This document shows, piece after piece, positions 1 through 64,000 of a stretch of DNA of 64,000 nucleotides (its first letter is position 1; every line of letters starts with the position of its first letter). The notes under the pieces were generated by a model that did no database searches, was not told the DNA's origin, and saw only the letters and a list, made by a program, of their open reading frames with translations. This stretch comes from Sphingomonas sp. HDW15A (GTDB taxonomy: Bacteria > Pseudomonadota > Alphaproteobacteria > Sphingomonadales > Sphingomonadaceae): positions 1,860,001 through 1,924,000 of the forward strand of contig NZ_CP049870.1 of the NCBI RefSeq assembly GCF_011301715.1, written 5' to 3'. The position numbers and the translations under genes were made by a program.

Positions 1-759
1 ATCTATATATCCGGACAGAAATATCTGCCGAAGGAGCATTTCGAGCCCGCCAAATCCGGCAAGGAAGCGCCAAAGCCGGCAAGGCTGCAACGTTCCGACT
101 GGCCGGCGCTCATCGCCGTCCTCCTGCTGATCCCCGTGATGGCGGTCGCGATTGTGCCGAACAACCAGATTTTCAACGCGTACCTCGTCTGGGGCGACCG
201 CGACTTCGCACTGACTTGGGGCGGAGAAAGGCTGCCGACGACCTGGCTGGTAACCTTGGATGCCATCGTTTCGGTAAGCTTCCTCGCCGGCGTGGCACTT
301 TTCTATCGTTGGTACGGCAAGCGTTGGAAAGAGCCGGATGAGCTGACCAAGATGATCATCGGCTCGCTCTTTTCCATCGGCGGAATGTTGTGCCTTTACA
401 TGGCGGCCGCCACCCAGGGGCCGGGTGAGAAAATCGGCCTTTTCTGGCCGGTCATGTTCCACGTCATCAACTCGATCGGCTTTGCGCATTTGCTGCCGGT
501 CAGCCTGGCATTGTTTGCCCGGCTCGCCCCGGCCGCGATCCATGCGACCGTCATCGGCCTTTATTACCTCGCCTTCTTTGGTGCCAACTCGATGGTCGGC
601 TGGGTGGGCGGGTGGCTCGAGAAAATGCCGATCACGCATTTCTGGCTGATCCACGCCGGCTTCGCTGGGGCGAGCGGCGCAGTCTTTCTTATTTATAAGC
701 TGTTGCTCGCCCCCAAGCTCCTGCACTCCGGACGTAGCGAGGACGTCGCGCTCGCCTGA
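1..759 (+). CDS. POT/PTR-family proton-dependent peptide transporter, C-terminal part (5' end outside window)
   Basis: The reading frame is open from base 1 and ends with a TGA at 757-759, so the start lies upstream. The visible 252 residues begin with a hydrophilic loop (SGQKYLPKEHFEPAK) and then carry several hydrophobic segments, including one near LIAVLLLIPVMAVAIVP, one near WLVTLDAIVSVSFLAGVALF and a run ending in FLIYKLLLAPKLL. The loop and the NQIFNAYLVWGDRDF stretch resemble the second half of POT-family di/tripeptide:H+ symporters of sphingomonads, which sit in the inner membrane. The N-terminal POT signatures are not in the window, so substrate cannot be judged. An ATG at 136 is internal, not the start. 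Confidence 0.75.
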   Translation: MYISGQKYLPKEHFEPAKSGKEAPKPARLQRSDWPALIAVLLLIPVMAVAIVPNNQIFNAYLVWGDRDFALTWGGERLPTTWLVTLDAIVSVSFLAGVALFYRWYGKRWKEPDELTKMIIGSLFSIGGMLCLYMAAATQGPGEKIGLFWPVMFHVINSIGFAHLLPVSLALFARLAPAAIHATVIGLYYLAFFGANSMVGWVGGWLEKMPITHFWLIHAGFAGASGAVFLIYKLLLAPKLLHSGRSEDVALA

Positions 760-812
760 ATTCGCCCCGAAATGAGGCGGTTGGCACGATAATGCTGGAC
801 TTGCGCAGTTCA

Positions 813-827
813 GAACATAATGTGAAC
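813..827 (+). promoter_or_regulatory. Candidate LexA (SOS) operator, GAAC-N7-GAAC
   Basis: GAAC at 813-816, seven bases, then GAAC at 824-827. Direct repeats of GTTC/GAAC with a 7-nt spacer are the known LexA operator of alphaproteobacteria. The box ends two bases before the ATG at 830 of a DNA-repair gene pair, so a bound repressor would sit over the start region of the transcript. Binding is inferred. Confidence 0.6.
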
Positions 828-829
828 GC

Positions 830-2074
830 ATGGCCCAGCTGGACACCCGCCAGAAGCTCGCAATTCTCGCCGACGCCGCGAAATATGACGCCAGCTGCGC
901 GTCGTCGGGCACCAGCAAGCGCGACAGCCGCGGCGGCAAGGGCATTGGCTCGACCGAAGGCATGGGCATTTGCCACGCCTACGCCCCGGACGGGCGATGC
1001 ATTTCGCTGCTGAAGATCCTGCTGACCAACAGCTGCATCTTCGACTGCCATTATTGCATCAATCGCAAAAGCTCGAACGTCCGCCGCGCGCGCTTCACGG
1101 TCGAAGAGGTCGTTCACCTCACCCTCGCCTTCTACAAGCGCAATTATATCGAGGGGCTATTTCTTTCCTCGGGGATCATTCGATCCTCCAACTACACGAT
1201 GGAACAACTGGTCGAGGTTGCGCGCCAGCTTCGCGAGGTTCACGACTTCCGCGGCTACATTCACCTGAAAACGATCCCGGACGCCGATTCCGAGCTGGTT
1301 CGCCAGGCGGGCCTTCATGCGGATCGTGTCTCGATCAATGTCGAGCTTCCCACCGAGCGCGGACTGACGACACTGGCGCCGGACAAGAATGGCGCTCGTA
1401 TTGAGGGCGCGATGCGCGACATGAAAGGTGCGATCGAGGATGGTCGGGATGCGCGGCAAAAGTACAAGAGCGCACCGAGGTTCGCGCCAGCCGGCCAGTC
1501 GACCCAGATGATCGTCGGGGCCGACGCAGCAAGCGATGGCGATATCGTCACCCGCGCAAGCCAGCTTTACGACCGTTTCGGCCTCCGTCGCGTCTATTAT
1601 TCGGCCTTCTCGCCAATCCCTTCACCCTCTGCTGTCCTGCCGTTGAAGCGGCCCCCACTGATGCGCGAGCACCGACTTTATCAGTCCGACTGGCTGATGC
1701 GCTTTTACGGCTTCAAGCCGAAGGAGGTCGTCAGCGCGGCGGGCGAGGACGGCATGCTACCGCTCGACATCGACCCGAAACTGGCCTGGGCGCTGAAATT
1801 TCGGGACGCCTTTCCGGTCGACGTCAACCGCGCACCGCGCGAACAGTTGCTGCGTATTCCCGGTCTCGGTACCAAAGCCGTCAAGCGGATTCTCCGGTCG
1901 CGGCGCTGGCGCAGCCTCACGCTCGACGATGTCGCCCGGCTTACGGTCAGCGTCTCAAAGGTCCGGCCCTTCATCATCACCGCCGACTGGCGGCCGACGT
2001 TCCTGACCGACCGCTCGGACCTCAAGGCGCTGGTTGCGCCAAAGGAACAACAGCTCGATTTGTTCGCTGCCTGA
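830..2074 (+). CDS. Putative DNA modification/repair radical SAM protein (UdgX-linked)
   Basis: A 414-residue radical SAM protein. The cluster-binding motif is CxxxCxxC at residues 69, 73 and 76 (NSCIFDCHYCINR), preceded by a glycine-rich stretch. The C-terminal third has a helix-hairpin-helix DNA-binding motif (LRIPGLGTKAVKRIL, about residues 341-356). This pairing matches the family of radical SAM proteins found next to UDG-like genes (TIGR03916-type, 'rSAM_link_UDG'); the chemistry is unknown. It is followed after 3 nt by the UdgX gene, so the two are almost surely one operon. The ATG at 830 directly follows a LexA-type box. No signal peptide or membrane segment is seen, so the protein is cytoplasmic. 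Confidence 0.85.
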   Translation: MAQLDTRQKLAILADAAKYDASCASSGTSKRDSRGGKGIGSTEGMGICHAYAPDGRCISLLKILLTNSCIFDCHYCINRKSSNVRRARFTVEEVVHLTLAFYKRNYIEGLFLSSGIIRSSNYTMEQLVEVARQLREVHDFRGYIHLKTIPDADSELVRQAGLHADRVSINVELPTERGLTTLAPDKNGARIEGAMRDMKGAIEDGRDARQKYKSAPRFAPAGQSTQMIVGADAASDGDIVTRASQLYDRFGLRRVYYSAFSPIPSPSAVLPLKRPPLMREHRLYQSDWLMRFYGFKPKEVVSAAGEDGMLPLDIDPKLAWALKFRDAFPVDVNRAPREQLLRIPGLGTKAVKRILRSRRWRSLTLDDVARLTVSVSKVRPFIITADWRPTFLTDRSDLKALVAPKEQQLDLFAA

Positions 2075-2095
2075 GCCATGCTGCGCGAAGGGCCG

Positions 2096-3553
2096 ATGAT
2101 CGACGCCTACCGGGTCGTGCTGGCTGGGCCGGACGACTTCGACGGCTGGCGCGATGCCGCCCGTGGCCTGGCGGAAGCCGGCGTCCCGACCTCCGCGATC
2201 GTCTGGGAAGTCGAAGGCGAGGATGCGGACCTTTTTGCCTCGGGCGCCGCTCCACCCGAGCCGGGCCCAAGCTTCGCCGTCCCACGCGACTTCATCAGCC
2301 TCGCGAAGGCCGCGGTCTGCCACCGCGATCCCGAACGCTTCGCCCTGCTCTACGCAATGCTTCTCCGCCTTCGCGATAACCGCAAGGCGATGGAGGACCG
2401 CGCCGACCCGCTACTGGACCGGCTCGAGAGAATGGCCAAGGAAGTGCGCCGCGACGCGCACAAGATGCATGCCTTCGTCCGCTTTCGCGAGGTCCTTGAT
2501 CCGGACGGCGGAACGCGTTTCGTCGCCTGGTTCGAGCCCGACAACCACATCGTCCGCCGCGAGGCAGGTTTCTTCGTCCGCCGCTTCTCCAACATGCGCT
2601 GGTCCATCCTGACCCCGGAGCTCAGCATCCATTGGGATGGCGAAACCCTCACCGAAGGACCGGGCGCGACACGGGCCGAGGCGCCCGGCGGCGACCCGGT
2701 CGAGGAGACGTGGAAGACATATTACGCCAGCATCTTCAACCCGGCGCGGGTCAAGGTGAAGGCGATGCTGAAGGAGATGCCCAAGAAATATTGGGCCAAC
2801 ATGCCCGAGACCGCGTTGGTGCCATCATTGCTCGCGGGCGCGCAGGCGCGCGAAGCGGCAATGATCGAGATGAGCCGCCAGCACGAAGGGTCTATGCCGA
2901 AGCGAATCCTGACTTCTGACCGCGTGCCCGCGTCCGGCGGCGGCGGCAACCTCGCCAAGACATGGGACGCGATCCGCGCCGAGGCGATGAGCTGCACGCG
3001 TTGTCACCTCTACAAATGCGCGACCCGAACCGTATTCGGCGAAGGCTCATTGGAGTCGCCGATCCTGTTCGTCGGCGAGCAGCCGGGCGACCAGGAGGAT
3101 TTGGCCGGACGTCCTTTCGTCGGGCCCGCCGGCGAAGTGTTCAATGCCGCGCTCGAGGAAGCCGGAATCGACCGCGCGCAGACTTACGTCACCAACGCGG
3201 TCAAGCATTTCAAGTTCGTCCAGCGCGGCAAAAGGCGAATCCACCAAAGCCCCGACGCCGGGGAGATCAGCGCCTGCCGGTGGTGGATCGAGCAGGAGCG
3301 CGACATCATCCGCCCGCCGCTGACCGTCGCGCTCGGCGCGACCGCCGCCCGCAGCCTGTTCGGGAAGGTCATGGCCATCGGCAAGAACCGAGGCGTTCCG
3401 CATGAGCTGCCCGACGGAAGCGAAGGATGGATCACCGTCCACCCCAGCTTCCTGCTCCGCCTTCCCGACGAGGCCGCTCGCCGCGAGGAGCGCAAGAAGT
3501 TCGTCGAGGACCTGGCGCGGATTCGGAGACGCGCCGACGCGCTCGTCGCCTGA
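2096..3553 (+). CDS. UdgX family uracil-DNA binding protein with N-terminal DUF4130-type domain
   Basis: A two-part protein of about 485 residues. The N-terminal half resembles the TIGR03915/DUF4130 family linked to radical SAM proteins. The C-terminal half is a family-4-like uracil-DNA glycosylase fold: cysteines CTRCHLYKC for an Fe-S cluster, motif GEQPGDQED, and the UdgX-specific loop KRRIHQSPDAGE. The His of KRRIH (about residue 383, codon 3242-3244) is the residue that in studied UdgX proteins forms a covalent bond with uracil-derived DNA. I chose the ATG at 2096 because GAAGGG lies at 2087-2092; an ATG at 2078 is also open. It is in an operon with the radical SAM gene and converges with the receptor gene one base away. 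Confidence 0.88.
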   Translation: MIDAYRVVLAGPDDFDGWRDAARGLAEAGVPTSAIVWEVEGEDADLFASGAAPPEPGPSFAVPRDFISLAKAAVCHRDPERFALLYAMLLRLRDNRKAMEDRADPLLDRLERMAKEVRRDAHKMHAFVRFREVLDPDGGTRFVAWFEPDNHIVRREAGFFVRRFSNMRWSILTPELSIHWDGETLTEGPGATRAEAPGGDPVEETWKTYYASIFNPARVKVKAMLKEMPKKYWANMPETALVPSLLAGAQAREAAMIEMSRQHEGSMPKRILTSDRVPASGGGGNLAKTWDAIRAEAMSCTRCHLYKCATRTVFGEGSLESPILFVGEQPGDQEDLAGRPFVGPAGEVFNAALEEAGIDRAQTYVTNAVKHFKFVQRGKRRIHQSPDAGEISACRWWIEQERDIIRPPLTVALGATAARSLFGKVMAIGKNRGVPHELPDGSEGWITVHPSFLLRLPDEAARREERKKFVEDLARIRRRADALVA

Positions 3554-3554
3554 T

Positions 3555-5648
3555 CTACATTCCGAAGCGGAGCGTCAGCTTGGCGCTGCGCGGGCCGCCG
3601 GGCGCAATATTGTTGTCGTTGTGCGCGGCCGGGAAATAGTCAGCGTTGAACAGGTTCTCGACGTTTAGCTGGGCGAGGATCTTCGGCGTCACGCGATAGT
3701 AGGCCGCCGCATCGAAGCGGGCGTAGCCGGGCAGCTTCACCTGGTTGCTGAGGGAGGCAAAGCTCTTCGTGCGCGCGACCACTCCAAGCCCAAAGGCGAA
3801 GGACGGCGTGGCCTGGTATTTGCTCCAGAGCGACGCGCTGTGACGCGGAACGAGCGGCACCTCGCGGCCTTCTGGAGCCGCGGTTGTCGTCTCGATGATT
3901 TCCGCCTTCTGCCAGGCATAGCCGGCGGAAACCTGCCAGCGATGGGTAATGCTTCGTTCAAGCCCCAGCTCCAGCCCTCGGCTACGTTGCGCGCCGCTCA
4001 GAATCGTTCGTGATGGATCGAGCGGATCGGTTGCCCGGGTATTGGTTCGGTCGAGCTGGTAAATAGCAGCAGTGGCCAGCAGGCCGTCGACCGGCTCCCA
4101 CTTCGCCCCAATCTCGTAATTGTCGAACCGCTCCGGCTTCAGCGTTTCGCTGGTGACCGTAAGTCCGCCGAACTGGTCCCCGGACTGGGGCAGGTAGGAC
4201 CGGCTATAGCTGCCGTAAATCGAAAGATTCTCCGCGGGCTTGAGAACGATTCCGAAGCGCGGCGAAACCAAATTGTCGGTACGGCGATATTCGCCCGCGC
4301 CGGCCGGGCTGTAGTCGTAAACCGTCAGCTTGAACCGGTCGAAGCGCACACCGGCGACAATCTCGATCCATTCGGCCGGGCGAATCTGGTCCTGCACATA
4401 TAAGGCCGCGACGGTCGCCCGGCTGCGGTTGTCGGCGTCCGACGCCGCGGGCGCGAAGGTCACGGTCGAATCGGTCGTCGGGTCGCTGAGAGGCACGCGG
4501 TTGCTGCCCAGGAACGTGCCGGTGAGCCGGCGATTGCGCGACCATTGCCGGCCAAGCTCGAACCCGGCGAGCAGGGTCTGGTCGATCCCTGCCAGACGCC
4601 CTTCCCAAACCAGGTCCGTCTGGCTCAGAAGGTTCTGGCGATCGTTGGTGCTGTTGTAGGCGCCGAGGACGACCTCGTTCGTCGCCTCGTCGAGGTTCGT
4701 CGGATAGATATTCTGATAGAATTTGTCGTAATCGCCGTAGACGGTCCGATGGCGAAGCGTGAGGTTGTCGTCGAAGCGGTGCTCAGCCGCGGCGACTAGG
4801 CGATGGACGTCTGCCTTGGCGAAACTGTCGTCAGGATCGCCGAAGAAATCGCGGTCTGCGCCCCTGAGCGGCTCATCGATCCGGGCCGGGTCGGTGACCG
4901 AGGGGAGGCCGCGATCCGTGGTCCGGCGATCGTGGAAATATTCATAAGACAGATCGATCCGCGATTCCGGACCAACGGAGAAACCGAGCGACGGATTTAC
5001 CCCGTAGCGCTCGAGGTCGACATGGCGACGGAAGCTGTCGCCGTTCTCGTACAGCGCGTTCACCCGCAGGCCGACGGCGGCACCGATCGGCTGGTCGAAA
5101 TCGCCGGAGGCTCGAAAGCCGCCGAAGCTGTCGCTGCCAGCCTCGAATGTGCGCGCCGGCGCGAAGGCGGTACGCTTGCTGACCCGGTTGACGATCCCGC
5201 CGCCACCGCCGCGCCCGAAAATCATCGCATTCGGGCCCTTGAGGATCTCGACCCGCGACACGTTATAGAAATCGCGGAAGTATTGGACGTCGTCGCGCAG
5301 TCCGTCGACGAAGAAATCGGCTGTCGTGTTGTTGCCGCGAAGCGTGATTTGGTCGCGGTTGCTCTCGCCCGTTGCCGGCGACGCACCGGGCACGAAAGTC
5401 AGCAACTCCCCGATCGATCGAAGCTGCTGGTCGTCGATCTGCGCCTTGGTGACGATGGTCAGCGCCTGGGGAATGTCCTTGACCGGAGTGGAGGTCTTGG
5501 TCGCGCTCGTGATCCGGTCGGCGCCATAGCTCGAGCGCTCGCCCTGGACCACGATAGTGTCATCTTCCGGGGCCGCCACGGCGGTTTCGGCCAACGACGG
5601 GGTCGCCACGGCAGCCGCAGACGCGATCAGGAAAAGCCAACGAGTCAT
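3555..5648 (-). CDS. TonB-dependent siderophore receptor
   Basis: An outer-membrane ferric-siderophore receptor of about 697 residues. A signal peptide (MTRWLFLIASAAAVATPSLA) is followed by a plug domain containing PVKDIPQALTIVTKAQI, ITLRGN and VEILKGPNAMIFGRG, then a 22-strand-type barrel ending in LTLRFGM with the usual terminal aromatic region. It resembles catecholate receptors of the Fiu/CirA kind, but no siderophore synthesis genes lie nearby, so the ligand is unknown. The ATG at 5648 is chosen over the TTG at 5660 because GGGGG sits five bases upstream and the signal peptide then starts cleanly. A Fur-like palindrome lies 34 bp upstream, which implies iron repression. Confidence 0.92.
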   Translation of the reverse strand: MTRWLFLIASAAAVATPSLAETAVAAPEDDTIVVQGERSSYGADRITSATKTSTPVKDIPQALTIVTKAQIDDQQLRSIGELLTFVPGASPATGESNRDQITLRGNNTTADFFVDGLRDDVQYFRDFYNVSRVEILKGPNAMIFGRGGGGGIVNRVSKRTAFAPARTFEAGSDSFGGFRASGDFDQPIGAAVGLRVNALYENGDSFRRHVDLERYGVNPSLGFSVGPESRIDLSYEYFHDRRTTDRGLPSVTDPARIDEPLRGADRDFFGDPDDSFAKADVHRLVAAAEHRFDDNLTLRHRTVYGDYDKFYQNIYPTNLDEATNEVVLGAYNSTNDRQNLLSQTDLVWEGRLAGIDQTLLAGFELGRQWSRNRRLTGTFLGSNRVPLSDPTTDSTVTFAPAASDADNRSRATVAALYVQDQIRPAEWIEIVAGVRFDRFKLTVYDYSPAGAGEYRRTDNLVSPRFGIVLKPAENLSIYGSYSRSYLPQSGDQFGGLTVTSETLKPERFDNYEIGAKWEPVDGLLATAAIYQLDRTNTRATDPLDPSRTILSGAQRSRGLELGLERSITHRWQVSAGYAWQKAEIIETTTAAPEGREVPLVPRHSASLWSKYQATPSFAFGLGVVARTKSFASLSNQVKLPGYARFDAAAYYRVTPKILAQLNVENLFNADYFPAAHNDNNIAPGGPRSAKLTLRFGM

Positions 5649-5681
5649 TCTTACCCCCAAAGGAAGTGAGGGCTTTAGGTC

Positions 5682-5702
5682 TATTGATAGTCATTCTCAA
5701 TA
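5682..5702 (-). promoter_or_regulatory. Fur-box-like palindrome upstream of the siderophore receptor
   Basis: The plus-strand core TTGATAGTCATTCTCAA (5684-5700), flanked by TA on each side, reads TTGAGAATGACTATCAA on the receptor strand. This fits the Fur consensus (TGAGAAT/ATTCTCA half sites, one weaker). Its place 34-54 bp before the receptor start is typical. It also lies just past the 3' end of smc, so the smc stop and the receptor promoter share about 60 bp. Confidence 0.65.
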
Positions 5703-5708
5703 GCAGAA

Positions 5709-8700
5709 TTACTCGGCAGCCAGAAGGGTCTCCGCACCGCCGAGATCGACAGACACCAGACGGCTGACCCCGCGCTCGATCATCGTCACTCCGTAGAGTC
5801 GGTCCATCCGCGCCATAGTGACCGCATTGTGGGTGACGATGAGGTATCGGGTGTCTGTCTCCTTGGTCATGCGATCCAGAAGATCGCAGAACCGGTCGAC
5901 GTTGGCGTCATCGAGCGGCGCGTCGACTTCGTCGAGGACGCAGATCGGCGCTGGGTTTGTCAGGAACAAGGCGAAGATCAGCGCGACAGCGGTCAGCGCC
6001 TGCTCGCCACCGGAAAGCAGGGTCAGGGCGGTCAGCCTCTTGCCGGGGGCTGGGCCATGATTTCAAGGCCCGCTTCGAGCGGATCGTCGCTCTCGACCAA
6101 TGCAAGATGCGCCTGTCCGCCGTCGAACAGCGTCGTGAACAGGCTTCGGAAATGGGCGTCGACTTTCTCGAACGCTTCAAGAAGCCGCACCCTTCCCTCG
6201 CGATTGAGATTGCCGATCGATCCGCGCAACCGGTGGATTGCTTCCTGCAATTCGTCGCGTTCGGCCGCACCCGACGCCCGGCTTTCCTCAAGTTCCGCGA
6301 GTTCGCTCTCCGCAACGAGATTGACTGGGCCGATCCGCTCCCGCTCGGCGGTCAGGCGCTCGAAGGCGGCACGCTCCTCCTCTGACGGCGACAGTGCAGT
6401 CTCGTCGAAGCCAAAGCGCTCGCTGAGCAGCGGTGGCGGACATTCGAATTTCTCGCCGCACTCGCGCGACAACTCGGTTCGGCGGGCTTCTTGTGCCTCG
6501 GCCCAGGCAACGGCACCGGCGCGCGCCTCGCGGGCTGCGGTAAAGCTCTCGCCAGCTTCTTGAAGCGCGCGCTGGAGATTGGACAAAGCGCGCTCGCATT
6601 CAAGCTCGGCCGCAGCAGCGGCCGCGACCGTCTTGGTGCTGGCCTCATTCTTGCGCTCAAGCTCGGCGATCTGGACATCCAGCCGGTCAGGCTCACCGTC
6701 CAGCGCCGTTCGCTCTTCGCCAATTGCCACTGCCCTGTCGGCGCTTTCACGAAGCCTTTCCTCGGCATGGCGCGCGCGCGTTCGCCATTCGCCCTGCTCC
6801 TTCTGCGCGGCCGCCCCGCGTTCGCGCGCGGCGGCCAATTCCCGGCCGCGCGTGGCAGCGATGGCCCTGCGCTCTGCGACCTGCTCGCCTGCCGCCGAAG
6901 CTTTCGAGCGCGCGGCCTCGATCTCGGTGCCCAGCGCAGCCGGGTCGGGCAGCGCGGCAAGTGCCGTCTCTGCCTGAGCGACGGCAGCGCGCGAAGCGTC
7001 GATCAACGGGGCAAGATCGGCGCGCCGCTCCTCGAGCGATGCACGCTGCGCCTCGAGCCGATCTAGGGCCGCGCTAGCTGAGTCCGTTTCGCGAGCCGCT
7101 TCCCTTCCCTGGCGCTCCGCGTCCGCTGCGGACTTTCGCGCCTGTTCCGCCTGACCACGAAAGCGTTCGACTGCAGCGACAGCCGAGTCGCGCTCAGTTT
7201 CCGCTGCCGAGACGGCTGCTTCCAGAGAGGGAAGTTTCAACTCGAGCGCACTCAGCCGATTGGTTCGCACCAGCCTTTCGGCCGTCGCAGCACCCGCGCT
7301 TTCCGCGATGAAGCCGTCCCAGCGCCGCATCCGCCCGTCCCGGGTGACGAGGCGCTGGCCGAGGGCGAGCGTCTGGCCTTCGTCGGCATCGGCGACTCCG
7401 ATCTGGGCGAGCCGCCGAGCCAATTCGGCCGGCGCTTCGACATGATCGGCCAGCGGGATGAGACCGCAGGCCAGTGGTGGATCGGACTTGCCCTTATCTG
7501 AACCGCCCCAGCGCCGAGTTCCCCTATCTCCGACCTCGGCTTCCAGATCGTCGCCTATGGCGGCGGCGAGGGCCCGCTCGAAGCCCGGTTCGGCGCGGAT
7601 TGACACCTGCCCCTTGGTCGCTTGGGCCAAGGCGTCGGCAAGGGCGGTCCGCTCGGCTGTGGCCGCGCTCAGCGCAGCGCGAGCGGCCGCGAGTTCGCTT
7701 TCCGCCTTGTCCCGATCTTCCGCCGCTTCGGCGCGAGACCGGTCCGCCGCGGCACCCGCCGCTTCAGCCTTCTTGAAGGCCTCGGCCGCTCGGTCAGCCA
7801 GCTTCTGGGCAGCGGCGCGGCGGTCCCTTTCGGCTTCCCCGCTGCCCAGTGCCTGAGCCTGCTCCTCAAGCCGTGCCGCTTCCGCTGCGGTCCGATCCGC
7901 CTGATTGCGCGCGGAGTCGAGCGCGGCTTGGGCGACCCGGCGCTCCGCCGCCATTGCCGCCTCTCGCGCAAGCAGGGTCGCCAGCTCAGTCTCCGCCGCT
8001 CGCGACTGGGCCTCGGCCTCGCCGAGCTCGGACGCCAGTTTCTCTGCTTCATTTTCGCCCTTGCGAAGACGTGCGGCGATGCCCTCACGTTCCTCCTCGA
8101 GAGCGGCGATCGCCTTCCCGGCGTCCTCGCGAAGAGCCTCCTCGCGGGCCGTGTCGGCTGCCAGCGATTCGGCGAGCCGGCCAAGCTCCGCCAACCGCCG
8201 GGCAGCGGTGTCTCGCCGCGCGCGCGCAGTAGCGAGTTCATGGGCAAGGCTCCTGCTGCGGTCGCGCTCCTCGTTGGCCGCGTTGCGCCGGGCGACAAGC
8301 AGTTGCTCGGCGCCCTTCTGCCTGTCCTGTACCTCGGCCATCTTCTCGCGAAGGCGGGTGACTGCGTCATTGGCTTCCCGCGCCTCGACGGCCGCCGCAT
8401 GCGCCGCCAGATCGGCGTCGCGCCAGCGCGCAAAGAGCAATCGTGCCTCGGCTGCCCGGATCTTCTCGGTCAGCGCCCGGTATCGTTCCGCGGCTCGCGC
8501 CTGGCGCTTCAGCGCCGCGACCCGGGCTTCCTGATCGCTCAGAAGCTCGTCGAGCCGGGCGACATTGGCCTCGGCTGCGCGAAGCTTTTGCTCGGCATCC
8601 TTGCGGCGGGCGTGGAGGCCGGCGATCCCGGCCGCTTCTTCGAGCATCTGCCGCCGCTCAACCGGTTTGGCGGCTATCACTGCTCCGATGCGGCCCTGGC

Positions 8701-9127
8701 TGACCAGCGCGGGAGAATGCGCACCGGTCGCAGCGTCGGCGAAAAGCAGTGCCACATCCTTCTGCCGGACATCGCGCCCGTCGACCCGATAGGCGGATCC
8801 GGCGCCGCGTTCGATTCGTCTGGTCACTTCGCTTTCGGTCGACTGCGAGCCCGCCCCGTCATCGGCCACTTTCTCGATCAGCAGAGAGACTTCCGCGAAA
8901 TCGCGGGCGGGCCGAGTCGCCGTGCCGGCGAAGATCACGTCTTCCATGCCCGATCCGCGAAGGCTTTTCGGACTGCCTTCGCCCATCACCCAGCGGATCG
9001 CCTCGAGCAGATTCGACTTTCCGCAGCCGTTGGGACCCACGACGCCGGTCAGGCCAGGCTCGATCCTGAGCTCCGTCGGCTCGACGAAGCTCTTAAATCC
9101 CCCCAGCTTGAGACGGCGAATCCTCAA
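5709..9127 (-). CDS. smc: Chromosome segregation protein SMC (frameshifted by one missing base)
   Basis: SMC ATPase that organises and segregates the chromosome with ScpAB. The N-terminal ABC half begins [14 protein letters not shown] and carries the Walker [10 protein letters not shown] at residues 31-39. Long Ala/Glu-rich coiled coils flank a hinge at roughly residues 510-620. The frame from 9127 stops at 6032 after IMAQPPARG. The C-terminal half continues in another frame with [16 protein letters not shown] (C-loop) and [17 protein letters not shown] (Walker B), ending at 5709. One extra C in the CCCCC run (plus-strand GGGGG at 6045-6049) restores [16 protein letters not shown] and a protein of about 1139 residues, the usual size. 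It follows the DsbA-like gene on the same strand after 27 bp. Confidence 0.93.
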
Positions 9128-9154
9128 CCGATCAGCCCTTCCCCCTTCGCCGGA

Positions 9155-9916
9155 CTAGCTGCCCAGCGCTTCTCGCAGTTTGGTTTCGACCTGGCTCCAG
9201 ATCGTGCCGCCGCCGGTCAGCTCCAGGACTTCTCCATTGAGCAGGAAGCTTGGAGTGCCGGAAAGCTCGTAAGTCGAAGTGGCATCGCTCTGCATCTGGA
9301 CAAGCCGGTCGATCTGCCCTTGGTCGGCAAGGCATTGGTCAAGTTTGCTGGACGGAACGCCGCGCATCGCCGCCCACTGCTTGAGGCCGGCGAGCTCGGC
9401 GAAGCGCGGCAGCTTTTGCGCTCCCGGAAGAGCCTCGATGGCATTGAGCTGGGCCGGGTCCGCGGCCTGAATCTTCTCGAAAATCTGCGGTTGGTCGGCG
9501 AATAGCTGGCCGGTCAGGCCGAAGAAACTGGCCGGACCATTGCAACGGGCGACGACCGAGGCGGTGAGATCGAGCCCGTCGCGAACGAAGTTGCGGAATT
9601 CGAAGCTGACCCGGCCGCTCTTCACATAGGTATCCGTAATCGATTTCATCGCGGCTTCGTCGAACTCGCGGCAATGCGGGCAGGTCATCGAACCGAACTC
9701 GACCAGCTTCACCGGCGCGTCCGGGTTGCCCATCAGGAACCCGCCCTCGGCTGTCTGGGTAACGACCTGGGTCCAGTCACCGCCGTTCGGTGCGGCAATC
9801 GGTTCAATCGGCCCCGACGGAACGGGCGCAGCAGCATTGCTGTCGGCGCCTTTATCGCAGCCGGCGAGAAAGAACGTCGTGGCGGCCAAAAGGGAAATCG
9901 CGAAATTCTTGTTCAC
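9155..9916 (-). CDS. DsbA-family thiol:disulfide oxidoreductase (lipoprotein)
   Basis: A periplasmic thioredoxin-fold protein of 253 residues. It starts with a lipoprotein signal (NKNFAISLLAATTFFLAGC; Cys 20 is the likely lipidation site). The redox motif is CPHC in GSMTCPHCREFDEAAM, as in DsbA-like proteins, followed by the helical insert and a cis-Pro region (SGTPSFLLNG). The GTG start at 9916 is chosen because it overlaps the TGA of the DUF721 gene (GTGA) and has GGAG upstream. The order DUF721–DsbA–smc on one strand is typical of sphingomonads. Whether it acts as oxidase or isomerase cannot be told. Confidence 0.85.
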   Translation of the reverse strand: MNKNFAISLLAATTFFLAGCDKGADSNAAAPVPSGPIEPIAAPNGGDWTQVVTQTAEGGFLMGNPDAPVKLVEFGSMTCPHCREFDEAAMKSITDTYVKSGRVSFEFRNFVRDGLDLTASVVARCNGPASFFGLTGQLFADQPQIFEKIQAADPAQLNAIEALPGAQKLPRFAELAGLKQWAAMRGVPSSKLDQCLADQGQIDRLVQMQSDATSTYELSGTPSFLLNGEVLELTGGGTIWSQVETKLREALGS

Positions 9917-10464
9917 GTGATGCTCCGGATTATTGGGAGAGGTTTGGGATCGTTTTTGTCGACGGCTGGCGGCCCGGACGATGCGGCGATCTGGCCGGCA
10001 AGCGATTCGAGGCACGCGCGAAGCTCCGGATCGGCGATGGTGCGAAGTCCCTCGCCAAGTTCGGTCGGCACCGGGGCGGGCGCCTGGCGCTCGGGCCGCT
10101 CGGCCTTTGCCGGGATCACCCCCTGGCGATAGGCCACCTTGTTGATCGCTTCGTAACCGAAGAAACGGTTTACCCGCTCGATGATCATAGGGCCCAGATG
10201 CTGCATCAAAGGCGCGTGGGCACCCTGCACGAGCAATGTGAGCGTGCCGTTCTTGCGGCTGCCTGAGGGGAAACGGATAGACTCGGGAAGCGAGACCCCG
10301 GCGTAGCGCTCACCCACGATCTCGCCCCAGCGGCTAACCACCGCGCCTTGGACGAAACCGAAGCGCTTGAACGCCAACCCACCAACCTCACCGATCAATT
10401 CGCCGGCGGGCCGCACGCGTCCCTGGCGTGGAGAATCGTATTTCTTGTCGCGCGGTTTCGCCAT
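9913..10464 (-). CDS. DUF721 domain-containing protein
   Basis: A 183-residue soluble protein of the DUF721 family (DciA-like in other bacteria, where such proteins load the replicative helicase). The N-terminal half carries the conserved VSRWGEIVGERYAGVSLPESI block and a strand LTLLVQGAHAPLMQHLGPMI typical of the family; the C-terminal half is Pro/Ala-rich and less conserved. A role in helicase loading is known for DciA proteins but is only inferred here. Its start codon is 27 bp from that of mutY on the other strand, so the divergent promoters must overlap coding sequence. It is translationally coupled to the DsbA gene through a GTGA overlap. Confidence 0.82.
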   Translation of the reverse strand: MAKPRDKKYDSPRQGRVRPAGELIGEVGGLAFKRFGFVQGAVVSRWGEIVGERYAGVSLPESIRFPSGSRKNGTLTLLVQGAHAPLMQHLGPMIIERVNRFFGYEAINKVAYRQGVIPAKAERPERQAPAPVPTELGEGLRTIADPELRACLESLAGQIAASSGPPAVDKNDPKPLPIIRSIT

Positions 10465-10491
10465 CGGCCTTGGTCATGCCATAGGGAATCC

Positions 10492-11535
10492 ATGCCCGCC
10501 AGTGCTGCAAAGCAGCTTGACCATAAGCAACGTGCCGCAGAGCAGCTTCTCGACCATTACCGGTCGAACGCACGCGTACTTCCATGGCGAAGTCCGCCGG
10601 GTACTGCCCCGCCGGATCCGTACCGCGTCTGGCTCAGCGAGGTGATGCTTCAGCAAACGACGGTGAAGGCAGTAACGCCGAGGTTCGAACGCTTCATCAC
10701 GCGCTGGCCCACGATCGAGGCGCTCGCCGCCGCGAGCGACGAGGAGATTCTCGGCGAGTGGGCAGGCCTCGGCTACTACGCGCGGGCCCGAAACCTGATC
10801 GCCTGCGCTCGTGATGTCGCGAAGCGCGGAGGGTTTCCGGATACCGCGGACGGGCTTCGCGAGCTGCCTGGAATCGGCACCTATACGGCTGCAGCCGTGG
10901 CGGCGATCGCCTTTGGTCGCGATTCCTGCGCCATCGACACCAATATCGAGCGAATCGTCGCCCGGCTGAATGCTCTCAAGGACAAGGCGGCAATCCGCGC
11001 TGCGGCGGAGGCGATGGTTCCGGCCGGAAGGGCAGGTGATTTCGCACAAGGGATGATGGACCTCGGCTCCGCGATCTGCCGGCCGAAGGCGCCGGAATGC
11101 CGTTCCTGCCCCTTGCAGGACGAATGCGCGAGCTTTGCACTCGGACGTCCCGAGGATTTCCCCGAGCGGAAAACCCGGCAGGCGCGTCCGCACCGCCATG
11201 GCCTTGCTTACTGGCATGAGCGCGACGATGCCATTTTCCTGGTTCGGAGACCGGAGAAAGGTCTGCTTGGCGGAATGGCGGCGCTTCCTGGCAGCGAATG
11301 GCGCCACGGCCAGGCCCCGGACGACGCCATCGCCACAATCCGCCATGGTTTCACGCACTTCACGCTCGACCTCCACATCGTCGAATCGGGCGCAGCGCCG
11401 CCCAACCGGGGTTGGTGGCAGCCGCTCGCCGGCATCGACGAAGCTGGATTGCCGTCCCTCTATAAAACGGCCGTTGAGCGGGTGCTTTCGGGACGAGCCG
11501 GCAAGTCGCCCGTGCAATCGCCGCGCAACGCTTGA
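10492..11535 (+). CDS. mutY: A/G-specific adenine glycosylase MutY
   Basis: Removes adenine mispaired with 8-oxoguanine in base excision repair. The 347-residue protein has the catalytic Glu 50 in WLSEVMLQQT, the helix-hairpin-helix LPGIGTYTAAAVAAIAFG (about 125-142), the catalytic Asp 149 in AIDTNIERIVARL, and a 4Fe-4S set spaced C-x6-C-x2-C-x5-C in CRPKAPECRSCPLQDEC. A NUDIX-like C-terminal domain for 8-oxoG recognition follows (LPGSEW; HGFTHFTLDL). The open frame extends upstream to 10348, but that part overlaps the divergent DUF721 gene; the ATG at 10492 gives the usual length. Confidence 0.95.
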   Translation: MPASAAKQLDHKQRAAEQLLDHYRSNARVLPWRSPPGTAPPDPYRVWLSEVMLQQTTVKAVTPRFERFITRWPTIEALAAASDEEILGEWAGLGYYARARNLIACARDVAKRGGFPDTADGLRELPGIGTYTAAAVAAIAFGRDSCAIDTNIERIVARLNALKDKAAIRAAAEAMVPAGRAGDFAQGMMDLGSAICRPKAPECRSCPLQDECASFALGRPEDFPERKTRQARPHRHGLAYWHERDDAIFLVRRPEKGLLGGMAALPGSEWRHGQAPDDAIATIRHGFTHFTLDLHIVESGAAPPNRGWWQPLAGIDEAGLPSLYKTAVERVLSGRAGKSPVQSPRNA

Positions 11536-11604
11536 AAGCCGTGCATCGCCGCCTTAAAGGGCAACGCCAATTCTCGTTTCCAACGGCTACGCCGCAGGGG
11601 TTTC

Positions 11605-12309
11605 ATGAACGACCGCAAGAATACAATCGCCGGCTGGGTATTGTTCGCCGGAATCATCGGCCTTGGCGCTTGGGTCGTCACTGGCGAAACCTTCCGTAGC
11701 GAGGCTCCGGAAAAGGGCGGATGGGCGCTTGCCGACGCCGAGGGCGAGGCCGGCGGAGAAGCGGCCAAGCCGATTGAATTCTATCTTGCGACAGCCGACG
11801 CCGCCAAGGGAGAGCAGGTCTTCAAGAAGTGCACTGCCTGCCACACGATCAATGCCGGCGGCGCGAACGGGCTTGGACCGAACCTCCACGGGGTAATGGG
11901 CAAGCCCCATGGCGCGCACCCGGGATTCGCTTATTCCGACGCGCTGAAGGCGACACCGGGCGTTTGGGACTGGAAGGCGATGGACGCTTGGCTGACCAGC
12001 CCACGTAAATATGCCCCGGGCACGAAGATGACCTTCGCAGGCCTCGGCAATCCGGAGGAACGCGCCAATCTGCTGATGTATATCAACGCGCAGGGCTCGA
12101 ACCTGCCCGTTCCGCCGCCGCCGGCCGAAGGTGCAGCGCCTGCCGAGGGCGACAAGGCCGCCGCCGAAGCGGAGGGCGAAGGCGCACAGAAGGCCGGCAA
12201 CCAGCCGGTCCTCAACGAACAGCAGGCTGCTCAGGGACCGGGCAAGAACATCGGTGGCGAGGGCGCCGCGAAGATCACGGGCACCGACCCGACTGCCAAA
12301 AAGAACTAA
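11605..12309 (+). CDS. Membrane-anchored c-type cytochrome with acidic low-complexity tail
   Basis: A 234-residue class I cytochrome c. Residues 9-26 form an uncleaved membrane anchor (AGWVLFAGIIGLGAWVV). The haem motif CTACH is at residues 76-80, and GTKMTFAG supplies the probable Met axial ligand. The core is like mitochondrial and CycM-type cytochrome c that carries electrons to cytochrome oxidase at the inner membrane. Unusually, the last 70 or so residues are a Pro/Ala/Glu/Gly-rich tail (PPPPAEGAAPAEGDKAAAEA and onward) with no cytochrome fold. It is followed 8 bp later by a DUF1801 gene on the same strand. Confidence 0.88.
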   Translation: MNDRKNTIAGWVLFAGIIGLGAWVVTGETFRSEAPEKGGWALADAEGEAGGEAAKPIEFYLATADAAKGEQVFKKCTACHTINAGGANGLGPNLHGVMGKPHGAHPGFAYSDALKATPGVWDWKAMDAWLTSPRKYAPGTKMTFAGLGNPEERANLLMYINAQGSNLPVPPPPAEGAAPAEGDKAAAEAEGEGAQKAGNQPVLNEQQAAQGPGKNIGGEGAAKITGTDPTAKKN

Positions 12310-12316
12310 GACGGCG

Positions 12317-12772
12317 GTGGTCTCGAGCAAGGCTCAGACCGTCTCCGAATATCTCGACGAGCTTTCGCCGGAGCGTCGCCGCGAAATCGAACGAGTTCGC
12401 GATGCCATCAACGCAGCCATGCCGTCCGGTTACCGCGAGGGCATCGGCTACGGGATGATCGGCTGGGTCGTTCCGCTCGAGGATTATGCCGACACCTACA
12501 ACGGACAGCCGCTCGCTTACGTAGGGCTCGCTGCTCAAAAGAATTACAATGCGCTCTACCTGACCTGCGCTTATGCTTCGCCTGAGCGTTCCCAGCGGCT
12601 CAAGGATGAAGCGGTTGCGGCGGGCAAGAAGCTGGACATGGGAAAGAGTTGCATCCGCTTCCGGAAAGCGGACGACCTTCCCCTGGATTCAATCGCTCGG
12701 GAAATCGCGTCGGCAACTCCGGCAGAGTTCGTGGCGATTCACGAAGCAGCGCGGCAGCGTCGCGACTGCTAG
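12317..12772 (+). CDS. DUF1801 domain-containing protein
   Basis: A soluble protein of about 151 residues. It contains TVSEYLDELSPERRREIERVRDAI, GIGYGMIGWVVPLEDY and YVGLAAQKNYNALYLTCAY, the pattern of DUF1801/YdhG-type proteins of unknown biochemical role. The start is uncertain: I use the GTG at 12317, just after the cytochrome stop, because the frame upstream of it is only shadow of the cytochrome gene. The 3' end overlaps the convergent LOG-family gene by 4 bp. Confidence 0.7.
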   Translation: MVSSKAQTVSEYLDELSPERRREIERVRDAINAAMPSGYREGIGYGMIGWVVPLEDYADTYNGQPLAYVGLAAQKNYNALYLTCAYASPERSQRLKDEAVAAGKKLDMGKSCIRFRKADDLPLDSIAREIASATPAEFVAIHEAARQRRDC

Positions 12773-13632
12773 CAAACGTCGTAATGGGCGCAGACTGCGT
12801 CCCAGGCATCCTCGGCCGTTTCGCACCAGGTAATGAGGTCGAGGTCGTGCGGGCTGATGACCCCCTCTTCCGCAAGCGCCTCGAAATCCACGACCCGATT
12901 CCAGAATTCCTTGCCGAACAGCAGGATCGGTAGCGGGCGGACCTTGCCGGTCTGGATTAGCGTCAACAGTTCGAACATCTCGTCGAACGTACCGAAGCCG
13001 CCGGGGAAGACCGCAACGGCGCGCGCCCGAAGCAGGAAATGCATTTTGCGCAACGCGAAATAGTGGAACTGGAAGCTGAGATCCGGCGTGACGAACTTGT
13101 TTGGCAGTTGCTCATGCGGAAGGACGATGTTCAATCCGACCGACTCCTGCCCCTCATCGCAGGCACCGCGATTGGCCGCTTCCATGAAGCTCGGCCCACC
13201 GCCCGAACAGACGACGAAGTGACGCTTGCCGTCATCGTCCACCGGGAAACGGCTGGCGATCCGCGCCAGCTTTCGCGCTTCCTCGTAATAATGCGCCTTC
13301 GCGACCAGCCGGTCCGCCACCTTCTTTTCCCAATCGGTCCGCGCCTTCGACGCAAGCTCGGCAGCCTTCGACGGCTCGGGGACGCGCGCCGAGCCGTAGA
13401 AGATGAACATCGATGCGATGTTCGCCTCGTTCATCAGGAGCTCTGGTTTCAGCAGCTCGAGCTGGAAGCGCACAGGGCGAAGGTCCGGCCGAAGCAGGAA
13501 GTCCGTATCCTGGAAAGCGAGCTTGTAGGCATCACTTTGGGTCTGCGGGCTCGATGGGACGTGCCGTGCCGAGACGGCGTCCACTTTGGACGTCGGGAAA
13601 ATGCGCTTTGGCGGAGTATGCGGATCACTCAT
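12769..13632 (-). CDS. LOG family (TIGR00730) Rossmann-fold nucleotide phosphoribohydrolase-like protein
   Basis: A 287-residue protein with the LOG signature PGGFGTFDEMFE and the upstream GGGPSFMEAANRGA motif, which bind and cleave nucleoside 5'-monophosphates at the N-glycosidic bond in characterised members. It is longer than the usual LOG protein of about 190 residues: roughly 90 extra N-terminal residues include FYGSARVPEP. This fits the long 'TIGR00730 family Rossman fold protein' group. It lies 41 bp downstream of sdhA on the same strand, in the place where sdhB is often found. Confidence 0.85.
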   Translation of the reverse strand: MSDPHTPPKRIFPTSKVDAVSARHVPSSPQTQSDAYKLAFQDTDFLLRPDLRPVRFQLELLKPELLMNEANIASMFIFYGSARVPEPSKAAELASKARTDWEKKVADRLVAKAHYYEEARKLARIASRFPVDDDGKRHFVVCSGGGPSFMEAANRGACDEGQESVGLNIVLPHEQLPNKFVTPDLSFQFHYFALRKMHFLLRARAVAVFPGGFGTFDEMFELLTLIQTGKVRPLPILLFGKEFWNRVVDFEALAEEGVISPHDLDLITWCETAEDAWDAVCAHYDVC

Positions 13633-13673
13633 AAGCGGCGCGACTTAGCCTTCCGGCGCGGACGCCGCTAGCC

Positions 13674-15473
13674 TCAATACACGCGTGCCTTGGGCTTGAT
13701 GTACTCGATCTCGTCGGTGAGCGTGTAATCGTGGACCGGTCGGTAATCGATGCGAACGCCGCCGCCCTTTCCGCCCCAGCCATCGAACCAGGCAATGGTG
13801 TGCTTCATCCAGTTCTTGTCGTCGCGCTCGGGAAAGTCCTCGTGCATGTGCGCGCCGCGGCTTTCCTTGCGGTTGGCGGCGCAATGCATCGTCACCGCCG
13901 CTTGGGCGATGAGGTTGTCGAGCTCGAGTGTTTCTATGAGGTCCGAATTCCAGATGAGGCTTCGGTCCGAGACACGGACGTCGTTCATCCGCTGGTAGAT
14001 CTTGTCGATTTTGGCGACACCTTCCGCCAGTGTCCGCTCGGTGCGGAACACGGCGCAATCGGCCTGCATGGTGCGCTGCATCTCGATCCGGATGTCCGCC
14101 GTCGGGCTTCCGCCCTCGGCATGACGGAACTTGTCGAGACGCGAGAGCGACAATTCCTCGCTTCCCTTGGGTAGCGCGGGCTGCGCGGCGTTGGGCTTGA
14201 GGATTTCGCCGAGGCGAAGGCCGGTCGCACGTCCGAATACGACAAGGTCGATCAGGCTGTTGGAGCCGAGCCGGTTGGCGCCGTGAACACTGACGCAGGC
14301 CGCCTCACCAACCGCGAACAGGCCCGGCACGACACCGTCCGGATTGCCGTCCCTCAGGGTTACGACCTCGCCATGATAATTGGTCGGAATTCCGCCCATG
14401 TTGTAATGCACGGTCGGCGTGACGGGGATTGGCTGGCGAGTGAGATCGACGCCGGCAAAGATCTTCGCCGTCTCGGTGATGCCCGGCAGGCGCTCGGCCA
14501 GGATCTTGGGATCGATGTGGTCGAGGTGAAGGTAGATATGGTCCTTATGCTCGCCGACACCGCGGCCTTCGCGAATTTCCATCGCCATCGAGCGCGATAC
14601 GACGTCGCGGCTGGCGAGGTCCTTCGCCGACGGGGCGTAGCGCTCCATGAACCGCTCGCCGGCCGAGTTCGTAAGATACCCGCCCTCGCCCCGAGCGCCT
14701 TCCGTGATAAGCACGCCCGCGCCGTAGATGCCGGTTGGATGGAACTGCACGAACTCCATGTCCTGGAGCGGCAGGCCGGCACGAAGCACCATCGCATTGC
14801 CATCGCCGGTACAGGTGTGGGCCGAGGTCGCGCTGAAATAGGCGCGTCCGTAGCCGCCTGTCGCGAGCACGACTGCCTGCGCCTTGAAGCGGTGGATCGA
14901 ACCGTCGTCGAGGTTCATGGCGAGGAGGCCGCGGCAGGCCCCGTCTTCCATGATGAGGTCTAGCGCGAAATATTCGATGAAGAAGTCGGCATCATACTTC
15001 AGGCTCTGCTGATAGAGCGTGTGAAGCATGGCGTGGCCGGTCCGATCGGCGGCGGCACAGGTCCGCTGCGCGGCGGGGCCTTCACCCATGTTCTGGGTCA
15101 TGCCGCCGAACGCGCGCTGGTAGATCTTGCCGTCCTCGGTACGCGAAAAGGGCATTCCGGCGTGCTCGAGCTCATAGACCGCGGCCGGTGCTTCGCGGGT
15201 CAGATATTCGATCGCGTCCTGGTCGCCGAGCCAGTCGGAGCCCTTGACGGTATCGTACATGTGCCACTGCCAGTGGTCGGGGCCCATGTTGCCGAGCGAA
15301 GCTGCGATTCCCCCTTGCGCCGCGACCGTATGGCTTCGCGTCGGGAAGACCTTGGTGACGCAAGCGGTCTTCAGCCCCTGGCCGGCGGCGCCCATCGTAG
15401 CGCGCAGGCCTGAGCCGCCGGCGCCGACGACGACAACATCGTAGAGATGATCGATGATCTTGTAAGCGCTCAT
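13674..15473 (-). CDS. sdhA: Succinate dehydrogenase flavoprotein subunit
   Basis: The FAD subunit of respiratory complex II, oxidising succinate to fumarate on the cytoplasmic face of the inner membrane. The 599-residue protein has the dinucleotide-binding GAGGSG at 17-22, the covalent-FAD histidine in [12 protein letters not shown] (His 48), and the substrate-binding and catalytic regions HPTGIYGAG and [11 protein letters not shown]. It ends with the typical [19 protein letters not shown] tail. It follows sdhD after 5 bp in an sdhC-sdhD-sdhA operon. No sdhB is in the window. Confidence 0.97.
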
Positions 15474-15479
15474 ATCCGC

Positions 15480-15868
15480 TCAGGCTCCGAACGCGATGGC
15501 GCCAAGGCTGAACAGCGCGAGAGCGCCGGCCCCGACTGCCGCGAAATAGAGAAGGCCGGTCACCAGCAGGCGGTTGGCCTCGTCGTGGACATAATCGTCA
15601 ATAACCACTTTCAACCCGTCGACGGAATGGACGAAGGCGAGGATGACGAACAGGATCATGGGCACCGCGCCGCTCGGGCGGCAAGCCACTCGCCAAGTGT
15701 GTCGCGGCCACGATCCGGAAGCAGAAGCAGCGAAACGACCAGCCACAGACCCAGGAAGAGCAGCGCGGCACTCGTCAGTCGTTCGCGGAGCCAATGCTCC
15801 CCGCCGTGATGCGCGGAACCCAGTCCGCGAACCTTGCCGAGCGGGGTCGAGCTTTCACCGCGGCTCAT
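15480..15868 (-). CDS. sdhD: Succinate dehydrogenase membrane anchor subunit SdhD (frameshifted by one missing base)
   Basis: The second membrane anchor of complex II. The N-terminal frame reads MSRGESSTPLGKVRGLGSAH, one membrane segment and DTLGEWLAARAA, then stops. The remainder continues in another frame as VPMILFVILAFVHSVDGLKV and DDYVHDEANR with a third membrane segment, ending at 15480. The His and the D-Y pair in that part are the conserved haem b and quinone-site residues. Fourteen bases separate the last good codon from ATG-ATC, so one added base near 15663-15672 gives a continuous protein of about 129 residues. It overlaps sdhC by ATGA. The break is probably an assembly error. Confidence 0.88.
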
Positions 15869-16260
15869 TGAAACACTCCCAAAGCGATCGCCCAGGTCAG
15901 TGCCGTCAGGAACAGCGAGCCGGCGATGGTCAGAACGGCAAACAACTTGTTGATTCGAAGCTCGAAGCCCGCGCCAGTGTCCATCACCAGATGACGGATG
16001 CCGGACAGCAAGTGCTGCCAGAAGGCCCAGGTCAGGCCGACCAGCACTACGATTCCGATCGGGCTGAGCGCAAATTCGACGAACCGGTCATAGGATGGGC
16101 CGCCGTCGGCAATCGCCCAAAGCCACCACGTCAGGATCGCGAGACCGGCGACCGAAAGCGCGCTTCCTGTCACGCGGTGGAAGATCGAAACCAGCATGCC
16201 GGGGCCCCACCGCCAAATCGTGAGGTGCGGGGACAAGGGACGATCGGGATTTCGGGTCAT
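15865..16260 (-). CDS. sdhC: Succinate dehydrogenase cytochrome b556 subunit
   Basis: The first gene of the sdhC-sdhD-sdhA operon, encoding a 131-residue anchor with three membrane segments. It carries the family signatures RPLSPHLTIWRWGPGMLVSI and HRVTGSAL near the N-terminus, and HLLSGIRHLVMDTG, whose histidines ligate haem b. The ATG at 16260 gives MTRNPDRPLSPHL, the usual N-terminus; the frame is open further upstream but without family sequence. The stop overlaps the sdhD start (ATGA). Confidence 0.94.
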   Translation of the reverse strand: MTRNPDRPLSPHLTIWRWGPGMLVSIFHRVTGSALSVAGLAILTWWLWAIADGGPSYDRFVEFALSPIGIVVLVGLTWAFWQHLLSGIRHLVMDTGAGFELRINKLFAVLTIAGSLFLTALTWAIALGVFQ

Positions 16261-16341
16261 CGTCAGTGCGTCGCCTGTGTCATGGAATGTTGTCGAGAGG
16301 CTCCTAGGCAGGCGCGCCTGAAGTGGCAAGCGGGCCGCTGG

Positions 16342-16356
16342 CTAACCGGCTTTTAA
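16342..16356 (+). promoter_or_regulatory. Weak CtrA-like site upstream of the chemoreceptor
   Basis: CTAA at 16342-16345, seven bases, then TTAA at 16353-16356, followed by CC. The CtrA consensus of alphaproteobacteria is TTAA-N7-TTAAC, so one half site has a mismatch. It lies about 43 bp before the chemoreceptor gene start. CtrA often controls motility and chemotaxis genes, but short motifs like this arise by chance. Confidence 0.3.
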
Positions 16357-16398
16357 CCATTCCCCCGTAGCAACGGTCGGACAGACGAATTCGAACGA

Positions 16399-17760
16399 AT
16401 GGATGGACGTAAAATGGCGACGATTGTCGGCTCCGGCGAGAATGGCGAATATGATCTGGGACGCGCCCTGGCCCTCTATGATGTGGCCGGCGACCTGCCG
16501 CTGAGGGCGCGCGAGCTCTGGTCCTACCTCGCCGACGGTGCGATCGAGCTCTCACGCGAATTCTGGCGCCGCTACGCGCAGTCGCCGGAAGTCCGCGACC
16601 GGTTCGACGAAGCGCGCATCGATGGCCTCGCCAAGAAAATTGCGCCATATGTCGCGATGAAGTTCGAACGGATCGACGATCCGGCCTGGACACGAACCGC
16701 GCGCGATTATGTCGAGCGGGCACTTTCGAATGGCCTTACACTTTCCACGCTGCTCGCGGGCCTCGCTGCCGAGACCGAAGCGGCCTTCGTAATCATCCGC
16801 CGGACCGTCACCGACGAGCAGGACCTGGTTCGCTTCGCCCGTACCCTTTCGGAGGTACAGGCGGTCGAAGTCGACTGTTTCATCCACCATGCCATTTGCA
16901 TCACCCGCGAAGAGAGCGGCAAGACGCAGTCGCGCATCGCCGGGGATTTCAACAGCAAGGTGCTGGGAGTCGTCCGCAACTGCACCCACGAGAGCGAGGA
17001 GCTTCGCGCCAAGGCGTCGGCGACCAGCGCGTCGGCGCGCGGGATGCTCGGCAAGACCAGCGAAGTCGCAGCCGCGGCCGAGCAGTCGGCGACCGCAATG
17101 CGTGAAGCTGCACAGACTGCCGCCGGCCTCATCCGCGCCATTGAGGACGCACGAAGCGAGGTCGAGGTCGCGGCTGGTGTGGCGACGCGCGCTGGTAGCC
17201 AAGCCGAGGAGGCTGTGAAGGTAAGCCAGGCCCTTTCCAGCCACGTCGAAGCGATCGAATCGATTCTCGGCCTGATCCGCGACATCGCCGGCCAGACCAA
17301 CCTGCTTGCGCTCAACGCCACGATCGAAGCGGCGCGCGCCGGTGACGCGGGGCGCGGCTTCGCCGTCGTCGCCCAAGAAGTGAAGAGCCTCGCCAGTCAG
17401 ACTGCCCGCGCGACCGACGACATCACGGCCAAGATTTCGGCGATCACCGCGGCGACCAAGCAGACCGTCGAGTCCAACGCGTCAATCCAATCCACGGTCG
17501 TGGAAGTGCAGACCAGCGCCGACCGAATCCGTCAGGCGATGGAATTGCAGGCGCAGACCGTGACGATGATCACCGCCGCCGTCGACGAGACCGCGCTCGC
17601 CGCCGACTCGATGAGCTCGACCATCGCCGCGATCCGCAGCGACACCGAAAATGTCGCAAAGGACATCGACAATGTCGAACAGGGATTCGGACGCGTGTCG
17701 AAGCAGATCGAGCAGTTCAGCGCCGCAACCGACACCTTCGTCTCGCGTCTCGCTTCCTAA
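16399..17760 (+). CDS. Soluble methyl-accepting chemotaxis protein with globin-like N-terminal sensor
   Basis: A 453-residue chemoreceptor without membrane segments, so cytoplasmic. The C-terminal signalling domain has the hairpin tip region [20 protein letters not shown] followed by [20 protein letters not shown], which contacts CheA/CheW, within long coiled coils. Residues about 20-170 are all-helical and have the look of a protoglobin/globin-coupled sensor ([39 protein letters not shown]). The expected proximal haem histidine of such domains is not obvious at the aligned place. No other chemotaxis gene is nearby, so it is an orphan receptor. An ATG at 16414 is an alternative start. Confidence 0.85.
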
Positions 17761-17808
17761 GCAGTTCCACCACTTTCGCCCCTGCCCGGCTTTGGCTAGG
17801 CGGGGGCG

Positions 17809-18513
17809 ATGCATATTCTCCTTACCGGAGCCAGCCGGGGAATCGGCGCGGCGACTCTCGAAGCCTTGAGCGCAGCCGGCCACCGCGTGGTCGGTCAATC
17901 GACCAGGGGCGGAGGCGGTCTGATTGCCGCCGATTTCTCTTCTGCCGATGCCCCTCGCCGATTGTGGGAGGAGGCCTTCGACAGGCTCGACGGCCAGATC
18001 GACGCCGTCATCAACAATGCGGGTATCTTCGAGGCGGTCGACGACAATGCCGCCGACGATGAATGGCACGCTGCCTGGGCACGGACGATGCAGGTCAACC
18101 TGCAATCCAGCGCCGACCTTTGCCGGCTTGCCATCGCGACTTGGCGCGGTGCTGGGACCGGCGGACGGATCGTCAACGTCGCAAGCCGCGCCGCCTACCG
18201 CGGCGACAGCCCCAAGCACTGGCATTATGCTGCATCCAAGGCTGGAATGGTCGCCATGACAAAGAGCATCGCGCGTGGGTATGCAGCGGAATATATCCTC
18301 GCTTTCGCGGTCTGCCCCGGCTTCACCGCAAGCGACATGGTCGGCGATTATCTCGAAAGCCGCGGAGGCGCGAAATTGCTCGCCGACATTCCGCTTGGAC
18401 GGGTCGCGATCCCTCAGGAAATCGCCGAAGTGATCCGCTGGCTGGCCTGCGACGCCCCGGCATCCGCGACCGGTGCGGTGATTGACGCCAACGGCGCATC
18501 TTATGTCCGCTAG
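17809..18513 (+). CDS. SDR family NAD(P)-dependent oxidoreductase
   Basis: A classical short-chain dehydrogenase of 234 residues. It has the nucleotide-binding TGASRGIGAATLEAL at the N-terminus, NNAG, the catalytic Ser region VNVASRAAYRG, and the YxxxK pair in HYAASKAGM. The substrate is not predictable. Its 3' end overlaps the start of the metallo-beta-lactamase gene by 11 bp, so the two are in one transcript with prmA. Confidence 0.9.
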   Translation: MHILLTGASRGIGAATLEALSAAGHRVVGQSTRGGGGLIAADFSSADAPRRLWEEAFDRLDGQIDAVINNAGIFEAVDDNAADDEWHAAWARTMQVNLQSSADLCRLAIATWRGAGTGGRIVNVASRAAYRGDSPKHWHYAASKAGMVAMTKSIARGYAAEYILAFAVCPGFTASDMVGDYLESRGGAKLLADIPLGRVAIPQEIAEVIRWLACDAPASATGAVIDANGASYVR

Positions 18514-19423
18514 TGTCGCCATTCCGCTGGTCGGGCTGTTGGTGGCCCAGATCGCCATCCCGCTCGGGCCGAAACCCCGCCAGGTCGAGCGGCTTCCCGC
18601 GCCGATCGAGGAGATGGGGCCGCAATGGGCCGCGGAATGCGGCGATTCGACCGACTGGGACAAGCCCGCGCCGCCGGTCCGAATCCACGGCAACACCTAC
18701 CTTGTCGGCACGTGCGGGATCTCCGCGATCCTCATTACCGGCAGCGAAGGCCATGTTTTGATCGATGCCGGGACGGAGGCCGGCGCGGACCTGATCGCCG
18801 AGAACATCCGCTGGCTGGGCTTCAAGCTGACCGACATCAAGTTCCTGCTCCACAGCCACGAGCATCACGATCACGTCGGCGGAATGGCGCGAATGCAGCA
18901 ATTGACCGGCGCAACCCTGATCGCGTCCGAGCCCGCCGCACGCGTTTTTGCGACCGGAGCGGCCACTGCGGAAGATCCGCAGGTGGGCATCAACCCGCCG
19001 TTCCCGGCGGCGAGCGTCGGACGAACGGTAAAGGACGGCGACACGGTGCGGATGCACGACTTCGAGCTGACGGCGATGGCAACGCCCGGCCACACACCGG
19101 GCGCATTGAGCTGGCGCTGGGAAAGCTGCGACGGCGGGGTCTGCCGGACGATGGTCTATGCCGACAGCCTGACTCCGGTCAGCAGCGACAGCTATCGCTT
19201 TTCCGATCATCCGGCCTATCTCGCCGCCTATCGAGCTTCCCTTGCCAAAGTCGCCGCGAGCCGCTGCGAGATCCTGCTCACGCCCCATCCGTCCGCGAGC
19301 GACATGAAGGCGCGGATGACTCGCCAAAAGCCGCTTTTCGACGTCGATGGATGCAAGGCCTATGCCGCCAAGCTCGGCAAGGCCCTCGACGAGCGTCTAG
19401 CCAAGGAAGCCGCCGTCAAATGA
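18503..19423 (+). CDS. Subclass B3 metallo-beta-lactamase
   Basis: A secreted zinc hydrolase of 306 residues that opens beta-lactam rings in the periplasm. A hydrophobic N-terminal export signal (VAIPLVGLLVAQIAIPLG) precedes the MBL fold. All zinc ligands of the B3 type are visible: HxHxDH within HSHEHHDHVGG (His 119, His 121, Asp 123, His 124), His in TPGHTPGAL and His in LLTPHPS. GNTYLVGTCGISAILI is the typical B3 opening strand. The ATG at 18503 lies inside the end of the SDR gene, and the TGA overlaps the prmA start (ATGA). Related enzymes occur as intrinsic genes in environmental sphingomonads. Activity is inferred. Confidence 0.9.
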   Translation: MSASVAIPLVGLLVAQIAIPLGPKPRQVERLPAPIEEMGPQWAAECGDSTDWDKPAPPVRIHGNTYLVGTCGISAILITGSEGHVLIDAGTEAGADLIAENIRWLGFKLTDIKFLLHSHEHHDHVGGMARMQQLTGATLIASEPAARVFATGAATAEDPQVGINPPFPAASVGRTVKDGDTVRMHDFELTAMATPGHTPGALSWRWESCDGGVCRTMVYADSLTPVSSDSYRFSDHPAYLAAYRASLAKVAASRCEILLTPHPSASDMKARMTRQKPLFDVDGCKAYAAKLGKALDERLAKEAAVK

Positions 19424-20307
19424 GCTGGCGGGTCACGCTCGCCTGCACCAAGGCCGAGGCCGAGGCGATCCCCGATTCCGACGACCTCTTCCCGGATTTC
19501 GACTCGCCTCCCGTAATCGTCGCCGACGAACCCGATCCGGACAAACCGAATGAATGGCGGCTCCACGTCTATTTCGACCGGCAGCCCGGCTGGGAGGAAA
19601 TGAAGAAGATCGAGCAGCTGGCCGCAGAGAGCGATCCGGTGCTCGAACGGCTGGAGGATGCCGACTGGGTGACACTCAGCCAGGAGGGCCTGGAGCCGAT
19701 CCGCGCGGGACGATTCTTCGTTCATACGCCGATGCACTTCAAGGACCGCCCGGAAGGAGCGATCTGCTTCGAGATCGATGCCGGCCTTGCCTTCGGAACC
19801 GGCCAGCATGCGACCACCGCCGGCTGTCTTGCCGCGCTTGATCGGCTGGAGCGCGAGGGCCGCTCTTTCGACAACATTGCCGATATCGGCACGGGGACCG
19901 GGCTGCTCGCCTTTGCGGCGCTGGCGCTTTGGCCCAGCGCAAAGGCTATCGCCACCGACATCGACCCCGTTTCGATCGACGTCACTCGCGACAACGCCGC
20001 GATCAATGGCGTTCCGCTCGGCATGCAGGCGGGCGAGTTGCTGCTGGCGGTCGCAGACGGAATTGATCACCCGATGATCGCGGCGCGGGCGCCCTATGAC
20101 TTGCTCATCGCCAACATCCTGGCCGGACCGCTGATCGAGCTGGCCCCGGACTTCGTCCGCGCAACCGCACCCGGCGGCACCATCATCCTGGCCGGACTTC
20201 TCGACACCCAGGCCGATGCCGTCACCGCCGCTTATGAGGCTGACGGTTGCACGGTGGTCGAACGCGGCCCGGGTGAATGGACGGTGATCGTTCTCAAAGC
20301 GGTCTGA
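19420..20307 (+). CDS. prmA: Ribosomal protein L11 methyltransferase
   Basis: A SAM-dependent methyltransferase of 295 residues that trimethylates L11. The N-terminal substrate-recognition domain is followed by FGTGQHATTAGCL, the SAM-binding motif DIGTGTGLLAFAAL, the acidic DIDP motif, and NILAGPLIELAP, which is the family's NxLxxP-like catalytic block. The ATG at 19420 overlaps the metallo-beta-lactamase stop; the frame is open far upstream (to 18625), but that stretch is antiparallel shadow of the previous gene. Confidence 0.94.
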   Translation: MSWRVTLACTKAEAEAIPDSDDLFPDFDSPPVIVADEPDPDKPNEWRLHVYFDRQPGWEEMKKIEQLAAESDPVLERLEDADWVTLSQEGLEPIRAGRFFVHTPMHFKDRPEGAICFEIDAGLAFGTGQHATTAGCLAALDRLEREGRSFDNIADIGTGTGLLAFAALALWPSAKAIATDIDPVSIDVTRDNAAINGVPLGMQAGELLLAVADGIDHPMIAARAPYDLLIANILAGPLIELAPDFVRATAPGGTIILAGLLDTQADAVTAAYEADGCTVVERGPGEWTVIVLKAV

Positions 20308-20349
20308 CGTCTTGCATGGCGCGTGACATCCGTTAGTGCCGCGCGAACC

Positions 20350-20781
20350 ATGGCCAACCTGATGCCCGTCATTGAAACGCTCGAAAACCGCTGGATGCGG
20401 GCGTGGATCAACGGCGACGTCAAGGAACTGAAGGGCCTCACCGCCCGAAATTTCCGGCTGGTTATGGGTTCGCGGCCAGCGGCGATACTGGACGCTCCGA
20501 GCTGGCTGGACGCGGTCAATGGCCGCTTCCTTTGCACCGGCTACCGGTTTGGCGACATTTACGTCCGCGATGTCGGCTCGGTTGCCGTGTTCGCCAGCCA
20601 GATGACGATCAAGGCGACGCTTGGCGAAAAGGACTGGTCGGGCGAATATTGGGTGACCGATATCTGGCGGAAATCGCGCGTTCGCCGCAAATGGCAGATG
20701 GTTGAGCGGATCCTTTCGCGACCGGACACCGACCGCCAGCTACCGGACGGGATCCGCTCCCTCCAGCTCTGGCGCCGCTAG
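20350..20781 (+). CDS. NTF2-like (SnoaL/DUF4440-type) small protein
   Basis: About 143 residues with a cone-fold pattern: ETLENRWMRAWINGDVKELK, LTARNFRLVMG, then strands ending in WQMVERILS. This matches the nuclear-transport-factor-2-like superfamily, which ranges from enzymes to binding proteins, so no function can be given. A GTG at 20323 would add nine residues; neither start has a convincing ribosome-binding site. It converges with ligA, leaving four bases between the stop codons. Confidence 0.7.
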   Translation: MANLMPVIETLENRWMRAWINGDVKELKGLTARNFRLVMGSRPAAILDAPSWLDAVNGRFLCTGYRFGDIYVRDVGSVAVFASQMTIKATLGEKDWSGEYWVTDIWRKSRVRRKWQMVERILSRPDTDRQLPDGIRSLQLWRR

Positions 20782-20785
20782 AGGC

Positions 20786-23222
<2,437 letters not shown>

Positions 23223-23226
<4 letters not shown>

Positions 23227-23939
23227 CGAAGCGTCTCGGCCAGAAAGTCTTCTAGGCTTGCCCAGCTGCGGCGCGCGGCCCTTTCGTTATATTCGACTCC
23301 GGCAATCCCGATCTGATGGGCGTTGGGATTGGTGAAGCCATGGCCGACGTGGCCATAAGCGTGGATTTGCCAGTCTGCGCCGCCTTCCGTCAGTTCCTTG
23401 CCGAGCGCGACGACCGCTTCGGGCGGGACCATGGGATCGTCCCAGCCATGAAAGCCCACGACCTTGGCCTTGATCGGCTGGGCCGGCAATCCGGGCGGGT
23501 CGAACAGCCCGTGGAAGCTGGCGACCGCGGCGACGTCAGCACCCGATCGCGCCACGTCGAGCGCACACTGCCCGCCGAAGCAATAGCCGATGACGACGAT
23601 CTTGGAGCTTTCCACATGGTCGCGCTTGCGGACTTCCTCGACAACGGCGAGCAGACGGTCGCGGAGCGCAGCGCGGTCCGAGCGGAGCTCGCCCATGGCG
23701 GCGAACGCCGCTTCCTTGTCGGTCGCGGAATCGAAGCGGCGGCCGAACAGGTCGACGACCACCGCGTGATAACCAAGCGCGACGAGCTTCTCGGCAAAGC
23801 CGATCTCCAGCTGCTGGACACCCATGACGGTGGGAATGATGATGACTGTTGGCCGCGTCTGGCCGCTGCCGTCGTGGACGACGACATGATCCAGGGTCTT
23901 GCCCTGCCAATCCTGCTTCAGGGAAAATTGGTCGCTCAT
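23223..23939 (-). CDS. Dienelactone hydrolase family protein
   Basis: An alpha/beta hydrolase of 238 residues with the DLH catalytic triad: nucleophile Cys in GYCFGGQCAL, Asp in HGWDDPMVPP and His in GHVGHGFTNP. No signal peptide is seen, so it is cytoplasmic. Members act on dienelactones or related esters, and the true substrate here is unknown. Its ATG overlaps the recN stop (ATGA), and its stop overlaps the next gene's TTG. Confidence 0.9.
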
Positions 23940-25588
23940 GCTGCCTCCAGTAATCGCGCGGCCTGTGCCCGCGCTTCGTCGGTAATGTCAGCGCCGGAAA
24001 GCATCCTGGCGATCTCCTCGCGCCGCTCCTCGGCGGTGAGTTTTCTCACCGTCGTCCGGGTGCCGCTTTCGCCATGTGCCTTCTCGATGCGATAGTGATG
24101 CGCTGCCCGCGCCGCGACCTGCGGACTATGGGTGACGACCAGCAACTGACCTCTCGCCGCCAGCCGGGCAAGACGTTCGCCGATCGCGCTCGCCACGGCG
24201 CCGCCGACGCCGCGGTCGATCTCGTCGAAGATCATTGTCGCCGCCCCGCCTTCTTCGGCCAGAGCGACCTTCAAGGCGAGGATGAAGCGCGACAATTCGC
24301 CGCCGGACGCGATACGGGTTAACGCCCCGAACGGCGCGCCGGGGTTGGTCGAAACCTCGAACTCGACACGGTCCAAACCGGCCGGTCCGGGCTCGCCGCG
24401 GGCAATGGCGGTGCGGAACCGGGCGGCATCCAGCTTCAGCGGAGCAAGCTCGCCCGCGACCGCCTGGTCGAGCCGGGCCGCCGCTTCCGATCGCGCGTTC
24501 GAAAGCTGCTCGGCGAGCCCGTCGTAACGCTCCCGAGCCTCCGCCAGTTCGGCCTCGAGCGCTGCAATTCGCTCCCCGCCCGCCTCGATCAATTTGAGCT
24601 TTTTCGCCAGTTCCTCGCCGAATGCGGCCAGAGCGTCCGCCTCGACGCGATGCTTGCGCGCAAGGGCGCGAATTTCGAACAGCCGCGCCTCGACTGCTTC
24701 CAGCTTTGCCGGGTCGAACGCGAGTGCCTCGGCGGCCCGGGCGATCTTGTCCTCGGCTTCGCTGGTCTCGATCACTGCCCGGTCGAGGCTCGCCAGCGCC
24801 TCGGCAAGCAGCGGGTGATCTGGCGCGCCGCGCTCGATCCGGCGGGCGGCGGCGCGAAGCTGAGCCAGTGCGCCGTCCGATCCTGATAGCAGTTCATCGA
24901 GCCCCGTGAGCGATTCCCCGGCCTTGGCGCCCGCCTGCATCGCCGCGCGCGCTTCGGCCAGTTCGCTCTCCTCACCTGGCCGCGGGGCAAGCGCCGCGAT
25001 TTCATTCGACGAATACTCCAGCCATTCGCGGTCACGCTCGGCGGTCTCGGCGTCGGCATGGGCCTGCGCAAGCTCGGCATCCAGCCGGGAAACATCGGAC
25101 CAGGCCGATGCGATTGTCGACGTGTCGATCCGGCCGAACGTATCGAGCAAAGCGCGATGCCCCTTGGGATTGAGCAGGCCGCGGTCATCATGCTGACCGT
25201 GAATCTCGACGAGGCTCGAAGCCAGGTCGCGAAGAAGCGCGGCGTTGACGCTGGCCCCTGCGGCAAAGGCGCGGCTTCCGCCATCGGCCTTCAACGTCCG
25301 GCGGACAATCAGAGGCTCGCCGGGATCGACTTCGATGCCTTGGTCACTCAGCACCTCATGCGCCGGGTCGGCGGAGTCGATCTCGAATACGGCGGCGACC
25401 GCCGATTGCTGCTCGCCGTTTCGCACCAAACCGGTGTCGGCACGCATGCCAAGCGCGAGGCCGAGGCTGTCGAGCAGGATCGATTTGCCTGCCCCCGTTT
25501 CGCCGGTCAGAACGCCCAGGCCCGGCTCAAACTCAAGCTCGAGCCGGTCGATCAGGACGACGTTGTGGATCGACAGCTGCCTCAGCAC
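23936..25588 (-). CDS. recN: DNA repair protein RecN
   Basis: An SMC-like ATPase for double-strand break repair, 550 residues. It begins MLRQLSIHNVVLIDRLELEF and has the Walker A GETGAGKSILLDSLGLALG, coiled coils in the middle with Ala/Glu-rich heptads, the signature FGALTRIASGGELSRFILAL, and Walker B MIFDEIDRGVGG. RecN is often SOS-induced, but no LexA-type repeat is seen in the 19 bp before it; it probably reads through from bamD. It is coupled to the DLH gene by ATGA. Confidence 0.95.
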   Translation of the reverse strand: MLRQLSIHNVVLIDRLELEFEPGLGVLTGETGAGKSILLDSLGLALGMRADTGLVRNGEQQSAVAAVFEIDSADPAHEVLSDQGIEVDPGEPLIVRRTLKADGGSRAFAAGASVNAALLRDLASSLVEIHGQHDDRGLLNPKGHRALLDTFGRIDTSTIASAWSDVSRLDAELAQAHADAETAERDREWLEYSSNEIAALAPRPGEESELAEARAAMQAGAKAGESLTGLDELLSGSDGALAQLRAAARRIERGAPDHPLLAEALASLDRAVIETSEAEDKIARAAEALAFDPAKLEAVEARLFEIRALARKHRVEADALAAFGEELAKKLKLIEAGGERIAALEAELAEARERYDGLAEQLSNARSEAAARLDQAVAGELAPLKLDAARFRTAIARGEPGPAGLDRVEFEVSTNPGAPFGALTRIASGGELSRFILALKVALAEEGGAATMIFDEIDRGVGGAVASAIGERLARLAARGQLLVVTHSPQVAARAAHHYRIEKAHGESGTRTTVRKLTAEERREEIARMLSGADITDEARAQAARLLEAA

Positions 25589-25607
25589 GGGCGCGCCATC
25601 GCGTCGG

Positions 25608-26402
25608 CTAGCTCTGCGACGCGGCCTGCGGAACGTGCCGCTGGATCAGCCGGTAGCTGCGATGATACCATTCGCTCCCCGGATAATTGCGGCCGAGCAC
25701 CGCCGCAGCCTTCTGCGCCTCGCCGGGCATTCCGATCGCGAGATAGGATTCGACCAGTCGTTCGAGCGCCTCGGGGGTGTGGCTCGAGGTCTGATACTTG
25801 TCGATCACGGTGCGGAAACGGAGTGTGGCGGCGAGCCACTTGCCCTGCCGCTGGTAGAAACGCCCAATCTCCATCTCCTTGCCGGCAAGGTGATCATTGA
25901 TGAGATCGGTTTTGAGCCGGGCATCAACGGCGTAACGGCTGTCGGGATAGCGGCGCATAAGCTCGCCGAACGCATCCGCGGCCTGTTGCGTGATCTTCTG
26001 GTCGCGGCGAACGTCCTCGATCTGCTGATAATAAGACATGGCGATCAAATAGTTGGCGTAAGGAGCGTCCTTGTTGCCCGGGTGGATAGTCAGGAAACGG
26101 CGAGCCGAGGAGATCGCGTCCGGATAGGACTGCGCCATATAGTAGGAGAAGGCGCTCATGAGCTGCGCGCGACGGGCCCATACCGAATAGGGGTGCTGGC
26201 GTTCGACCTCGTCGAAGAACTTCGCTGCGAGGATGTAATTGCCCTGGTCGAGGTACCTTTTTGCGAGATTGTAGAGCGTATTGACGTCACGCGCGACATA
26301 GGCGGTGTCGCCAGTTTCAGCCTTATTCTTGGCGCAACCGGCGACGGGTAAAACGATAACAGCAGCCATGAGCGGCAACGCGAAACGGTGAAAAGTCGTC
26401 AT
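25608..26402 (-). CDS. bamD: Outer membrane protein assembly factor BamD
   Basis: The essential lipoprotein of the BAM complex, 264 residues. The lipoprotein signal is MTTFHRFALPLMAAVIVLPVAGC (23 residues to the Cys). Five TPR-like repeats follow, with the typical LYNLAKRYLDQGNYILAAKF, HPYSVWARRAQLMSAFSYY and YPDSRYAVDARLK blocks. It is the first gene of the bamD-recN-DLH-ABM-ligA run; the recN start is 19 bp downstream. Confidence 0.94.
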   Translation of the reverse strand: MTTFHRFALPLMAAVIVLPVAGCAKNKAETGDTAYVARDVNTLYNLAKRYLDQGNYILAAKFFDEVERQHPYSVWARRAQLMSAFSYYMAQSYPDAISSARRFLTIHPGNKDAPYANYLIAMSYYQQIEDVRRDQKITQQAADAFGELMRRYPDSRYAVDARLKTDLINDHLAGKEMEIGRFYQRQGKWLAATLRFRTVIDKYQTSSHTPEALERLVESYLAIGMPGEAQKAAAVLGRNYPGSEWYHRSYRLIQRHVPQAASQS

Positions 26403-26483
26403 GGCTGGACCTTCTAGCGTGGGGCAATGGGGAGGCCAAGCGCCGTGATTGGCCTTGGCTTGATGAACGCCGGATTGCCGGTC

Positions 26484-27440
26484 TTAACGCGCCTCGGCCG
26501 GTTTGGCCGCCGGGTCGTGATCGTCGCCGCGAACGAAGCTGTCCGGGGTCACGCCCAACCACACCAGGATCGGCGCCGAGATGTAGATCGACGAGTAAGT
26601 GCCGATGAACGTACCAAGCAGGACCGCCAGGGTCAGGCCGAAAATCACGTCCGGCCCGAGGAACAGCAGGACAGCAAGCGCGAGCATGATCGACAGAGAG
26701 GTCACCACCGTCCGGCTCAGCGTCTCGTTCAGCGACAGGTTCAAGAGCGGGATCATGGCCATCTTGCGGAACTTGCGCAGATTCTCGCGGATCCGGTCGT
26801 AGATGACCACCGTGTCGTTGAGCGAATAGCCGACGATCGCAAGGAAGGCGGCGACGATATTGAGGTCTACCTGAAGCTGTGTGAGCGCAAAGAATCCCAG
26901 CACCATCGACACGTCGTGGAACAAGGTGACGAGCGCCCCTACCCCGAACTGCCATTCGAAGCGGATCCAGATGTAGATCGCGATACCAAGCATCGACAGC
27001 CCGATTGCCAGCGCGCCGTCCCATGCCAGCTCTTCACTGACCTTACCCGAAACCGACTCACCGGCGTCGACTCGTGCGCCCGGATATTCGCGCTGCAACA
27101 TAGTACGGAGCTCGGTAACGGCGGCAGCAGCGGCCGTGTCCGGGCCCTCGGGGCGCGGTAGCCGGATCTGATAGGTGCGCGAACCGCCGAATTCTTGGAT
27201 GCTGGCGTCACCCTGTTCCAGCGCCGCGACCTTGCCGCGCAGGTCCTCGATGTCGACCGGCTGCTGGAATTCGGTGCGGACAACCTGCCCGCCGACGAAG
27301 TCGATGCCGAGGTTCAGCCCGCGAACCGCTACCAGCGTCAGAGCCGCAACCGTCAGCAGGATCGAAATGATCAGCGCGACATTACGAATTCGCATGAAGT
27401 CTATGTTCGTGTTGTCGGGAACCAGTTTGAGCAAGCGCAT
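26484..27440 (-). CDS. secF: Protein translocase subunit SecF
   Basis: A component of the SecDF proton-driven accessory complex of the Sec translocon. The 318-residue protein has six membrane segments; the first periplasmic loop includes GLNLGIDFVGGQVV, and the conserved GYSLNDTVVIYDRIRENLRK lies in the later part. It ends with a short charged tail. It follows secD after 13 bp in yajC-secD-secF. Confidence 0.96.
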   Translation of the reverse strand: MRLLKLVPDNTNIDFMRIRNVALIISILLTVAALTLVAVRGLNLGIDFVGGQVVRTEFQQPVDIEDLRGKVAALEQGDASIQEFGGSRTYQIRLPRPEGPDTAAAAAVTELRTMLQREYPGARVDAGESVSGKVSEELAWDGALAIGLSMLGIAIYIWIRFEWQFGVGALVTLFHDVSMVLGFFALTQLQVDLNIVAAFLAIVGYSLNDTVVIYDRIRENLRKFRKMAMIPLLNLSLNETLSRTVVTSLSIMLALAVLLFLGPDVIFGLTLAVLLGTFIGTYSSIYISAPILVWLGVTPDSFVRGDDHDPAAKPAEAR

Positions 27441-27453
27441 GAGTCTATTCCCG

Positions 27454-29046
27454 TCAGATATGCAGTACGCGAGGCCGCTTGGCCTTGACCCACTGCGCCA
27501 CCAGCATCCGGGTGAATGTGACCGCCGTGAATACGGAGGTGATGATTCCGATCATCAGGACGACCGCGAAGCCGCGGATCGGGCCTGACCCGAAATACCA
27601 CATCAAAACGGCAGCGATGGTGTTGGTGATGTTGGCGTCAAAGATCGCGGTCGAGGCTTCTTTGTAGCCCGTCTCCAGCGAATCGAGCAGTTTCCGCCCG
27701 CGCCTTTGCTCTTCGCGGATTCGCTCATTGATCAGCACGTTGGCGTCCACGGCCGCACCGATGGTGAGTACGAAGCCAGCGATTCCGGGAAGGGTCAGCG
27801 CCGCCCCGAAGACCGCGAGTCCGGCGAGGATCAGGAGCGCGTTCACCAACAATGCCAGCGTCGCATAGACGCCGAACCGACCATATGTGACGAGCATGAA
27901 GATGATGACCGCAAGCGTCGCCGCGACGCTCGCGATCGTTCCCTTTTCAATGGAATCGCGGCCGAGTTCGGCGCTAACCGTGCGCTCTTCGATAACGTTG
28001 AGCTTTACCGGCAGCTTGCCGCTGGCCAGCGCGATGGCGAGCTGGTTTGCGGTCTCGACCGTGAAATTGCCGCTGATCTGGGCCTGTCCGCCAAGGATCG
28101 GCTCATTGATGTTCGGCGCCGAAAGAACCTTGTCGTCGAGTATGATCGCGAACGGCTTGTTGACGTTCTCCTGGGTCACCCGGCCGAAGCGTCGCGCGCC
28201 GCTGCTGTTAAAAGCGATCGAAACGACGGCCTGTCCGTTCTGGTCGAACGACTGATTGGCCTTCACCAGCTGATCGCCGGTCACCATCGCGCGCCGCTTC
28301 ACGGCGATATTGCCGCTTCCGTCGGCCATCGGCAGGACCTGGCTGCCCGGAGGCGCGCGGCCCTGGGCGACTTCCTGCGGATTGGCCTCCAGGTCGACGA
28401 GCTTGAACTCGAGACGGGCGGTCTGGCCAATCAGCTGCTTCAGCGCGTCAGGATCCTCGACACCGGGGACCGCGACCAGAATGCGGCGCTGGCCCTGGTT
28501 GACGACGGTGACTTCCTTGGTTCCGCTGGGGTCGACGCGGCGGCGAACGACGTCGCGCGCCACTGTCATACTGTTCTTGAGCGCGGTCTCCTCGCCCTGC
28601 TTGGTCGGAATCATGACGATGCGCGTCGAATCGACGACCTGCACGTCCCAATCGCGCTGCCCGGTGAAGCCGGCCGGCTGCGACAGGGCCCGAAGCCGCT
28701 CAACCGCGGCGTCCAGTTGCCGAGGATCGCGAACCATGAACGAGAGACGCCCGCCGCTGGTCGACACGTCGCCGATCGCGATGCGCGGCTCGCCGCGGCG
28801 GAGCTCGGTGGTAACTTCTTCTTCCTTGGCCTGGAGGCGCTGCTTGGCCGCGTCGGCCGTATCGGCTTCCAGCAGCAGCTGGCTTCCGCCGGCAAGGTCG
28901 AGACCGAGGCTAATCCGCGCGCTCGGGATCCAGTCCTGCCAGCGTTCGACCTGCGACTTCGGGATCATGCTTGGAATGGCGAGCGCCATGCCGATCAGGA
29001 TGACCAGCCAGATCCCCCAGCTTTTCCAGCGCGGAAAATCGAGCAT
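27454..29046 (-). CDS. secD: Protein translocase subunit SecD
   Basis: The large SecDF subunit, 530 residues. It has an N-terminal membrane segment (GIWLVILIGMALAIPSM), the conserved LGLDLAGGSQLLLEAD, a large periplasmic domain, then five segments with GAAVDANVLINERIREE. Its ATG overlaps the yajC stop (TGATG). The order yajC-secD-secF is the standard one. Confidence 0.97.
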   Translation of the reverse strand: MLDFPRWKSWGIWLVILIGMALAIPSMIPKSQVERWQDWIPSARISLGLDLAGGSQLLLEADTADAAKQRLQAKEEEVTTELRRGEPRIAIGDVSTSGGRLSFMVRDPRQLDAAVERLRALSQPAGFTGQRDWDVQVVDSTRIVMIPTKQGEETALKNSMTVARDVVRRRVDPSGTKEVTVVNQGQRRILVAVPGVEDPDALKQLIGQTARLEFKLVDLEANPQEVAQGRAPPGSQVLPMADGSGNIAVKRRAMVTGDQLVKANQSFDQNGQAVVSIAFNSSGARRFGRVTQENVNKPFAIILDDKVLSAPNINEPILGGQAQISGNFTVETANQLAIALASGKLPVKLNVIEERTVSAELGRDSIEKGTIASVAATLAVIIFMLVTYGRFGVYATLALLVNALLILAGLAVFGAALTLPGIAGFVLTIGAAVDANVLINERIREEQRRGRKLLDSLETGYKEASTAIFDANITNTIAAVLMWYFGSGPIRGFAVVLMIGIITSVFTAVTFTRMLVAQWVKAKRPRVLHI

Positions 29047-29393
29047 CAGTCGTTGGCCGGTTTTGCCGTGGGGTCGATGACTTGGGTCAGAGTTGACTTG
29101 ACCGCCCTCACCTTGATTCCCTGACCGAGCTCGATCTCGACTTCGCTATCGTCGACCTTGGTCACCTTGCCCAGAAGGCCGCCGCCGGTAACGACCCGGT
29201 CGCCCTTCTTGACCGCCTCGATCTGCGCCCGGTGTTCCTTCATTCTCTTGTTCTGGGGACGGATGAGAAGGAAATAAAAGACGACGAAGATCAGCAGCAG
29301 CGGCGCCATTTGCATGAAGAATGCGGCACCGCCGGAAGGCGCTGAAGCCGGTGCAGCAGCAGCGGCGATCATGAAGCTGGAAAGAATAGACAT
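29046..29393 (-). CDS. yajC: Preprotein translocase subunit YajC
   Basis: A single-span partner of SecDF, 115 residues. It has a hydrophobic segment FMQMAPLLLIFVVFYFLLI followed by RPQNKRMKEHRAQIEAVKKG and GDRVVTGGGLLGKV, the family hallmark. The frame is open upstream through the tRNA-Pro gene; I use the ATG at 29393 because family sequence begins there. Confidence 0.95.
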   Translation of the reverse strand: MSILSSFMIAAAAAPASAPSGGAAFFMQMAPLLLIFVVFYFLLIRPQNKRMKEHRAQIEAVKKGDRVVTGGGLLGKVTKVDDSEVEIELGQGIKVRAVKSTLTQVIDPTAKPAND

Positions 29394-29467
29394 GGCGGAG
29401 GAGAATTCCTTCGTTCGAATCTGATCGCTTCGCGGGCGACCGTCCGTGCGGACGATCCGTTCAACGA

Positions 29468-29543
29468 TGGTCGGGGCGACTGGATTCGAACCAGCGACCC
29501 CCACACCCCAGTGTGATGCGCTACCAGGCTGCGCTACGCCCCG
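29468..29543 (-). tRNA. tRNA-Pro(GGG), with a probable one-base deletion in the anticodon-loop G run
   Basis: Read on the minus strand, the acceptor stem is CGGGGCG pairing with CGCCCCG, followed by A and an encoded CCA (29468-29470). The D arm is GCGCAGCCTGGTAGCGC, and the T arm is GCTGG TTCGAAT CCAGT. The anticodon arm as printed, TCACA CTGGGG TGTGG, leaves only a six-base loop. One more G restores a five-pair stem, a seven-base loop with anticodon GGG, and the standard 77-nt length. The gene lies 74 bp upstream of yajC on the same strand. Confidence 0.88.
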
Positions 29544-29617
29544 ACCGATGCCGCCTTTGCGGACAGCGTTGGCGCATCTAGTCAGGCGTGCTTGCTTAAG
29601 CAAGGTGGGGAGGTCCG

Positions 29618-30319
29618 GTGGCGCGTCGAAAGTCCAAAACGAACAGGATTGTTCGGCGCTCTCTGCTGGCGCTGGCCGCTTTGCCGCTCCTCTATTTGGG
29701 GTTGGCCGTCGTCGGCTCGCTCGTCCCGGTCAACCGCGCCTGGACCGAGCCGGAAGAGGGAATCACCATCTACCTCGCCGACAACGGAATACACGCCGAC
29801 CTCGTCCTTCCGGTACGCGCCGCCGGGCTCGACTGGGAGCATTACCTCTCGCGCGATGATGTCGCCTCGGCTCCGGCCGATGCGCAATGGATCGCCTTCG
29901 GGGCAGGCGAGCGGAGGATCTATCTCGATACCCCCACCTGGTGGGATCTTACGCCGCGGACCGTCTGGGCGGCACTCACCCGTGGGAAAAGGGTCGTGCA
30001 CGTTTCCTGGGTCGCCGATCCCACCTATTCGGCCAAGGCGATCCGCCTGAGGCCGCACGAATATCGCCGGCTTTGGTCGGCGATCCGCGCCGAATTCGAT
30101 CGCGGTGAAAGCGGCCGGCCGCAGCAAATCGATCATCCGGGCTATGGTCCCACGGACGCCTTTTACGACGGCCTCGGCAAGGCCAGCGCGGTCAACACCT
30201 GCAATACATGGGCCGCGGATCGCCTGCGAATCGCCGGCGTAAAAACCAGCCTTTGGTCGCCGTTCGTCGATGGCCTCGTCTGGCGCTACCGCGAGGCCGG
30301 CGCGGGACCGACCGCTTGA
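29618..30319 (+). CDS. TIGR02117 family (DUF2459) exported/membrane protein
   Basis: A 233-residue protein with a basic N-terminus and one hydrophobic segment (SLLALAALPLLYLGLAVVG), then a periplasmic domain with YLADNGIHADLVLPV, DTPTWWDLTPRTVWAAL and NTCNTWAADRLRIAG. These blocks match TIGR02117/DUF2459, of unknown function. The Cys in NTCNTW and the His in GIHADL would fit a cysteine-hydrolase-like site, but that is a guess. The GTG start has GGGAGG seven bases ahead. The end overlaps the convergent S41 peptidase gene by 34 bp. Confidence 0.8.
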   Translation: MARRKSKTNRIVRRSLLALAALPLLYLGLAVVGSLVPVNRAWTEPEEGITIYLADNGIHADLVLPVRAAGLDWEHYLSRDDVASAPADAQWIAFGAGERRIYLDTPTWWDLTPRTVWAALTRGKRVVHVSWVADPTYSAKAIRLRPHEYRRLWSAIRAEFDRGESGRPQQIDHPGYGPTDAFYDGLGKASAVNTCNTWAADRLRIAGVKTSLWSPFVDGLVWRYREAGAGPTA

Positions 30320-31758
30320 AGATCGCTCTCGATCCGTTCGAGAAAGGCCGTCGTCGACCAGTCCAGATCGTTGAACGGAATGTCCGGCTGATAGCCTTCA
30401 CCCGACTTACGAGGTCGATGCATCCAGGTCTTTAGTGGAATCGCGATTACGCCGAATCCGGAGGGAAGTGCTCCGCGAGGGGCCTCCATGTACGTCGTAT
30501 CGGCAGATGTCGGGGCCCCGATCAGCTTCACGTTTTCGAAGCGCTTGAACGTGTCGATCGCATCGAGGCACGCGCTTGAGCAGCCGCCATGAGTGATTAC
30601 ATAAACCGGAGTATCAAGGTCGGTCGGGGAATCCCCTTGCTGTCGGCCGTCGCCGAAGGACGGCCGTTCGATGAAGGAGACCTGGCCCGCCGCTAGCGCT
30701 TCCTCCATGCCCGTGACAATGGTTTGCACCTCATCGGCCTCCTTCGCATGGCCCCCAGCCCGGATTTTACCAATCGCTGCCGAGAGCTTGGTGATGTTGT
30801 CCCGGCTTGCACGCCAGGCGATCCTCACGTCGCGAAAAAAATGGTTCATTCGTTCGTCAACCGCCTTGGCGCCCCACAAGCGGCGAGCAACATCATGCCC
30901 CCAAAGCCATGACCCACCGCTGTTGAACCGCAGGTCGATGACGATCGCCCGGGCCTTGAGCAACTTTGCTCGTTCGCGATCGATGTCCGCGTGGAGCTTC
31001 CGGTACGCCGCCTGACCCTTCTCATCCGGCGAGAAAGATGACAGGCCAAGCAGCCAGACCCCGGTCCGTGGTTCCGAAAGGCCAATGGGCGTTTCCTCGC
31101 CGGCAAACGCCCGCCGGTAAGTGTCGAATATTACTGCAGGCATCCGCTCCCAGCGCAGACTTGCCGACTGAACGCGCCCGTCGGGAAGCTGGAAAGAGCA
31201 GCTTTTGAGCTGATCCGGCTCCGGAGGGATCGAACCCATCAGCAGGCTCGGACCCATATTCCACCACTGACCCGCCTCGGCGGGTCGAAACCATAATCCC
31301 CGATTTCGACTGCGAATCAGTTGCTCGACCTCAGTACCGCCGCAGGACAGTATCCGCGATCCGACCGGTGCCGGCGAGTTCGGGCCAGCGCGATGGACGT
31401 ATAGGCTATGGCCACGCCACGCAGCGGTGAAACCCGGCCAAGCGCGTTTGCCCCAAACCTTTCCCGGTTCGTCGGACGCGACCACGAAGGCGTGACCGTC
31501 CGAGAGGCCATCGGTGAAGGCGTCGAGCGCGCGATCGTAACCGTCCCAATCACGCGTTTCGAAAGCGATCTTGAGGGAGGCGTTATGGGCCGCTGCGAGC
31601 CTAGCCGGGAAAGCTGGGTCTTCGGGATTGGCCATTCCCGGATGATTTTCCGCAAACAAACGATAAGCGGCATTGACGTCTGCGATGGCAACCGCTCGCC
31701 AGTCCGGCTTGGCCTCAGAGGCTTGAGCCGCCATCGCCATCATGAAGGCTGAAATCAT
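30286..31758 (-). CDS. S41 family C-terminal-processing-like peptidase
   Basis: A secreted serine peptidase of about 490 residues. A short signal peptide (MISAFMMAMAAQASEA) is followed by an N-terminal helical region, and the S41 core contains KARAIVIDLRFNSGGSWLWG and the nucleophile region THGGCSSACLDAIDTF, then FENVKLIGAPTSADTTYMEA. No clear PDZ domain is seen, so it is closer to the tricorn-like or interphotoreceptor-type S41 group than to CtpA. The ATG at 31758 has GGAG upstream. The 3' end overlaps the TIGR02117 gene on the other strand. Confidence 0.8.
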   Translation of the reverse strand: MISAFMMAMAAQASEAKPDWRAVAIADVNAAYRLFAENHPGMANPEDPAFPARLAAAHNASLKIAFETRDWDGYDRALDAFTDGLSDGHAFVVASDEPGKVWGKRAWPGFTAAWRGHSLYVHRAGPNSPAPVGSRILSCGGTEVEQLIRSRNRGLWFRPAEAGQWWNMGPSLLMGSIPPEPDQLKSCSFQLPDGRVQSASLRWERMPAVIFDTYRRAFAGEETPIGLSEPRTGVWLLGLSSFSPDEKGQAAYRKLHADIDRERAKLLKARAIVIDLRFNSGGSWLWGHDVARRLWGAKAVDERMNHFFRDVRIAWRASRDNITKLSAAIGKIRAGGHAKEADEVQTIVTGMEEALAAGQVSFIERPSFGDGRQQGDSPTDLDTPVYVITHGGCSSACLDAIDTFKRFENVKLIGAPTSADTTYMEAPRGALPSGFGVIAIPLKTWMHRPRKSGEGYQPDIPFNDLDWSTTAFLERIESDLQAVGPAPASR

Positions 31759-31812
31759 CGGAACGCACTCCACCCACCGATTCGGCCTGCTGAGGCTATT
31801 CGGAAAGCAGAA

Positions 31813-33111
31813 TTAAAGCACGTAGCGGCTGAGGTCGGTGTTCTTGGCGATCCCCGCCAACTGGCCCTCGACGAAGGCGGCGTCGATGCGGATCGTCTCT
31901 CCACCGCGCTCCTCGGCGGTGTAGCTGACGTCCTCAAGCAACTTTTCCATCACCGTCTGCAACCGGCGCGCACCGATATTCTCGATCGCCTCGTTCACCT
32001 GGGCAGCGATGCGCGCGAGCGCAGCGATACCGTCCTCGCCGAACTCCACTGTGACATCCTCGGTCTTCATCAGCGCGCGATACTGCTCGGTCAGGCTTGC
32101 GCGTGTATCGCTCAGGATGCGGATGAAGTCTTCTTCCGTCAGCGCGGCGAGTTCCACCCGGATCGGAAGTCGGCCCTGAAGCTCCGGCAGCAAATCGGCT
32201 GGCTTGGCGACGTGAAAGGCGCCGGACGCGATGAAAAGGATATGGTCGGTCTTGATCGGCCCATACTTGGTCGCAACCGTTGTCCCCTCGATCAGCGGCA
32301 AGAGGTCGCGCTGAACCCCTTCTCGGCTCACCGAACCGCCGCGAACATCCGAAACCGCAATCTTGTCGATCTCGTCGAGGAAAACGATTCCGTTGGCCTC
32401 GGCATCGGCAAGGGCGACCCGGGTCACGTCGTCCTGATCGACGCGCTTGTCTGCTTCCTCCTCGGTCAGCTTCAAATACGCATCGCGCACCTTTAGCTTG
32501 CGCCGTTTCTTGGGCGCGCCGCCCGACAGCTTGCTCATCATCTCGCTCAGGTTGATCATTCCCACGCCGCCCTGGCCGGGGATGTCGAAAGGCATTGACG
32601 GGGCCTCGGTGACTTCGATTTCCACCTCGGCATTGTCGAGGCTGCCGTCGGCGAAACGCTGGCGGAAGCTAGCGCGCGTCGCCTCGCTCGATCCCTTGCC
32701 GGTCAGCGCGTCGAGTAGCCGCTCCATCGCCGCGCCTTCGGACGCCTCGCGAACCTTCTCGCGCCGCCGCTCGCGCTCCAGCCGGACCGCTTCCTCGACG
32801 AGGTCGCGGGCAATCTGCTCCACGTCGCGGCCGATATAGCCGACCTCAGTGAACTTGGTCGCCTCCACCTTCACGAAGGGCGCATCTGCGAGCTTCGCCA
32901 GCCGGCGGCTGATCTCGGTCTTGCCGCAGCCGGTCGGCCCGATCATCAGGATGTTTTTTGGCGTCACTTCTTCCCGAAGCTCCGGGCTCAGCCGCTGCCG
33001 CCGCCAGCGATTGCGCAGCGCGACCGCGACCGCTTTCTTTGCTTCGTTCTGGCCGACTATATGTTCGTCCAATGCAGCGACGATCGCCTTTGGCGTGAGA
33101 TTTTCGTTCAT
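31813..33111 (-). CDS. hslU: ATP-dependent protease ATPase subunit HslU
   Basis: The AAA+ unfoldase of the HslUV protease, 432 residues. It has [20 protein letters not shown], Walker [17 protein letters not shown], the pore motif GYIGRDVEQ, an I domain at about 110-230, Walker [13 protein letters not shown], and the C-terminal tail DLSRYVL that docks into HslV. It is separated from hslV by an FAD oxidoreductase gene on the same strand (31-bp and 19-bp gaps). Confidence 0.97.
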
Positions 33112-33142
33112 GGCGCGCTAGATTGGGCGCGCATCCTTCAAA

Positions 33143-34240
33143 TCAAGCAGTGCAGCGAAGCCCGGCGAACAAGCGGCGGTGCCGCGAGAGTATTCGGGCG
33201 ATCGCGTCGGGCTGGGGCGTGGCGTCCCATTCGCCCCGCTCGAACGTGCCGCCGAGCAAGATCCCGTCCTTCCGCGGAAACATGTAACCCGCGTCACCGG
33301 TGAAGGCGTAGCGCACTTCGTCCTGCGGCTGGAGCACGACGAGCTGTCCGCGAACTGGCGTCAGCTCCTGGTCGCCGATCAGCGCCCTTGCGCCGATGCC
33401 GGTGCAATTGACGATGGTCGCTTCGGAAAGCGTTGCAAGGTCGGTAAGCTGTTCGAATCGCCGGATTCGGATTTCCGAGCCACCGCGGAGCACCTCGCTG
33501 GCAAGCTGCGCCATGAAGCGCGGGCTTTCTACGTACATTGTGTCGAACCGAACGATATGTTCGACCAGGAACGGGTGCTCGCCGCCGCCCAGCGAGCGGG
33601 CGTTCGGATGATAGGCATTCAGCCACTCGTCAGCAAAACTGACGTTCCGCGATTCGTCGTAGGTGGGGAGCCAACGGATGCCGTAATGGTCGCCCACCAT
33701 TCGCTGGAACCGCTGCCAGCTGTAGGCCATCGCCGCGGCGAACTGGCCGCGCCAGGCGTCGCTCACCGAATCATCGCGGAAATGGCCGAACGGAGACACC
33801 TGCCCGCCAGCGACTGCGGAGGTCGTGTCGGCTGGCAGCGCCGCGGTATAGATCGTTACCTTCCTGCCGGCCTCCTGCAGCAGCCGCGCAGTGGTGAGGC
33901 CCATCACTCCACTGCCGATGACTGCGATCGGCCCTTCAGTGCCAGCCAGCGCCAGGTCCGCCGCCAGGCGTGAGCTGCCCCAGCTCAAGGTAATCCCCGC
34001 GCCGCCGTGACCGTAATTGTGGATCAGCGCCTGGTCGCCGAGCGCCTCGCGGCGAACGACGAATCCGGACGAGCGATAAGGCCTCAGCCCCGCGACCGCG
34101 CGAATGATCCGCGATTCCTCGACGTCGACCGGTATGAGTGGGCTGCAGCCCTCCCCGACCTTGACCGTCGCGCAGCCGGACAAGACGAGTGCGCCACTCG
34201 CGCCGGATCCTAGAAGAAAGCCACGCCGATTAAGGAACAT
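33143..34240 (-). CDS. FAD-dependent oxidoreductase (D-amino-acid-oxidase fold), exported lipoprotein
   Basis: A 365-residue protein with a Tat-like signal and lipobox (NRRGFLLGSGASGALVLSGC). The FAD-binding motif is IAVIGSGVMGLTTARLLQEA, placed unusually late (about residue 104), and the C-terminal part has YAFTGDAGYMFPRKDGILLG and a TIVNCTGIGARAL motif of the DAO superfamily. It is likely periplasmic. The substrate is unknown. It is the middle gene of hslV–this gene–hslU, with close spacing on both sides. Confidence 0.8.
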   Translation of the reverse strand: MFLNRRGFLLGSGASGALVLSGCATVKVGEGCSPLIPVDVEESRIIRAVAGLRPYRSSGFVVRREALGDQALIHNYGHGGAGITLSWGSSRLAADLALAGTEGPIAVIGSGVMGLTTARLLQEAGRKVTIYTAALPADTTSAVAGGQVSPFGHFRDDSVSDAWRGQFAAAMAYSWQRFQRMVGDHYGIRWLPTYDESRNVSFADEWLNAYHPNARSLGGGEHPFLVEHIVRFDTMYVESPRFMAQLASEVLRGGSEIRIRRFEQLTDLATLSEATIVNCTGIGARALIGDQELTPVRGQLVVLQPQDEVRYAFTGDAGYMFPRKDGILLGGTFERGEWDATPQPDAIARILSRHRRLFAGLRCTA

Positions 34241-34259
34241 CGGCAAAGGCTAGACACAC

Positions 34260-34802
34260 TCAAGCCTTGGCCTCAACCTTCTCAATGGTCAGTCGGTCGT
34301 TGGTGAACACGCAGACTTCAGCCGCGATGGCCATGGCTCGGCGCGCCAGCTTCTCGGCATCTGGCTCATATTCTTCGAGCGCCCGGGCTGCCGCCAAGGC
34401 GTAGTTGCCGCCGCTTCCGATTGCCGCGATCCCGCCTTCGGGTTCCAGCACGTCACCGTTGCCGGTGATGACCAGCATTGTGTCGGCATCGGCGACGATC
34501 ATCATTGCCTCCAGGTTGCGAAGGTATTTGTCGGTCCGCCAATCCTTGGCCAGTTCGACAGCCGCGCGGAGCAATTGCCCGCGATGTGTCTCGAGCTTCT
34601 TTTCGAGCCGCTCGAACAAGGTGAACGCATCGGCGGTTGCGCCAGCGAAACCACCGATGACGCTTCCGTCCCCGAGACGCCGGACCTTCTTCGCGTTCGG
34701 CTTGATCACAGTATTGCCGAGGCTGACCTGGCCGTCGCCGGCTATGACCGTCAGCTTGTCCTTCTTAACGCCAAGGATCGTGGTCCCGTGATATTGTTCC
34801 AA
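34260..34802 (-). CDS. hslV: ATP-dependent protease peptidase subunit HslV
   Basis: The threonine peptidase of HslUV, 180 residues. The nucleophile is the first Thr of [20 protein letters not shown] (residue 7), exposed after processing. [15 protein letters not shown] and [17 protein letters not shown] are standard. The start codon is TTG at 34802, with GGAGAG seven bases before it; the protein begins at the family's usual place, so this rare start looks real. Confidence 0.96.
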
Positions 34803-35158
34803 GGTATCGCTCTCCGCTCGAGTTTCCTCGATGTGGGAAGCCCAGCGCCCGGCGGCAAGTCAGCCTGTGAGCGGCGCCCGCCAGCCCGGCTTGCTCCGCT
34901 TCGGCTCATCGCGTGAGGCGTTCCACGCGGAATCCTACGAACCAACCATAAAATCCCGTTTATCTGTGGCAATTTTTACCTATATGGTTTGATATAAAGG
35001 AGCACCTTCGCCTGTTCCCCCTAGTCATACCTCCAGCTTCATTAGTCGAAATTTCGCCGAGTGTTGCGCGCCGGTCACTTGCTACCCCCGGCCGCGAACG
35101 GCAGTGTCACGGGCACTGTCATTGGGCCTGTGCTGCCCAGATTCGGGAGGGGATTGTA
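34803..35158. other. 356-bp intergenic region between divergent hslV and the GDSL autotransporter
   Basis: It separates two divergent genes, so both promoters must lie here. The stretch about 34945-35005 is clearly more AT-rich than the surroundings (for example TTTTTACCTATATGG and TTGATATAAAGG) and is the likely promoter zone. I see no clear heat-shock (RpoH) promoter for hslV, no strong inverted repeat and no credible small ORF. GGGAGG at 35144-35149 is the ribosome-binding site of the autotransporter gene. Confidence 0.5.
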
Positions 35159-37045
35159 ATGCCTAATCGCCGTCGTCTGGCGCTTGCCGCGCTCACCGCC
35201 ACCGCCTTGTCCGGCTTCGCCGCGCCGGCATCTGCGCAGCAGGTCGACCGTATCGTCACCTTCGGCGATAGCTACGCAGACGACGGGAATTTCTTCGAGA
35301 TCCTCGGAATCAATCCCGCCACGACCACAATTTATACGTCCGGCCGCTTCTCGGGCACGACCAATTACGTCGATACTCTGTCGGACATCCTTGGAGTCCC
35401 GGTGGAGAACTTCGCGATCGGCGGAGCAATGGCCCAGATCTTTCCGGGGGGCGCTTCCAACACCAATTGCTCCGGAATTCCGGCTTCGTGCCCCCTCGGT
35501 CTCAACTACGAAGTCGATCAGTTCTTCAATGTCGGAACTCAATCGAGCGCTTTTCCCAACAGCGACACAACCTTCGATGAAGGCGATCTGCTGACGGTTT
35601 CGATCGGCGGCAACGATGCTCGTTTTTATCAGCTGACCAATCCGCTCTCGACGACCAACGCGGCAGCAATCGCTGCGGCGGGATCTGTCACCGCCGCCAC
35701 AACTCAGCTTGATCGCCTCGTCGCGGCCGGCGCGCCGACGATCAGCTTCCTCGCGGGCGACACCAGCCGGCTTCCCGAAATCACCGGCAATGCCTCAGCG
35801 ATTGCCATCCGCTCGGCGTATTCCAATGCCTACAATGCTGGAATGCAGGATACGCTTGCCGGATACGCGGCCGATGGCGTGATCGTCCATTATCTCGATC
35901 TCAATGCCGTTCTCGACAACATCATCGCCAGCCCTGCGGCCTACGGAATCACCAAGGGTCTTGTCTGCCCCGCCTTCCAGCCGGCCACGCCCGCGTCGCC
36001 GACCTGCGTTCTCGATTCGACAGGATATCTCTTCTACGGCGATCTCGTTCACCTGACCGGCACCGGTTTCGCGATCGTCGCGCAATATGTCGCGACCCAG
36101 CTGACCGCCCCGCTGACGCTCCAGGGGGCAAGCGATCTCGGCATGGACGTCGCCCGCCAATTCGGCCGCACGCTGACCGCCCGCCTCGATCTCGGGAGCC
36201 CGCGCGACGGCGATATGCCCGAAGGCTTCAAGTTCTTCCTTTCCGGCGACAGCTTCTCGCGCAGCGTCAACGAAAGCAGCGGTAATGCGCCGTTCGACGT
36301 CAACGCCATCGGCTTTACCGCGGGTGCCGAATATGGCTTCGGCAGCGGGGTCGTTGGAGTCGCCGGCAACATCAGCCGGCCGGAGCTGGAGTTCGGCGGC
36401 GACGTATCCGAGGTCGAAGGCGAGTCGACCCAGCTTGGCGCATATGCCGGAATGGGCATCGCCGGCGGCTTCATCCAAGGCTATCTCGGCTTCGGTTGGG
36501 ACGATTACGACATCGGTCGCCGCGGAGTCGTCGAGGGCATGGATGCCAACACCGATGGCGACCACTTCCTCGCAGGCGCGAAGGCCGGCTACCTGTTCCC
36601 GGTTGGCGGTTTCCGTGTCGGTCCGGTGGTCGCGCTCGACTATGCCGACGTCAGCGTCGAAGGTTACACTGAGGAAGGCGATCCGGCCCTTACCCTCAAC
36701 GTCTCGGACGGCGACTTCAACTCGCTCCGCGGAAGCATCGGCATCGAGGCGCGCGGCGACTTTGCCGGCGACGGGGTGCAGTGGCGGCCTTATGGTGCCC
36801 TGACGCTTGAGAAGGAACTGAACGGCGACGATCGCTCGATTTCCTTCGCGCAGACGTCGGCTCCGGGAATCGTCAACACCTGGGAAATCGACGACGTTTC
36901 GACGAAGGCCTACGGCCGCTTCACCGGCGGTCTTAACGCCCGGATCCTTACCAACGTCGAACTCGGCGCTGCCATCTCAACCACGATGGGTAAGAAGCAG
37001 GGCAATGAGACGTCCGGTCATCTCGGCGTGAAGGTCGGCTTCTAA
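35159..37045 (+). CDS. GDSL/SGNH esterase autotransporter (EstA-like)
   Basis: A 628-residue outer-membrane protein displaying an esterase domain. A signal peptide (ALTATALSGFAAPASA) is followed by the SGNH blocks: I, VTFGDSYADDGNFF; II, NFAIGGAM; III, SIGGNDARF; V, GDLVHLTGTGF. The C-terminal 280 or so residues form an autotransporter beta barrel ending HLGVKVGF with the terminal Phe. Catalytic Ser is in GDSY, and Asp/His are in DLVH. No passenger-cleavage site is evident, as in EstA of Pseudomonas. A hairpin terminator follows. Confidence 0.9.
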   Translation: MPNRRRLALAALTATALSGFAAPASAQQVDRIVTFGDSYADDGNFFEILGINPATTTIYTSGRFSGTTNYVDTLSDILGVPVENFAIGGAMAQIFPGGASNTNCSGIPASCPLGLNYEVDQFFNVGTQSSAFPNSDTTFDEGDLLTVSIGGNDARFYQLTNPLSTTNAAAIAAAGSVTAATTQLDRLVAAGAPTISFLAGDTSRLPEITGNASAIAIRSAYSNAYNAGMQDTLAGYAADGVIVHYLDLNAVLDNIIASPAAYGITKGLVCPAFQPATPASPTCVLDSTGYLFYGDLVHLTGTGFAIVAQYVATQLTAPLTLQGASDLGMDVARQFGRTLTARLDLGSPRDGDMPEGFKFFLSGDSFSRSVNESSGNAPFDVNAIGFTAGAEYGFGSGVVGVAGNISRPELEFGGDVSEVEGESTQLGAYAGMGIAGGFIQGYLGFGWDDYDIGRRGVVEGMDANTDGDHFLAGAKAGYLFPVGGFRVGPVVALDYADVSVEGYTEEGDPALTLNVSDGDFNSLRGSIGIEARGDFAGDGVQWRPYGALTLEKELNGDDRSISFAQTSAPGIVNTWEIDDVSTKAYGRFTGGLNARILTNVELGAAISTTMGKKQGNETSGHLGVKVGF

Positions 37046-37062
37046 GCTTGGTCATCACAGGA

Positions 37063-37099
37063 GGGCGGCGGGCGGCATTGGCCATCCGCCGCCCTTTTT
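37063..37099 (+). terminator. Rho-independent terminator after the GDSL autotransporter
   Basis: GGGCGGCGG at 37063-37071 pairs with CCGCCGCCC at 37086-37094 and is followed by TTTTT (37095-37099). It lies 18 bp after the stop codon. Confidence 0.85.
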
Positions 37100-37183
37100 G
37101 TGTCCGGCAGGGCGCCTTGACTTAAATATTGAAAAGGAATCCTTTCGTTGCGGCTCCGAACCAACGGAGCGATGGAGGGGCAG

Positions 37184-37638
37184 ATGGACGATACGGTACG
37201 GGCAGTGACGCCGCTGCACTTGTGGATTGTTGGCGGGCTCGGGGTGCTGTGGAACGCGTTCGGTTGTTACGACTATTTCATGACCCGCACTCGGGGCGCG
37301 GAATACATCGAGGGCATGATGCATACCGCCGACGGCGAAGCCATTATGGCCTATATCAATGGCTTTCCGATCTGGGCATCCGCCGCATGGGGCTCGGCGT
37401 CTGGGGCGGCCTCCTCGGAGCCATCCTGCTGCTGATGCGCAATCGCTGGGCCGTACCGGTGCTGGGCGTGTCCCTGCTCGGCGCGGTCGTCGGCATCGGC
37501 TACCAGCTAGTCAATCCGTCGGACATTCCGGAATTGAGCGAGAGCATCAACAAGGTGATGCCATACATCATCATCGCGATTGCTCTGGCACTGTTCCTCT
37601 ATGCCAGGGCGCAGCGGGCGAAAGGCGTGCTTCGCTAA
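37184..37638 (+). CDS. Conserved membrane protein of unknown function (frameshifted by one missing base)
   Basis: A four-span inner-membrane protein of about 151 residues once repaired. The first frame gives MDDTVRAVTPLHLWIVGG, YDYFMTRTRGAEYIEGM and INGFPIWASAAWG. The second frame continues LGVWGGLLGAILLLMRNRWA and ends with a basic tail ARAQRAKGVLR. The break is at GGGG 37389-37392; one more G gives ASAAWGLGVWGG without a gap. I have seen this family carry the loose label 'sugar transporter' in sphingomonads, but nothing in the sequence supports transport of sugars. The ATG at 37184 has GGAGGGG immediately upstream. Confidence 0.7.
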
Positions 37639-37659
37639 ATCAAGCGGAGGCGCGGGCGG

Positions 37660-39255
37660 CTATTTCGCCTGCGCCTCCTTATTTTCGGCAACCATCGCCG
37701 CGACATCGGCGAGCAGCGCCTTGGCGTCGTAGACGATGCCGTCCTTGATGACATATTTGACACCGCCGACGCGCTCGACCTTGCCGTCCTTGCCCAGCCG
37801 CTCGAACCCGGTCCCGTACAATGTCTTGAAATTGTGCAGCGGATTCTCCGGCGCGATGACGAGGTCGGCGAGCATCCCCGCGCGGACGATCCCGAACGGC
37901 GCCGGGGTCTTCTTGGGCCGGTAGATCTCGTAGGCGCCGTCGCTGGTGGCTGCGCGGATCACCTCCAGCGGAGTGAACCCCGCCTCCTGCATCATCTCCA
38001 TCTCGCCGATGTAGGAGAAGCCCCATGTCTGGTAAATGTAGCCGGGGTCCGATCCGAGCGTGACCTTGCCGCCCATATTCTTGTAATCGTTCACAAGTTG
38101 CATGAACGGGCCGTAGAACTTCCGCCAGGCGACTTCCTTGGCGGTGGTCCAGTCGTACCAGTAGCTGCCGTGGCTGACACGGCTCGGCTGGAAGAAGCCT
38201 GCCAGGCTCGGAAGCGTAAATTTGTCGTGCCAGTCGGCGTTACGCGCCCGCATCACATCGCGCGACGCGGAATAGATGTTGAACGTCGGGTTGAAGATTA
38301 CCCCGCGATCAAGCTGCTCGCGAAGGTAAGCCTGCCATTCCGGCCCGCCGGGCGCGAAAATATGCTCGGTCAGTTGGGTCAGTTCGTAAAACCGGTCCTG
38401 CTCGTCGTACATGTTATAATCGGACGGATAACGCGGAAGGCTGCTGTCCTTCAGCAGGCTCTCGAAATGGCCGTAGAAGTGCGTGACCGTGCCAAGGCCC
38501 ATTTGCCCGGCGACGCGCGCGTTAACCTCCGCAACGCCCGACTGGCCGAGATGCGCGACGCTCCCCAGGCCCAGCTTGTTGGCTTCGTCGATCGCGGCCG
38601 CGGTCGCCTCTTTCGGCTCGCTGTTGAACAGCTTGATTCCGTCGTAGCCCGTCTTCTTCGCCCAGCGCACCCAGGCGCGCGCCTTCTCAGGTGTGTCGAC
38701 ATCGCCGCCGCTCCACACGTCGCCGAGCGCGGCGTAGGCGAACAGGCGCGGGGCGACGATCGTGTTGGCCGCGCTCCGAGCCTTGTCGGACAGCGATTGG
38801 TCTCCTGGACCGAAATAGAGGCCGACGCCGCGCACCGTCGTCACCCCGTGGGCAAGCCACAACTTGTATCCGTAACTTGCGTTCGGCGCCTTGTCCGGGT
38901 CGCCGTTATGGCCGTGGTTGTCGACGAAGCCGGGCATGACGTACATCCCGGTCGCGTCGATTTCATGGTCGGCATCGCGCGGTCCTCGATTGCCCTCGAG
39001 CGGCAGCCCTGGCGTTCCAACCCCCGCCACGGAACTGATGCGATTGCCTTCGATGACGATGTCGACCGGCCCGCGCGGCGGAGCGCCCGTGCCGTCGATC
39101 AATGTCGCGCCGCGGATCACCAGCTTGCGGTAAGGCCCCGCGCCCTCATCGGCACGGCGGTCCGGAACGCGCTCCATCTGACGCTGCTGGGCCACCGCCG
39201 GCGTGGCGATCGGAGCAATCAGGAGAGCGGCGGCGCTGAGGAAAAACATCCGCAT
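37660..39255 (-). CDS. Exported amidohydrolase family protein
   Basis: A 531-residue metal-dependent hydrolase with a signal peptide (MRMFFLSAAALLIAPIATPAVA). The family core has GATLIDGTGAPPRGPVDIVI, the metal-binding HxH in VDNHGHNG, a Lys-containing GYDGIKLF, HLGQSGV, HFYGHFESL, and the Asp in TLGSDPGYI. It ends with the composite-domain pattern GMLADLVIAPENPL. The substrate is unknown; imidazolonepropionase- and prolidase-like members share this plan. It starts one base after the S10 peptidase stop, so both are co-transcribed and probably act on peptides in the periplasm. Confidence 0.85.
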   Translation of the reverse strand: MRMFFLSAAALLIAPIATPAVAQQRQMERVPDRRADEGAGPYRKLVIRGATLIDGTGAPPRGPVDIVIEGNRISSVAGVGTPGLPLEGNRGPRDADHEIDATGMYVMPGFVDNHGHNGDPDKAPNASYGYKLWLAHGVTTVRGVGLYFGPGDQSLSDKARSAANTIVAPRLFAYAALGDVWSGGDVDTPEKARAWVRWAKKTGYDGIKLFNSEPKEATAAAIDEANKLGLGSVAHLGQSGVAEVNARVAGQMGLGTVTHFYGHFESLLKDSSLPRYPSDYNMYDEQDRFYELTQLTEHIFAPGGPEWQAYLREQLDRGVIFNPTFNIYSASRDVMRARNADWHDKFTLPSLAGFFQPSRVSHGSYWYDWTTAKEVAWRKFYGPFMQLVNDYKNMGGKVTLGSDPGYIYQTWGFSYIGEMEMMQEAGFTPLEVIRAATSDGAYEIYRPKKTPAPFGIVRAGMLADLVIAPENPLHNFKTLYGTGFERLGKDGKVERVGGVKYVIKDGIVYDAKALLADVAAMVAENKEAQAK

Positions 39256-39256
39256 C

Positions 39257-40771
39257 TCAGCGCTCCCGGATGAACGACCGCACGTCGGCAGTCAGCTTAT
39301 GCCGATCCTCGTCGCGGACGTACATCATGTGCCCGGAGTGATAGTAAGTATAGCTGATCCGGTCTTGCGGGATGCCGCTCCGGCTAAGCGCGTATTCGGC
39401 CGCGAAGAATGGCGTCGCAAAGTCGTAATAGCCCTGGGCAACCAGCACGCGCAGGCCGCTATTCTCGCGCAGCGCAGTGCCGATGTACGGTGCGACGTTG
39501 AGATAGGCGTTGGCGTCGCGCCCGCCGATCCGCCAGTCCCAGTCCGCTCCGAGGCGGCCGATCGACTGATATTCGCGGTCCGTCTTGAAGCCCAGTGACC
39601 CGCGGGCCCAGCTGTTGATCGCCGCGGTGTAGCCTGCATCGATTCCGTAGAAGCTGGGGTCGTTGTCCGGGCTCTCCCCGGCATTGTCGTAATCTTTGCC
39701 GGTGTAGCGCGCATCGAGCCGGCCGATGGTCAAGCCACGGTCGCGGAGCAGCTGCTTGTAGAAACGGTCGGGCGTAACACGCAGGTCGGCCTGGTCGAGA
39801 TAGGCCTCGCTGAGCCCGGTAAAGCGCGCCAGTTCGCGCCGAATGACGGCACGTTCTTCCGCTGTCGCTTTCTGCCCCTTCAATAGGAATGCGGCATAGG
39901 GTCCCAGTGCCCAGGCTCGCGCTTCATCCACCAGTTGCTCGACCGACGCCGCTTCCGTCTTGCCGTGGTAATGTGCGGCCGCTGCCATCGACGGCAGGTT
40001 AGTGATGTAGCCCAGCTCATTGCCGGCCGTGTCCGAGCCGGCTGCGAAATCGAGCACCGTTGAAATAAGAATGATGCCGTTCAACGCAACGTCATTGTAC
40101 GTCACGTTCATCAGCTGGTTGGCGACCGCCGCACTTCGGGTCGTCCCATAGCTCTCACCACCAAGGAACTTCGGGCTATTCCAGCGGCCATTGTCGCCGA
40201 GCCAGCGGCGGATGACCTCCGCGACCAGCTTCGCGTCCTGCGTGACTCCGTAAAAGTCCTTGGGGTCCGCCTTGCCGATGAGGTGGGAAAAGCCGGTTCC
40301 CGGAGGATCGATGAAGACGATGTCAGTGACGTCCAGCAGCGAATCCGGATTATCGACGATCGGGTAAGGTGGTGCCCCGTCGTCCCGCGCGTCGGACGGG
40401 ATCGCGACCCGCTTCGGCCCGAAGGCTCCCATCTGCAGCCATACTGAGCCGGAACCCGGCCCGCCGTTGAACAGGAAAGTCACCGGCCGATTCGCGTCGC
40501 GCGGCTCGCGCACGTAAGCGGTGGTGACGACCGCGGCCTCGGCGACGCCGTCCTTGTTCTTTATGATCGTCTCGCCGATCGTCGCGGAATAGCGCATGCG
40601 CTGCCCGCCGAAGGTGCCCGAATGGATCGTTCGAACGACCTGGGGAACGACCTCCTCCGGCCTCTCGGCTTTTTCCGCCTTCGGTTTCTCGGCCGGCTTG
40701 TCCTGAGCGGTCAGCATTGACGGAAGGGCCAGCGCTGTTGCAGCCAGCGCAAGCAGGATCGAACGGTTCAT
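39257..40771 (-). CDS. S10 family serine carboxypeptidase
   Basis: A secreted alpha/beta-hydrolase peptidase of 504 residues. The signal peptide ends near SMLTAQ, and a Lys/Glu/Pro-rich linker follows. The core has TFLFNGGPGSGSVWLQMGAF, the nucleophile GGESYGTTR, the catalytic Asp region VLVAQGYYDFATPF and the His region YYHSGHMMY. The ATG at 40771 is used rather than a TTG one codon upstream. It forms a two-gene operon with the amidohydrolase. Confidence 0.9.
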   Translation of the reverse strand: MNRSILLALAATALALPSMLTAQDKPAEKPKAEKAERPEEVVPQVVRTIHSGTFGGQRMRYSATIGETIIKNKDGVAEAAVVTTAYVREPRDANRPVTFLFNGGPGSGSVWLQMGAFGPKRVAIPSDARDDGAPPYPIVDNPDSLLDVTDIVFIDPPGTGFSHLIGKADPKDFYGVTQDAKLVAEVIRRWLGDNGRWNSPKFLGGESYGTTRSAAVANQLMNVTYNDVALNGIILISTVLDFAAGSDTAGNELGYITNLPSMAAAAHYHGKTEAASVEQLVDEARAWALGPYAAFLLKGQKATAEERAVIRRELARFTGLSEAYLDQADLRVTPDRFYKQLLRDRGLTIGRLDARYTGKDYDNAGESPDNDPSFYGIDAGYTAAINSWARGSLGFKTDREYQSIGRLGADWDWRIGGRDANAYLNVAPYIGTALRENSGLRVLVAQGYYDFATPFFAAEYALSRSGIPQDRISYTYYHSGHMMYVRDEDRHKLTADVRSFIRER

Positions 40772-40873
40772 CAATAGCCCTCGACAGTCGGTCTAGTCGG
40801 GGCGGACGCTAGGCCGCCGCTTTGCCAGCCGCAAGACGCAGGCGTCGAGCGATCCGGCGCATTCGTCGAAGGC

Positions 40874-42154
40874 CTAAAGCGACGCGATCCTGCTCGAAGA
40901 ACCGAACATCTGCGGCATTGCCAGCGCGTCGAAGCCATAGGGGTCGGGCCGGAACGTCACGCCGCCTTCGCCGCCGGGCGCGACGGTAAGGTAGGTCATG
41001 AATACCGGCACGGGGCGGGGAAGCTCGATCCTCTGCTCCCGCGACGACGTCACCGGCGGCATCCGCCCGAACACCCAGGTCGCGAAGCGGCGATAGTCCT
41101 CCAGGCGTACGCAGCCGTTGCTGATCCAGCGATTACCGGCGAACTTCTCCTTCGTCGGCGTATCGTGCAGATAGATGCCATAGTCGTTGGGCATTTCGAA
41201 TTTCATCTCGCCCATCGAATTCCATGGTCCCGGAAGCTGGCGGACCAGCACGTTCGGCTTCTGCTTCCCGGATGCGATCGCCGCCCAGTTGACCGACTTC
41301 GGATCGATCACCCGGCCGTTGCCGGTCCAGTCCGACAGCACTTCATAGTGAAAGTCGTCAAAGTAGGAGAGGCCCTGCTCCTTGACCTTCTTCGCGGTCA
41401 GGGTCCGGACCAGTTCGGGTGGGACATGCCAATAAGGATTGGCCTTGGCGTTCTCCATCAGCACCGCCATCATCGGCGTCTTGGTCTTGGCCGAGCCGAC
41501 GATGACCCGCATGCTGTCGGCCATCCGGTCGCGGTCGAACAGATAGGTTTCCGCGGCACCGGAATCGACGACGACATAGCGGTCGAAGGTGCGCGTCTGC
41601 GGCAGGCGGAACGCGCGCTCCATGTTGATCGCGATCCGCCGCGAATAATGCGCCGAGCCGAGATTCAGCGAAGCGAGTGTTGCCTTTCCGGCGATCCCGT
41701 CCGCCGGACCGAGGCCGTGGACGCGCTGGTAAGCGGAAACGCGCTGGAACAGCATCTCATCGAAGCCGCCGCTGGCCGAAAGACCAAGGCGCTGCCGCAG
41801 CAGGGTTACGCGCTTCCCGGTCGAACCGCGCTTCAATGCAGGCCCGGCCGGAATCTTCACCTGTGGCAACTGGCCCCAGGTCGCCTGGTAACGCTCAAGT
41901 CCGTCGGCCAACTGAAGGAAAATCGGGTTTGGCGCCGAGCGTCCGGAGCCCGGGCGGAAGATCCGCGCCAGCCAGTTTTGCGGCCGCTGGTAGCGTCGCG
42001 CGACATTGCTGAGGTCCGGATCGACGTAGACGAAATCGATGCCCTGGCGGACGGTACGGGGAACCGCGACGGGCTCGTCGCCGCGCGGCTGCGCGGCAAC
42101 CGGCGTTGTGGCGACCATCGTCAGGGCACCCAAAATCAGGCTGAACTTCCGCAT
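40874..42154 (-). CDS. L,D-transpeptidase with peptidoglycan-binding domain (YcbB-like)
   Basis: A periplasmic enzyme of about 426 residues that makes 3-3 crosslinks in peptidoglycan. After a signal peptide (RKFSLILGALTMVATTPVAA) comes a helical region, a PG_binding_1 domain (LKRGSTGKRVTLLRQRLGL) and a YkuD catalytic domain with YLHDTPTKEKF and the nucleophile Cys in ISNGCVRLEDYRRF. The architecture resembles E. coli LdtD/YcbB. The ATG at 42154 is preferred over a GTG at 42175. Confidence 0.9.
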   Translation of the reverse strand: MRKFSLILGALTMVATTPVAAQPRGDEPVAVPRTVRQGIDFVYVDPDLSNVARRYQRPQNWLARIFRPGSGRSAPNPIFLQLADGLERYQATWGQLPQVKIPAGPALKRGSTGKRVTLLRQRLGLSASGGFDEMLFQRVSAYQRVHGLGPADGIAGKATLASLNLGSAHYSRRIAINMERAFRLPQTRTFDRYVVVDSGAAETYLFDRDRMADSMRVIVGSAKTKTPMMAVLMENAKANPYWHVPPELVRTLTAKKVKEQGLSYFDDFHYEVLSDWTGNGRVIDPKSVNWAAIASGKQKPNVLVRQLPGPWNSMGEMKFEMPNDYGIYLHDTPTKEKFAGNRWISNGCVRLEDYRRFATWVFGRMPPVTSSREQRIELPRPVPVFMTYLTVAPGGEGGVTFRPDPYGFDALAMPQMFGSSSRIASL

Positions 42155-42301
42155 GAAAAATCGCGCCGCTTCCACGGCGCTCCCAAATTGCTCTTGTCTC
42201 CTAACGCCCTGCCCGGCGTCAGGTTGCGCGGCCCTGAACGCAATGGCCGCCAGCCGCGCGCCTGCCTCATCAGGTCGCTACGGAATCCCGACCGCCGGCG
42301 A

Positions 42302-43060
42302 TCAGCGCGGCTTGACGAACTTCATCATGAAGCGATCGGTCTTGCCGCGGATCGCGGCGTCGAAAACCAGCTTGCTGTGGTCGTCCGCCGGATTCGCGAG
42401 CAGTTTGCTGGTACCGGCCAAGCGAAATCCTGCCCGCTCGAAATCGGCGCGCACTACCGCCGGATCGATTCGATGAAGATTCTTGACCGTGGCTCGGGTA
42501 TCGCCCGGCGCCCCGACATGGTCGATGACGCCGACAACGCCGCCGGGCTTCATCGCCGCATAGAGTGCGCGCACGTAGGCGTCGGGGTCGGTCCGCGGAA
42601 TCTTGTACTTCTCGGACTCCCAGTAAAGGTCGTGGTACGACAGGTTGATCAACGCCGCATCGAAAGTGCTTGCCGGCGGTGCGAACGCCTCGAACGGATA
42701 GCGGACCAGCCTTACGCGCGGCGTACGCGCGGCGATGCCGGCCCAGAGCGCCGCGCCCTTTTCGTCATTGTAGAACTGGTTCGGTTCGTAGGCGGTGACC
42801 TCGCCCTTCGGCCCGACGGCATGAGCCATGATTTCGGCCCAATAGCCGGTGCCGCTGATCAGATCGGCGACCTTCATTCCGGGCTTCAGGCCAAGCCAAT
42901 CGAGAACCTCGGCCGGCTTGCGGCTAGAGTCGAGATCCCGCGCATCGGCCGGCCGGTCGGCGGCCGCTACAGCTTCCGCTACGGCCCGCGACGGTGCCTT
43001 CGCCGTTACCGGCGCGGCAAGAGCGATCGATGCAATGGCGAGACAGTGGAGGAATTTCAT
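42302..43060 (-). CDS. Exported class I SAM-dependent methyltransferase
   Basis: A 252-residue protein with a cleavable signal peptide (MKFLHCLAIASIALAAPVTA) and a Rossmann methyltransferase domain (GLKPGMKVADLISGTGYWAE, TAYEPNQFY, AALINLSYHDLYW, MKPGGVVGVIDHVG). The motif I glycine triplet is SGTG. A signal peptide on a SAM enzyme is odd because SAM is cytoplasmic, but this exported family is widespread in sphingomonads. The long open extension to 43648 upstream is antisense shadow of uvrB. Confidence 0.85.
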   Translation of the reverse strand: MKFLHCLAIASIALAAPVTAKAPSRAVAEAVAAADRPADARDLDSSRKPAEVLDWLGLKPGMKVADLISGTGYWAEIMAHAVGPKGEVTAYEPNQFYNDEKGAALWAGIAARTPRVRLVRYPFEAFAPPASTFDAALINLSYHDLYWESEKYKIPRTDPDAYVRALYAAMKPGGVVGVIDHVGAPGDTRATVKNLHRIDPAVVRADFERAGFRLAGTSKLLANPADDHSKLVFDAAIRGKTDRFMMKFVKPR

Positions 43061-43184
43061 CGCGGACCTCGTGTGCCGGAATAAGGGAGCCGAACCATGC
43101 CGTTCATCGCGTTCGCCCGCAACGGAACGGACGCACGTCGGTCGAAGCGCCGCGTGTGTTGATAGAACAAGGCGTTTTCGCCGG

Positions 43185-45380
43185 TTAGCGCTTGCTGCCC
43201 CACCGACGCTGCGTCTTGCCGAATCCCGTGCGTCTCGTGCCAGGCTTGCCCTGGGTCGCATTGCCCATCGGCCGCGGCGCGGCGCGATCGGCGTGCGGGA
43301 TGCCGAGGTCGTCTTCCTCCAGCCGCCGGATTTCGTCGCGGATCCTCGCTGCTTCCTCGAATTCAAGGTCCGCCGCGGCCTTGCGCATCCGCTCCTCGAG
43401 CTCACCGATATAGGCCTTGAGGTTGTGGCCGACGAGGTGCGGCCGCTCGTCGTCGCCGGTGTCGATGACCACCCCGTCGCGGGTCGACACGTGGGCGATG
43501 ATGTCGCTGATCTGGCGCTTGATGCTCGCCGGCGTGATGCCGTGCTCCTTGTTGTAAGCTTCCTGCTTTTCGCGCCGGCGCTGCGTCTCGTTGAGTGCCC
43601 GCTCCATCGAACCGGTAACCGTGTCGGCGTAAAGGATAACGCGCCCATCGACGTTACGCGCGGCGCGGCCGATGGTCTGAATCAAAGACGTTTCCGAACG
43701 CAGGAACCCTTCCTTGTCGGCGTCGAGAATCGCGACCAGCCCACATTCCGGTATATCGAGGCCTTCGCGAAGCAGGTTGATCCCAACGAGCACGTCATAG
43801 ACTCCAAGCCTAAGGTCGCGAATCAGCTCGATGCGCTCCAGCGTCTCGACGTCCGAGTGCATGTAGCGGACCTTCAGCCCCGCCTCGTGAAGATATTCGG
43901 TAAGGTCCTCCGCCATGCGCTTGGTCAACGTCGTCACCAGCGTACGGTAGCCCTTGGCCGCGGTCTGCTTCGCTTCATGAACGAGATCGTCGACCTGATC
44001 CTCGACCGGTTTGATCTCGACCGGCGGGTCGATCAGGCCGGTCGGGCGGATGACCTGCTCGGAAAACACACCGCCGGTCTCGTTCATTTCCCACGGCCCC
44101 GGGGTCGCCGACACGAAGACCGATTGCGGGCGCATCGCGTCCCACTCGTTGAAGCGAAGCGGCCGATTGTCGATGCAGCTCGGCAGTCGGAAGCCATATT
44201 CCGCCAGCGTGATCTTGCGACGGTGGTCGCCCTTGGCCATCGCGCCGATCTGCGGAACCGTCTGGTGGCTCTCGTCAACGAACAGCAGCGCATTGTCGGG
44301 TAGATATTCGAACAGGGTCGGCGGTGGCTCGCCCGGTAGCCGTCCGGTTAGGAAGCGGCTGTAATTCTCGATCCCCGCGCAGCTTCCCGTCGCCGCGATC
44401 ATCTCCAGGTCGAAGTTGGTTCGCTGTTCGATGCGTTGCGCCTCGAGTAGACGGCCTTCCGCGACCAGTTCCTTGAGCCGCTCGGCAAGCTCGTGGCGGA
44501 TCGCTTCCATCGCCTGCTTAAGCGTCGGGCCTGGAGTCACATAATGGCTGTTCGCATAGACTCGGATGGAGTCGAGGCTGGCGGTCTTCTTGCCGGTCAA
44601 CGGGTCGAACTCTGTGATCTCCTCGATCTCGTCGCCAAAGAAGGAAATCCGCCACGCACTGTCCTCATAGTGCGACGGGAAAATCTCGAGGCTGTCGCCA
44701 CGCACCCGGAAATTGCCGCGCGCGAAAGCCGCGTCGTTGCGCTTGTACTGAAGCGCGACGAGCTTCCTGATGATCTCCGACTGGTCGACCGACTGGCCTT
44801 TCTTCAGGTCGAAGATCATCGCCGAGTAGGTTTCGACAGAGCCGATGCCGTAGAGGCAGCTTACCGACGCGACGATGATCACATCATCGCGCTCCAGAAG
44901 CGCCCGCGTCGCCGAGTGGCGCATGCGGTCGATCGCCTCGTTCACCGAGCTTTCCTTCTCGATGTAGGTGTCGGTGCGTGGCACGTAGGCTTCGGGCTGA
45001 TAGTAATCGTAGTAGCTGACGAAGTATTCGACCGCATTCTCCGGAAAGAAGTTCTTGAACTCGCCGTAGAGCTGCGCCGCTAGTATCTTGTTTGGCGCCA
45101 GCACTAACGCCGGGCGCTGGGTCTCCTGAATAATCTGCGCCATCGTGTAGGTCTTGCCGCTGCCGGTCACGCCGAGAAGCACTTGGCTCATCTCGCCATT
45201 GTCCCGGATGCCCTCGACCAACTCCCGAATCGCGGTTGGCTGGTCGCCGGCCGGCTCATACTCGCTGGTCAGCTTGAACTTCCTGCCGCCTTCAGCCTTT
45301 TCGGGCCGCGCCGGCCGGTGCGGGACGAAGGTGTCGCCGGTGTCCGGCTCGGCAAGGGAGGTACGGATCTGGATCGCCAT
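43185..45380 (-). CDS. uvrB: Excinuclease ABC subunit B
   Basis: The damage-verifying helicase of nucleotide excision repair, 731 residues. It has Walker [15 protein letters not shown], the beta-hairpin [33 protein letters not shown] and [15 protein letters not shown] of the helicase core, and a UVR motif ([20 protein letters not shown]) that contacts UvrC. The start at 45380 gives the common sphingomonad N-terminus [11 protein letters not shown]; an ATG at 45389 is possible. No LexA-type repeat is visible in the 70 bp upstream. Confidence 0.95.
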
Positions 45381-45450
45381 CGCCGCCATATGGGGTCGTG
45401 CCCGGCGGCGGACAATCTCGGCAGGCAAGCCCGATCGACCTTATTCGCGG

Positions 45451-46239
45451 CTAGCCCGCGACGTACCCGCCGTCGACCATGTAAATCGCGCCGTTGCAGT
45501 AAGACGATGCGTCGCTCGCAAGGAAAGCGAGCAGGTGGGCGACCTCCTCGTTCGTGCCGTAACGCCGCATCGCGATGCTCGCTTCGATGCCTCCGCGCAG
45601 CGCCGCGGGGTCGTCCGGCGAAAGCTGCCTCTGGAGGGAGTCGATCATGCGATTGTCGATCGGACCCGGCCCGACGGCGTTAACCCGAATGTTCGACGGA
45701 CCAAGCTCCAGCGCTGCGGTTTTGACAAGTCCGTAGACCGCATGCTTGCTCGCGATGTACGGGGCCATCGCCGGAAAGCCGATGACACCGGCAATAGAAG
45801 ACAACGCTATGATCGAACCGCCGCCGCGCGCCTTGAGCGGCGCCACGCAATGCTTCATCGCCAACCAGACGCCGGTAACGTTGGTCCTCATCGTGCTCTC
45901 GAATTCCGCGACGGACAGCGCTTCGATCGGTTTCAGGACGCCCTCCGTCCCCGCATTGGCAATCAGGATGTCGAGCCCGCCGAAGCGCTCGACCGTCGCC
46001 GCCACCGCCGCCGACATCCCCGCTTCGTCCGTCGCATCACAGATGCTGTCGCCCACCTCCCCAAGGGCGGCGAGCCGGCTCTTGGTCGCTGCCATCTTTT
46101 CATTCGAGCGGCCCACGAGCATGACCCTCGCACCAAGCTCAAGGAACAGCTTCGCCGTGGCTTCTCCAATGCCCCCGGTTGCGCCCGTGACGATCGCCAC
46201 CTTGCCGTCGAGCCGCTGCTTTCCGACCGAATTGCTCAT
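45451..46239 (-). CDS. SDR family oxidoreductase
   Basis: A classical short-chain dehydrogenase of 262 residues: TGATGGIGEATAKLFLELGA, NAGTEGVLKPIEAL, the catalytic Ser in IIALSSIAGVIGF, and YIASKHAVYGLVK. It ends with the usual C-terminal GAIYMVDGGYVAG. No partner genes indicate the substrate. Confidence 0.9.
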   Translation of the reverse strand: MSNSVGKQRLDGKVAIVTGATGGIGEATAKLFLELGARVMLVGRSNEKMAATKSRLAALGEVGDSICDATDEAGMSAAVAATVERFGGLDILIANAGTEGVLKPIEALSVAEFESTMRTNVTGVWLAMKHCVAPLKARGGGSIIALSSIAGVIGFPAMAPYIASKHAVYGLVKTAALELGPSNIRVNAVGPGPIDNRMIDSLQRQLSPDDPAALRGGIEASIAMRRYGTNEEVAHLLAFLASDASSYCNGAIYMVDGGYVAG

Positions 46240-46432
46240 CGCTGTCTCCCCGGTTGCGCCGTCGGTCCGGACGTCCCGGATGCGTCTGGATTCCTGGGCT
46301 ACGCGCCAGCCATTTGGCTAAACATCGGGTAACACCCTGAGAGTTGACGCCTGCCACCTCGTCCGTTCTTCCGCGTTGCCAAGGCCCGACTGTCGTTTAT
46401 GCTGAAGTGAAGGCCACAATGCGGAGATGATG

Positions 46433-46984
46433 ATGCGCCGACTAGCACTTTGGGTTTCACTCCTCTTGCTCTCCGCTTGCGATCGCGGGGCTGAAGTCTC
46501 CGTCGAAAATGCGACTCCGGAGGAGGTGGCTGCCGAGATGAAGAAGAGCGGCGTCGCCCAGGACCTGCGCAAGCCCGGACAATGGTCGACGTCCATGGCC
46601 GTGGCCCAGATCGAGGCGCCGGGCATGCCGCCCGAGGCTCTGAACCAAATGCGCGCAATGATGGGCAACGGGCAAACGACCGAACGTTGCGTCACTGCGG
46701 AGGAACTGAAGCAAGTGGACAGCTTCATCGGGCAGAACAATGCCAATTGCCGTTTCGAACATTACCGCGTGTCGGGCGGCAAAATCGACGGCAAGGCAAA
46801 ATGCACGCAAGGCGCCGTCAATCAGACGATGACCATGAATGGCAGCTTCACGGAGAACTCGAGCGACATGACGATCCGATCAGAAACTGCAGGCGGCCCT
46901 CCGGGCCAGAACATGACGGTAACGATGAATATCAAGTCGAAGCGGCTTGGCGAGTGCAAGCCGGACAACGCCGCACAGCGCTGA
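46433..46984 (+). CDS. DUF3617 domain-containing lipoprotein
   Basis: A lipoprotein of about 183 residues with signal and lipobox (RRLALWVSLLLLSAC). The body has KPGQWSTSMAVAQIEAPGMP, the Cys pair in TERCVTAEE and NANCRFEHYRVSGGKID, and a final Cys in KRLGEC, typical of DUF3617. Three in-frame ATGs occur at 46427, 46430 and 46433; the last is chosen because GGAG sits six bases ahead of it. It is followed 26 bp later by a related gene. Confidence 0.82.
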   Translation: MRRLALWVSLLLLSACDRGAEVSVENATPEEVAAEMKKSGVAQDLRKPGQWSTSMAVAQIEAPGMPPEALNQMRAMMGNGQTTERCVTAEELKQVDSFIGQNNANCRFEHYRVSGGKIDGKAKCTQGAVNQTMTMNGSFTENSSDMTIRSETAGGPPGQNMTVTMNIKSKRLGECKPDNAAQR

Positions 46985-47010
46985 GTGCAGAAACGGGAGA
47001 GGAAATTTTG

Positions 47011-47493
47011 ATGCGTAAACTGGTCTTGGCAGCACTGCCCGCATTGATGCTTGGCGCTTGCGGTGGCGAAAGCGCGCCGCCGGCGAACGAGACTGCGGCC
47101 GCGGCCGTGCCCGTCGCTTTCCCCATCGGCGAGTGGGAGGTGAGTTCAACCGTCGAGCGCATCGCATCGACCGATGGAAGCACGCCGGCCAGTCCGGCGA
47201 AGCAGGGCGACAAGGCGACCCGCAAGGCCTGCGTCGCCGACGCCGACCAATTGTCGAAGCTGTTTGCGGAACAAGGCGCGGACTGCAAAGTCACCACCAC
47301 GTACGCGCGCCAGGGACGGATCAACACCGCCTACCAGTGCAAGCGTTCGGGTGGACTCACGACGCCGACGGTCAACGGCCGCTACACCGCCGACACGCTC
47401 GACGTGACCGTGGATACGGCAAGCATGCTCAGCGGCAGTGGCGACTATCAGATGACCGAAAAAGTCACGGGTAAGCGCCTCGGCGATTGCTAG
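47011..47493 (+). CDS. DUF3617-like lipoprotein, paralog of the preceding gene
   Basis: A 160-residue lipoprotein (MRKLVLAALPALMLGAC). The core repeats the layout of the upstream gene: IGEWEVSSTVERI, a Cys in TRKACVADADQ, ADCKVTTTYARQGRIN, a Cys in YQCKRSGG, and the ending KVTGKRLGDC. The shared KRLGxC ending and Cys spacing suggest tandem duplication. GGGAGAGGA lies ten bases before the ATG. A strong hairpin terminator follows. Confidence 0.8.
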   Translation: MRKLVLAALPALMLGACGGESAPPANETAAAAVPVAFPIGEWEVSSTVERIASTDGSTPASPAKQGDKATRKACVADADQLSKLFAEQGADCKVTTTYARQGRINTAYQCKRSGGLTTPTVNGRYTADTLDVTVDTASMLSGSGDYQMTEKVTGKRLGDC

Positions 47494-47510
47494 GCTTTCA
47501 AGAAAAGAAG

Positions 47511-47543
47511 AAAGGGCGCGACCGTTTTGGGGTCGCGCCCTTT
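47511..47543. terminator. Bidirectional terminator between convergent genes
   Basis: AAAGGGCGCGACC (47511-47523) pairs perfectly with GGTCGCGCCCTTT (47531-47543) around a 7-nt loop. It sits between the DUF3617-like gene (+) and the carbonic anhydrase gene (-), so it can stop transcription from both sides. Confidence 0.9.
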
Positions 47544-47570
47544 CGTTTGTCGGCCGTCCTCCCTGGCTTC

Positions 47571-48293
47571 TTAACCGCGATCGAAGAAGTCGACCCGGCC
47601 GGTGTCGAGGTCGTAGTAAGCGCCGACCACCTTCAATTTCCCTTCGGCAATCGGCTTGCCGAGTAGCGCATCGGTTGTCTCGCGAAGGGTCCGCGCGACG
47701 TGCCGGACGTTCATGTGAATAGAATGGTCGAGCAGATCCTTGCCGCCGAGCGTCGCCCGCGCATCAACGACCGCCGGAAGGATTGGCTGCACCATCCGCG
47801 TCAGCGACGACGGCAGTTGCTCGTTGTTAAGGACCAGCTTGGCCGCCGCGTCGACAGCGCCGCAGCGCTCGTGCCCAAGCACCACGATCAGCGGCACGCC
47901 CAGCGCCGCCACCGCATAAGCCAGGCTGCCGTAGCCCGCGTCGTCGACATAATTGCCGGCGGTGCGGACGATGAACAGCTCGCCAAGCCCGGCGCCGAAC
48001 AGATGCTCGGGCCCGACGCGGCTATCAGCGCAGCCGACCAGCGCAGCGAACGGCGCCTGGCCCTTGGCCAGTTCCAGCCGCCGCTTGGTCGAGATGTCAC
48101 TCGATGGCGCGCGGTCGGCGACAAAAGCCTCGTTCGCGCGGATCAGCCGGGCCAGTGCTTCGTCGGCGGTCAGGCTAGTCTTGGGCGGACCGGCCGGCGC
48201 GGCAGACGAGGCCGCGGCGCTGGTGGCAACAGCGGCGGTCGCCGCGGCTCCCAAGCCCATGAACGTTCGACGGTCGGTACTCAGGACGGACAT
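47571..48293 (-). CDS. Beta-class carbonic anhydrase with Tat-type signal
   Basis: Zinc enzyme that interconverts CO2 and bicarbonate, about 240 residues. The zinc ligands and active-site dyad are in ALVGCADSRVGPEHLFG and LGHERCGAVDAAAK. The N-terminus carries a twin-arginine signal (DRRTFMGLGAAATAAVA), so export to the periplasm is likely. An ATG at 48299 is also possible; the one at 48293 has better spacing from AGGGGA. The gene starts just after the TerC stop, so both are in one operon. Confidence 0.9.
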   Translation of the reverse strand: MSVLSTDRRTFMGLGAAATAAVATSAAASSAAPAGPPKTSLTADEALARLIRANEAFVADRAPSSDISTKRRLELAKGQAPFAALVGCADSRVGPEHLFGAGLGELFIVRTAGNYVDDAGYGSLAYAVAALGVPLIVVLGHERCGAVDAAAKLVLNNEQLPSSLTRMVQPILPAVVDARATLGGKDLLDHSIHMNVRHVARTLRETTDALLGKPIAEGKLKVVGAYYDLDTGRVDFFDRG

Positions 48294-48307
48294 TTGCATT
48301 TCCCCTT

Positions 48308-49354
48308 TCAGGTTTTGTTGTCGGCCAAATCGTCGAGCTGCGCCCGAGTCGCAGCGTCATTCTTCGCCGGCCATTCCGGCTCGGGCTGTCCGCGCGTCTT
48401 CCATAGCGAGTAGCCGATTCCAGTGCCGATGAGTGCTGCGGTCACGCCCAGGCTGACTGCTGGCGGAAATTTGTCCCCGCCGAGCACGAAGTCGGCGACA
48501 AAGATCTTTGTGCCGATGAATACCAGCACCGCGGCAAGCGCATATTTGAGGTAGTGGAAGCGGTGAACCATCGCCGCCAGCGCAAAATAGAGCGCGCGCA
48601 AGCCGAGGATCGCCATGATGTTCGACGTGTAAACGATGAACGTATCGGTGGTGATGGCGAAGATCGCCGGCACGCTGTCCACCGCGAACACGAGGTCGGC
48701 AAGGTTTATGACCACAAGTGCCAGGAACAAGGGCGTTGCCGCAGTCACCAGCTTGCCCGTTTTCTCATCCGGTACCTTGACGAAGAAATGCTGGTTATGG
48801 AGTTCCTTGGTGACCCGCATGTGGGTCGATAACCAGCGCACGACCGGGTTCGAGGCGACGTCCATCGGTTTGTCGCCGGCGAAGAACATCTTGATCCCGG
48901 TCGCGATCAGGAAGGCCGCGAAGATATAGAGAACCCAATAGGCCTCGGCGACCAGCGCAGCGCCCCCTGCGATCATGATCCCGCGAAGGACGATCACGGC
49001 GATGATGCCCCACAGCAGCGCGCGATACTGATATTTCGCCGGGATCGCGAAAAAGCTGAAGATGAGGCTGATCACGAAGACATTGTCGATCGACAACGCC
49101 TTCTCGATGAAAAAGCCGGTGAAATATTGCATCCCGGGTTCCGCCCCGCGCTCGGACCAGATCCACGCGCCGAACGCCAGGGCCACAAGGATATAGAAGC
49201 CAGTTAGCTTGAAGCTTTCCGCGATTTCCATTTCCCGGTCTTCCTTGTGCAGGAAGCCCAGGTCGAACGCCGTAAGCGCAGCAACTAGGCCAAGGAACGA
49301 GAGCCAGAACCAGGCAGGCGTGCCAAGCCAGTCGGCAGCGAGAAATTCCATCAT
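48308..49354 (-). CDS. TerC family integral membrane protein
   Basis: About 348 residues with eight or so membrane segments. The conserved acidic motifs of TerC are visible: FFIEKALSIDNVFVISLIF and LVVINLADLVFAVDSVPAIF. Members such as Alx export manganese or support metallation of secreted enzymes; others are linked to tellurite resistance. No tellurite genes are here, and the coupling to an exported zinc carbonic anhydrase favours a metal role, which is inference. The ATG at 49354 is used in preference to a TTG two codons upstream. Confidence 0.88.
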   Translation of the reverse strand: MMEFLAADWLGTPAWFWLSFLGLVAALTAFDLGFLHKEDREMEIAESFKLTGFYILVALAFGAWIWSERGAEPGMQYFTGFFIEKALSIDNVFVISLIFSFFAIPAKYQYRALLWGIIAVIVLRGIMIAGGAALVAEAYWVLYIFAAFLIATGIKMFFAGDKPMDVASNPVVRWLSTHMRVTKELHNQHFFVKVPDEKTGKLVTAATPLFLALVVINLADLVFAVDSVPAIFAITTDTFIVYTSNIMAILGLRALYFALAAMVHRFHYLKYALAAVLVFIGTKIFVADFVLGGDKFPPAVSLGVTAALIGTGIGYSLWKTRGQPEPEWPAKNDAATRAQLDDLADNKT

Positions 49355-49383
49355 CTTCAATACCCCTGTTTGGGAAAACGCAC

Positions 49384-49412
49384 GGGCGCGCTCGGGCTTG
49401 CCCGGCGCGCCC
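49384..49412 (-). terminator. Candidate terminator after the DUF465 gene
   Basis: GGGCGCGC (49384-49391) pairs with GCGCGCCC (49405-49412), with an inner CGGGC/GCCCG pair. On the minus strand a TTTT run follows about five bases after the stem. It lies in the 64 bp between the DUF465 gene and terC. Confidence 0.55.
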
Positions 49413-49418
49413 GCTCTG

Positions 49419-49595
49419 TCAGCCAGCTCGGCTCGGTTTCGTGACCATCCGGCGCAGCATGTCCTTGGCTTTAAGCTTGAGCTTCTTCAGGCGCATCAGC
49501 TTGAACACATCTGGAGCGCGGTGTCGCTGCTCACGACGGATCAGTTCGTCGATCCGCTGGTGGCGAAGCATGATTCGAAACATTCGGCGTGACAT
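49419..49595 (-). CDS. DUF465 (YdcH-like) small protein
   Basis: A 58-residue, very basic helical protein: MSRRMFRIMLRHQRIDELI, REQRHRAPDVFKLMRLKKLK and a basic tail MLRRMVTKPSRAG. The RxxRAPDxFKLMRLKKLKL pattern is that of DUF465/YdcH, whose function is unknown. The ATG at 49595 has AGAGGAG seven bases ahead; the open frame upstream has no family sequence. Confidence 0.82.
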   Translation of the reverse strand: MSRRMFRIMLRHQRIDELIRREQRHRAPDVFKLMRLKKLKLKAKDMLRRMVTKPSRAG

Positions 49596-49890
49596 TGTCG
49601 TCTCCTCTTCAAAAGCCGTTGCTTTCGATCGGAGATCCGGTGGCCCGAGGGGGTGGGAGGGCATCGAAGCGCACCGGATTATCCGATGCGGTCCGACATC
49701 ACGCCAGTTACGACTGGCGCCAGAGGGGCCCGGTCCGCGCTGACTAAATGAACGCAGAGAGGATCATTTTCAAGTGGTCCTTGAAAACCCATCTCCCGCG
49801 ATGCGTGTCCCCATCGCCACAGCCCCCTCTACGCGCCCGATTTTTTTCACCGCCGGTTAATTTTTCGCTTGTGCCCGGACTCGGTTTTAA

Positions 49891-49906
49891 ACACTATATG
49901 TAGCGT
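49891..49906 (+). promoter_or_regulatory. NrdR box 1
   Basis: ACACTATATGTAGCGT matches the NrdR consensus acaCwAtATaTwGtgt at 14 of 16 positions. NrdR is the ATP/dATP-sensing repressor of ribonucleotide reductase genes. The box lies 212 bp before the nrdA start and probably overlaps the -10 region. Confidence 0.75.
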
Positions 49907-49921
49907 CTCAACGGGGGTTGC

Positions 49922-49937
49922 GCTCAATCTATTGTGA
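49922..49937 (+). promoter_or_regulatory. NrdR box 2
   Basis: GCTCAATCTATTGTGA fits the NrdR consensus at about 12 of 16 positions, with the TATTGTG half strong. It begins exactly 31 bp after box 1, which is the characteristic three-helical-turn spacing of paired NrdR sites. The spacing makes this weaker box believable. Confidence 0.65.
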
Positions 49938-49943
49938 TTGGGG

Positions 49944-49963
49944 CCGAAGATACCTATCTTCGG
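49944..49963 (+). repeat. Perfect stem-loop in the nrdA leader
   Basis: CCGAAGAT (49944-49951), loop ACCT, then ATCTTCGG (49956-49963): an eight-pair perfect hairpin six bases after NrdR box 2. No T run follows, so it is not a simple terminator. A second possible stem (GTCCC at 49979-49983 with GGGAC at 49995-49999) lies just downstream. Confidence 0.6.
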
Positions 49964-50117
49964 CAAGCGGCTTCGTGCGTCCCTGTGGATATCGGGGACA
50001 CGGGCCAGAAAGACCCCGCGGCGAGATGTTTTTAGGGTAGGTTCGCTGCTTCGGCGCCGAGTCGAACGTTTAGCGAACAAGTGGCCGCGAAGGCTGCGAC
50101 TGTGATGGGGTGAGGAC

Positions 50118-51994
50118 ATGGATTTTTCGACGGGCAATGACGTTCCGACCGGCGACGTGACGGCCACCCAGGCCAAGCGCACCAGTAAGACCGTCGACGC
50201 GCGCGCATTCGATGTCGTCACGGACGAATCGCGCGATTCGCTGCTGACCGAATTCGGCAAGGAGACGCTTAAGGACCGCTACCTGCTGCCGGGCGAGAAT
50301 TACCAGGACCTGTTCGCCCGGGTCGCCTCGGCCTATGCCGACGACGCTGACCACGCGCAGCGCATCTACGACTATATTTCGAAGCTATGGTTCATGCCGG
50401 CAACCCCCGTCCTTTCGAACGGCGGCACCGGCCGCGGCCTGCCGATCAGCTGCTATCTCAATAGCGTCGACGACAGCCTGGAAGGCATCGTCGGCACGTG
50501 GAACGAGAATGTCTGGCTCGCCTCGCGCGGCGGCGGCATCGGCACCTATTGGGGCGCGGTGCGTGGCATCGGCGAACCGGTCGGCCTCAACGGCAAGACC
50601 AGCGGCATCATCCCGTTCGTCCGCGTGATGGACAGCCTGACACTCGCTATTTCGCAAGGCTCGCTGCGCCGCGGCTCGGCCGCCTGCTACCTCGACATCA
50701 ACCACCCGGAGATCGAGGAATTCCTTGAGATCCGCAAACCTTCGGGTGACTTCAACCGCAAGGCGCTGAACCTCCACCACGGCGTGCTTATCACCGACGA
50801 ATTCATGGAAGCGGTCCGCGACGGCATCGATTTCACGCTTCGTAGCCCGCGCGACGGGTCCGAGCGCGGAAGCGTCAACGCCCGCGCCCTGTTCCAGAAG
50901 CTGGTCGAGACCCGGCTCGCTACTGGCGAGCCATACATCGTCTTCTCAGACACCGTGAACCGGAACATGCCCAAGCATCACCGCGACCTGGGCCTCAAGG
51001 TGTCGACCTCCAATCTCTGCTCGGAGATCACGCTTCCGACCGGCAAGGACCATCTCGGCGCCGATCGCACCGCCGTCTGCTGCCTCTCCTCTCTCAACCT
51101 CGAAACCTGGGACCAATGGAATGGCGACAGGATGTTCATCGAGGACGTCATGCGCTTCCTCGACAATGTCCTAAGCGACTATATCGCCCGCGCTCCGGAC
51201 GAGATGGCCCGCGCCAAGTACAGCGCCGAGCGCGAGCGTTCGGTCGGCCTTGGCGTGATGGGCTTCCACTCTTTCCTCCAGGCGCGCGGCCTGCCGTTCG
51301 AAGGCGCGATGGCCAAGTCGTGGAACCTCAAGATCTTCAAGCACATCCGCGCCCAGGTCGACGAGGCGTCGATGATGCTCGCGCAGGAACGCGGCCCCTG
51401 CCCAGACGCTGCCGACATGGGGGTGATGGAGCGGTTCAGCTGCAAGATGGCGATCGCTCCGACCGCGTCCATCTCGATCATCACCGGCGGTACCAGCGCC
51501 TGCATCGAACCGATCCCGGCCAATATCTACACACACAAGACGCTGTCGGGCAGCTTCTCGATCAAGAATCCCTATCTCGAGAAATTGCTGACCGAGAAGG
51601 CCAAGAACAGCGACGCGACGTGGAACTCGATCCTCGAGCGGGCGGCTCGGTCCAGCACCTCGACTTCCTCACGCCAGAGGAAAAGGACGTCTACAAGACC
51701 AGCTTCGAGATCGACCAGCGCTGGCTGATCGAGCTCGCCGCCGACCGCACGCCCTACATCGACCAGGCGACCTCGCTGAACCTGTTCATACCTGCCGACG
51801 TCGACAAGTGGGACTTGCTGATGCTTCACTTCCGCGCGTGGGAGCTTGGCATTAAGTCCCTCTATTATCTTCGTTCCAAGTCGGTCCAGCGCGCCGGATT
51901 CGCCGGCGGGGTCGAGGCGGACAACACGCCCGAGCTCAAGGAAATCCAGCTCGCCGCGACCACCGACTATGACGAGTGCCTCGCATGCCAATGA
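50118..51994 (+). CDS. nrdA: Ribonucleoside-diphosphate reductase alpha subunit, class I (frameshifted by one missing base)
   Basis: The catalytic subunit that makes deoxyribonucleotides, about 625 residues when repaired. The first frame has ISCYLNSVDDS, STSNLCSEITLP (thiyl-radical Cys), AVCCLSSLNL and IAPTASISIITGGTSACIEP. It then goes out of phase at GGG 51640-51642. The second frame resumes GGSVQHLDFLTPEEKDVYKT and contains the radical-transfer Tyr pair in SLYYLRSKS and the C-terminal redox pair in DECLACQ. One added G restores all of this in a single protein. The ATG at 50118 has GGTGAGG ahead of it. NrdR boxes lie upstream, and six small membrane ORFs separate it from nrdB. Confidence 0.95.
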
Positions 51995-52080
51995 CTTTGG
52001 CAGCCGCTCTCGTCGTCGCCCTGCTGGTGATCGTCATCGCGGGCGCCTCGCTCAAGCGCAAGCGTGGGCGGAAAGACTGA
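51985..52080 (+). CDS. nrd-operon mini-ORF 1: 31-aa single-span membrane peptide
   Basis: Starts inside the end of nrdA (ATG ten bases before the end of the nrdA stop). It consists of almost one hydrophobic helix (TLAAALVVALLVIVIAG) followed by a strongly basic tail ASLKRKRGRKD, so N-out or N-in with a cytoplasmic basic end. No family is recognised. It is followed one base later by the next mini-ORF. Expression is inferred from the tight packing. Confidence 0.6.
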   Translation: MPMTLAAALVVALLVIVIAGASLKRKRGRKD

Positions 52081-52081
52081 G

Positions 52082-52168
52082 ATGAGCACCATCATCGCCC
52101 TTATCGTGATCTCCGCCATCCTCGGCGCGGCTTTCCTTGCGCCGGGCGGACGCGGCTCGGAACATTAG
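52082..52168 (+). CDS. nrd-operon mini-ORF 2: 28-aa single-span membrane peptide
   Basis: The ATG follows the previous TGA after one base. The peptide is a single hydrophobic helix (STIIALIVISAILGAAFLAP) with the polar end GGRGSEH. Four bases separate it from mini-ORF 3. The small size makes chance possible, but the start fits the coupled series. Confidence 0.5.
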   Translation: MSTIIALIVISAILGAAFLAPGGRGSEH

Positions 52169-52172
52169 GGCA

Positions 52173-52361
52173 ATGACCTACGCCAACCTCATCATGCTCG
52201 GCCTCGGCCTGGTCGCCTTCGCGATCGGCGTGACATTGCTCGTCCGCCCCGCCGCGACCCCGCAGGGCGCCTATGTCCGGCGGATTTCGGGCGCAATGAT
52301 CCTTGCGCTCGGCATCGCCCTGTCGATCTTTGCGTTCGGGCTGAAAGGCGTCGGCCGATGA
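52173..52361 (+). CDS. nrd-operon mini-ORF 3: 62-aa two-span membrane protein
   Basis: Two hydrophobic helices (ANLIMLGLGLVAFAIGVTLL and GAMILALGIALSIFAFGL) joined by a short polar loop RPAATPQGAYVRRIS. The ATG at 52173 is preferred over the open extension to 52137, which overlaps mini-ORF 2. Its stop overlaps the next start (ATGA). No named family is recognised. Confidence 0.65.
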   Translation: MTYANLIMLGLGLVAFAIGVTLLVRPAATPQGAYVRRISGAMILALGIALSIFAFGLKGVGR

Positions 52362-52570
52362 CCGTCAACGAGAGCCTGGCGCTGGCCATTGGCCTCGGTG
52401 CGATTGCCGCCGGGGGAATGCTGATCTTCCGCCGCCGCCGCGAGGGCAATTCGCGCGGCAGCCAGGGCGGGGTCATCCTGCTGCTGATCGGCGCGATGGC
52501 GGTGGTCTATGGCCTCGGCCTCACCAAATACCGCCCCTCCCCGTCGGAGCTGGAGGCGATGCACCGATGA
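52358..52570 (+). CDS. nrd-operon mini-ORF 4: 70-aa two-span membrane protein
   Basis: Two hydrophobic helices (LALAIGLGAIAAGGMLIF and GGVILLLIGAMAVVYGLGL) flank a basic cytoplasmic loop RRRREGNSRGSQ, with the tail KYRPSPSELEAMHR. It resembles mini-ORF 3 in size and two-helix plan, perhaps an old duplication. The ATG overlaps the previous stop and the TGA overlaps the next start (ATGA at both ends). Confidence 0.65.
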   Translation: MTVNESLALAIGLGAIAAGGMLIFRRRREGNSRGSQGGVILLLIGAMAVVYGLGLTKYRPSPSELEAMHR

Positions 52571-52887
52571 GCCGCCGCGCCCTCACCCTCCTTCCGCTGC
52601 TCCTTCTCGCCGCCTGCTCGGCGCAGCAGCAGGCGGACGCGGTCGCGCCTTCCGCGCCAGGCTTCCTGCTCGGCCTGTGGCACGGCTTCATCTTCCCGGT
52701 CGCCTGGGTCGTCTCGCTCTTCGTGGACAAGGTCGCCGTCTACGCTGTCCCCAACAACGGCGGTTGGTATGATTTCGGCTATTTCCTCGGGATTGTCGTG
52801 TTCGGGGTCGGCGCCCGCAAGACGCATGTCGTCTACAAGGACCGGGTCATCGATGTCCGCGCCAAGCGGGTGGAGGATATAGGCTGA
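52567..52887 (+). CDS. nrd-operon mini-ORF 5: 106-aa small lipoprotein with GLWHG/NNGGWYDFG motifs
   Basis: A lipoprotein signal with Cys at residue 18 (ALTLLPLLLLAACSAQ) is followed by GFLLGLWHGFIFPVAWVVSL and NNGGWYDFGYFLGIVVFG, then a charged tail. The GLWHG and NxGGWYDFGxxLG blocks recur in a widespread family of small, unnamed lipoproteins, so this one is the best-supported gene of the six. Its TGA overlaps the start of mini-ORF 6 (TGATG). Confidence 0.75.
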   Translation: MSRRALTLLPLLLLAACSAQQQADAVAPSAPGFLLGLWHGFIFPVAWVVSLFVDKVAVYAVPNNGGWYDFGYFLGIVVFGVGARKTHVVYKDRVIDVRAKRVEDIG

Positions 52888-53018
52888 TGACCACGACGCA
52901 GATCGTCCTCGTCGTCGCGCTTGTCGCGGTGCTCGCCATCCTCCTCATTGCTCGCGGCTCCGGCCCAAGCGTCACCCATATCGAAACCCGCAAAGACCAA
53001 GATTCAGGAGACCGTTAA
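52887..53018 (+). CDS. nrd-operon mini-ORF 6: 43-aa single-span membrane peptide
   Basis: One hydrophobic helix (QIVLVVALVAVLAILLIA) and a polar tail RGSGPSVTHIETRKDQDSGD. The TAA is directly followed by the nrdB ATG with no gap. The tail also contains the probable nrdB ribosome-binding site (CAGGAG), so translation of this ORF and nrdB should be linked. Confidence 0.6.
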   Translation: MTTTQIVLVVALVAVLAILLIARGSGPSVTHIETRKDQDSGDR

Positions 53019-54083
53019 ATGCCCCTCCTTCAAGCGTCCCGTCAGTACAAGCCGTTCGAATACCCGTGGGCGTTCGAATATTGGAAGCGCCAGCAGCAGA
53101 TCCACTGGATGCCAGAGGAAGTGCCGCTCGGCGAGGATTGTCGCGACTGGGCGCAGAAGCTGACCGATCACGAGCGCAACCTGCTCACCCAGATCTTCCG
53201 CTTCTTCACACAGGCCGACGTCGAGGTGCAGGATTGCTACCACGACAAGTATGGCCGCGTGTTCAAGCCGACCGAGGTGAAGATGATGCTCACCGCCTTC
53301 TCCAACATGGAGACGGTGCACATTGCCGCCTACAGCCACCTGCTCGACACCATCGGCATGCCCGAAAGCGAGTATAGCGCCTTCCTCCAGTACAAGGAGA
53401 TGAAGGACAAGCACGACTATCTCTCCACCTTCGGCGTCGACACCGACGAGGATATCGCCAAGACGCTCGCCATGTTCGGCGGCTTCACCGAGGGGCTGCA
53501 GCTGTTCGCCAGCTTCGCGATGCTGATGAACTTCCCGCGCTTCAACAAGATGAAGGGCATGGGCCAGATCGTCAGCTGGTCGGTGCGCGACGAGAGCCTC
53601 CACTGCGAGGGCATCATCAAGCTGTTCCACGCCTTCGTGAAGGAGCGCGACTGCCTCACCAAGCAGGTCAAGGACGAGATCATCGACACCTGCCAGAAGA
53701 CGGTGCGGCTGGAAGACGCCTTCATCGACCTGGCGTTCGAGATGGGCCCGGTCGAGGGCATGACCCCCAAGGCGATCAAGAAGTATATCCGCTACATCGC
53801 CGACTGGCGCCTGGGCCAGCTAGGCTTCCAGCCGATCTACATGGTCGACGAGCACCCGCTGCCGTGGCTTGCGCCGATGCTCAACGGGGTTGAGCACGCC
53901 AACTTCTTCGAGACCCGCGCGACCGAATATTCCAAGGCCGCGACCAAGGGCAATTGGAATGAGGTGTGGGACAATTTCGACCGCCGCCAGAAGGCCAAAG
54001 CCGCGAATGATGCGCCTGCTGAGGAGGAAGCGTTGGGCGAGGTGGATATGTTCGGGCAGACAAGCGGAGTCGCGGCGGAGTAA
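53019..54083 (+). CDS. nrdB: Ribonucleoside-diphosphate reductase beta subunit, class I
   Basis: The di-iron subunit, 354 residues. The metal ligands and radical site are visible in NMETVHIAAYSHLLD: Glu 98, His 101 and Tyr 105, with the E-x2-H-x3-Y spacing of E. coli NrdB (115/118/122), so a tyrosyl radical is expected. A second set is in the FGGFTEGLQLFASFAM and WSVRDESLHCEGI region. It starts immediately after mini-ORF 6. The C-terminus ends with an acidic tail EEEALGEVDMFGQ typical of the alpha-binding end. Confidence 0.96.
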   Translation: MPLLQASRQYKPFEYPWAFEYWKRQQQIHWMPEEVPLGEDCRDWAQKLTDHERNLLTQIFRFFTQADVEVQDCYHDKYGRVFKPTEVKMMLTAFSNMETVHIAAYSHLLDTIGMPESEYSAFLQYKEMKDKHDYLSTFGVDTDEDIAKTLAMFGGFTEGLQLFASFAMLMNFPRFNKMKGMGQIVSWSVRDESLHCEGIIKLFHAFVKERDCLTKQVKDEIIDTCQKTVRLEDAFIDLAFEMGPVEGMTPKAIKKYIRYIADWRLGQLGFQPIYMVDEHPLPWLAPMLNGVEHANFFETRATEYSKAATKGNWNEVWDNFDRRQKAKAANDAPAEEEALGEVDMFGQTSGVAAE

Positions 54084-54115
54084 GAGCGCGATGAAATCGC
54101 CATGATTTCCAGGCG

Positions 54116-54703
54116 CTAATGCGTCCAATCTAGCTTTAGAGTTTCGAAGTGCCAGTGGAGTTGCTCCGGGGTAGCGCCGGGCACGTCGTTGACCCGCCGC
54201 AGCATAGCCTCCCCTTCGATCCGGACCGGTCGCCCGTCCATGTCGTTCGCGGTGATGATGATCGGCGCGCTGTAGTAGGTCGATCCCGCCGCACCCTCCA
54301 TCGTTCCGGCCGGCACCGCGACGCTGATCTTGCCGAGGTCCGCGAATATCTTCGCGAACACGACCTGGCTCCATCTCGCCTTGTCGGCCGGGCTCAACAG
54401 CGCCCACGCCTGATTGAATTCCTTCAGCTCTATCGCCCGCGCGAAGGACAGCAGCACGTTGCGCGCGCTTTTCTCCCCGCGCTCCGCTTCTGGGGTCAGA
54501 TTGGGCGGCGCCAAGTCCGGTCCCGCGGTATCGGCGGGCTCGGCAGTCGGCGAAGCGGGCACGGCGCTCCGGTTGAGATCAACATGCGCTTCCGCCGTTG
54601 GCTCCGAGCTCGAAAGGTTGCGGTTGGTGGCGGGCTGCTCGGGCTCGCATGCGCACAGCAACGGGATCGGGATCAGGGCGGCGCAGAATATTGGTCGAGG
54701 CAT
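54116..54703 (-). CDS. Hypothetical lipoprotein
   Basis: A 195-residue predicted lipoprotein (AALIPIPLLCACEPEQ). A Ser/Pro/Ala-rich low-complexity region covers about residues 25-80, then a compact domain with LLSFARAIELKEFNQAWALL and a beta-rich end TYYSAPIIITANDMDG. The domain has some look of an NTF2-like or DUF4440 fold, but I do not recognise a family. It converges with nrdB. Confidence 0.65.
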   Translation of the reverse strand: MPRPIFCAALIPIPLLCACEPEQPATNRNLSSSEPTAEAHVDLNRSAVPASPTAEPADTAGPDLAPPNLTPEAERGEKSARNVLLSFARAIELKEFNQAWALLSPADKARWSQVVFAKIFADLGKISVAVPAGTMEGAAGSTYYSAPIIITANDMDGRPVRIEGEAMLRRVNDVPGATPEQLHWHFETLKLDWTH

Positions 54704-54747
54704 TCCGTCCAGAACGGGGCAAGCTCGCCGCGCGTTCCGCGGTTGTC

Positions 54748-55088
54748 TTAGGCTCCTTTGGATTGATCGACGGATTCTGGAACGGCTTGGCGCGCCAGCG
54801 CAGTCCTCATTTCCCGCCTCGTATCCGGCGAATGCGTACCGAGGTGTCGATTACAGCCGACATGGCAGAGTCGAATGTTCTGCCAGTGGCTAGTGCCGCC
54901 TGACGACTTAGCTTGCAGTGTTCAATCGTTGCCCTACGACGAGTTGCGAGTAGACTGAAGCTCATTTTCGATCCACATCGCCAACATCCAGCACCGTAAG
55001 CCTTCCGGAGGGCTTCGAGGCGTCTCCGGGACTTCTCACGCTTGAATATCCACGGATTGAGATACTTGGCGATGAACTTCTTTCCCAT
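54748..55088 (-). CDS. Small CxxC…CHxxC zinc-ribbon/HNH-like protein (frameshifted by one missing base)
   Basis: The first frame gives MGKKFIAKYLNPWIFKREKS and CWRCGSKMSF and runs on to 54807 without family sequence. In another frame, NIRLCHVGCNRHLGTHSP follows, ending at a TAA at 54748. The 57328-57657 gene is a clear paralog with the same two cysteine blocks in one frame (CARCRRPMRF and FRLCHPRCNP). One added G near 54895-54900 joins the two halves into about 113 residues, close to the paralog's length. The four Cys/His blocks suggest a zinc site as in HNH or zinc-ribbon proteins; function unknown. Confidence 0.6.
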
Positions 55089-55124
55089 GCCTAGACTGTA
55101 AGGTACCTCGGCCGGGGCGCGGCT

Positions 55125-55970
55125 CTACGCGGATGCGGGCGCTTGCGTCGCAAGCGCACTCGTCCGCTCGGCGCCGCCGGCGCGCCAGCCGAGCCAGCTG
55201 GCGGCCGCGCCCATCGCGATCCCGCTCGCCACCATTGCCCAACTCGGCACGTTGCCAAGTCCGCGAAGCGCCGACTGAAGCAAGCCGATGTCACCTGTCG
55301 TGGCCATCACCAGCATCTGCAGCGCGACAAACATGGCGGTCACCAGGAACGGCTTGGCCCTTGGCCCAAAGCGCAAGTAAACGACCAGACAGAAAGCGAC
55401 GGCCAGTGCGTCCGAAAACAGAATCGAAGGCAGGATCTTGTCGAAATCCGCCGGTCCGCGCACCGCGAAGGCTGGAACGCCGGCGATGTCCAGCAACCGG
55501 CTGAACGGGCTTTCGAACAGGATGATCGGCGTGCCCAGCATATAGCCGGCATGGCTCCACACGCTGCGCCGGTGCTTCAATGCCCTGTAATATAGGGTGA
55601 GATAGGCCGCCACGGCCACCAGCAGTCCGGTCAGGAAAGCCGGGCCGAGCATCATCGTCACCGGATTCTCGGCCGAATCCCCGCGCAGGAAATTCTTGGC
55701 GGTTACGTCGATGATCCCCATCAACCCGCCGATCAGCACCGGAAACAGGAACAGGCTTGCCGTCCCGACCGTCCGGTGCAGCGGCAATTGCTTCTTCTGC
55801 ACCGCCCAACTCTGGAACAAGACCATCAGCACCCACAGGCTGCTGATCGCGCCGTGTAGGTGAAACTGCCAACGCGACGTATCAAGGATCGACCAGTAAC
55901 TCGGCCAGAAACCGGCCAGGATGACCGCGATGACCCCCGCGACCCAGTAAGGCGCGCTGCGATATGGCAT
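55125..55970 (-). CDS. Hypothetical multi-span membrane protein
   Basis: A 281-residue inner-membrane protein with about seven hydrophobic helices, e.g. YWVAGVIAVILAGFWPSYW, GAISSLWVLMVLFQSW and LFLFPVLIGGLMGII. Polar motifs include FHLHG and QLPLHRTVG, with His residues near the membrane face, and KHRRSVWSHAGYMLGTPIIL. I do not recognise a family; the His pattern would fit a haem or metal site, but that is a guess. Confidence 0.65.
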   Translation of the reverse strand: MPYRSAPYWVAGVIAVILAGFWPSYWSILDTSRWQFHLHGAISSLWVLMVLFQSWAVQKKQLPLHRTVGTASLFLFPVLIGGLMGIIDVTAKNFLRGDSAENPVTMMLGPAFLTGLLVAVAAYLTLYYRALKHRRSVWSHAGYMLGTPIILFESPFSRLLDIAGVPAFAVRGPADFDKILPSILFSDALAVAFCLVVYLRFGPRAKPFLVTAMFVALQMLVMATTGDIGLLQSALRGLGNVPSWAMVASGIAMGAAASWLGWRAGGAERTSALATQAPASA

Positions 55971-56041
55971 GGAGAAGCCCCCTCTTCCTTTGCTCAGCTA
56001 TACCAGCCACGATGGTCCGTTGCGAGGCCGACGCCCTGCGG

Positions 56042-56530
56042 TCACTCTTCATCCGTGTCCTTGGGGTCGGTCGGCGGGCGCACGCAGGCGTCGAGCTCGG
56101 CCTTGGACGGGGTCTTGGCCAGGTTCGCGTTGAAAATCGGCTTGCCCTCGCTCCAGATTTGGACGGAGGTTGCCCCGCCAATCATGGCGCGCAGCTCCGG
56201 CCCCATGTAGAAAGCCAGCGAGCCGGGCGAGTCCTTGTCGTCGGGGGACGCCCAGCCCTTGGCCGGTAGCCGCCGTTTCGGGTCGCCCGTCGATACTTCG
56301 ATGGGGATGTCGATGGCCCAGCCGCGCCCGTCGAACGCATGGTCGACAAGGTCGAGGATCGGGTCCTCGTCACCCTGGCCGATGCCGCCCCGAATCCACT
56401 TTTCCGACTTGTTGTGCATGGTCCAGTGGCAGCCGACATCCCCATCCACCTCGAACGGCACAAGCGGCCGAGCTTCGGGAAAAGGCGTCGCAAGCATAAC
56501 CGCCGCCGCAATCATGTTCGCGCTGATCAT
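56042..56530 (-). CDS. Hypothetical exported protein
   Basis: A 162-residue protein with a likely signal peptide (MISANMIAAAVMLATPF). The rest is beta-rich (GDVGCHWTMHNKSEKWIRGG, YMGPELRAMIGGATSVQIWS) and ends with an acidic Cys-containing tail. I do not recognise a family. It stands alone between two unrelated genes on the same strand. Confidence 0.55.
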   Translation of the reverse strand: MISANMIAAAVMLATPFPEARPLVPFEVDGDVGCHWTMHNKSEKWIRGGIGQGDEDPILDLVDHAFDGRGWAIDIPIEVSTGDPKRRLPAKGWASPDDKDSPGSLAFYMGPELRAMIGGATSVQIWSEGKPIFNANLAKTPSKAELDACVRPPTDPKDTDEE

Positions 56531-56620
56531 TGGGGCCCCCCGCTGTTTTGCGCGCAGAATGTCGCCCGTGCCGAAGGCCGAGTCCAGAAGTTTAACCGAC
56601 GTTACAGGAACGGCGCTGCT

Positions 56621-56866
56621 TTAGAGGTGCGCCGTAACTTCCCTCGGCGACCATCCGGAGTAGCTTGCGAAGCCGGCCAGGATGACGACCAGTAGAAGGG
56701 CGGACAGCGCAATGCCGATCGCCACCGTCCGCCGGTCGCGCTCGTTGCGGTCCGGAATCAGCGTCTTCTTCTCGGGCGACGGCGGGTTGCGGCGGATCCG
56801 CGAACCCGGAACGCCGCTGGGCGTCAGATTGATGGACTGCTTCGTCGTTGCAAGCGGACTGGCCAT
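56621..56866 (-). CDS. Hypothetical small C-terminally anchored membrane protein
   Basis: An 81-residue protein: about 47 polar, basic residues (PGSRIRRNPPSPEKKTLIPD) and then one membrane segment AIGIALSALLLVVILAGFAS near the C-terminus. No family is recognised. Confidence 0.5.
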   Translation of the reverse strand: MASPLATTKQSINLTPSGVPGSRIRRNPPSPEKKTLIPDRNERDRRTVAIGIALSALLLVVILAGFASYSGWSPREVTAHL

Positions 56867-56990
56867 AGCCGACCGGACTAGCGAAGATGCGTTACCATCC
56901 GGTTAGGACGGCCATTCCTGCCCATTCGGGTATTCCCCAATGGCCAGCGCATCGCCCACCCAGCATGAAGCTGTCGAAGGAAGAACGACC

Positions 56991-57320
56991 ATGTCCGATC
57001 TTGCGAGTGCCGCGAAACCGCGCCTGCAATCCACCCTCGCCGAGCTCGAGGCCCGTCTGACCAACGTGGTGCACGATCTCGACGAGCCGGCGGACCGCGA
57101 TCTCGAAGAGCAGTCGATCGAAGTCGCGGACGATGAAGCGCTGGAGCATCAGGCCCATCTGATCTCGCGGGAGATCGCCTCGGTCAAAGGGGCTCTCGCC
57201 CGCATTGAGGGCGGCAGCTACGGAATTTGTGTGCGCTGCGGCGGCAAAATCGCGGCCGAGCGACTGGAGGCCCGGCCCGAGGCGGCGCTCTGCATCCATT
57301 GCGCGCGCTCGAACGGCTGA
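56991..57320 (+). CDS. TraR/DksA family zinc-finger regulator
   Basis: A 109-residue DksA-like protein that may bind RNA polymerase through its secondary channel. A coiled coil carries the tip-like DEPADRDLEEQ. The C4 zinc finger has CVRCGGKI and CIHCARSNG around residues 83-104. E. coli DksA has DxxDxA at the tip; here the last Ala is replaced by Asp, so its activity may differ. It is shorter than DksA (151 aa). The ATG at 56991 follows GGAAG and gives the expected start. Confidence 0.85.
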   Translation: MSDLASAAKPRLQSTLAELEARLTNVVHDLDEPADRDLEEQSIEVADDEALEHQAHLISREIASVKGALARIEGGSYGICVRCGGKIAAERLEARPEAALCIHCARSNG

Positions 57321-57327
57321 ATCGCGC

Positions 57328-57657
57328 TCACGCCGCGCGCTTCGCCCGCGCCTTGGCGAACAGCTCCGCCTCATTCTTCTTGCGTAACCGCATGGTTACC
57401 TCGGCGGTGTGATCGACGCCCGACGGGTTGCAGCGCGGATGACACAGGCGAAAATCCTGCAGCGCCTCGCCGATTACACCGGGAACGACGGGTTCAATCG
57501 CGGCGCCCTGGTCGTGCCCCTCGACAAGGTCGAAACGCATCGGCCGCCGGCACCGCGCGCAATTGTCGCCGTCGCGGGCCCGAAGCGCCGCCACGCGCTC
57601 GGCCGCCTTCTGGCGCCGATACTTCCACGGGTTGAAATATCTGGTGAGGAACGACAT
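57328..57657 (-). CDS. Small CxxC…CHxxC zinc-ribbon/HNH-like protein
   Basis: A protein of about 109 residues: MSFLTRYFNPWKYRRQKAAE, CARCRRPMRFDLVEGHDQGA, and FRLCHPRCNPSGVDHTAEV, with a basic tail. It resembles the 54748-55088 gene over the N-terminal NPW segment and both cysteine pairs. An upstream TTG at 57663 is possible; the ATG at 57657 matches the paralog's start. The Cys/His arrangement suggests one zinc site; HNH nuclease activity is not proven because the usual H-N-H residues are not clear. Confidence 0.65.
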   Translation of the reverse strand: MSFLTRYFNPWKYRRQKAAERVAALRARDGDNCARCRRPMRFDLVEGHDQGAAIEPVVPGVIGEALQDFRLCHPRCNPSGVDHTAEVTMRLRKKNEAELFAKARAKRAA

Positions 57658-57681
57658 GCCCAAGGCTTAGCGCGACACCGG

Positions 57682-58764
57682 TTACCGGTCGGTGAAAGCG
57701 GCGCCGGCGCCGACCCTGGTGACGTGCCCCATCTTGCGGCCGGGCCGGACCTCGCCCTTGTCGTAAAGGTGAACCGCTGCGCCCTGTTCGGCGATCAGCT
57801 CGGGCCACCGCTCGACATCGGCGCCGATCAAATTCTCCATCTCCACCGAGCCATCGACCAAGCCGGGGTCGCCGAGCGGAAGGCCGCAGATGGCGCGGAT
57901 GTGTTGCTCGAACTGGGACGTCTTCGCCCCCTCGATCGTCCAGTGGCCGCTATTGTGGACCCGCGGCGCGAATTCGTTGACCAGCGGCCCGTCCGCGGTG
58001 GCAAAAAATTCGACCGTCAGCACGCCGACATGGCCGAGCGCGGCGACGATCGCGCCCGCGATGCGCTTTGCCTCCTCCGCCTGGCCAGCGACCAGCGGTC
58101 CGCCCGGGACGATGGAGCGGCGCAGGATCCCGCCATCGTGAATGTTGCGGGGCGGATCGAAGCTGCGCACCGCGCCGTCCTGCCCGCGTGCGACGATGAC
58201 GGAGAATTCCGCCTCGAACGCAATTCCGGATTCGGCGACTGCCGGCTGGCGGCCGATGGCCTCGTAGGCCTGTCTCGCTCCACCTTGGGAGCGCGCCCAC
58301 GACTGGCCCTTGCCATCGTAACCGAAGCGGCGGGTCTTGAGCACCAGCGGGAGGCCGATCTCTTCTTCTGCCGCTCCTGCATCCGCGACCGATTCGACGC
58401 GGCGCCATGGCGCGACCCTGGCACCTGTGGATTCGAGGAATTCCTTCTCCAGCGCCCGATCCTGCGCGACCTCCAGGCTCCGCGTTCCGGGCAGCAGCTT
58501 GGCGCCAAGCGCGGCGAGCGGCCCAACCGGCACATTCTCGAACTCGTAAGTGACGACGTCGCACAAGGCCGCGAATTCCGCGATTCGCTGCTGATCCGTG
58601 AATTCGCCGCGCGTGAACGATCCACTGACCGCGACCGCGCAAGGCGCATCATGGGGATCGTAGATATGGCAGCGGTAGCCGAGACGGGCTGCGGCGATCG
58701 CCATCATCCGGCCTAGCTGGCCGCCACCGACAATGCCCACAGTCGAACCGGGCGGAAGAATCAC
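57682..58764 (-). CDS. purK: N5-carboxyaminoimidazole ribonucleotide synthase PurK
   Basis: An ATP-grasp enzyme of purine synthesis, 360 residues, acting just before PurE. It has [17 protein letters not shown], the ATP-grasp [17 protein letters not shown], and [17 protein letters not shown]. The GTG start at 58764 overlaps the purE stop (GTGA). The frame is open further upstream, but that part is shadow of purE. Confidence 0.95.
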
Positions 58765-59243
58765 TCGGGGCTCTCGCCTACGCTGGCCGTCTGGTCTGCG
58801 CGCCACTTTTCGAGCCGCTCGGCAAGAGCAGGATCCTCATTCGCGAGCATCGCCGCGGCGAGCAGGGCAGCATTGACGGCACCGGCCTTGCCGATGGCCA
58901 GCGTGCCGACCGGAACGCCGGCGGGCATCTGGACGATGGAGAGCAGGCTATCCATGCCCTTAAGCGCCTGGCTCTCGACCGGTACGCCAAGCACCGGGAG
59001 CAAAGTCATGGACGCGCACATGCCCGGCAGATGCGCGGCACCGCCCGCTCCAGCGATGATCGCTTTCAAGCCGCGTTCGCGCGCGGTCTGGGCATACTCA
59101 TAAAGTCGCCTGGGCGTGCGGTGAGCCGAGACGACTTTTACTTCATGGGCGACCCGCAAAGCATCGAGCATCTCCGCGGAATGGCGCATCGTCTCCCAAT
59201 CGGAACGGCTGCCCATGATGATTCCGATCCTGGGCCCGTCCAC
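58761..59243 (-). CDS. purE: N5-carboxyaminoimidazole ribonucleotide mutase PurE
   Basis: Class I PurE, 160 residues, interconverting N5-CAIR and CAIR. It has [46 protein letters not shown] and [20 protein letters not shown]. The GTG at 59243 has GGGAGGA ahead and starts one residue before the conserved strand; the open frame beyond is non-family. It is coupled to purK by GTGA. Confidence 0.95.
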
Positions 59244-59390
59244 GAGTTCCTCCCTGCGCTCAGGCCGTGGGTTTAGGAAGAAGCGCTGGCGGGCGCAATC
59301 GTCCGCAATCGGGACGGACACGTGAATCGGGCGTTTCGCCAGCCCTTAACCTCTGTTATATTCTGGCGAACATTGCGGGCTAATGCAGAC

Positions 59391-59966
59391 ATGGACAGCA
59401 AGGTGCACAGCGCCGATCCTCAGGCGCTGCTGGGTGAGATTGAACTCCTCCGAAGCGAGGTTGCGCGGCTCCAGTCCCGAGTCGAGCATCTCGATCGGCT
59501 GTCGTGCATGGACCCGCTGGTCCCCGCCGCCAATCGCCGAGGATTGGTTAAGCAGTTATCGATGATCCTCGCCCGCCACGAGCGCCACGGCGTTCCCGCG
59601 GCAATGCTTTTCATCGATGTCGACGGGCTGAAGTCGATTAACGACCGTCACGGTCACGGCGCCGGCGATGCCGCGCTGATCCATCTGACCGAGCTGATGT
59701 CGTCAGGGGTTCGCAAGACCGACCTCGTTGCTCGAATCGGCGGCGACGAGTTCGCGATCCTTCTCGATCACAGCCCGATAGACGTTGCCGTCGAAACCGC
59801 CCGTCGCCTTGCCGAGCAGGTCGCCGATAGCGACTTCATTCACGACGGCACCGCGCTGGAGCTCAGCGTCGCAATTGGCCTCGCCATGATCGAACGCGGC
59901 GACACACCGGAAAGCGTACTCGATCGCGCCGACCAGGCGATGTACCGCCGCAAAAACGCGGCCTAG
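59391..59966 (+). CDS. Diguanylate cyclase (stand-alone GGDEF domain)
   Basis: A 191-residue soluble enzyme making c-di-GMP. A short N-terminal coiled coil (about residues 11-37) precedes the GGDEF domain, with the active-site GGDEF at 117-121. The RxxD inhibitory site is present as RKTD at 108-111, five residues before it, so product inhibition is likely. There is no sensory domain or membrane segment, so it must be dimerised or regulated by the coiled coil or partners. A GTG at 59322 is an alternative start, but nothing before the ATG at 59391 looks like protein. Confidence 0.9.
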   Translation: MDSKVHSADPQALLGEIELLRSEVARLQSRVEHLDRLSCMDPLVPAANRRGLVKQLSMILARHERHGVPAAMLFIDVDGLKSINDRHGHGAGDAALIHLTELMSSGVRKTDLVARIGGDEFAILLDHSPIDVAVETARRLAEQVADSDFIHDGTALELSVAIGLAMIERGDTPESVLDRADQAMYRRKNAA

Positions 59967-60002
59967 TGGGTCCTCTGGATCGGCTAAGGTGCGTTCTCGC
60001 GC

Positions 60003-60689
60003 CTAGCGCTCGCTGAGATAGTAACGGTCGCGCACGGCGAGATCCTCGCCCAGCTCATAGACAATCGGCTGTCCGGTCGGGATCTCCAACCCGACGATGT
60101 CCTCGTCCGATATGCCCGAAAGATGCTTTTCGAGCGCGCGAAGCGAGTTGCCGTGGGCTGACACGACAATCCTTTTGCCCTGCCGCAAAAGCGGTTCAAT
60201 TTCCGCCTCGTAGTAGGGTAGGACACGCGCGATCGTATCCCTGAGGCTCTCCGTCCCGGGAACTTCGATTCCCGAGTAGCGCCGGTCGCCAGCCAATACC
60301 CAAGGGCTGTCCGGCTCGAGCGGCGGCGGCGGGATGTCGAACGACCGGCGCCAGATCTTCACCTGCTCGGCGCCGACCTTGTCTATCATCTCTTGCTTAT
60401 TGAGCCCAGTCAGCCCGCCGTAGTGCCGCTCGTTCAACCGCCAGTCCTTCGTCACCGGCAGCCACAACCGGCCCATTTCATGAAGGACAAGGTGAAGCGT
60501 TCGGATTGCGCGCGTCAGGACCGACGTAAAGCAATGGTCGAAATCCATGTTCTTGTCCGCCAGCATTCGGCCGGCATCGCGGGCTTCCGCGATACCCTTG
60601 TCGCTCAGGTCGACGTCCCACCAGCCGGTGAACCGATTTTCGAGATTCCACTGCGACTGTCCGTGGCGCAGCAGGACGAGGGTCGGCAT
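60003..60689 (-). CDS. gpmA: 2,3-bisphosphoglycerate-dependent phosphoglycerate mutase
   Basis: The glycolytic mutase of the histidine phosphatase superfamily, 228 residues. The phospho-histidine is in VLLRHGQSQWNLENRFTGWW, and the second His is in VVSAHGNSLRALEKHL; NERHYGGLTGLNK is typical of dPGM. Its ATG overlaps the M14 peptidase stop by one base. Confidence 0.96.
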   Translation of the reverse strand: MPTLVLLRHGQSQWNLENRFTGWWDVDLSDKGIAEARDAGRMLADKNMDFDHCFTSVLTRAIRTLHLVLHEMGRLWLPVTKDWRLNERHYGGLTGLNKQEMIDKVGAEQVKIWRRSFDIPPPPLEPDSPWVLAGDRRYSGIEVPGTESLRDTIARVLPYYEAEIEPLLRQGKRIVVSAHGNSLRALEKHLSGISDEDIVGLEIPTGQPIVYELGEDLAVRDRYYLSER

Positions 60690-61861
60690 CAGGCCTCCGC
60701 TTTCTCTTCGCTGCGGGCCGGCGCTTTTGCCGAAGACGTTTTCAGTTCCGGCAGGATCGCGTGGAGCGCATCGAGACAGGAGGATGCGAGATATTTCGAG
60801 CGCTCCGGCGACCAGCCGTAAAGCTCATCGGGCAGGTCGCTATTATCCTTGAACGGCATTTCCAAAGTCATCGAGACGCAGCCATAGCGTTCCGCCAGCT
60901 GGGTCGTGGACATCGACATGTTGGCCTGTCCCGGCGGCGGGATTTCATAGCCCTGCCGGGTCTGGAAATCCGGCGAGAGACGCTCGAGCGAATCGCTGAA
61001 CAGCTTGAACAACTCGTTCTGCCGTTCGGTTAGCGAAGGAATACCTTCGAAGCCGGCAAGGAAGTTGGCCGGAATCGCCTCGTCGCCGTGAACGTCCATG
61101 GCGAAAACGGGTGGGTCCTGATCCATGGCATTGCGGACCACCAGCACCTCCGGGCTCTTTTCCATTGTCGGCGCGTGCCATTCGCGGTTGAGATTGATGC
61201 CGACCGCATTCGTGCGCAGGTGACCGCGGCGCGAACCGTCGGGATTCATGTTCGGAACAACGTGGAAGGTGCATTCGCTGCGAAGGACGCGAGCGACGGG
61301 ATCGTCGGGATCGGTCAGCTTCTCAAGCGCGCCTTCCATCCACCACTCCGCCATCGTCTCGCCCGGATGCTGGCGGGCGTAGAGCCAGACGGTGAGGTCA
61401 CCCTCGCCAATGCTCAGGCAGTCGATATCCTGACCGTCGATGCTTTTTCCCAGGCTTCGGTATCCGACGCCCGGGAGGGCCGCGACCGTTGAGACGAGGT
61501 CGTGGTGCCGCTCCATCGAATAGGGCGCGAAATAGGCGACCCAGACAATGTCCGTTTCCGGCCTGAAGCGAATGGTCAGCGTTCCGTCGGAATAGCTGGT
61601 GTCCGCGATCCGGGTCCAATCCTCCCTGTCGAGCGAAACGCAGGCCTTATATCCCGGCCAGCCGTCCGGATAAGCGGCGCCGCCGCAATTGGTGATCTTC
61701 AGCGTGACTTCACGCCCGCCAGCACCTGCCAGACGGAAGTGAAACCATTGATAGAATTCGCTCATGTGATCGTTGACAATTTCCAGCTCGGCATTGTCGC
61801 CATGCTGGGACACGACGCGAATGTTGCCGGAATCGAACGAACTTGAGATGGTGAGCGCCAT
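60689..61861 (-). CDS. M14-type cytosolic zinc carboxypeptidase
   Basis: A 390-residue enzyme in two parts: an N-terminal beta domain of about 120 residues ([38 protein letters not shown]) and an M14 carboxypeptidase domain. The zinc site is in [12 protein letters not shown], the third ligand near [12 protein letters not shown], and substrate-binding VGINLNREW. The N-terminal domain is that of the AGBL/CCP-like M14 group. Catalytic Glu is likely in [11 protein letters not shown]. It overlaps gpmA by one base (TGATG). Confidence 0.9.
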
Positions 61862-62031
61862 GGTGCCTGTCTTATGCTGGGATTTGCTGGCGGGCCTGAT
61901 AGAAAAGCATCGGCCCCGTGCCTAGCCCCGGTCACCCACGCCTTGACTTGGCCGAGTGCCGCATCTAGTGGAGCGCCCGGTTCAAAAGACCCCCGAAATC
62001 CTAAACAACAAGAACGAGCAGGCGCCCGGCC

Positions 62032-62157
62032 ATGAAGATTCGCAATTCCCTCAAGTCGCTCAAGTCGCGTCACCGCGATTGCCGGGTGATTCGCCGTCGC
62101 GGCCGTACCTACGTCATCAACAAGACGAATCGGCGCTTCAAGGCTCGCCAGGGCTAA
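62032..62157 (+). CDS. rpmJ: 50S ribosomal protein L36
   Basis: A 41-residue ribosomal protein: [40 protein letters not shown] and a final G. This is the C-minus form of L36: only one Cys is present, so it does not hold zinc. A terminator hairpin follows 38 bp downstream, so it is a single-gene unit. Confidence 0.96.
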
Positions 62158-62195
62158 AATCGCGGCCTGACGGCCCGCATCGATTTCATTCAATT

Positions 62196-62218
62196 GGCCG
62201 GGCAAGTCCCGGCCTTTT
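62196..62218 (+). terminator. Rho-independent terminator after rpmJ
   Basis: GGCCGGG (62196-62202), loop CAAGT, CCCGGCC (62208-62214), then TTTT (62215-62218). Confidence 0.88.
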
Positions 62219-62308
62219 GTCGTTGTGCGATTGTCCCAAGGAACATTGACGCCCGAAAGCGCGTTCGTTTCGGCAGCGATAATAATTGTTCAACAGGGAG
62301 TATCTGAC

Positions 62309-62512
62309 ATGGCCGATCCGAACGAACCACCGGTCGAACGCACCACGATCGTCGAAACGAACGGTGGCGGCGGCGGAGGCGGAGTGCTCGCCGTCGTTTT
62401 GCTAATCATCGTCGTGCTGGTGTTGCTGTTCGTGTTCCGTGACCAGCTTGGCTTCGGAACTCAAGACACCGACATCAACATTCCGGACAAGATCGAAGTC
62501 AACGTCAACTGA
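62309..62512 (+). CDS. Hypothetical single-span membrane protein
   Basis: A 67-residue protein: acidic/polar MADPNEPPVERTTIVETN, seven Gly, the membrane helix VLAVVLLIIVVLVLLFVF, then a polar periplasmic or cytoplasmic end GFGTQDTDINIPDKIEVNVN. The N- and C-terminal sequences resemble small sphingomonad proteins of unknown function. The ATG at 62309 has CAGGGAG about ten bases ahead. Confidence 0.7.
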   Translation: MADPNEPPVERTTIVETNGGGGGGGVLAVVLLIIVVLVLLFVFRDQLGFGTQDTDINIPDKIEVNVN

Positions 62513-62547
62513 CGCGGCTTTGACCCGCGCGCCATTGGCGCGTAACG

Positions 62548-62577
62548 CCCCCTCGTCGCCACCTGGCAGCGAGGGGG
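62548..62577 (+). terminator. Inverted repeat, probable terminator
   Basis: CCCCCTCG (62548-62555) pairs with CGAGGGGG (62570-62577); TTGTTG follows. It lies between the small membrane protein gene and hmgA. Confidence 0.55.
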
Positions 62578-62593
62578 TTGTTGCATTAGGGCC

Positions 62594-63883
62594 ATGAGCA
62601 GCGAACTGCAGTATCTGACCGGCTTTGGCGGTCACTTCGAAAGCGAAGCCGTCCCCGGATCATTGCCGAAGGGCCGGAACAGCCCCCAGCGCCCGCCGTT
62701 CGGACTTTATGCCGAGCAACTGAGCGGAACCGCGTTCACTGCGCCCCGTCACGAGAACCGACGCAGCTGGCTCTACCGGATGCGGCCCACGGCCGATCAC
62801 CGGCCGTTCACGCCTTACGAAGGCGCGGAGCTCTTCACATCTGGCACGGGTGAGGAGCCGCTGGCACCGAATCGCCTGCGCTGGGACCCGCCCGCCGACC
62901 TGCCCGAGAATACGGACTTCGTCGACGGCCTCGTGACGATGATGGCCAATCGAGCGCCCGAGGACCTCACAGGCGTTGCGGTTCATCTCTACCGCACATC
63001 GAAGAGCATGGAGCGGAGAGTCTTCGTCGATGCCGATGGCGAACTGCTGATCATTCCCCAGTCGGGGACACTCAGGATCTTCACCGAGCTCGGGCGCCTG
63101 GACGTACCGCCCGGCTGGGTCGCGATCATTCCGCGCGGAATGAAATTCCGGGTCGACGTCGATGCGGAATGCAAGGGCTATGTCGCCGAGAATTACGGCG
63201 CGCCGTTCCGGCTGCCTGACCTCGGGCCGATTGGCTCGAACGGATTGGCCAACCCACGCGATTTCGAAACTCCGACGGCCGCATTCGAAGACATCGACGA
63301 AGCGCACGAGGTCATACAGAAATATCTCGGCAGCTTGTGGGCGACGAAGCTGGACCACAGCCCGCTCGACGTGGTGGCCTGGCACGGCAACCTCGTGCCT
63401 TATCGCTACGAGCTGGCGCGCTTCAACACGATCGGGACGGTCAGCTACGATCACCCCGATCCCTCGATCTTCACCGTTCTGACCAGCCCTTCGGAGACGC
63501 CGGGCCGCGCGAACGCCGACTTCGTGATTTTCCCACCGCGCTGGATGGTCGGCGAGGACACCTTCCGTCCGCCCTGGTTCCACCGCAACGTGATGAGCGA
63601 GGCGATGGGCCTTATTCACGGCGCTTACGATGCCAAGGAAGGCGGCTTCGCCCCCGGCGGCCTTTCGCTTCACAATCTGATGAGCGGTCACGGGCCAGAC
63701 ATCGAAAGCTGGCGGAAGGCGAGCGAAGTCGAGCTCAAGCCGATGAAGATCGAAAACACCATGGCGTTCATGGTCGAGAGCTGCTGGCCGTACAGGCCAA
63801 CCCGTTACGCACTCGACCGTGCGCAAGCCGATTATGACGAAGCCTGGGCAGATTTCCCCAAGGCGAAATTGCCCCGGAGTTAG
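62594..63883 (+). CDS. hmgA: Homogentisate 1,2-dioxygenase
   Basis: The ring-cleaving step of tyrosine/phenylalanine breakdown, giving maleylacetoacetate, 429 residues. It starts [20 protein letters not shown], contains RPTADHRPF and [16 protein letters not shown], and has the iron-site region [20 protein letters not shown] followed by [16 protein letters not shown]. The ATG at 62594 is the usual start. A fumarylacetoacetase gene begins two bases downstream, giving the hmgA-fahA order. Confidence 0.95.
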
Positions 63884-63885
63884 AC

Positions 63886-64000
63886 ATGAAACTCGCTTCC
63901 CTGAAAGGCGGCCGCGACGGCCGGCTCGTCGTCGTTTCGAACGACCTCGCCTGGTTTGCCGATGCAGGCCATATCGTCCCGACCCTGCAAGGCGCGCTCG
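63886..64000 (+). CDS. Fumarylacetoacetate hydrolase family protein, N-terminal part (3' end outside window)
   Basis: Starts with an ATG two bases after the hmgA stop and runs to the end of the window (38 residues): MKLASLKGGRDGRLVVVSND and AWFADAGHIVPTLQGAL. This is the usual N-terminal domain of the FahA-type proteins that finish the homogentisate pathway. The catalytic domain is outside the window, so the call rests on the start and the operon partner. Confidence 0.8.
   Translation, partial: MKLASLKGGRDGRLVVVSNDLAWFADAGHIVPTLQGAL

Follow-up and report, generated by a model that had tools for sequence, protein, structure and literature searches.

A probable gene-cargo site for small membrane-protein genes between nrdA and nrdB of Sphingomonadaceae

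Ribonucleotide reductase (RNR) operons can carry accessory genes, namely NrdH, NrdI and YfaE, and compactness is the usual expectation where the two outer genes of an operon encode parts of the same enzyme. NrdI and NrdH appear as small RNR-operon accessory genes in the excerpt used of PMC3019208, and phage RNR regions carry introns, inteins and homing endonucleases (PMC3653736, in part). Co-directional overlapping gene pairs are given as close to 15% in most groups, and ATGA/TGATG overlaps as able to couple translation by termination-reinitiation, in the consulted sections of Huber et al. (2019, PMC6728339). NrdR-regulated RNR operons were described as having, upstream, a pair of 16-bp boxes separated by 15-16 bp (PMC12176259, in part). 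A peptide between nrdA and nrdB was not reported in the available portion of an E. coli tiling-array paper (PMC3009722), and among the open-access papers searched none, judged by title or abstract opening, described the nrdA-nrdB interval in sphingomonads.

In this study, a window of 64,000 nt from Sphingomonas sp. HDW15A was analysed, in which the nrdA-nrdB interval (51985-53018) is filled by six small hydrophobic ORFs in the nrd direction, with the sizes and junctions given by an earlier note. The features are as follows.

49891..49937, + strand, predicted NrdR-box-like pair, boxes at 49891-49906 and 49922-49937, 31 nt start to start
50118..51994, + strand, nrdA, class I reductase large subunit, PRK09102 match, frameshifted in the assembly
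51985..52080, + strand, ORF1, 31 aa, single hydrophobic segment, basic C-terminus, no clear homologue
52082..52168, + strand, ORF2, 28 aa, one hydrophobic segment, 1-nt gap before it, no homologue found
52173..52361, + strand, ORF3, 62 aa, family F3, membrane protein with two segments, 4-nt gap before it
52358..52570, + strand, ORF4, 70 aa, family F4, ATGA junction, two-segment hairpin
52567..52887, + strand, ORF5, 106 aa, family F5, ATGA junction, predicted lipoprotein (LAAC, Cys17)
52887..53018, + strand, ORF6, 43 aa, family F6, TGATG junction, single segment
53019..54083, + strand, nrdB, class I reductase small subunit, 354 aa

The nrdA/ORF1 overlap is 10 nt, and an internal ATG at 51991 would give a 29-aa product with a 4-nt ATGA overlap; at the other end, the ORF6 TAA abuts the nrdB ATG at 53019 with no gap. 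A hydrophobicity scan found a hydrophobic segment in 6/6 ORFs, the control being 12 long window proteins that were hand-picked and hence biased towards soluble ones. ORF4 has the loop RRRR...GSQG and the tail YRPSPSE, ORF5 the core WHGFIFPVAW...VYAVPNNGGWYDFGYFLG, and ORF6 a tail of the type GPxVTxIExR. ORF5 and its family are predicted lipoproteins, with a hydrophobic signal segment that closes with a lipobox (LLLLAAC) whose Cys17 is invariant in 43 aligned sequences; the description of all six ORFs as hydrophobic or lipidated thus agrees with these data, lipidation being predicted. The AlphaFold2 model of F5 had a mean pLDDT of 60 and a pTM of 0.28.

Like NrdH, NrdI and YfaE, these are small genes co-located with RNR genes, but ORF1-6 matched none of those families in Pfam/NCBIfam. 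The likeness to phage RNR regions lies in genes inserted into or between RNR genes (PMC3653736, in part), whereas no endonuclease, intron or intein domain was found in ORF1-6 by Pfam/NCBIfam, which sets them apart from homing insertions, and the guests here are small membrane proteins on bacterial chromosomes. The small families named here, F3, F4, F5, F6, F8 and F10, received no convincing assignment when scanned against Pfam. An LPXTG sortase anchor was rejected for ORF4, which has two hydrophobic segments and no LPXTG motif despite Pfam/NCBIfam scores of 21.4 vs. 20 and 21.8 vs. 15.9 bits, and FixS/CcoS was rejected for ORF2, which scored under the curated cut-offs (12.4 vs. 23.1 and 10.7 vs. 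28.35 bits).

In length, the nrdA-nrdB interval is much more variable than that of one control pair. Gaps spanned 48-3860 nt among 48 genus loci and 60-5608 nt (median 889) among 56 of 60 Sphingomonadaceae genus representatives, as compared with -6 to +94 nt for the single control pair, secD-secF, in 58 genomes (57/58 within -6 to +15). In other families of the order, 10 of 31 readable loci had gaps of at least 522 nt as well. The interval gene set differs even between close species, and on the nrdA+nrdB tree 8-10 changes were counted for each of F3, F4, F5, F7 and F8. The packed intervals of Sphingomonas sediminicola and S. daechungensis, both cultured, carry F10-F4-F5-F3.

The explanation that we consider probable is that the Sphingomonadaceae interval is a gene-cargo site in a probably NrdR-controlled operon, in which inserts survive when ribosomes reach nrdB. 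Small genes in the nrd direction, most of them encoding membrane proteins or, in the case of F5, a lipoprotein, would be gained, reordered and lost there, and kept where ribosome movement from nrdA to nrdB continues; because such inserts would persist by keeping ribosomes moving, the stop-start overlaps would be explained. A single transcript may run from the nrdA promoter, avoidance of polarity may be the reason for the coupling, and the products could have a growth-linked envelope role. Sphingomonadaceae tolerate, and seem to maintain, changing uncharacterised membrane-protein genes between nrdA and nrdB, which points to an unrecognised gene-collecting site inside a vital operon. Two questions are thereby made testable, namely whether polarity forces new intra-operon DNA to become translated, and whether or not nucleotide reduction has a link to small membrane proteins.

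The coupling was evident in the junctions. The junction types are common to overlapping gene pairs elsewhere (PMC6728339, in part), while here -4 or -1 nt overlaps made up 64/78 family-to-family junctions, in a chain flanked by the genes for both subunits of a single enzyme. Of the 41 genus intervals that measured 150-2500 nt, 22 were bridged from nrdA to nrdB by coupled ORFs with no break; dinucleotide shuffles predicted 1.6 such chains, and the reverse complement gave 0. Across Sphingomonadaceae, 14/59 named intervals (0.7 expected) and 7/39 representative ones (1.2 expected) were fully connected, and this low share indicated that strict continuity belongs chiefly to this genus. The data do not establish the suggested fixed ratio of membrane peptides to reductase, as the gene set is species-variable, two genus members have intervals of 48 and 51 nt, and the final junction into nrdB was a gap of 1-15 nt in 19/32 cases.

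Families of ORF3-6 recur in the nrdA-nrdB interval of other species, and those of ORF3, ORF4, ORF5 and ORF6 were located near nrdB in 35, 23, 20 and 5 genus genomes, respectively (window genome counted). Families were assigned with seeded HMMs; unsupervised clustering of stop-to-stop frames merged neighbouring families. Among the 24 seeded-HMM F4 assignments, those in G011, G015 and G054 were weak or resembled another family, and F4 location was taken from a separate search. All-pairs dN/dS had medians of 0.43-0.76 for F3-F8 and F10 and reached 1.1 for F15 and F17, with dN < dS in 452/528 F3 pairs and 219/276 F4 pairs. Since these ratios are high and much of the comparison is between distant sequences, the evidence was taken from disjoint pairs of close relatives, with shifted frames as controls. 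In such pairs, pN/pS in the annotated frame was 0.33-0.56 for the families of ORF3-6, the F6 value coming from one close pair only (G025-G042); for seven families it was 0.33-0.58 in frame vs. 0.73-2.17 in shifted forward frames. The margin is modest because antisense frame 1 of the same seven families gave 0.58-0.77. In F13 and F14, each represented by one pair, the annotated frame scored higher than an antisense frame. These results indicated that ORF3-5 are under purifying selection, as is ORF6 in one close pair.

The refuting condition named in the earlier note, a lack of conservation in relatives, did not hold for ORF3-6. Its claim of real translated genes is supported for these four, which combine families in the same interval, low pN/pS and surplus stop-start overlaps, and this support does not extend to ORF1 and ORF2. 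No clear homologue of either was found in 53 other genus intervals (47 + 6); the best non-self match of ORF1 (E 0.0006) fell in the first half of a family F4 protein, and that of ORF2 had an E of 0.11. Their composition is coding-like and their codon scores are modest.

More tentatively, the interval might act as a nursery, carried within the operon, for genes of small membrane proteins. On this reading translating ribosomes would have to arrive at nrdB, so that any DNA landing in the interval would be under selection to remain open and forward-coupled, even past an opposite-strand DUF2171 gene, and this forced translation would yield new, mostly membrane-soluble peptides, of which F3, F4 and F5 would have become lasting nrd-locus genes while ORF1 and ORF2 would be young. 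In many intervals a DUF2171 gene runs against the nrd direction (70 matches in 202 intervals from overlapping sets, 68 distinct), so the interval is not always a single forward-gene set. The forward frame opposite DUF2171 was rejected as a protein gene (pN/pS 1.46 vs. 0.24 for DUF2171 itself); the value of 0.38 in forward frame +1 is due to codon geometry.

We regard as unlikely a dedicated membrane module in which F5, F3, F4 and partners work with the reductase, for example by supplying iron, electrons or a membrane site, which would account for their occurrence at the nrd locus. Their placement, which is also evidence for the gene-cargo site, fits it: within 4.5 kb upstream of nrdB on the same strand lay 20/20 F5, 35/35 F3 and 24/24 F4 genus matches (the last including G013, a weak cross-match to an F3 gene), 13/16 of F8 and 18/18 strong F7 matches. 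Outside this region, searches of genus genomes with a located nrdB yielded no copy of F3, F4 or F5; two F4 matches, in G012 and G008 (weak), were on contigs without nrdB. F5 was present in 66/249 Sphingomonadaceae genomes, 10-3834 nt upstream of nrdB in 42 of the 43 with a listed nrdB, and the best 80 named Sphingomonadaceae loci each lay no more than about 6 kb from nrdA or nrdB, beside nrd genes across many genera. The PepSY_TM domain is known from redox membrane proteins, and some intervals carry a PepSY_TM-like protein, the short two-segment F7 of other genus intervals matching PF03929 at 39.7 bits (cut-off 28.8); a family search did not find F7 in the window genome. However, the set varies even among close species, and G059 and G002, both 100% complete by tool estimate, have intervals of just 48 and 51 nt, respectively, and gave no F3, F4, F5 or F8 match in genome searches, F7 being absent from G002 and having one weak match elsewhere in G059. 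Moreover, the F5 relatives examined outside Sphingomonadaceae, in Pseudoalteromonas and Vibrio (2/13 plasmid records), sit apart from nrd genes.

A neutral spacer that merely tolerates DNA, its genes having no joint role or positional selection, would agree with the frequent turnover and with unrelated guests in some other intervals (~750-aa peptidase-like ORFs, DUF2171, and DUF559, which also matches a restriction-endonuclease model more weakly), but the purifying selection, the surplus overlaps and the lack of any F3, F4 or F5 copy placed elsewhere in the genomes already disfavour it, and we hold it to be quite improbable. Chance ORFs in GC-rich DNA, conceivable for ORF1 and ORF2 with their modest codon scores and no clear homologues, are ruled out for ORF3-6 by homologous families, selection and chain statistics, and as a general account are very improbable.

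Upstream of nrdA, a candidate control region was seen. The NrdR-box-like pair lies 227 nt before the window nrdA ATG (14/16 and 12/16 consensus matches) and has the two-box layout of NrdR operons, in a scan that used a general NrdR-box consensus and imposed a 31-32 nt pair spacing. The best pairs ahead of nrdA in 43 genus loci averaged 23.7/32, against a mean of 17.0 and a maximum of 22 for mononucleotide shuffles, and 36/43 loci scored >22, above every shuffle; inside the nrdA-nrdB interval of the genus loci, pairs were on average not above shuffle level. It is plausible from these predicted boxes that nrdA heads one NrdR-controlled unit. Consensus scans of 49700-54300, which are weak evidence, gave 0 sigma-70-like promoters (0.9 expected) and 3 terminator-like sites (3.0 expected), and in an Rfam scan of 49500-54500 terC RNA was the sole match at gathering score. 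The window nrdA itself has one base fewer than its relatives near 51638-51648, a frameshift missed by the earlier note, so in this assembly the gene, intact in relatives, is split across two frames, and the PRK09102 match breaks off at model position 490 and picks up again at 490 in the other frame.

The six small hydrophobic ORFs that the earlier note placed between the reductase genes, and their junctions, were borne out in the sequence. The start given there for ORF1 holds, while a second ATG at 51991 also gives the usual 4-nt overlap with the nrdA TGA.

50118–51994, + strand, nrdA
51985–53018, + strand, ORF1 to ORF6, six small ORFs
53019–54083, + strand, nrdB

By synonymous codon score, ORF1–6 fell at the 46th–99th percentile of true coding windows, and the scores of ORF1 and ORF2 were reached by 6.7% and 2.4% of wrong-frame windows, respectively. 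Composition by itself gives moderate support for the six as genes; comparison decides. The interval between the two genes was readable in 48 of 61 genus genomes; in the 13 that were dropped, one gene was absent or beyond reach. Genus counts exclude a second nrd copy (G053b). The earlier note had taken all six for real translated genes; homologues in the same interval of relatives were found for ORF3, ORF4, ORF5 and ORF6, but not for ORF2 (best E 0.11 in the genus intervals), and ORF1 had only weak matches, to the first half of an ORF4-family protein (E 0.0006) and to a 27-aa peptide of one relative, G020 (E 0.006). Six additional genus intervals yielded no further homologues of either. Both ORFs may be recent in origin or lack a function.

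Families were collected by iterated profiles, and pN/pS was calculated from disjoint close pairs in the annotated frame, the other two forward frames and the antisense frames.

Interval families in the 48 genus intervals, with annotated-frame pN/pS
F3 (ORF3): 33 intervals; 0.50 (12 pairs)
F4 (ORF4): 24 intervals, three doubtful; 0.56 (5 pairs)
F5 (ORF5, predicted lipoprotein): 17 intervals; 0.48 (8 pairs)
F6 (ORF6): 5 intervals; 0.33 (1 pair)
F7 (PepSY-like): 16 intervals; 0.42 (7 pairs)
F8: 12 intervals; 0.37 (1 pair)
F10: 11 intervals; 0.58 (3 pairs)

For the same seven families, the other two forward frames gave 0.73–2.17, and antisense frame 1 gave 0.58–0.77, a smaller margin from the annotated frame. 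With one pair each, F13 and F14 scored lower in an antisense frame than in the annotated one, so pN/pS leaves these two short families undecided. At 84–93% identity, ORF4 has relatives of its own length, 70 aa; the top one carries no source and may be the window's own protein. These results demonstrate that ORF3–6 are members of families resident in the nrdA–nrdB interval, that ORF3–5 are under purifying selection, and that ORF6 is likewise in one close pair.

The nrdA–nrdB gap ranged from 48 to 3860 nt in the 48 genus loci and exceeded 500 nt in 40 of them. One gene pair served as a control: from secD to a set point within secF, the distance varied by −6 to +94 nt across 58 genus genomes, and in 57 of them by no more than −6 to +15 nt. 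Across the family, 60 of 89 sampled genera, those most like the window, had listed nrdB coordinates (one genome each); both genes lay on the same strand within reach in 56, with gaps of 60–5608 nt (median 889; ≥500 nt in 39). In the other families of the order, 31 loci were readable, and the gap was ≤104 nt in 21 and ≥522 nt in 10; therefore, large inserts are not unique to the window's family. Gaps of 2.8–4.2 kb were seen there, for example, at L062, L070, L103, L105, L106, L107 and L113.

The contents of the interval turn over. Gene order varies by species, for example, F4-F7-F11-F3-F8 (G049), F14-F3-F8-F7-F15 (G032) and F5-F3-DUF2171-F7-F8 (G021). On an nrdA+nrdB tree of the 48 loci, built by a quick method and with 22 of its 45 inner branches starred, fewer changes than in any of 100 shuffles were required for F4, F5, F6, F7, F10 and DUF2171, but not for F3, F8 and F17. 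The intervals of two genomes, G002 and G059, are only 51 and 48 nt, so the cargo is dispensable. Near the interval start in G005, G022, G034, G040 and L302 (G627), an ORF of ~745–750 aa, presumably M28 peptidase-like, runs in the nrdA direction. In several relatives, the interval has short ORFs whose translations look like repeats (e.g., PLAGEG, ETRRR), which suggests that it receives dispersed repeats as well.

Whole-genome genus searches, counting genomes with a located nrdB and the window's own, placed F5 (20/20), F3 (35/35) and F4 (24/24, including one weak cross-hit on an F3 gene in G013) ≤4.5 kb upstream of nrdB on the same strand, and no copy of the three away from it. In G626, the hits of both F3 and F4 also fall in the nrd interval; F4 hits in G012 and (weak) G008 are on contigs that lack nrdB. 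F8 was at nrdB in 13 of 16, with three elsewhere and one more unplaced, and F7 had 18 strong hits at nrdB and seven weak ones elsewhere.

Across the family, F5 occurred in 66 of 249 genomes and 27 of 89 genera; where nrdB was listed (n = 43), 42 copies sat 10–3834 nt upstream of it and one (G170) on another contig. The best 80 of at least 242 F5 loci in named genomes, some already counted in the family-wide figures, all lay within ~6 kb of nrdA or nrdB (both visible in 66, nrdB only in 9, nrdA only in 5), and F3 accompanied F5 in 48 of the 66. Some F5-family protein records carry the label Sphingomicrobium, presumably the genus name used in GTDB. Outside the family F5 was rare (in the order's other families, 1 of 39 genomes sampled; one of nine hits among 299 phylum genomes), and distant relatives turned up in 13 plasmid records, 11 of them from Vibrio, and in 8 records of phages. 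Among four such records examined, no nrd genes were found near the F5 relative in one Pseudoalteromonas and one Vibrio record, and another is an unannotated phage. F5 is thus nrd-linked in sphingomonads, but the linkage is not universal. In the fourth record, Cellulophaga phage phi17:2, an F5-like protein (L310, 5827–6174) lies ~3.3 kb downstream of the phage's own nrdB–nrdA (RNR beta–alpha) pair.

Interval junctions overlap far above chance. Pairs of neighbouring family genes (n = 78) shared a 4-nt overlap in 57 cases and a 1-nt overlap in 7, and over all neighbouring pairs such overlaps numbered 75 of 136 vs. 7.2 expected from sham stop positions, although this comparison, like those of continuity and DUF2171 below, is weakened by relatedness of the loci. 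The junction into nrdB was usually a gap of 1–15 nt (19/32). Among genus intervals, 22 of 41 had an unbroken coupled ORF chain from nrdA to nrdB (expected, 1.6), as had 14 of 59 named intervals (expected, 0.7), 7 of 39 representative ones (expected, 1.2) and none of 3 from the order; reverse-complement chains numbered 0, 0, 3 and 0, respectively.

Many family intervals carry a DUF2171 gene, always on the minus strand (overlapping sets totalling 202 intervals gave 70 hits, 68 distinct; e.g., L156, L176, L187 and G021). DUF2171 is under purifying selection (pN/pS 0.24) and the opposing, codon-aligned forward frame is not (1.46), yet that frame stayed open in 66 of 68, where codon usage predicts 56.4 (sd 2.9). 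It overlapped a downstream ORF start in 45 of 68, compared with 10 and 25 for the remaining phases. Where a family gene, mostly F5, followed within 200 nt, the end of the frame overlapped that gene's start (−4/−1) in 32 of 49 cases. A frame kept open and overlapping though unselected is consistent with translation across the region for which the product itself is not needed.

Using a 16-letter consensus that we take to be that of the NrdR box, box-like pairs were detected ~210–270 nt ahead of nrdA in 43 genus loci; their scores averaged 23.7, with 36 above 22, against a mean of 17.0 and a maximum of 22 for mononucleotide shuffles. Within the interval, the genus loci averaged no more than shuffle level (16.8 vs. 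17.0). No promoter-like site was found in 49700–54300 of the window. The two-box NrdR layout is that described in PMC12176259 and PMC9110341. Probably, nrdA, the interval genes and nrdB share one NrdR-controlled transcript, and stop–start overlaps would be retained because untranslated gaps would cut nrdB expression; the interval gene products may have growth-linked roles in the envelope.

The window's nrdA is frameshifted near 51638–51648, where it has one base fewer than relatives, so that the gene runs in two frames; the cause would be either a fault of the assembly or a genuine loss. The single-contig 2.34-Mb genome carries a second reductase gene (G000:C1:785728–787128), class II type as judged from its sequence and known features; therefore, a real nrdA defect is possible. 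Upstream, a terC RNA motif (RF03067, 62.2 bits) at 49684–49741 (−) precedes minus-strand ORFs leading to a membrane protein ORF at 48308–49360, presumably TerC-like.
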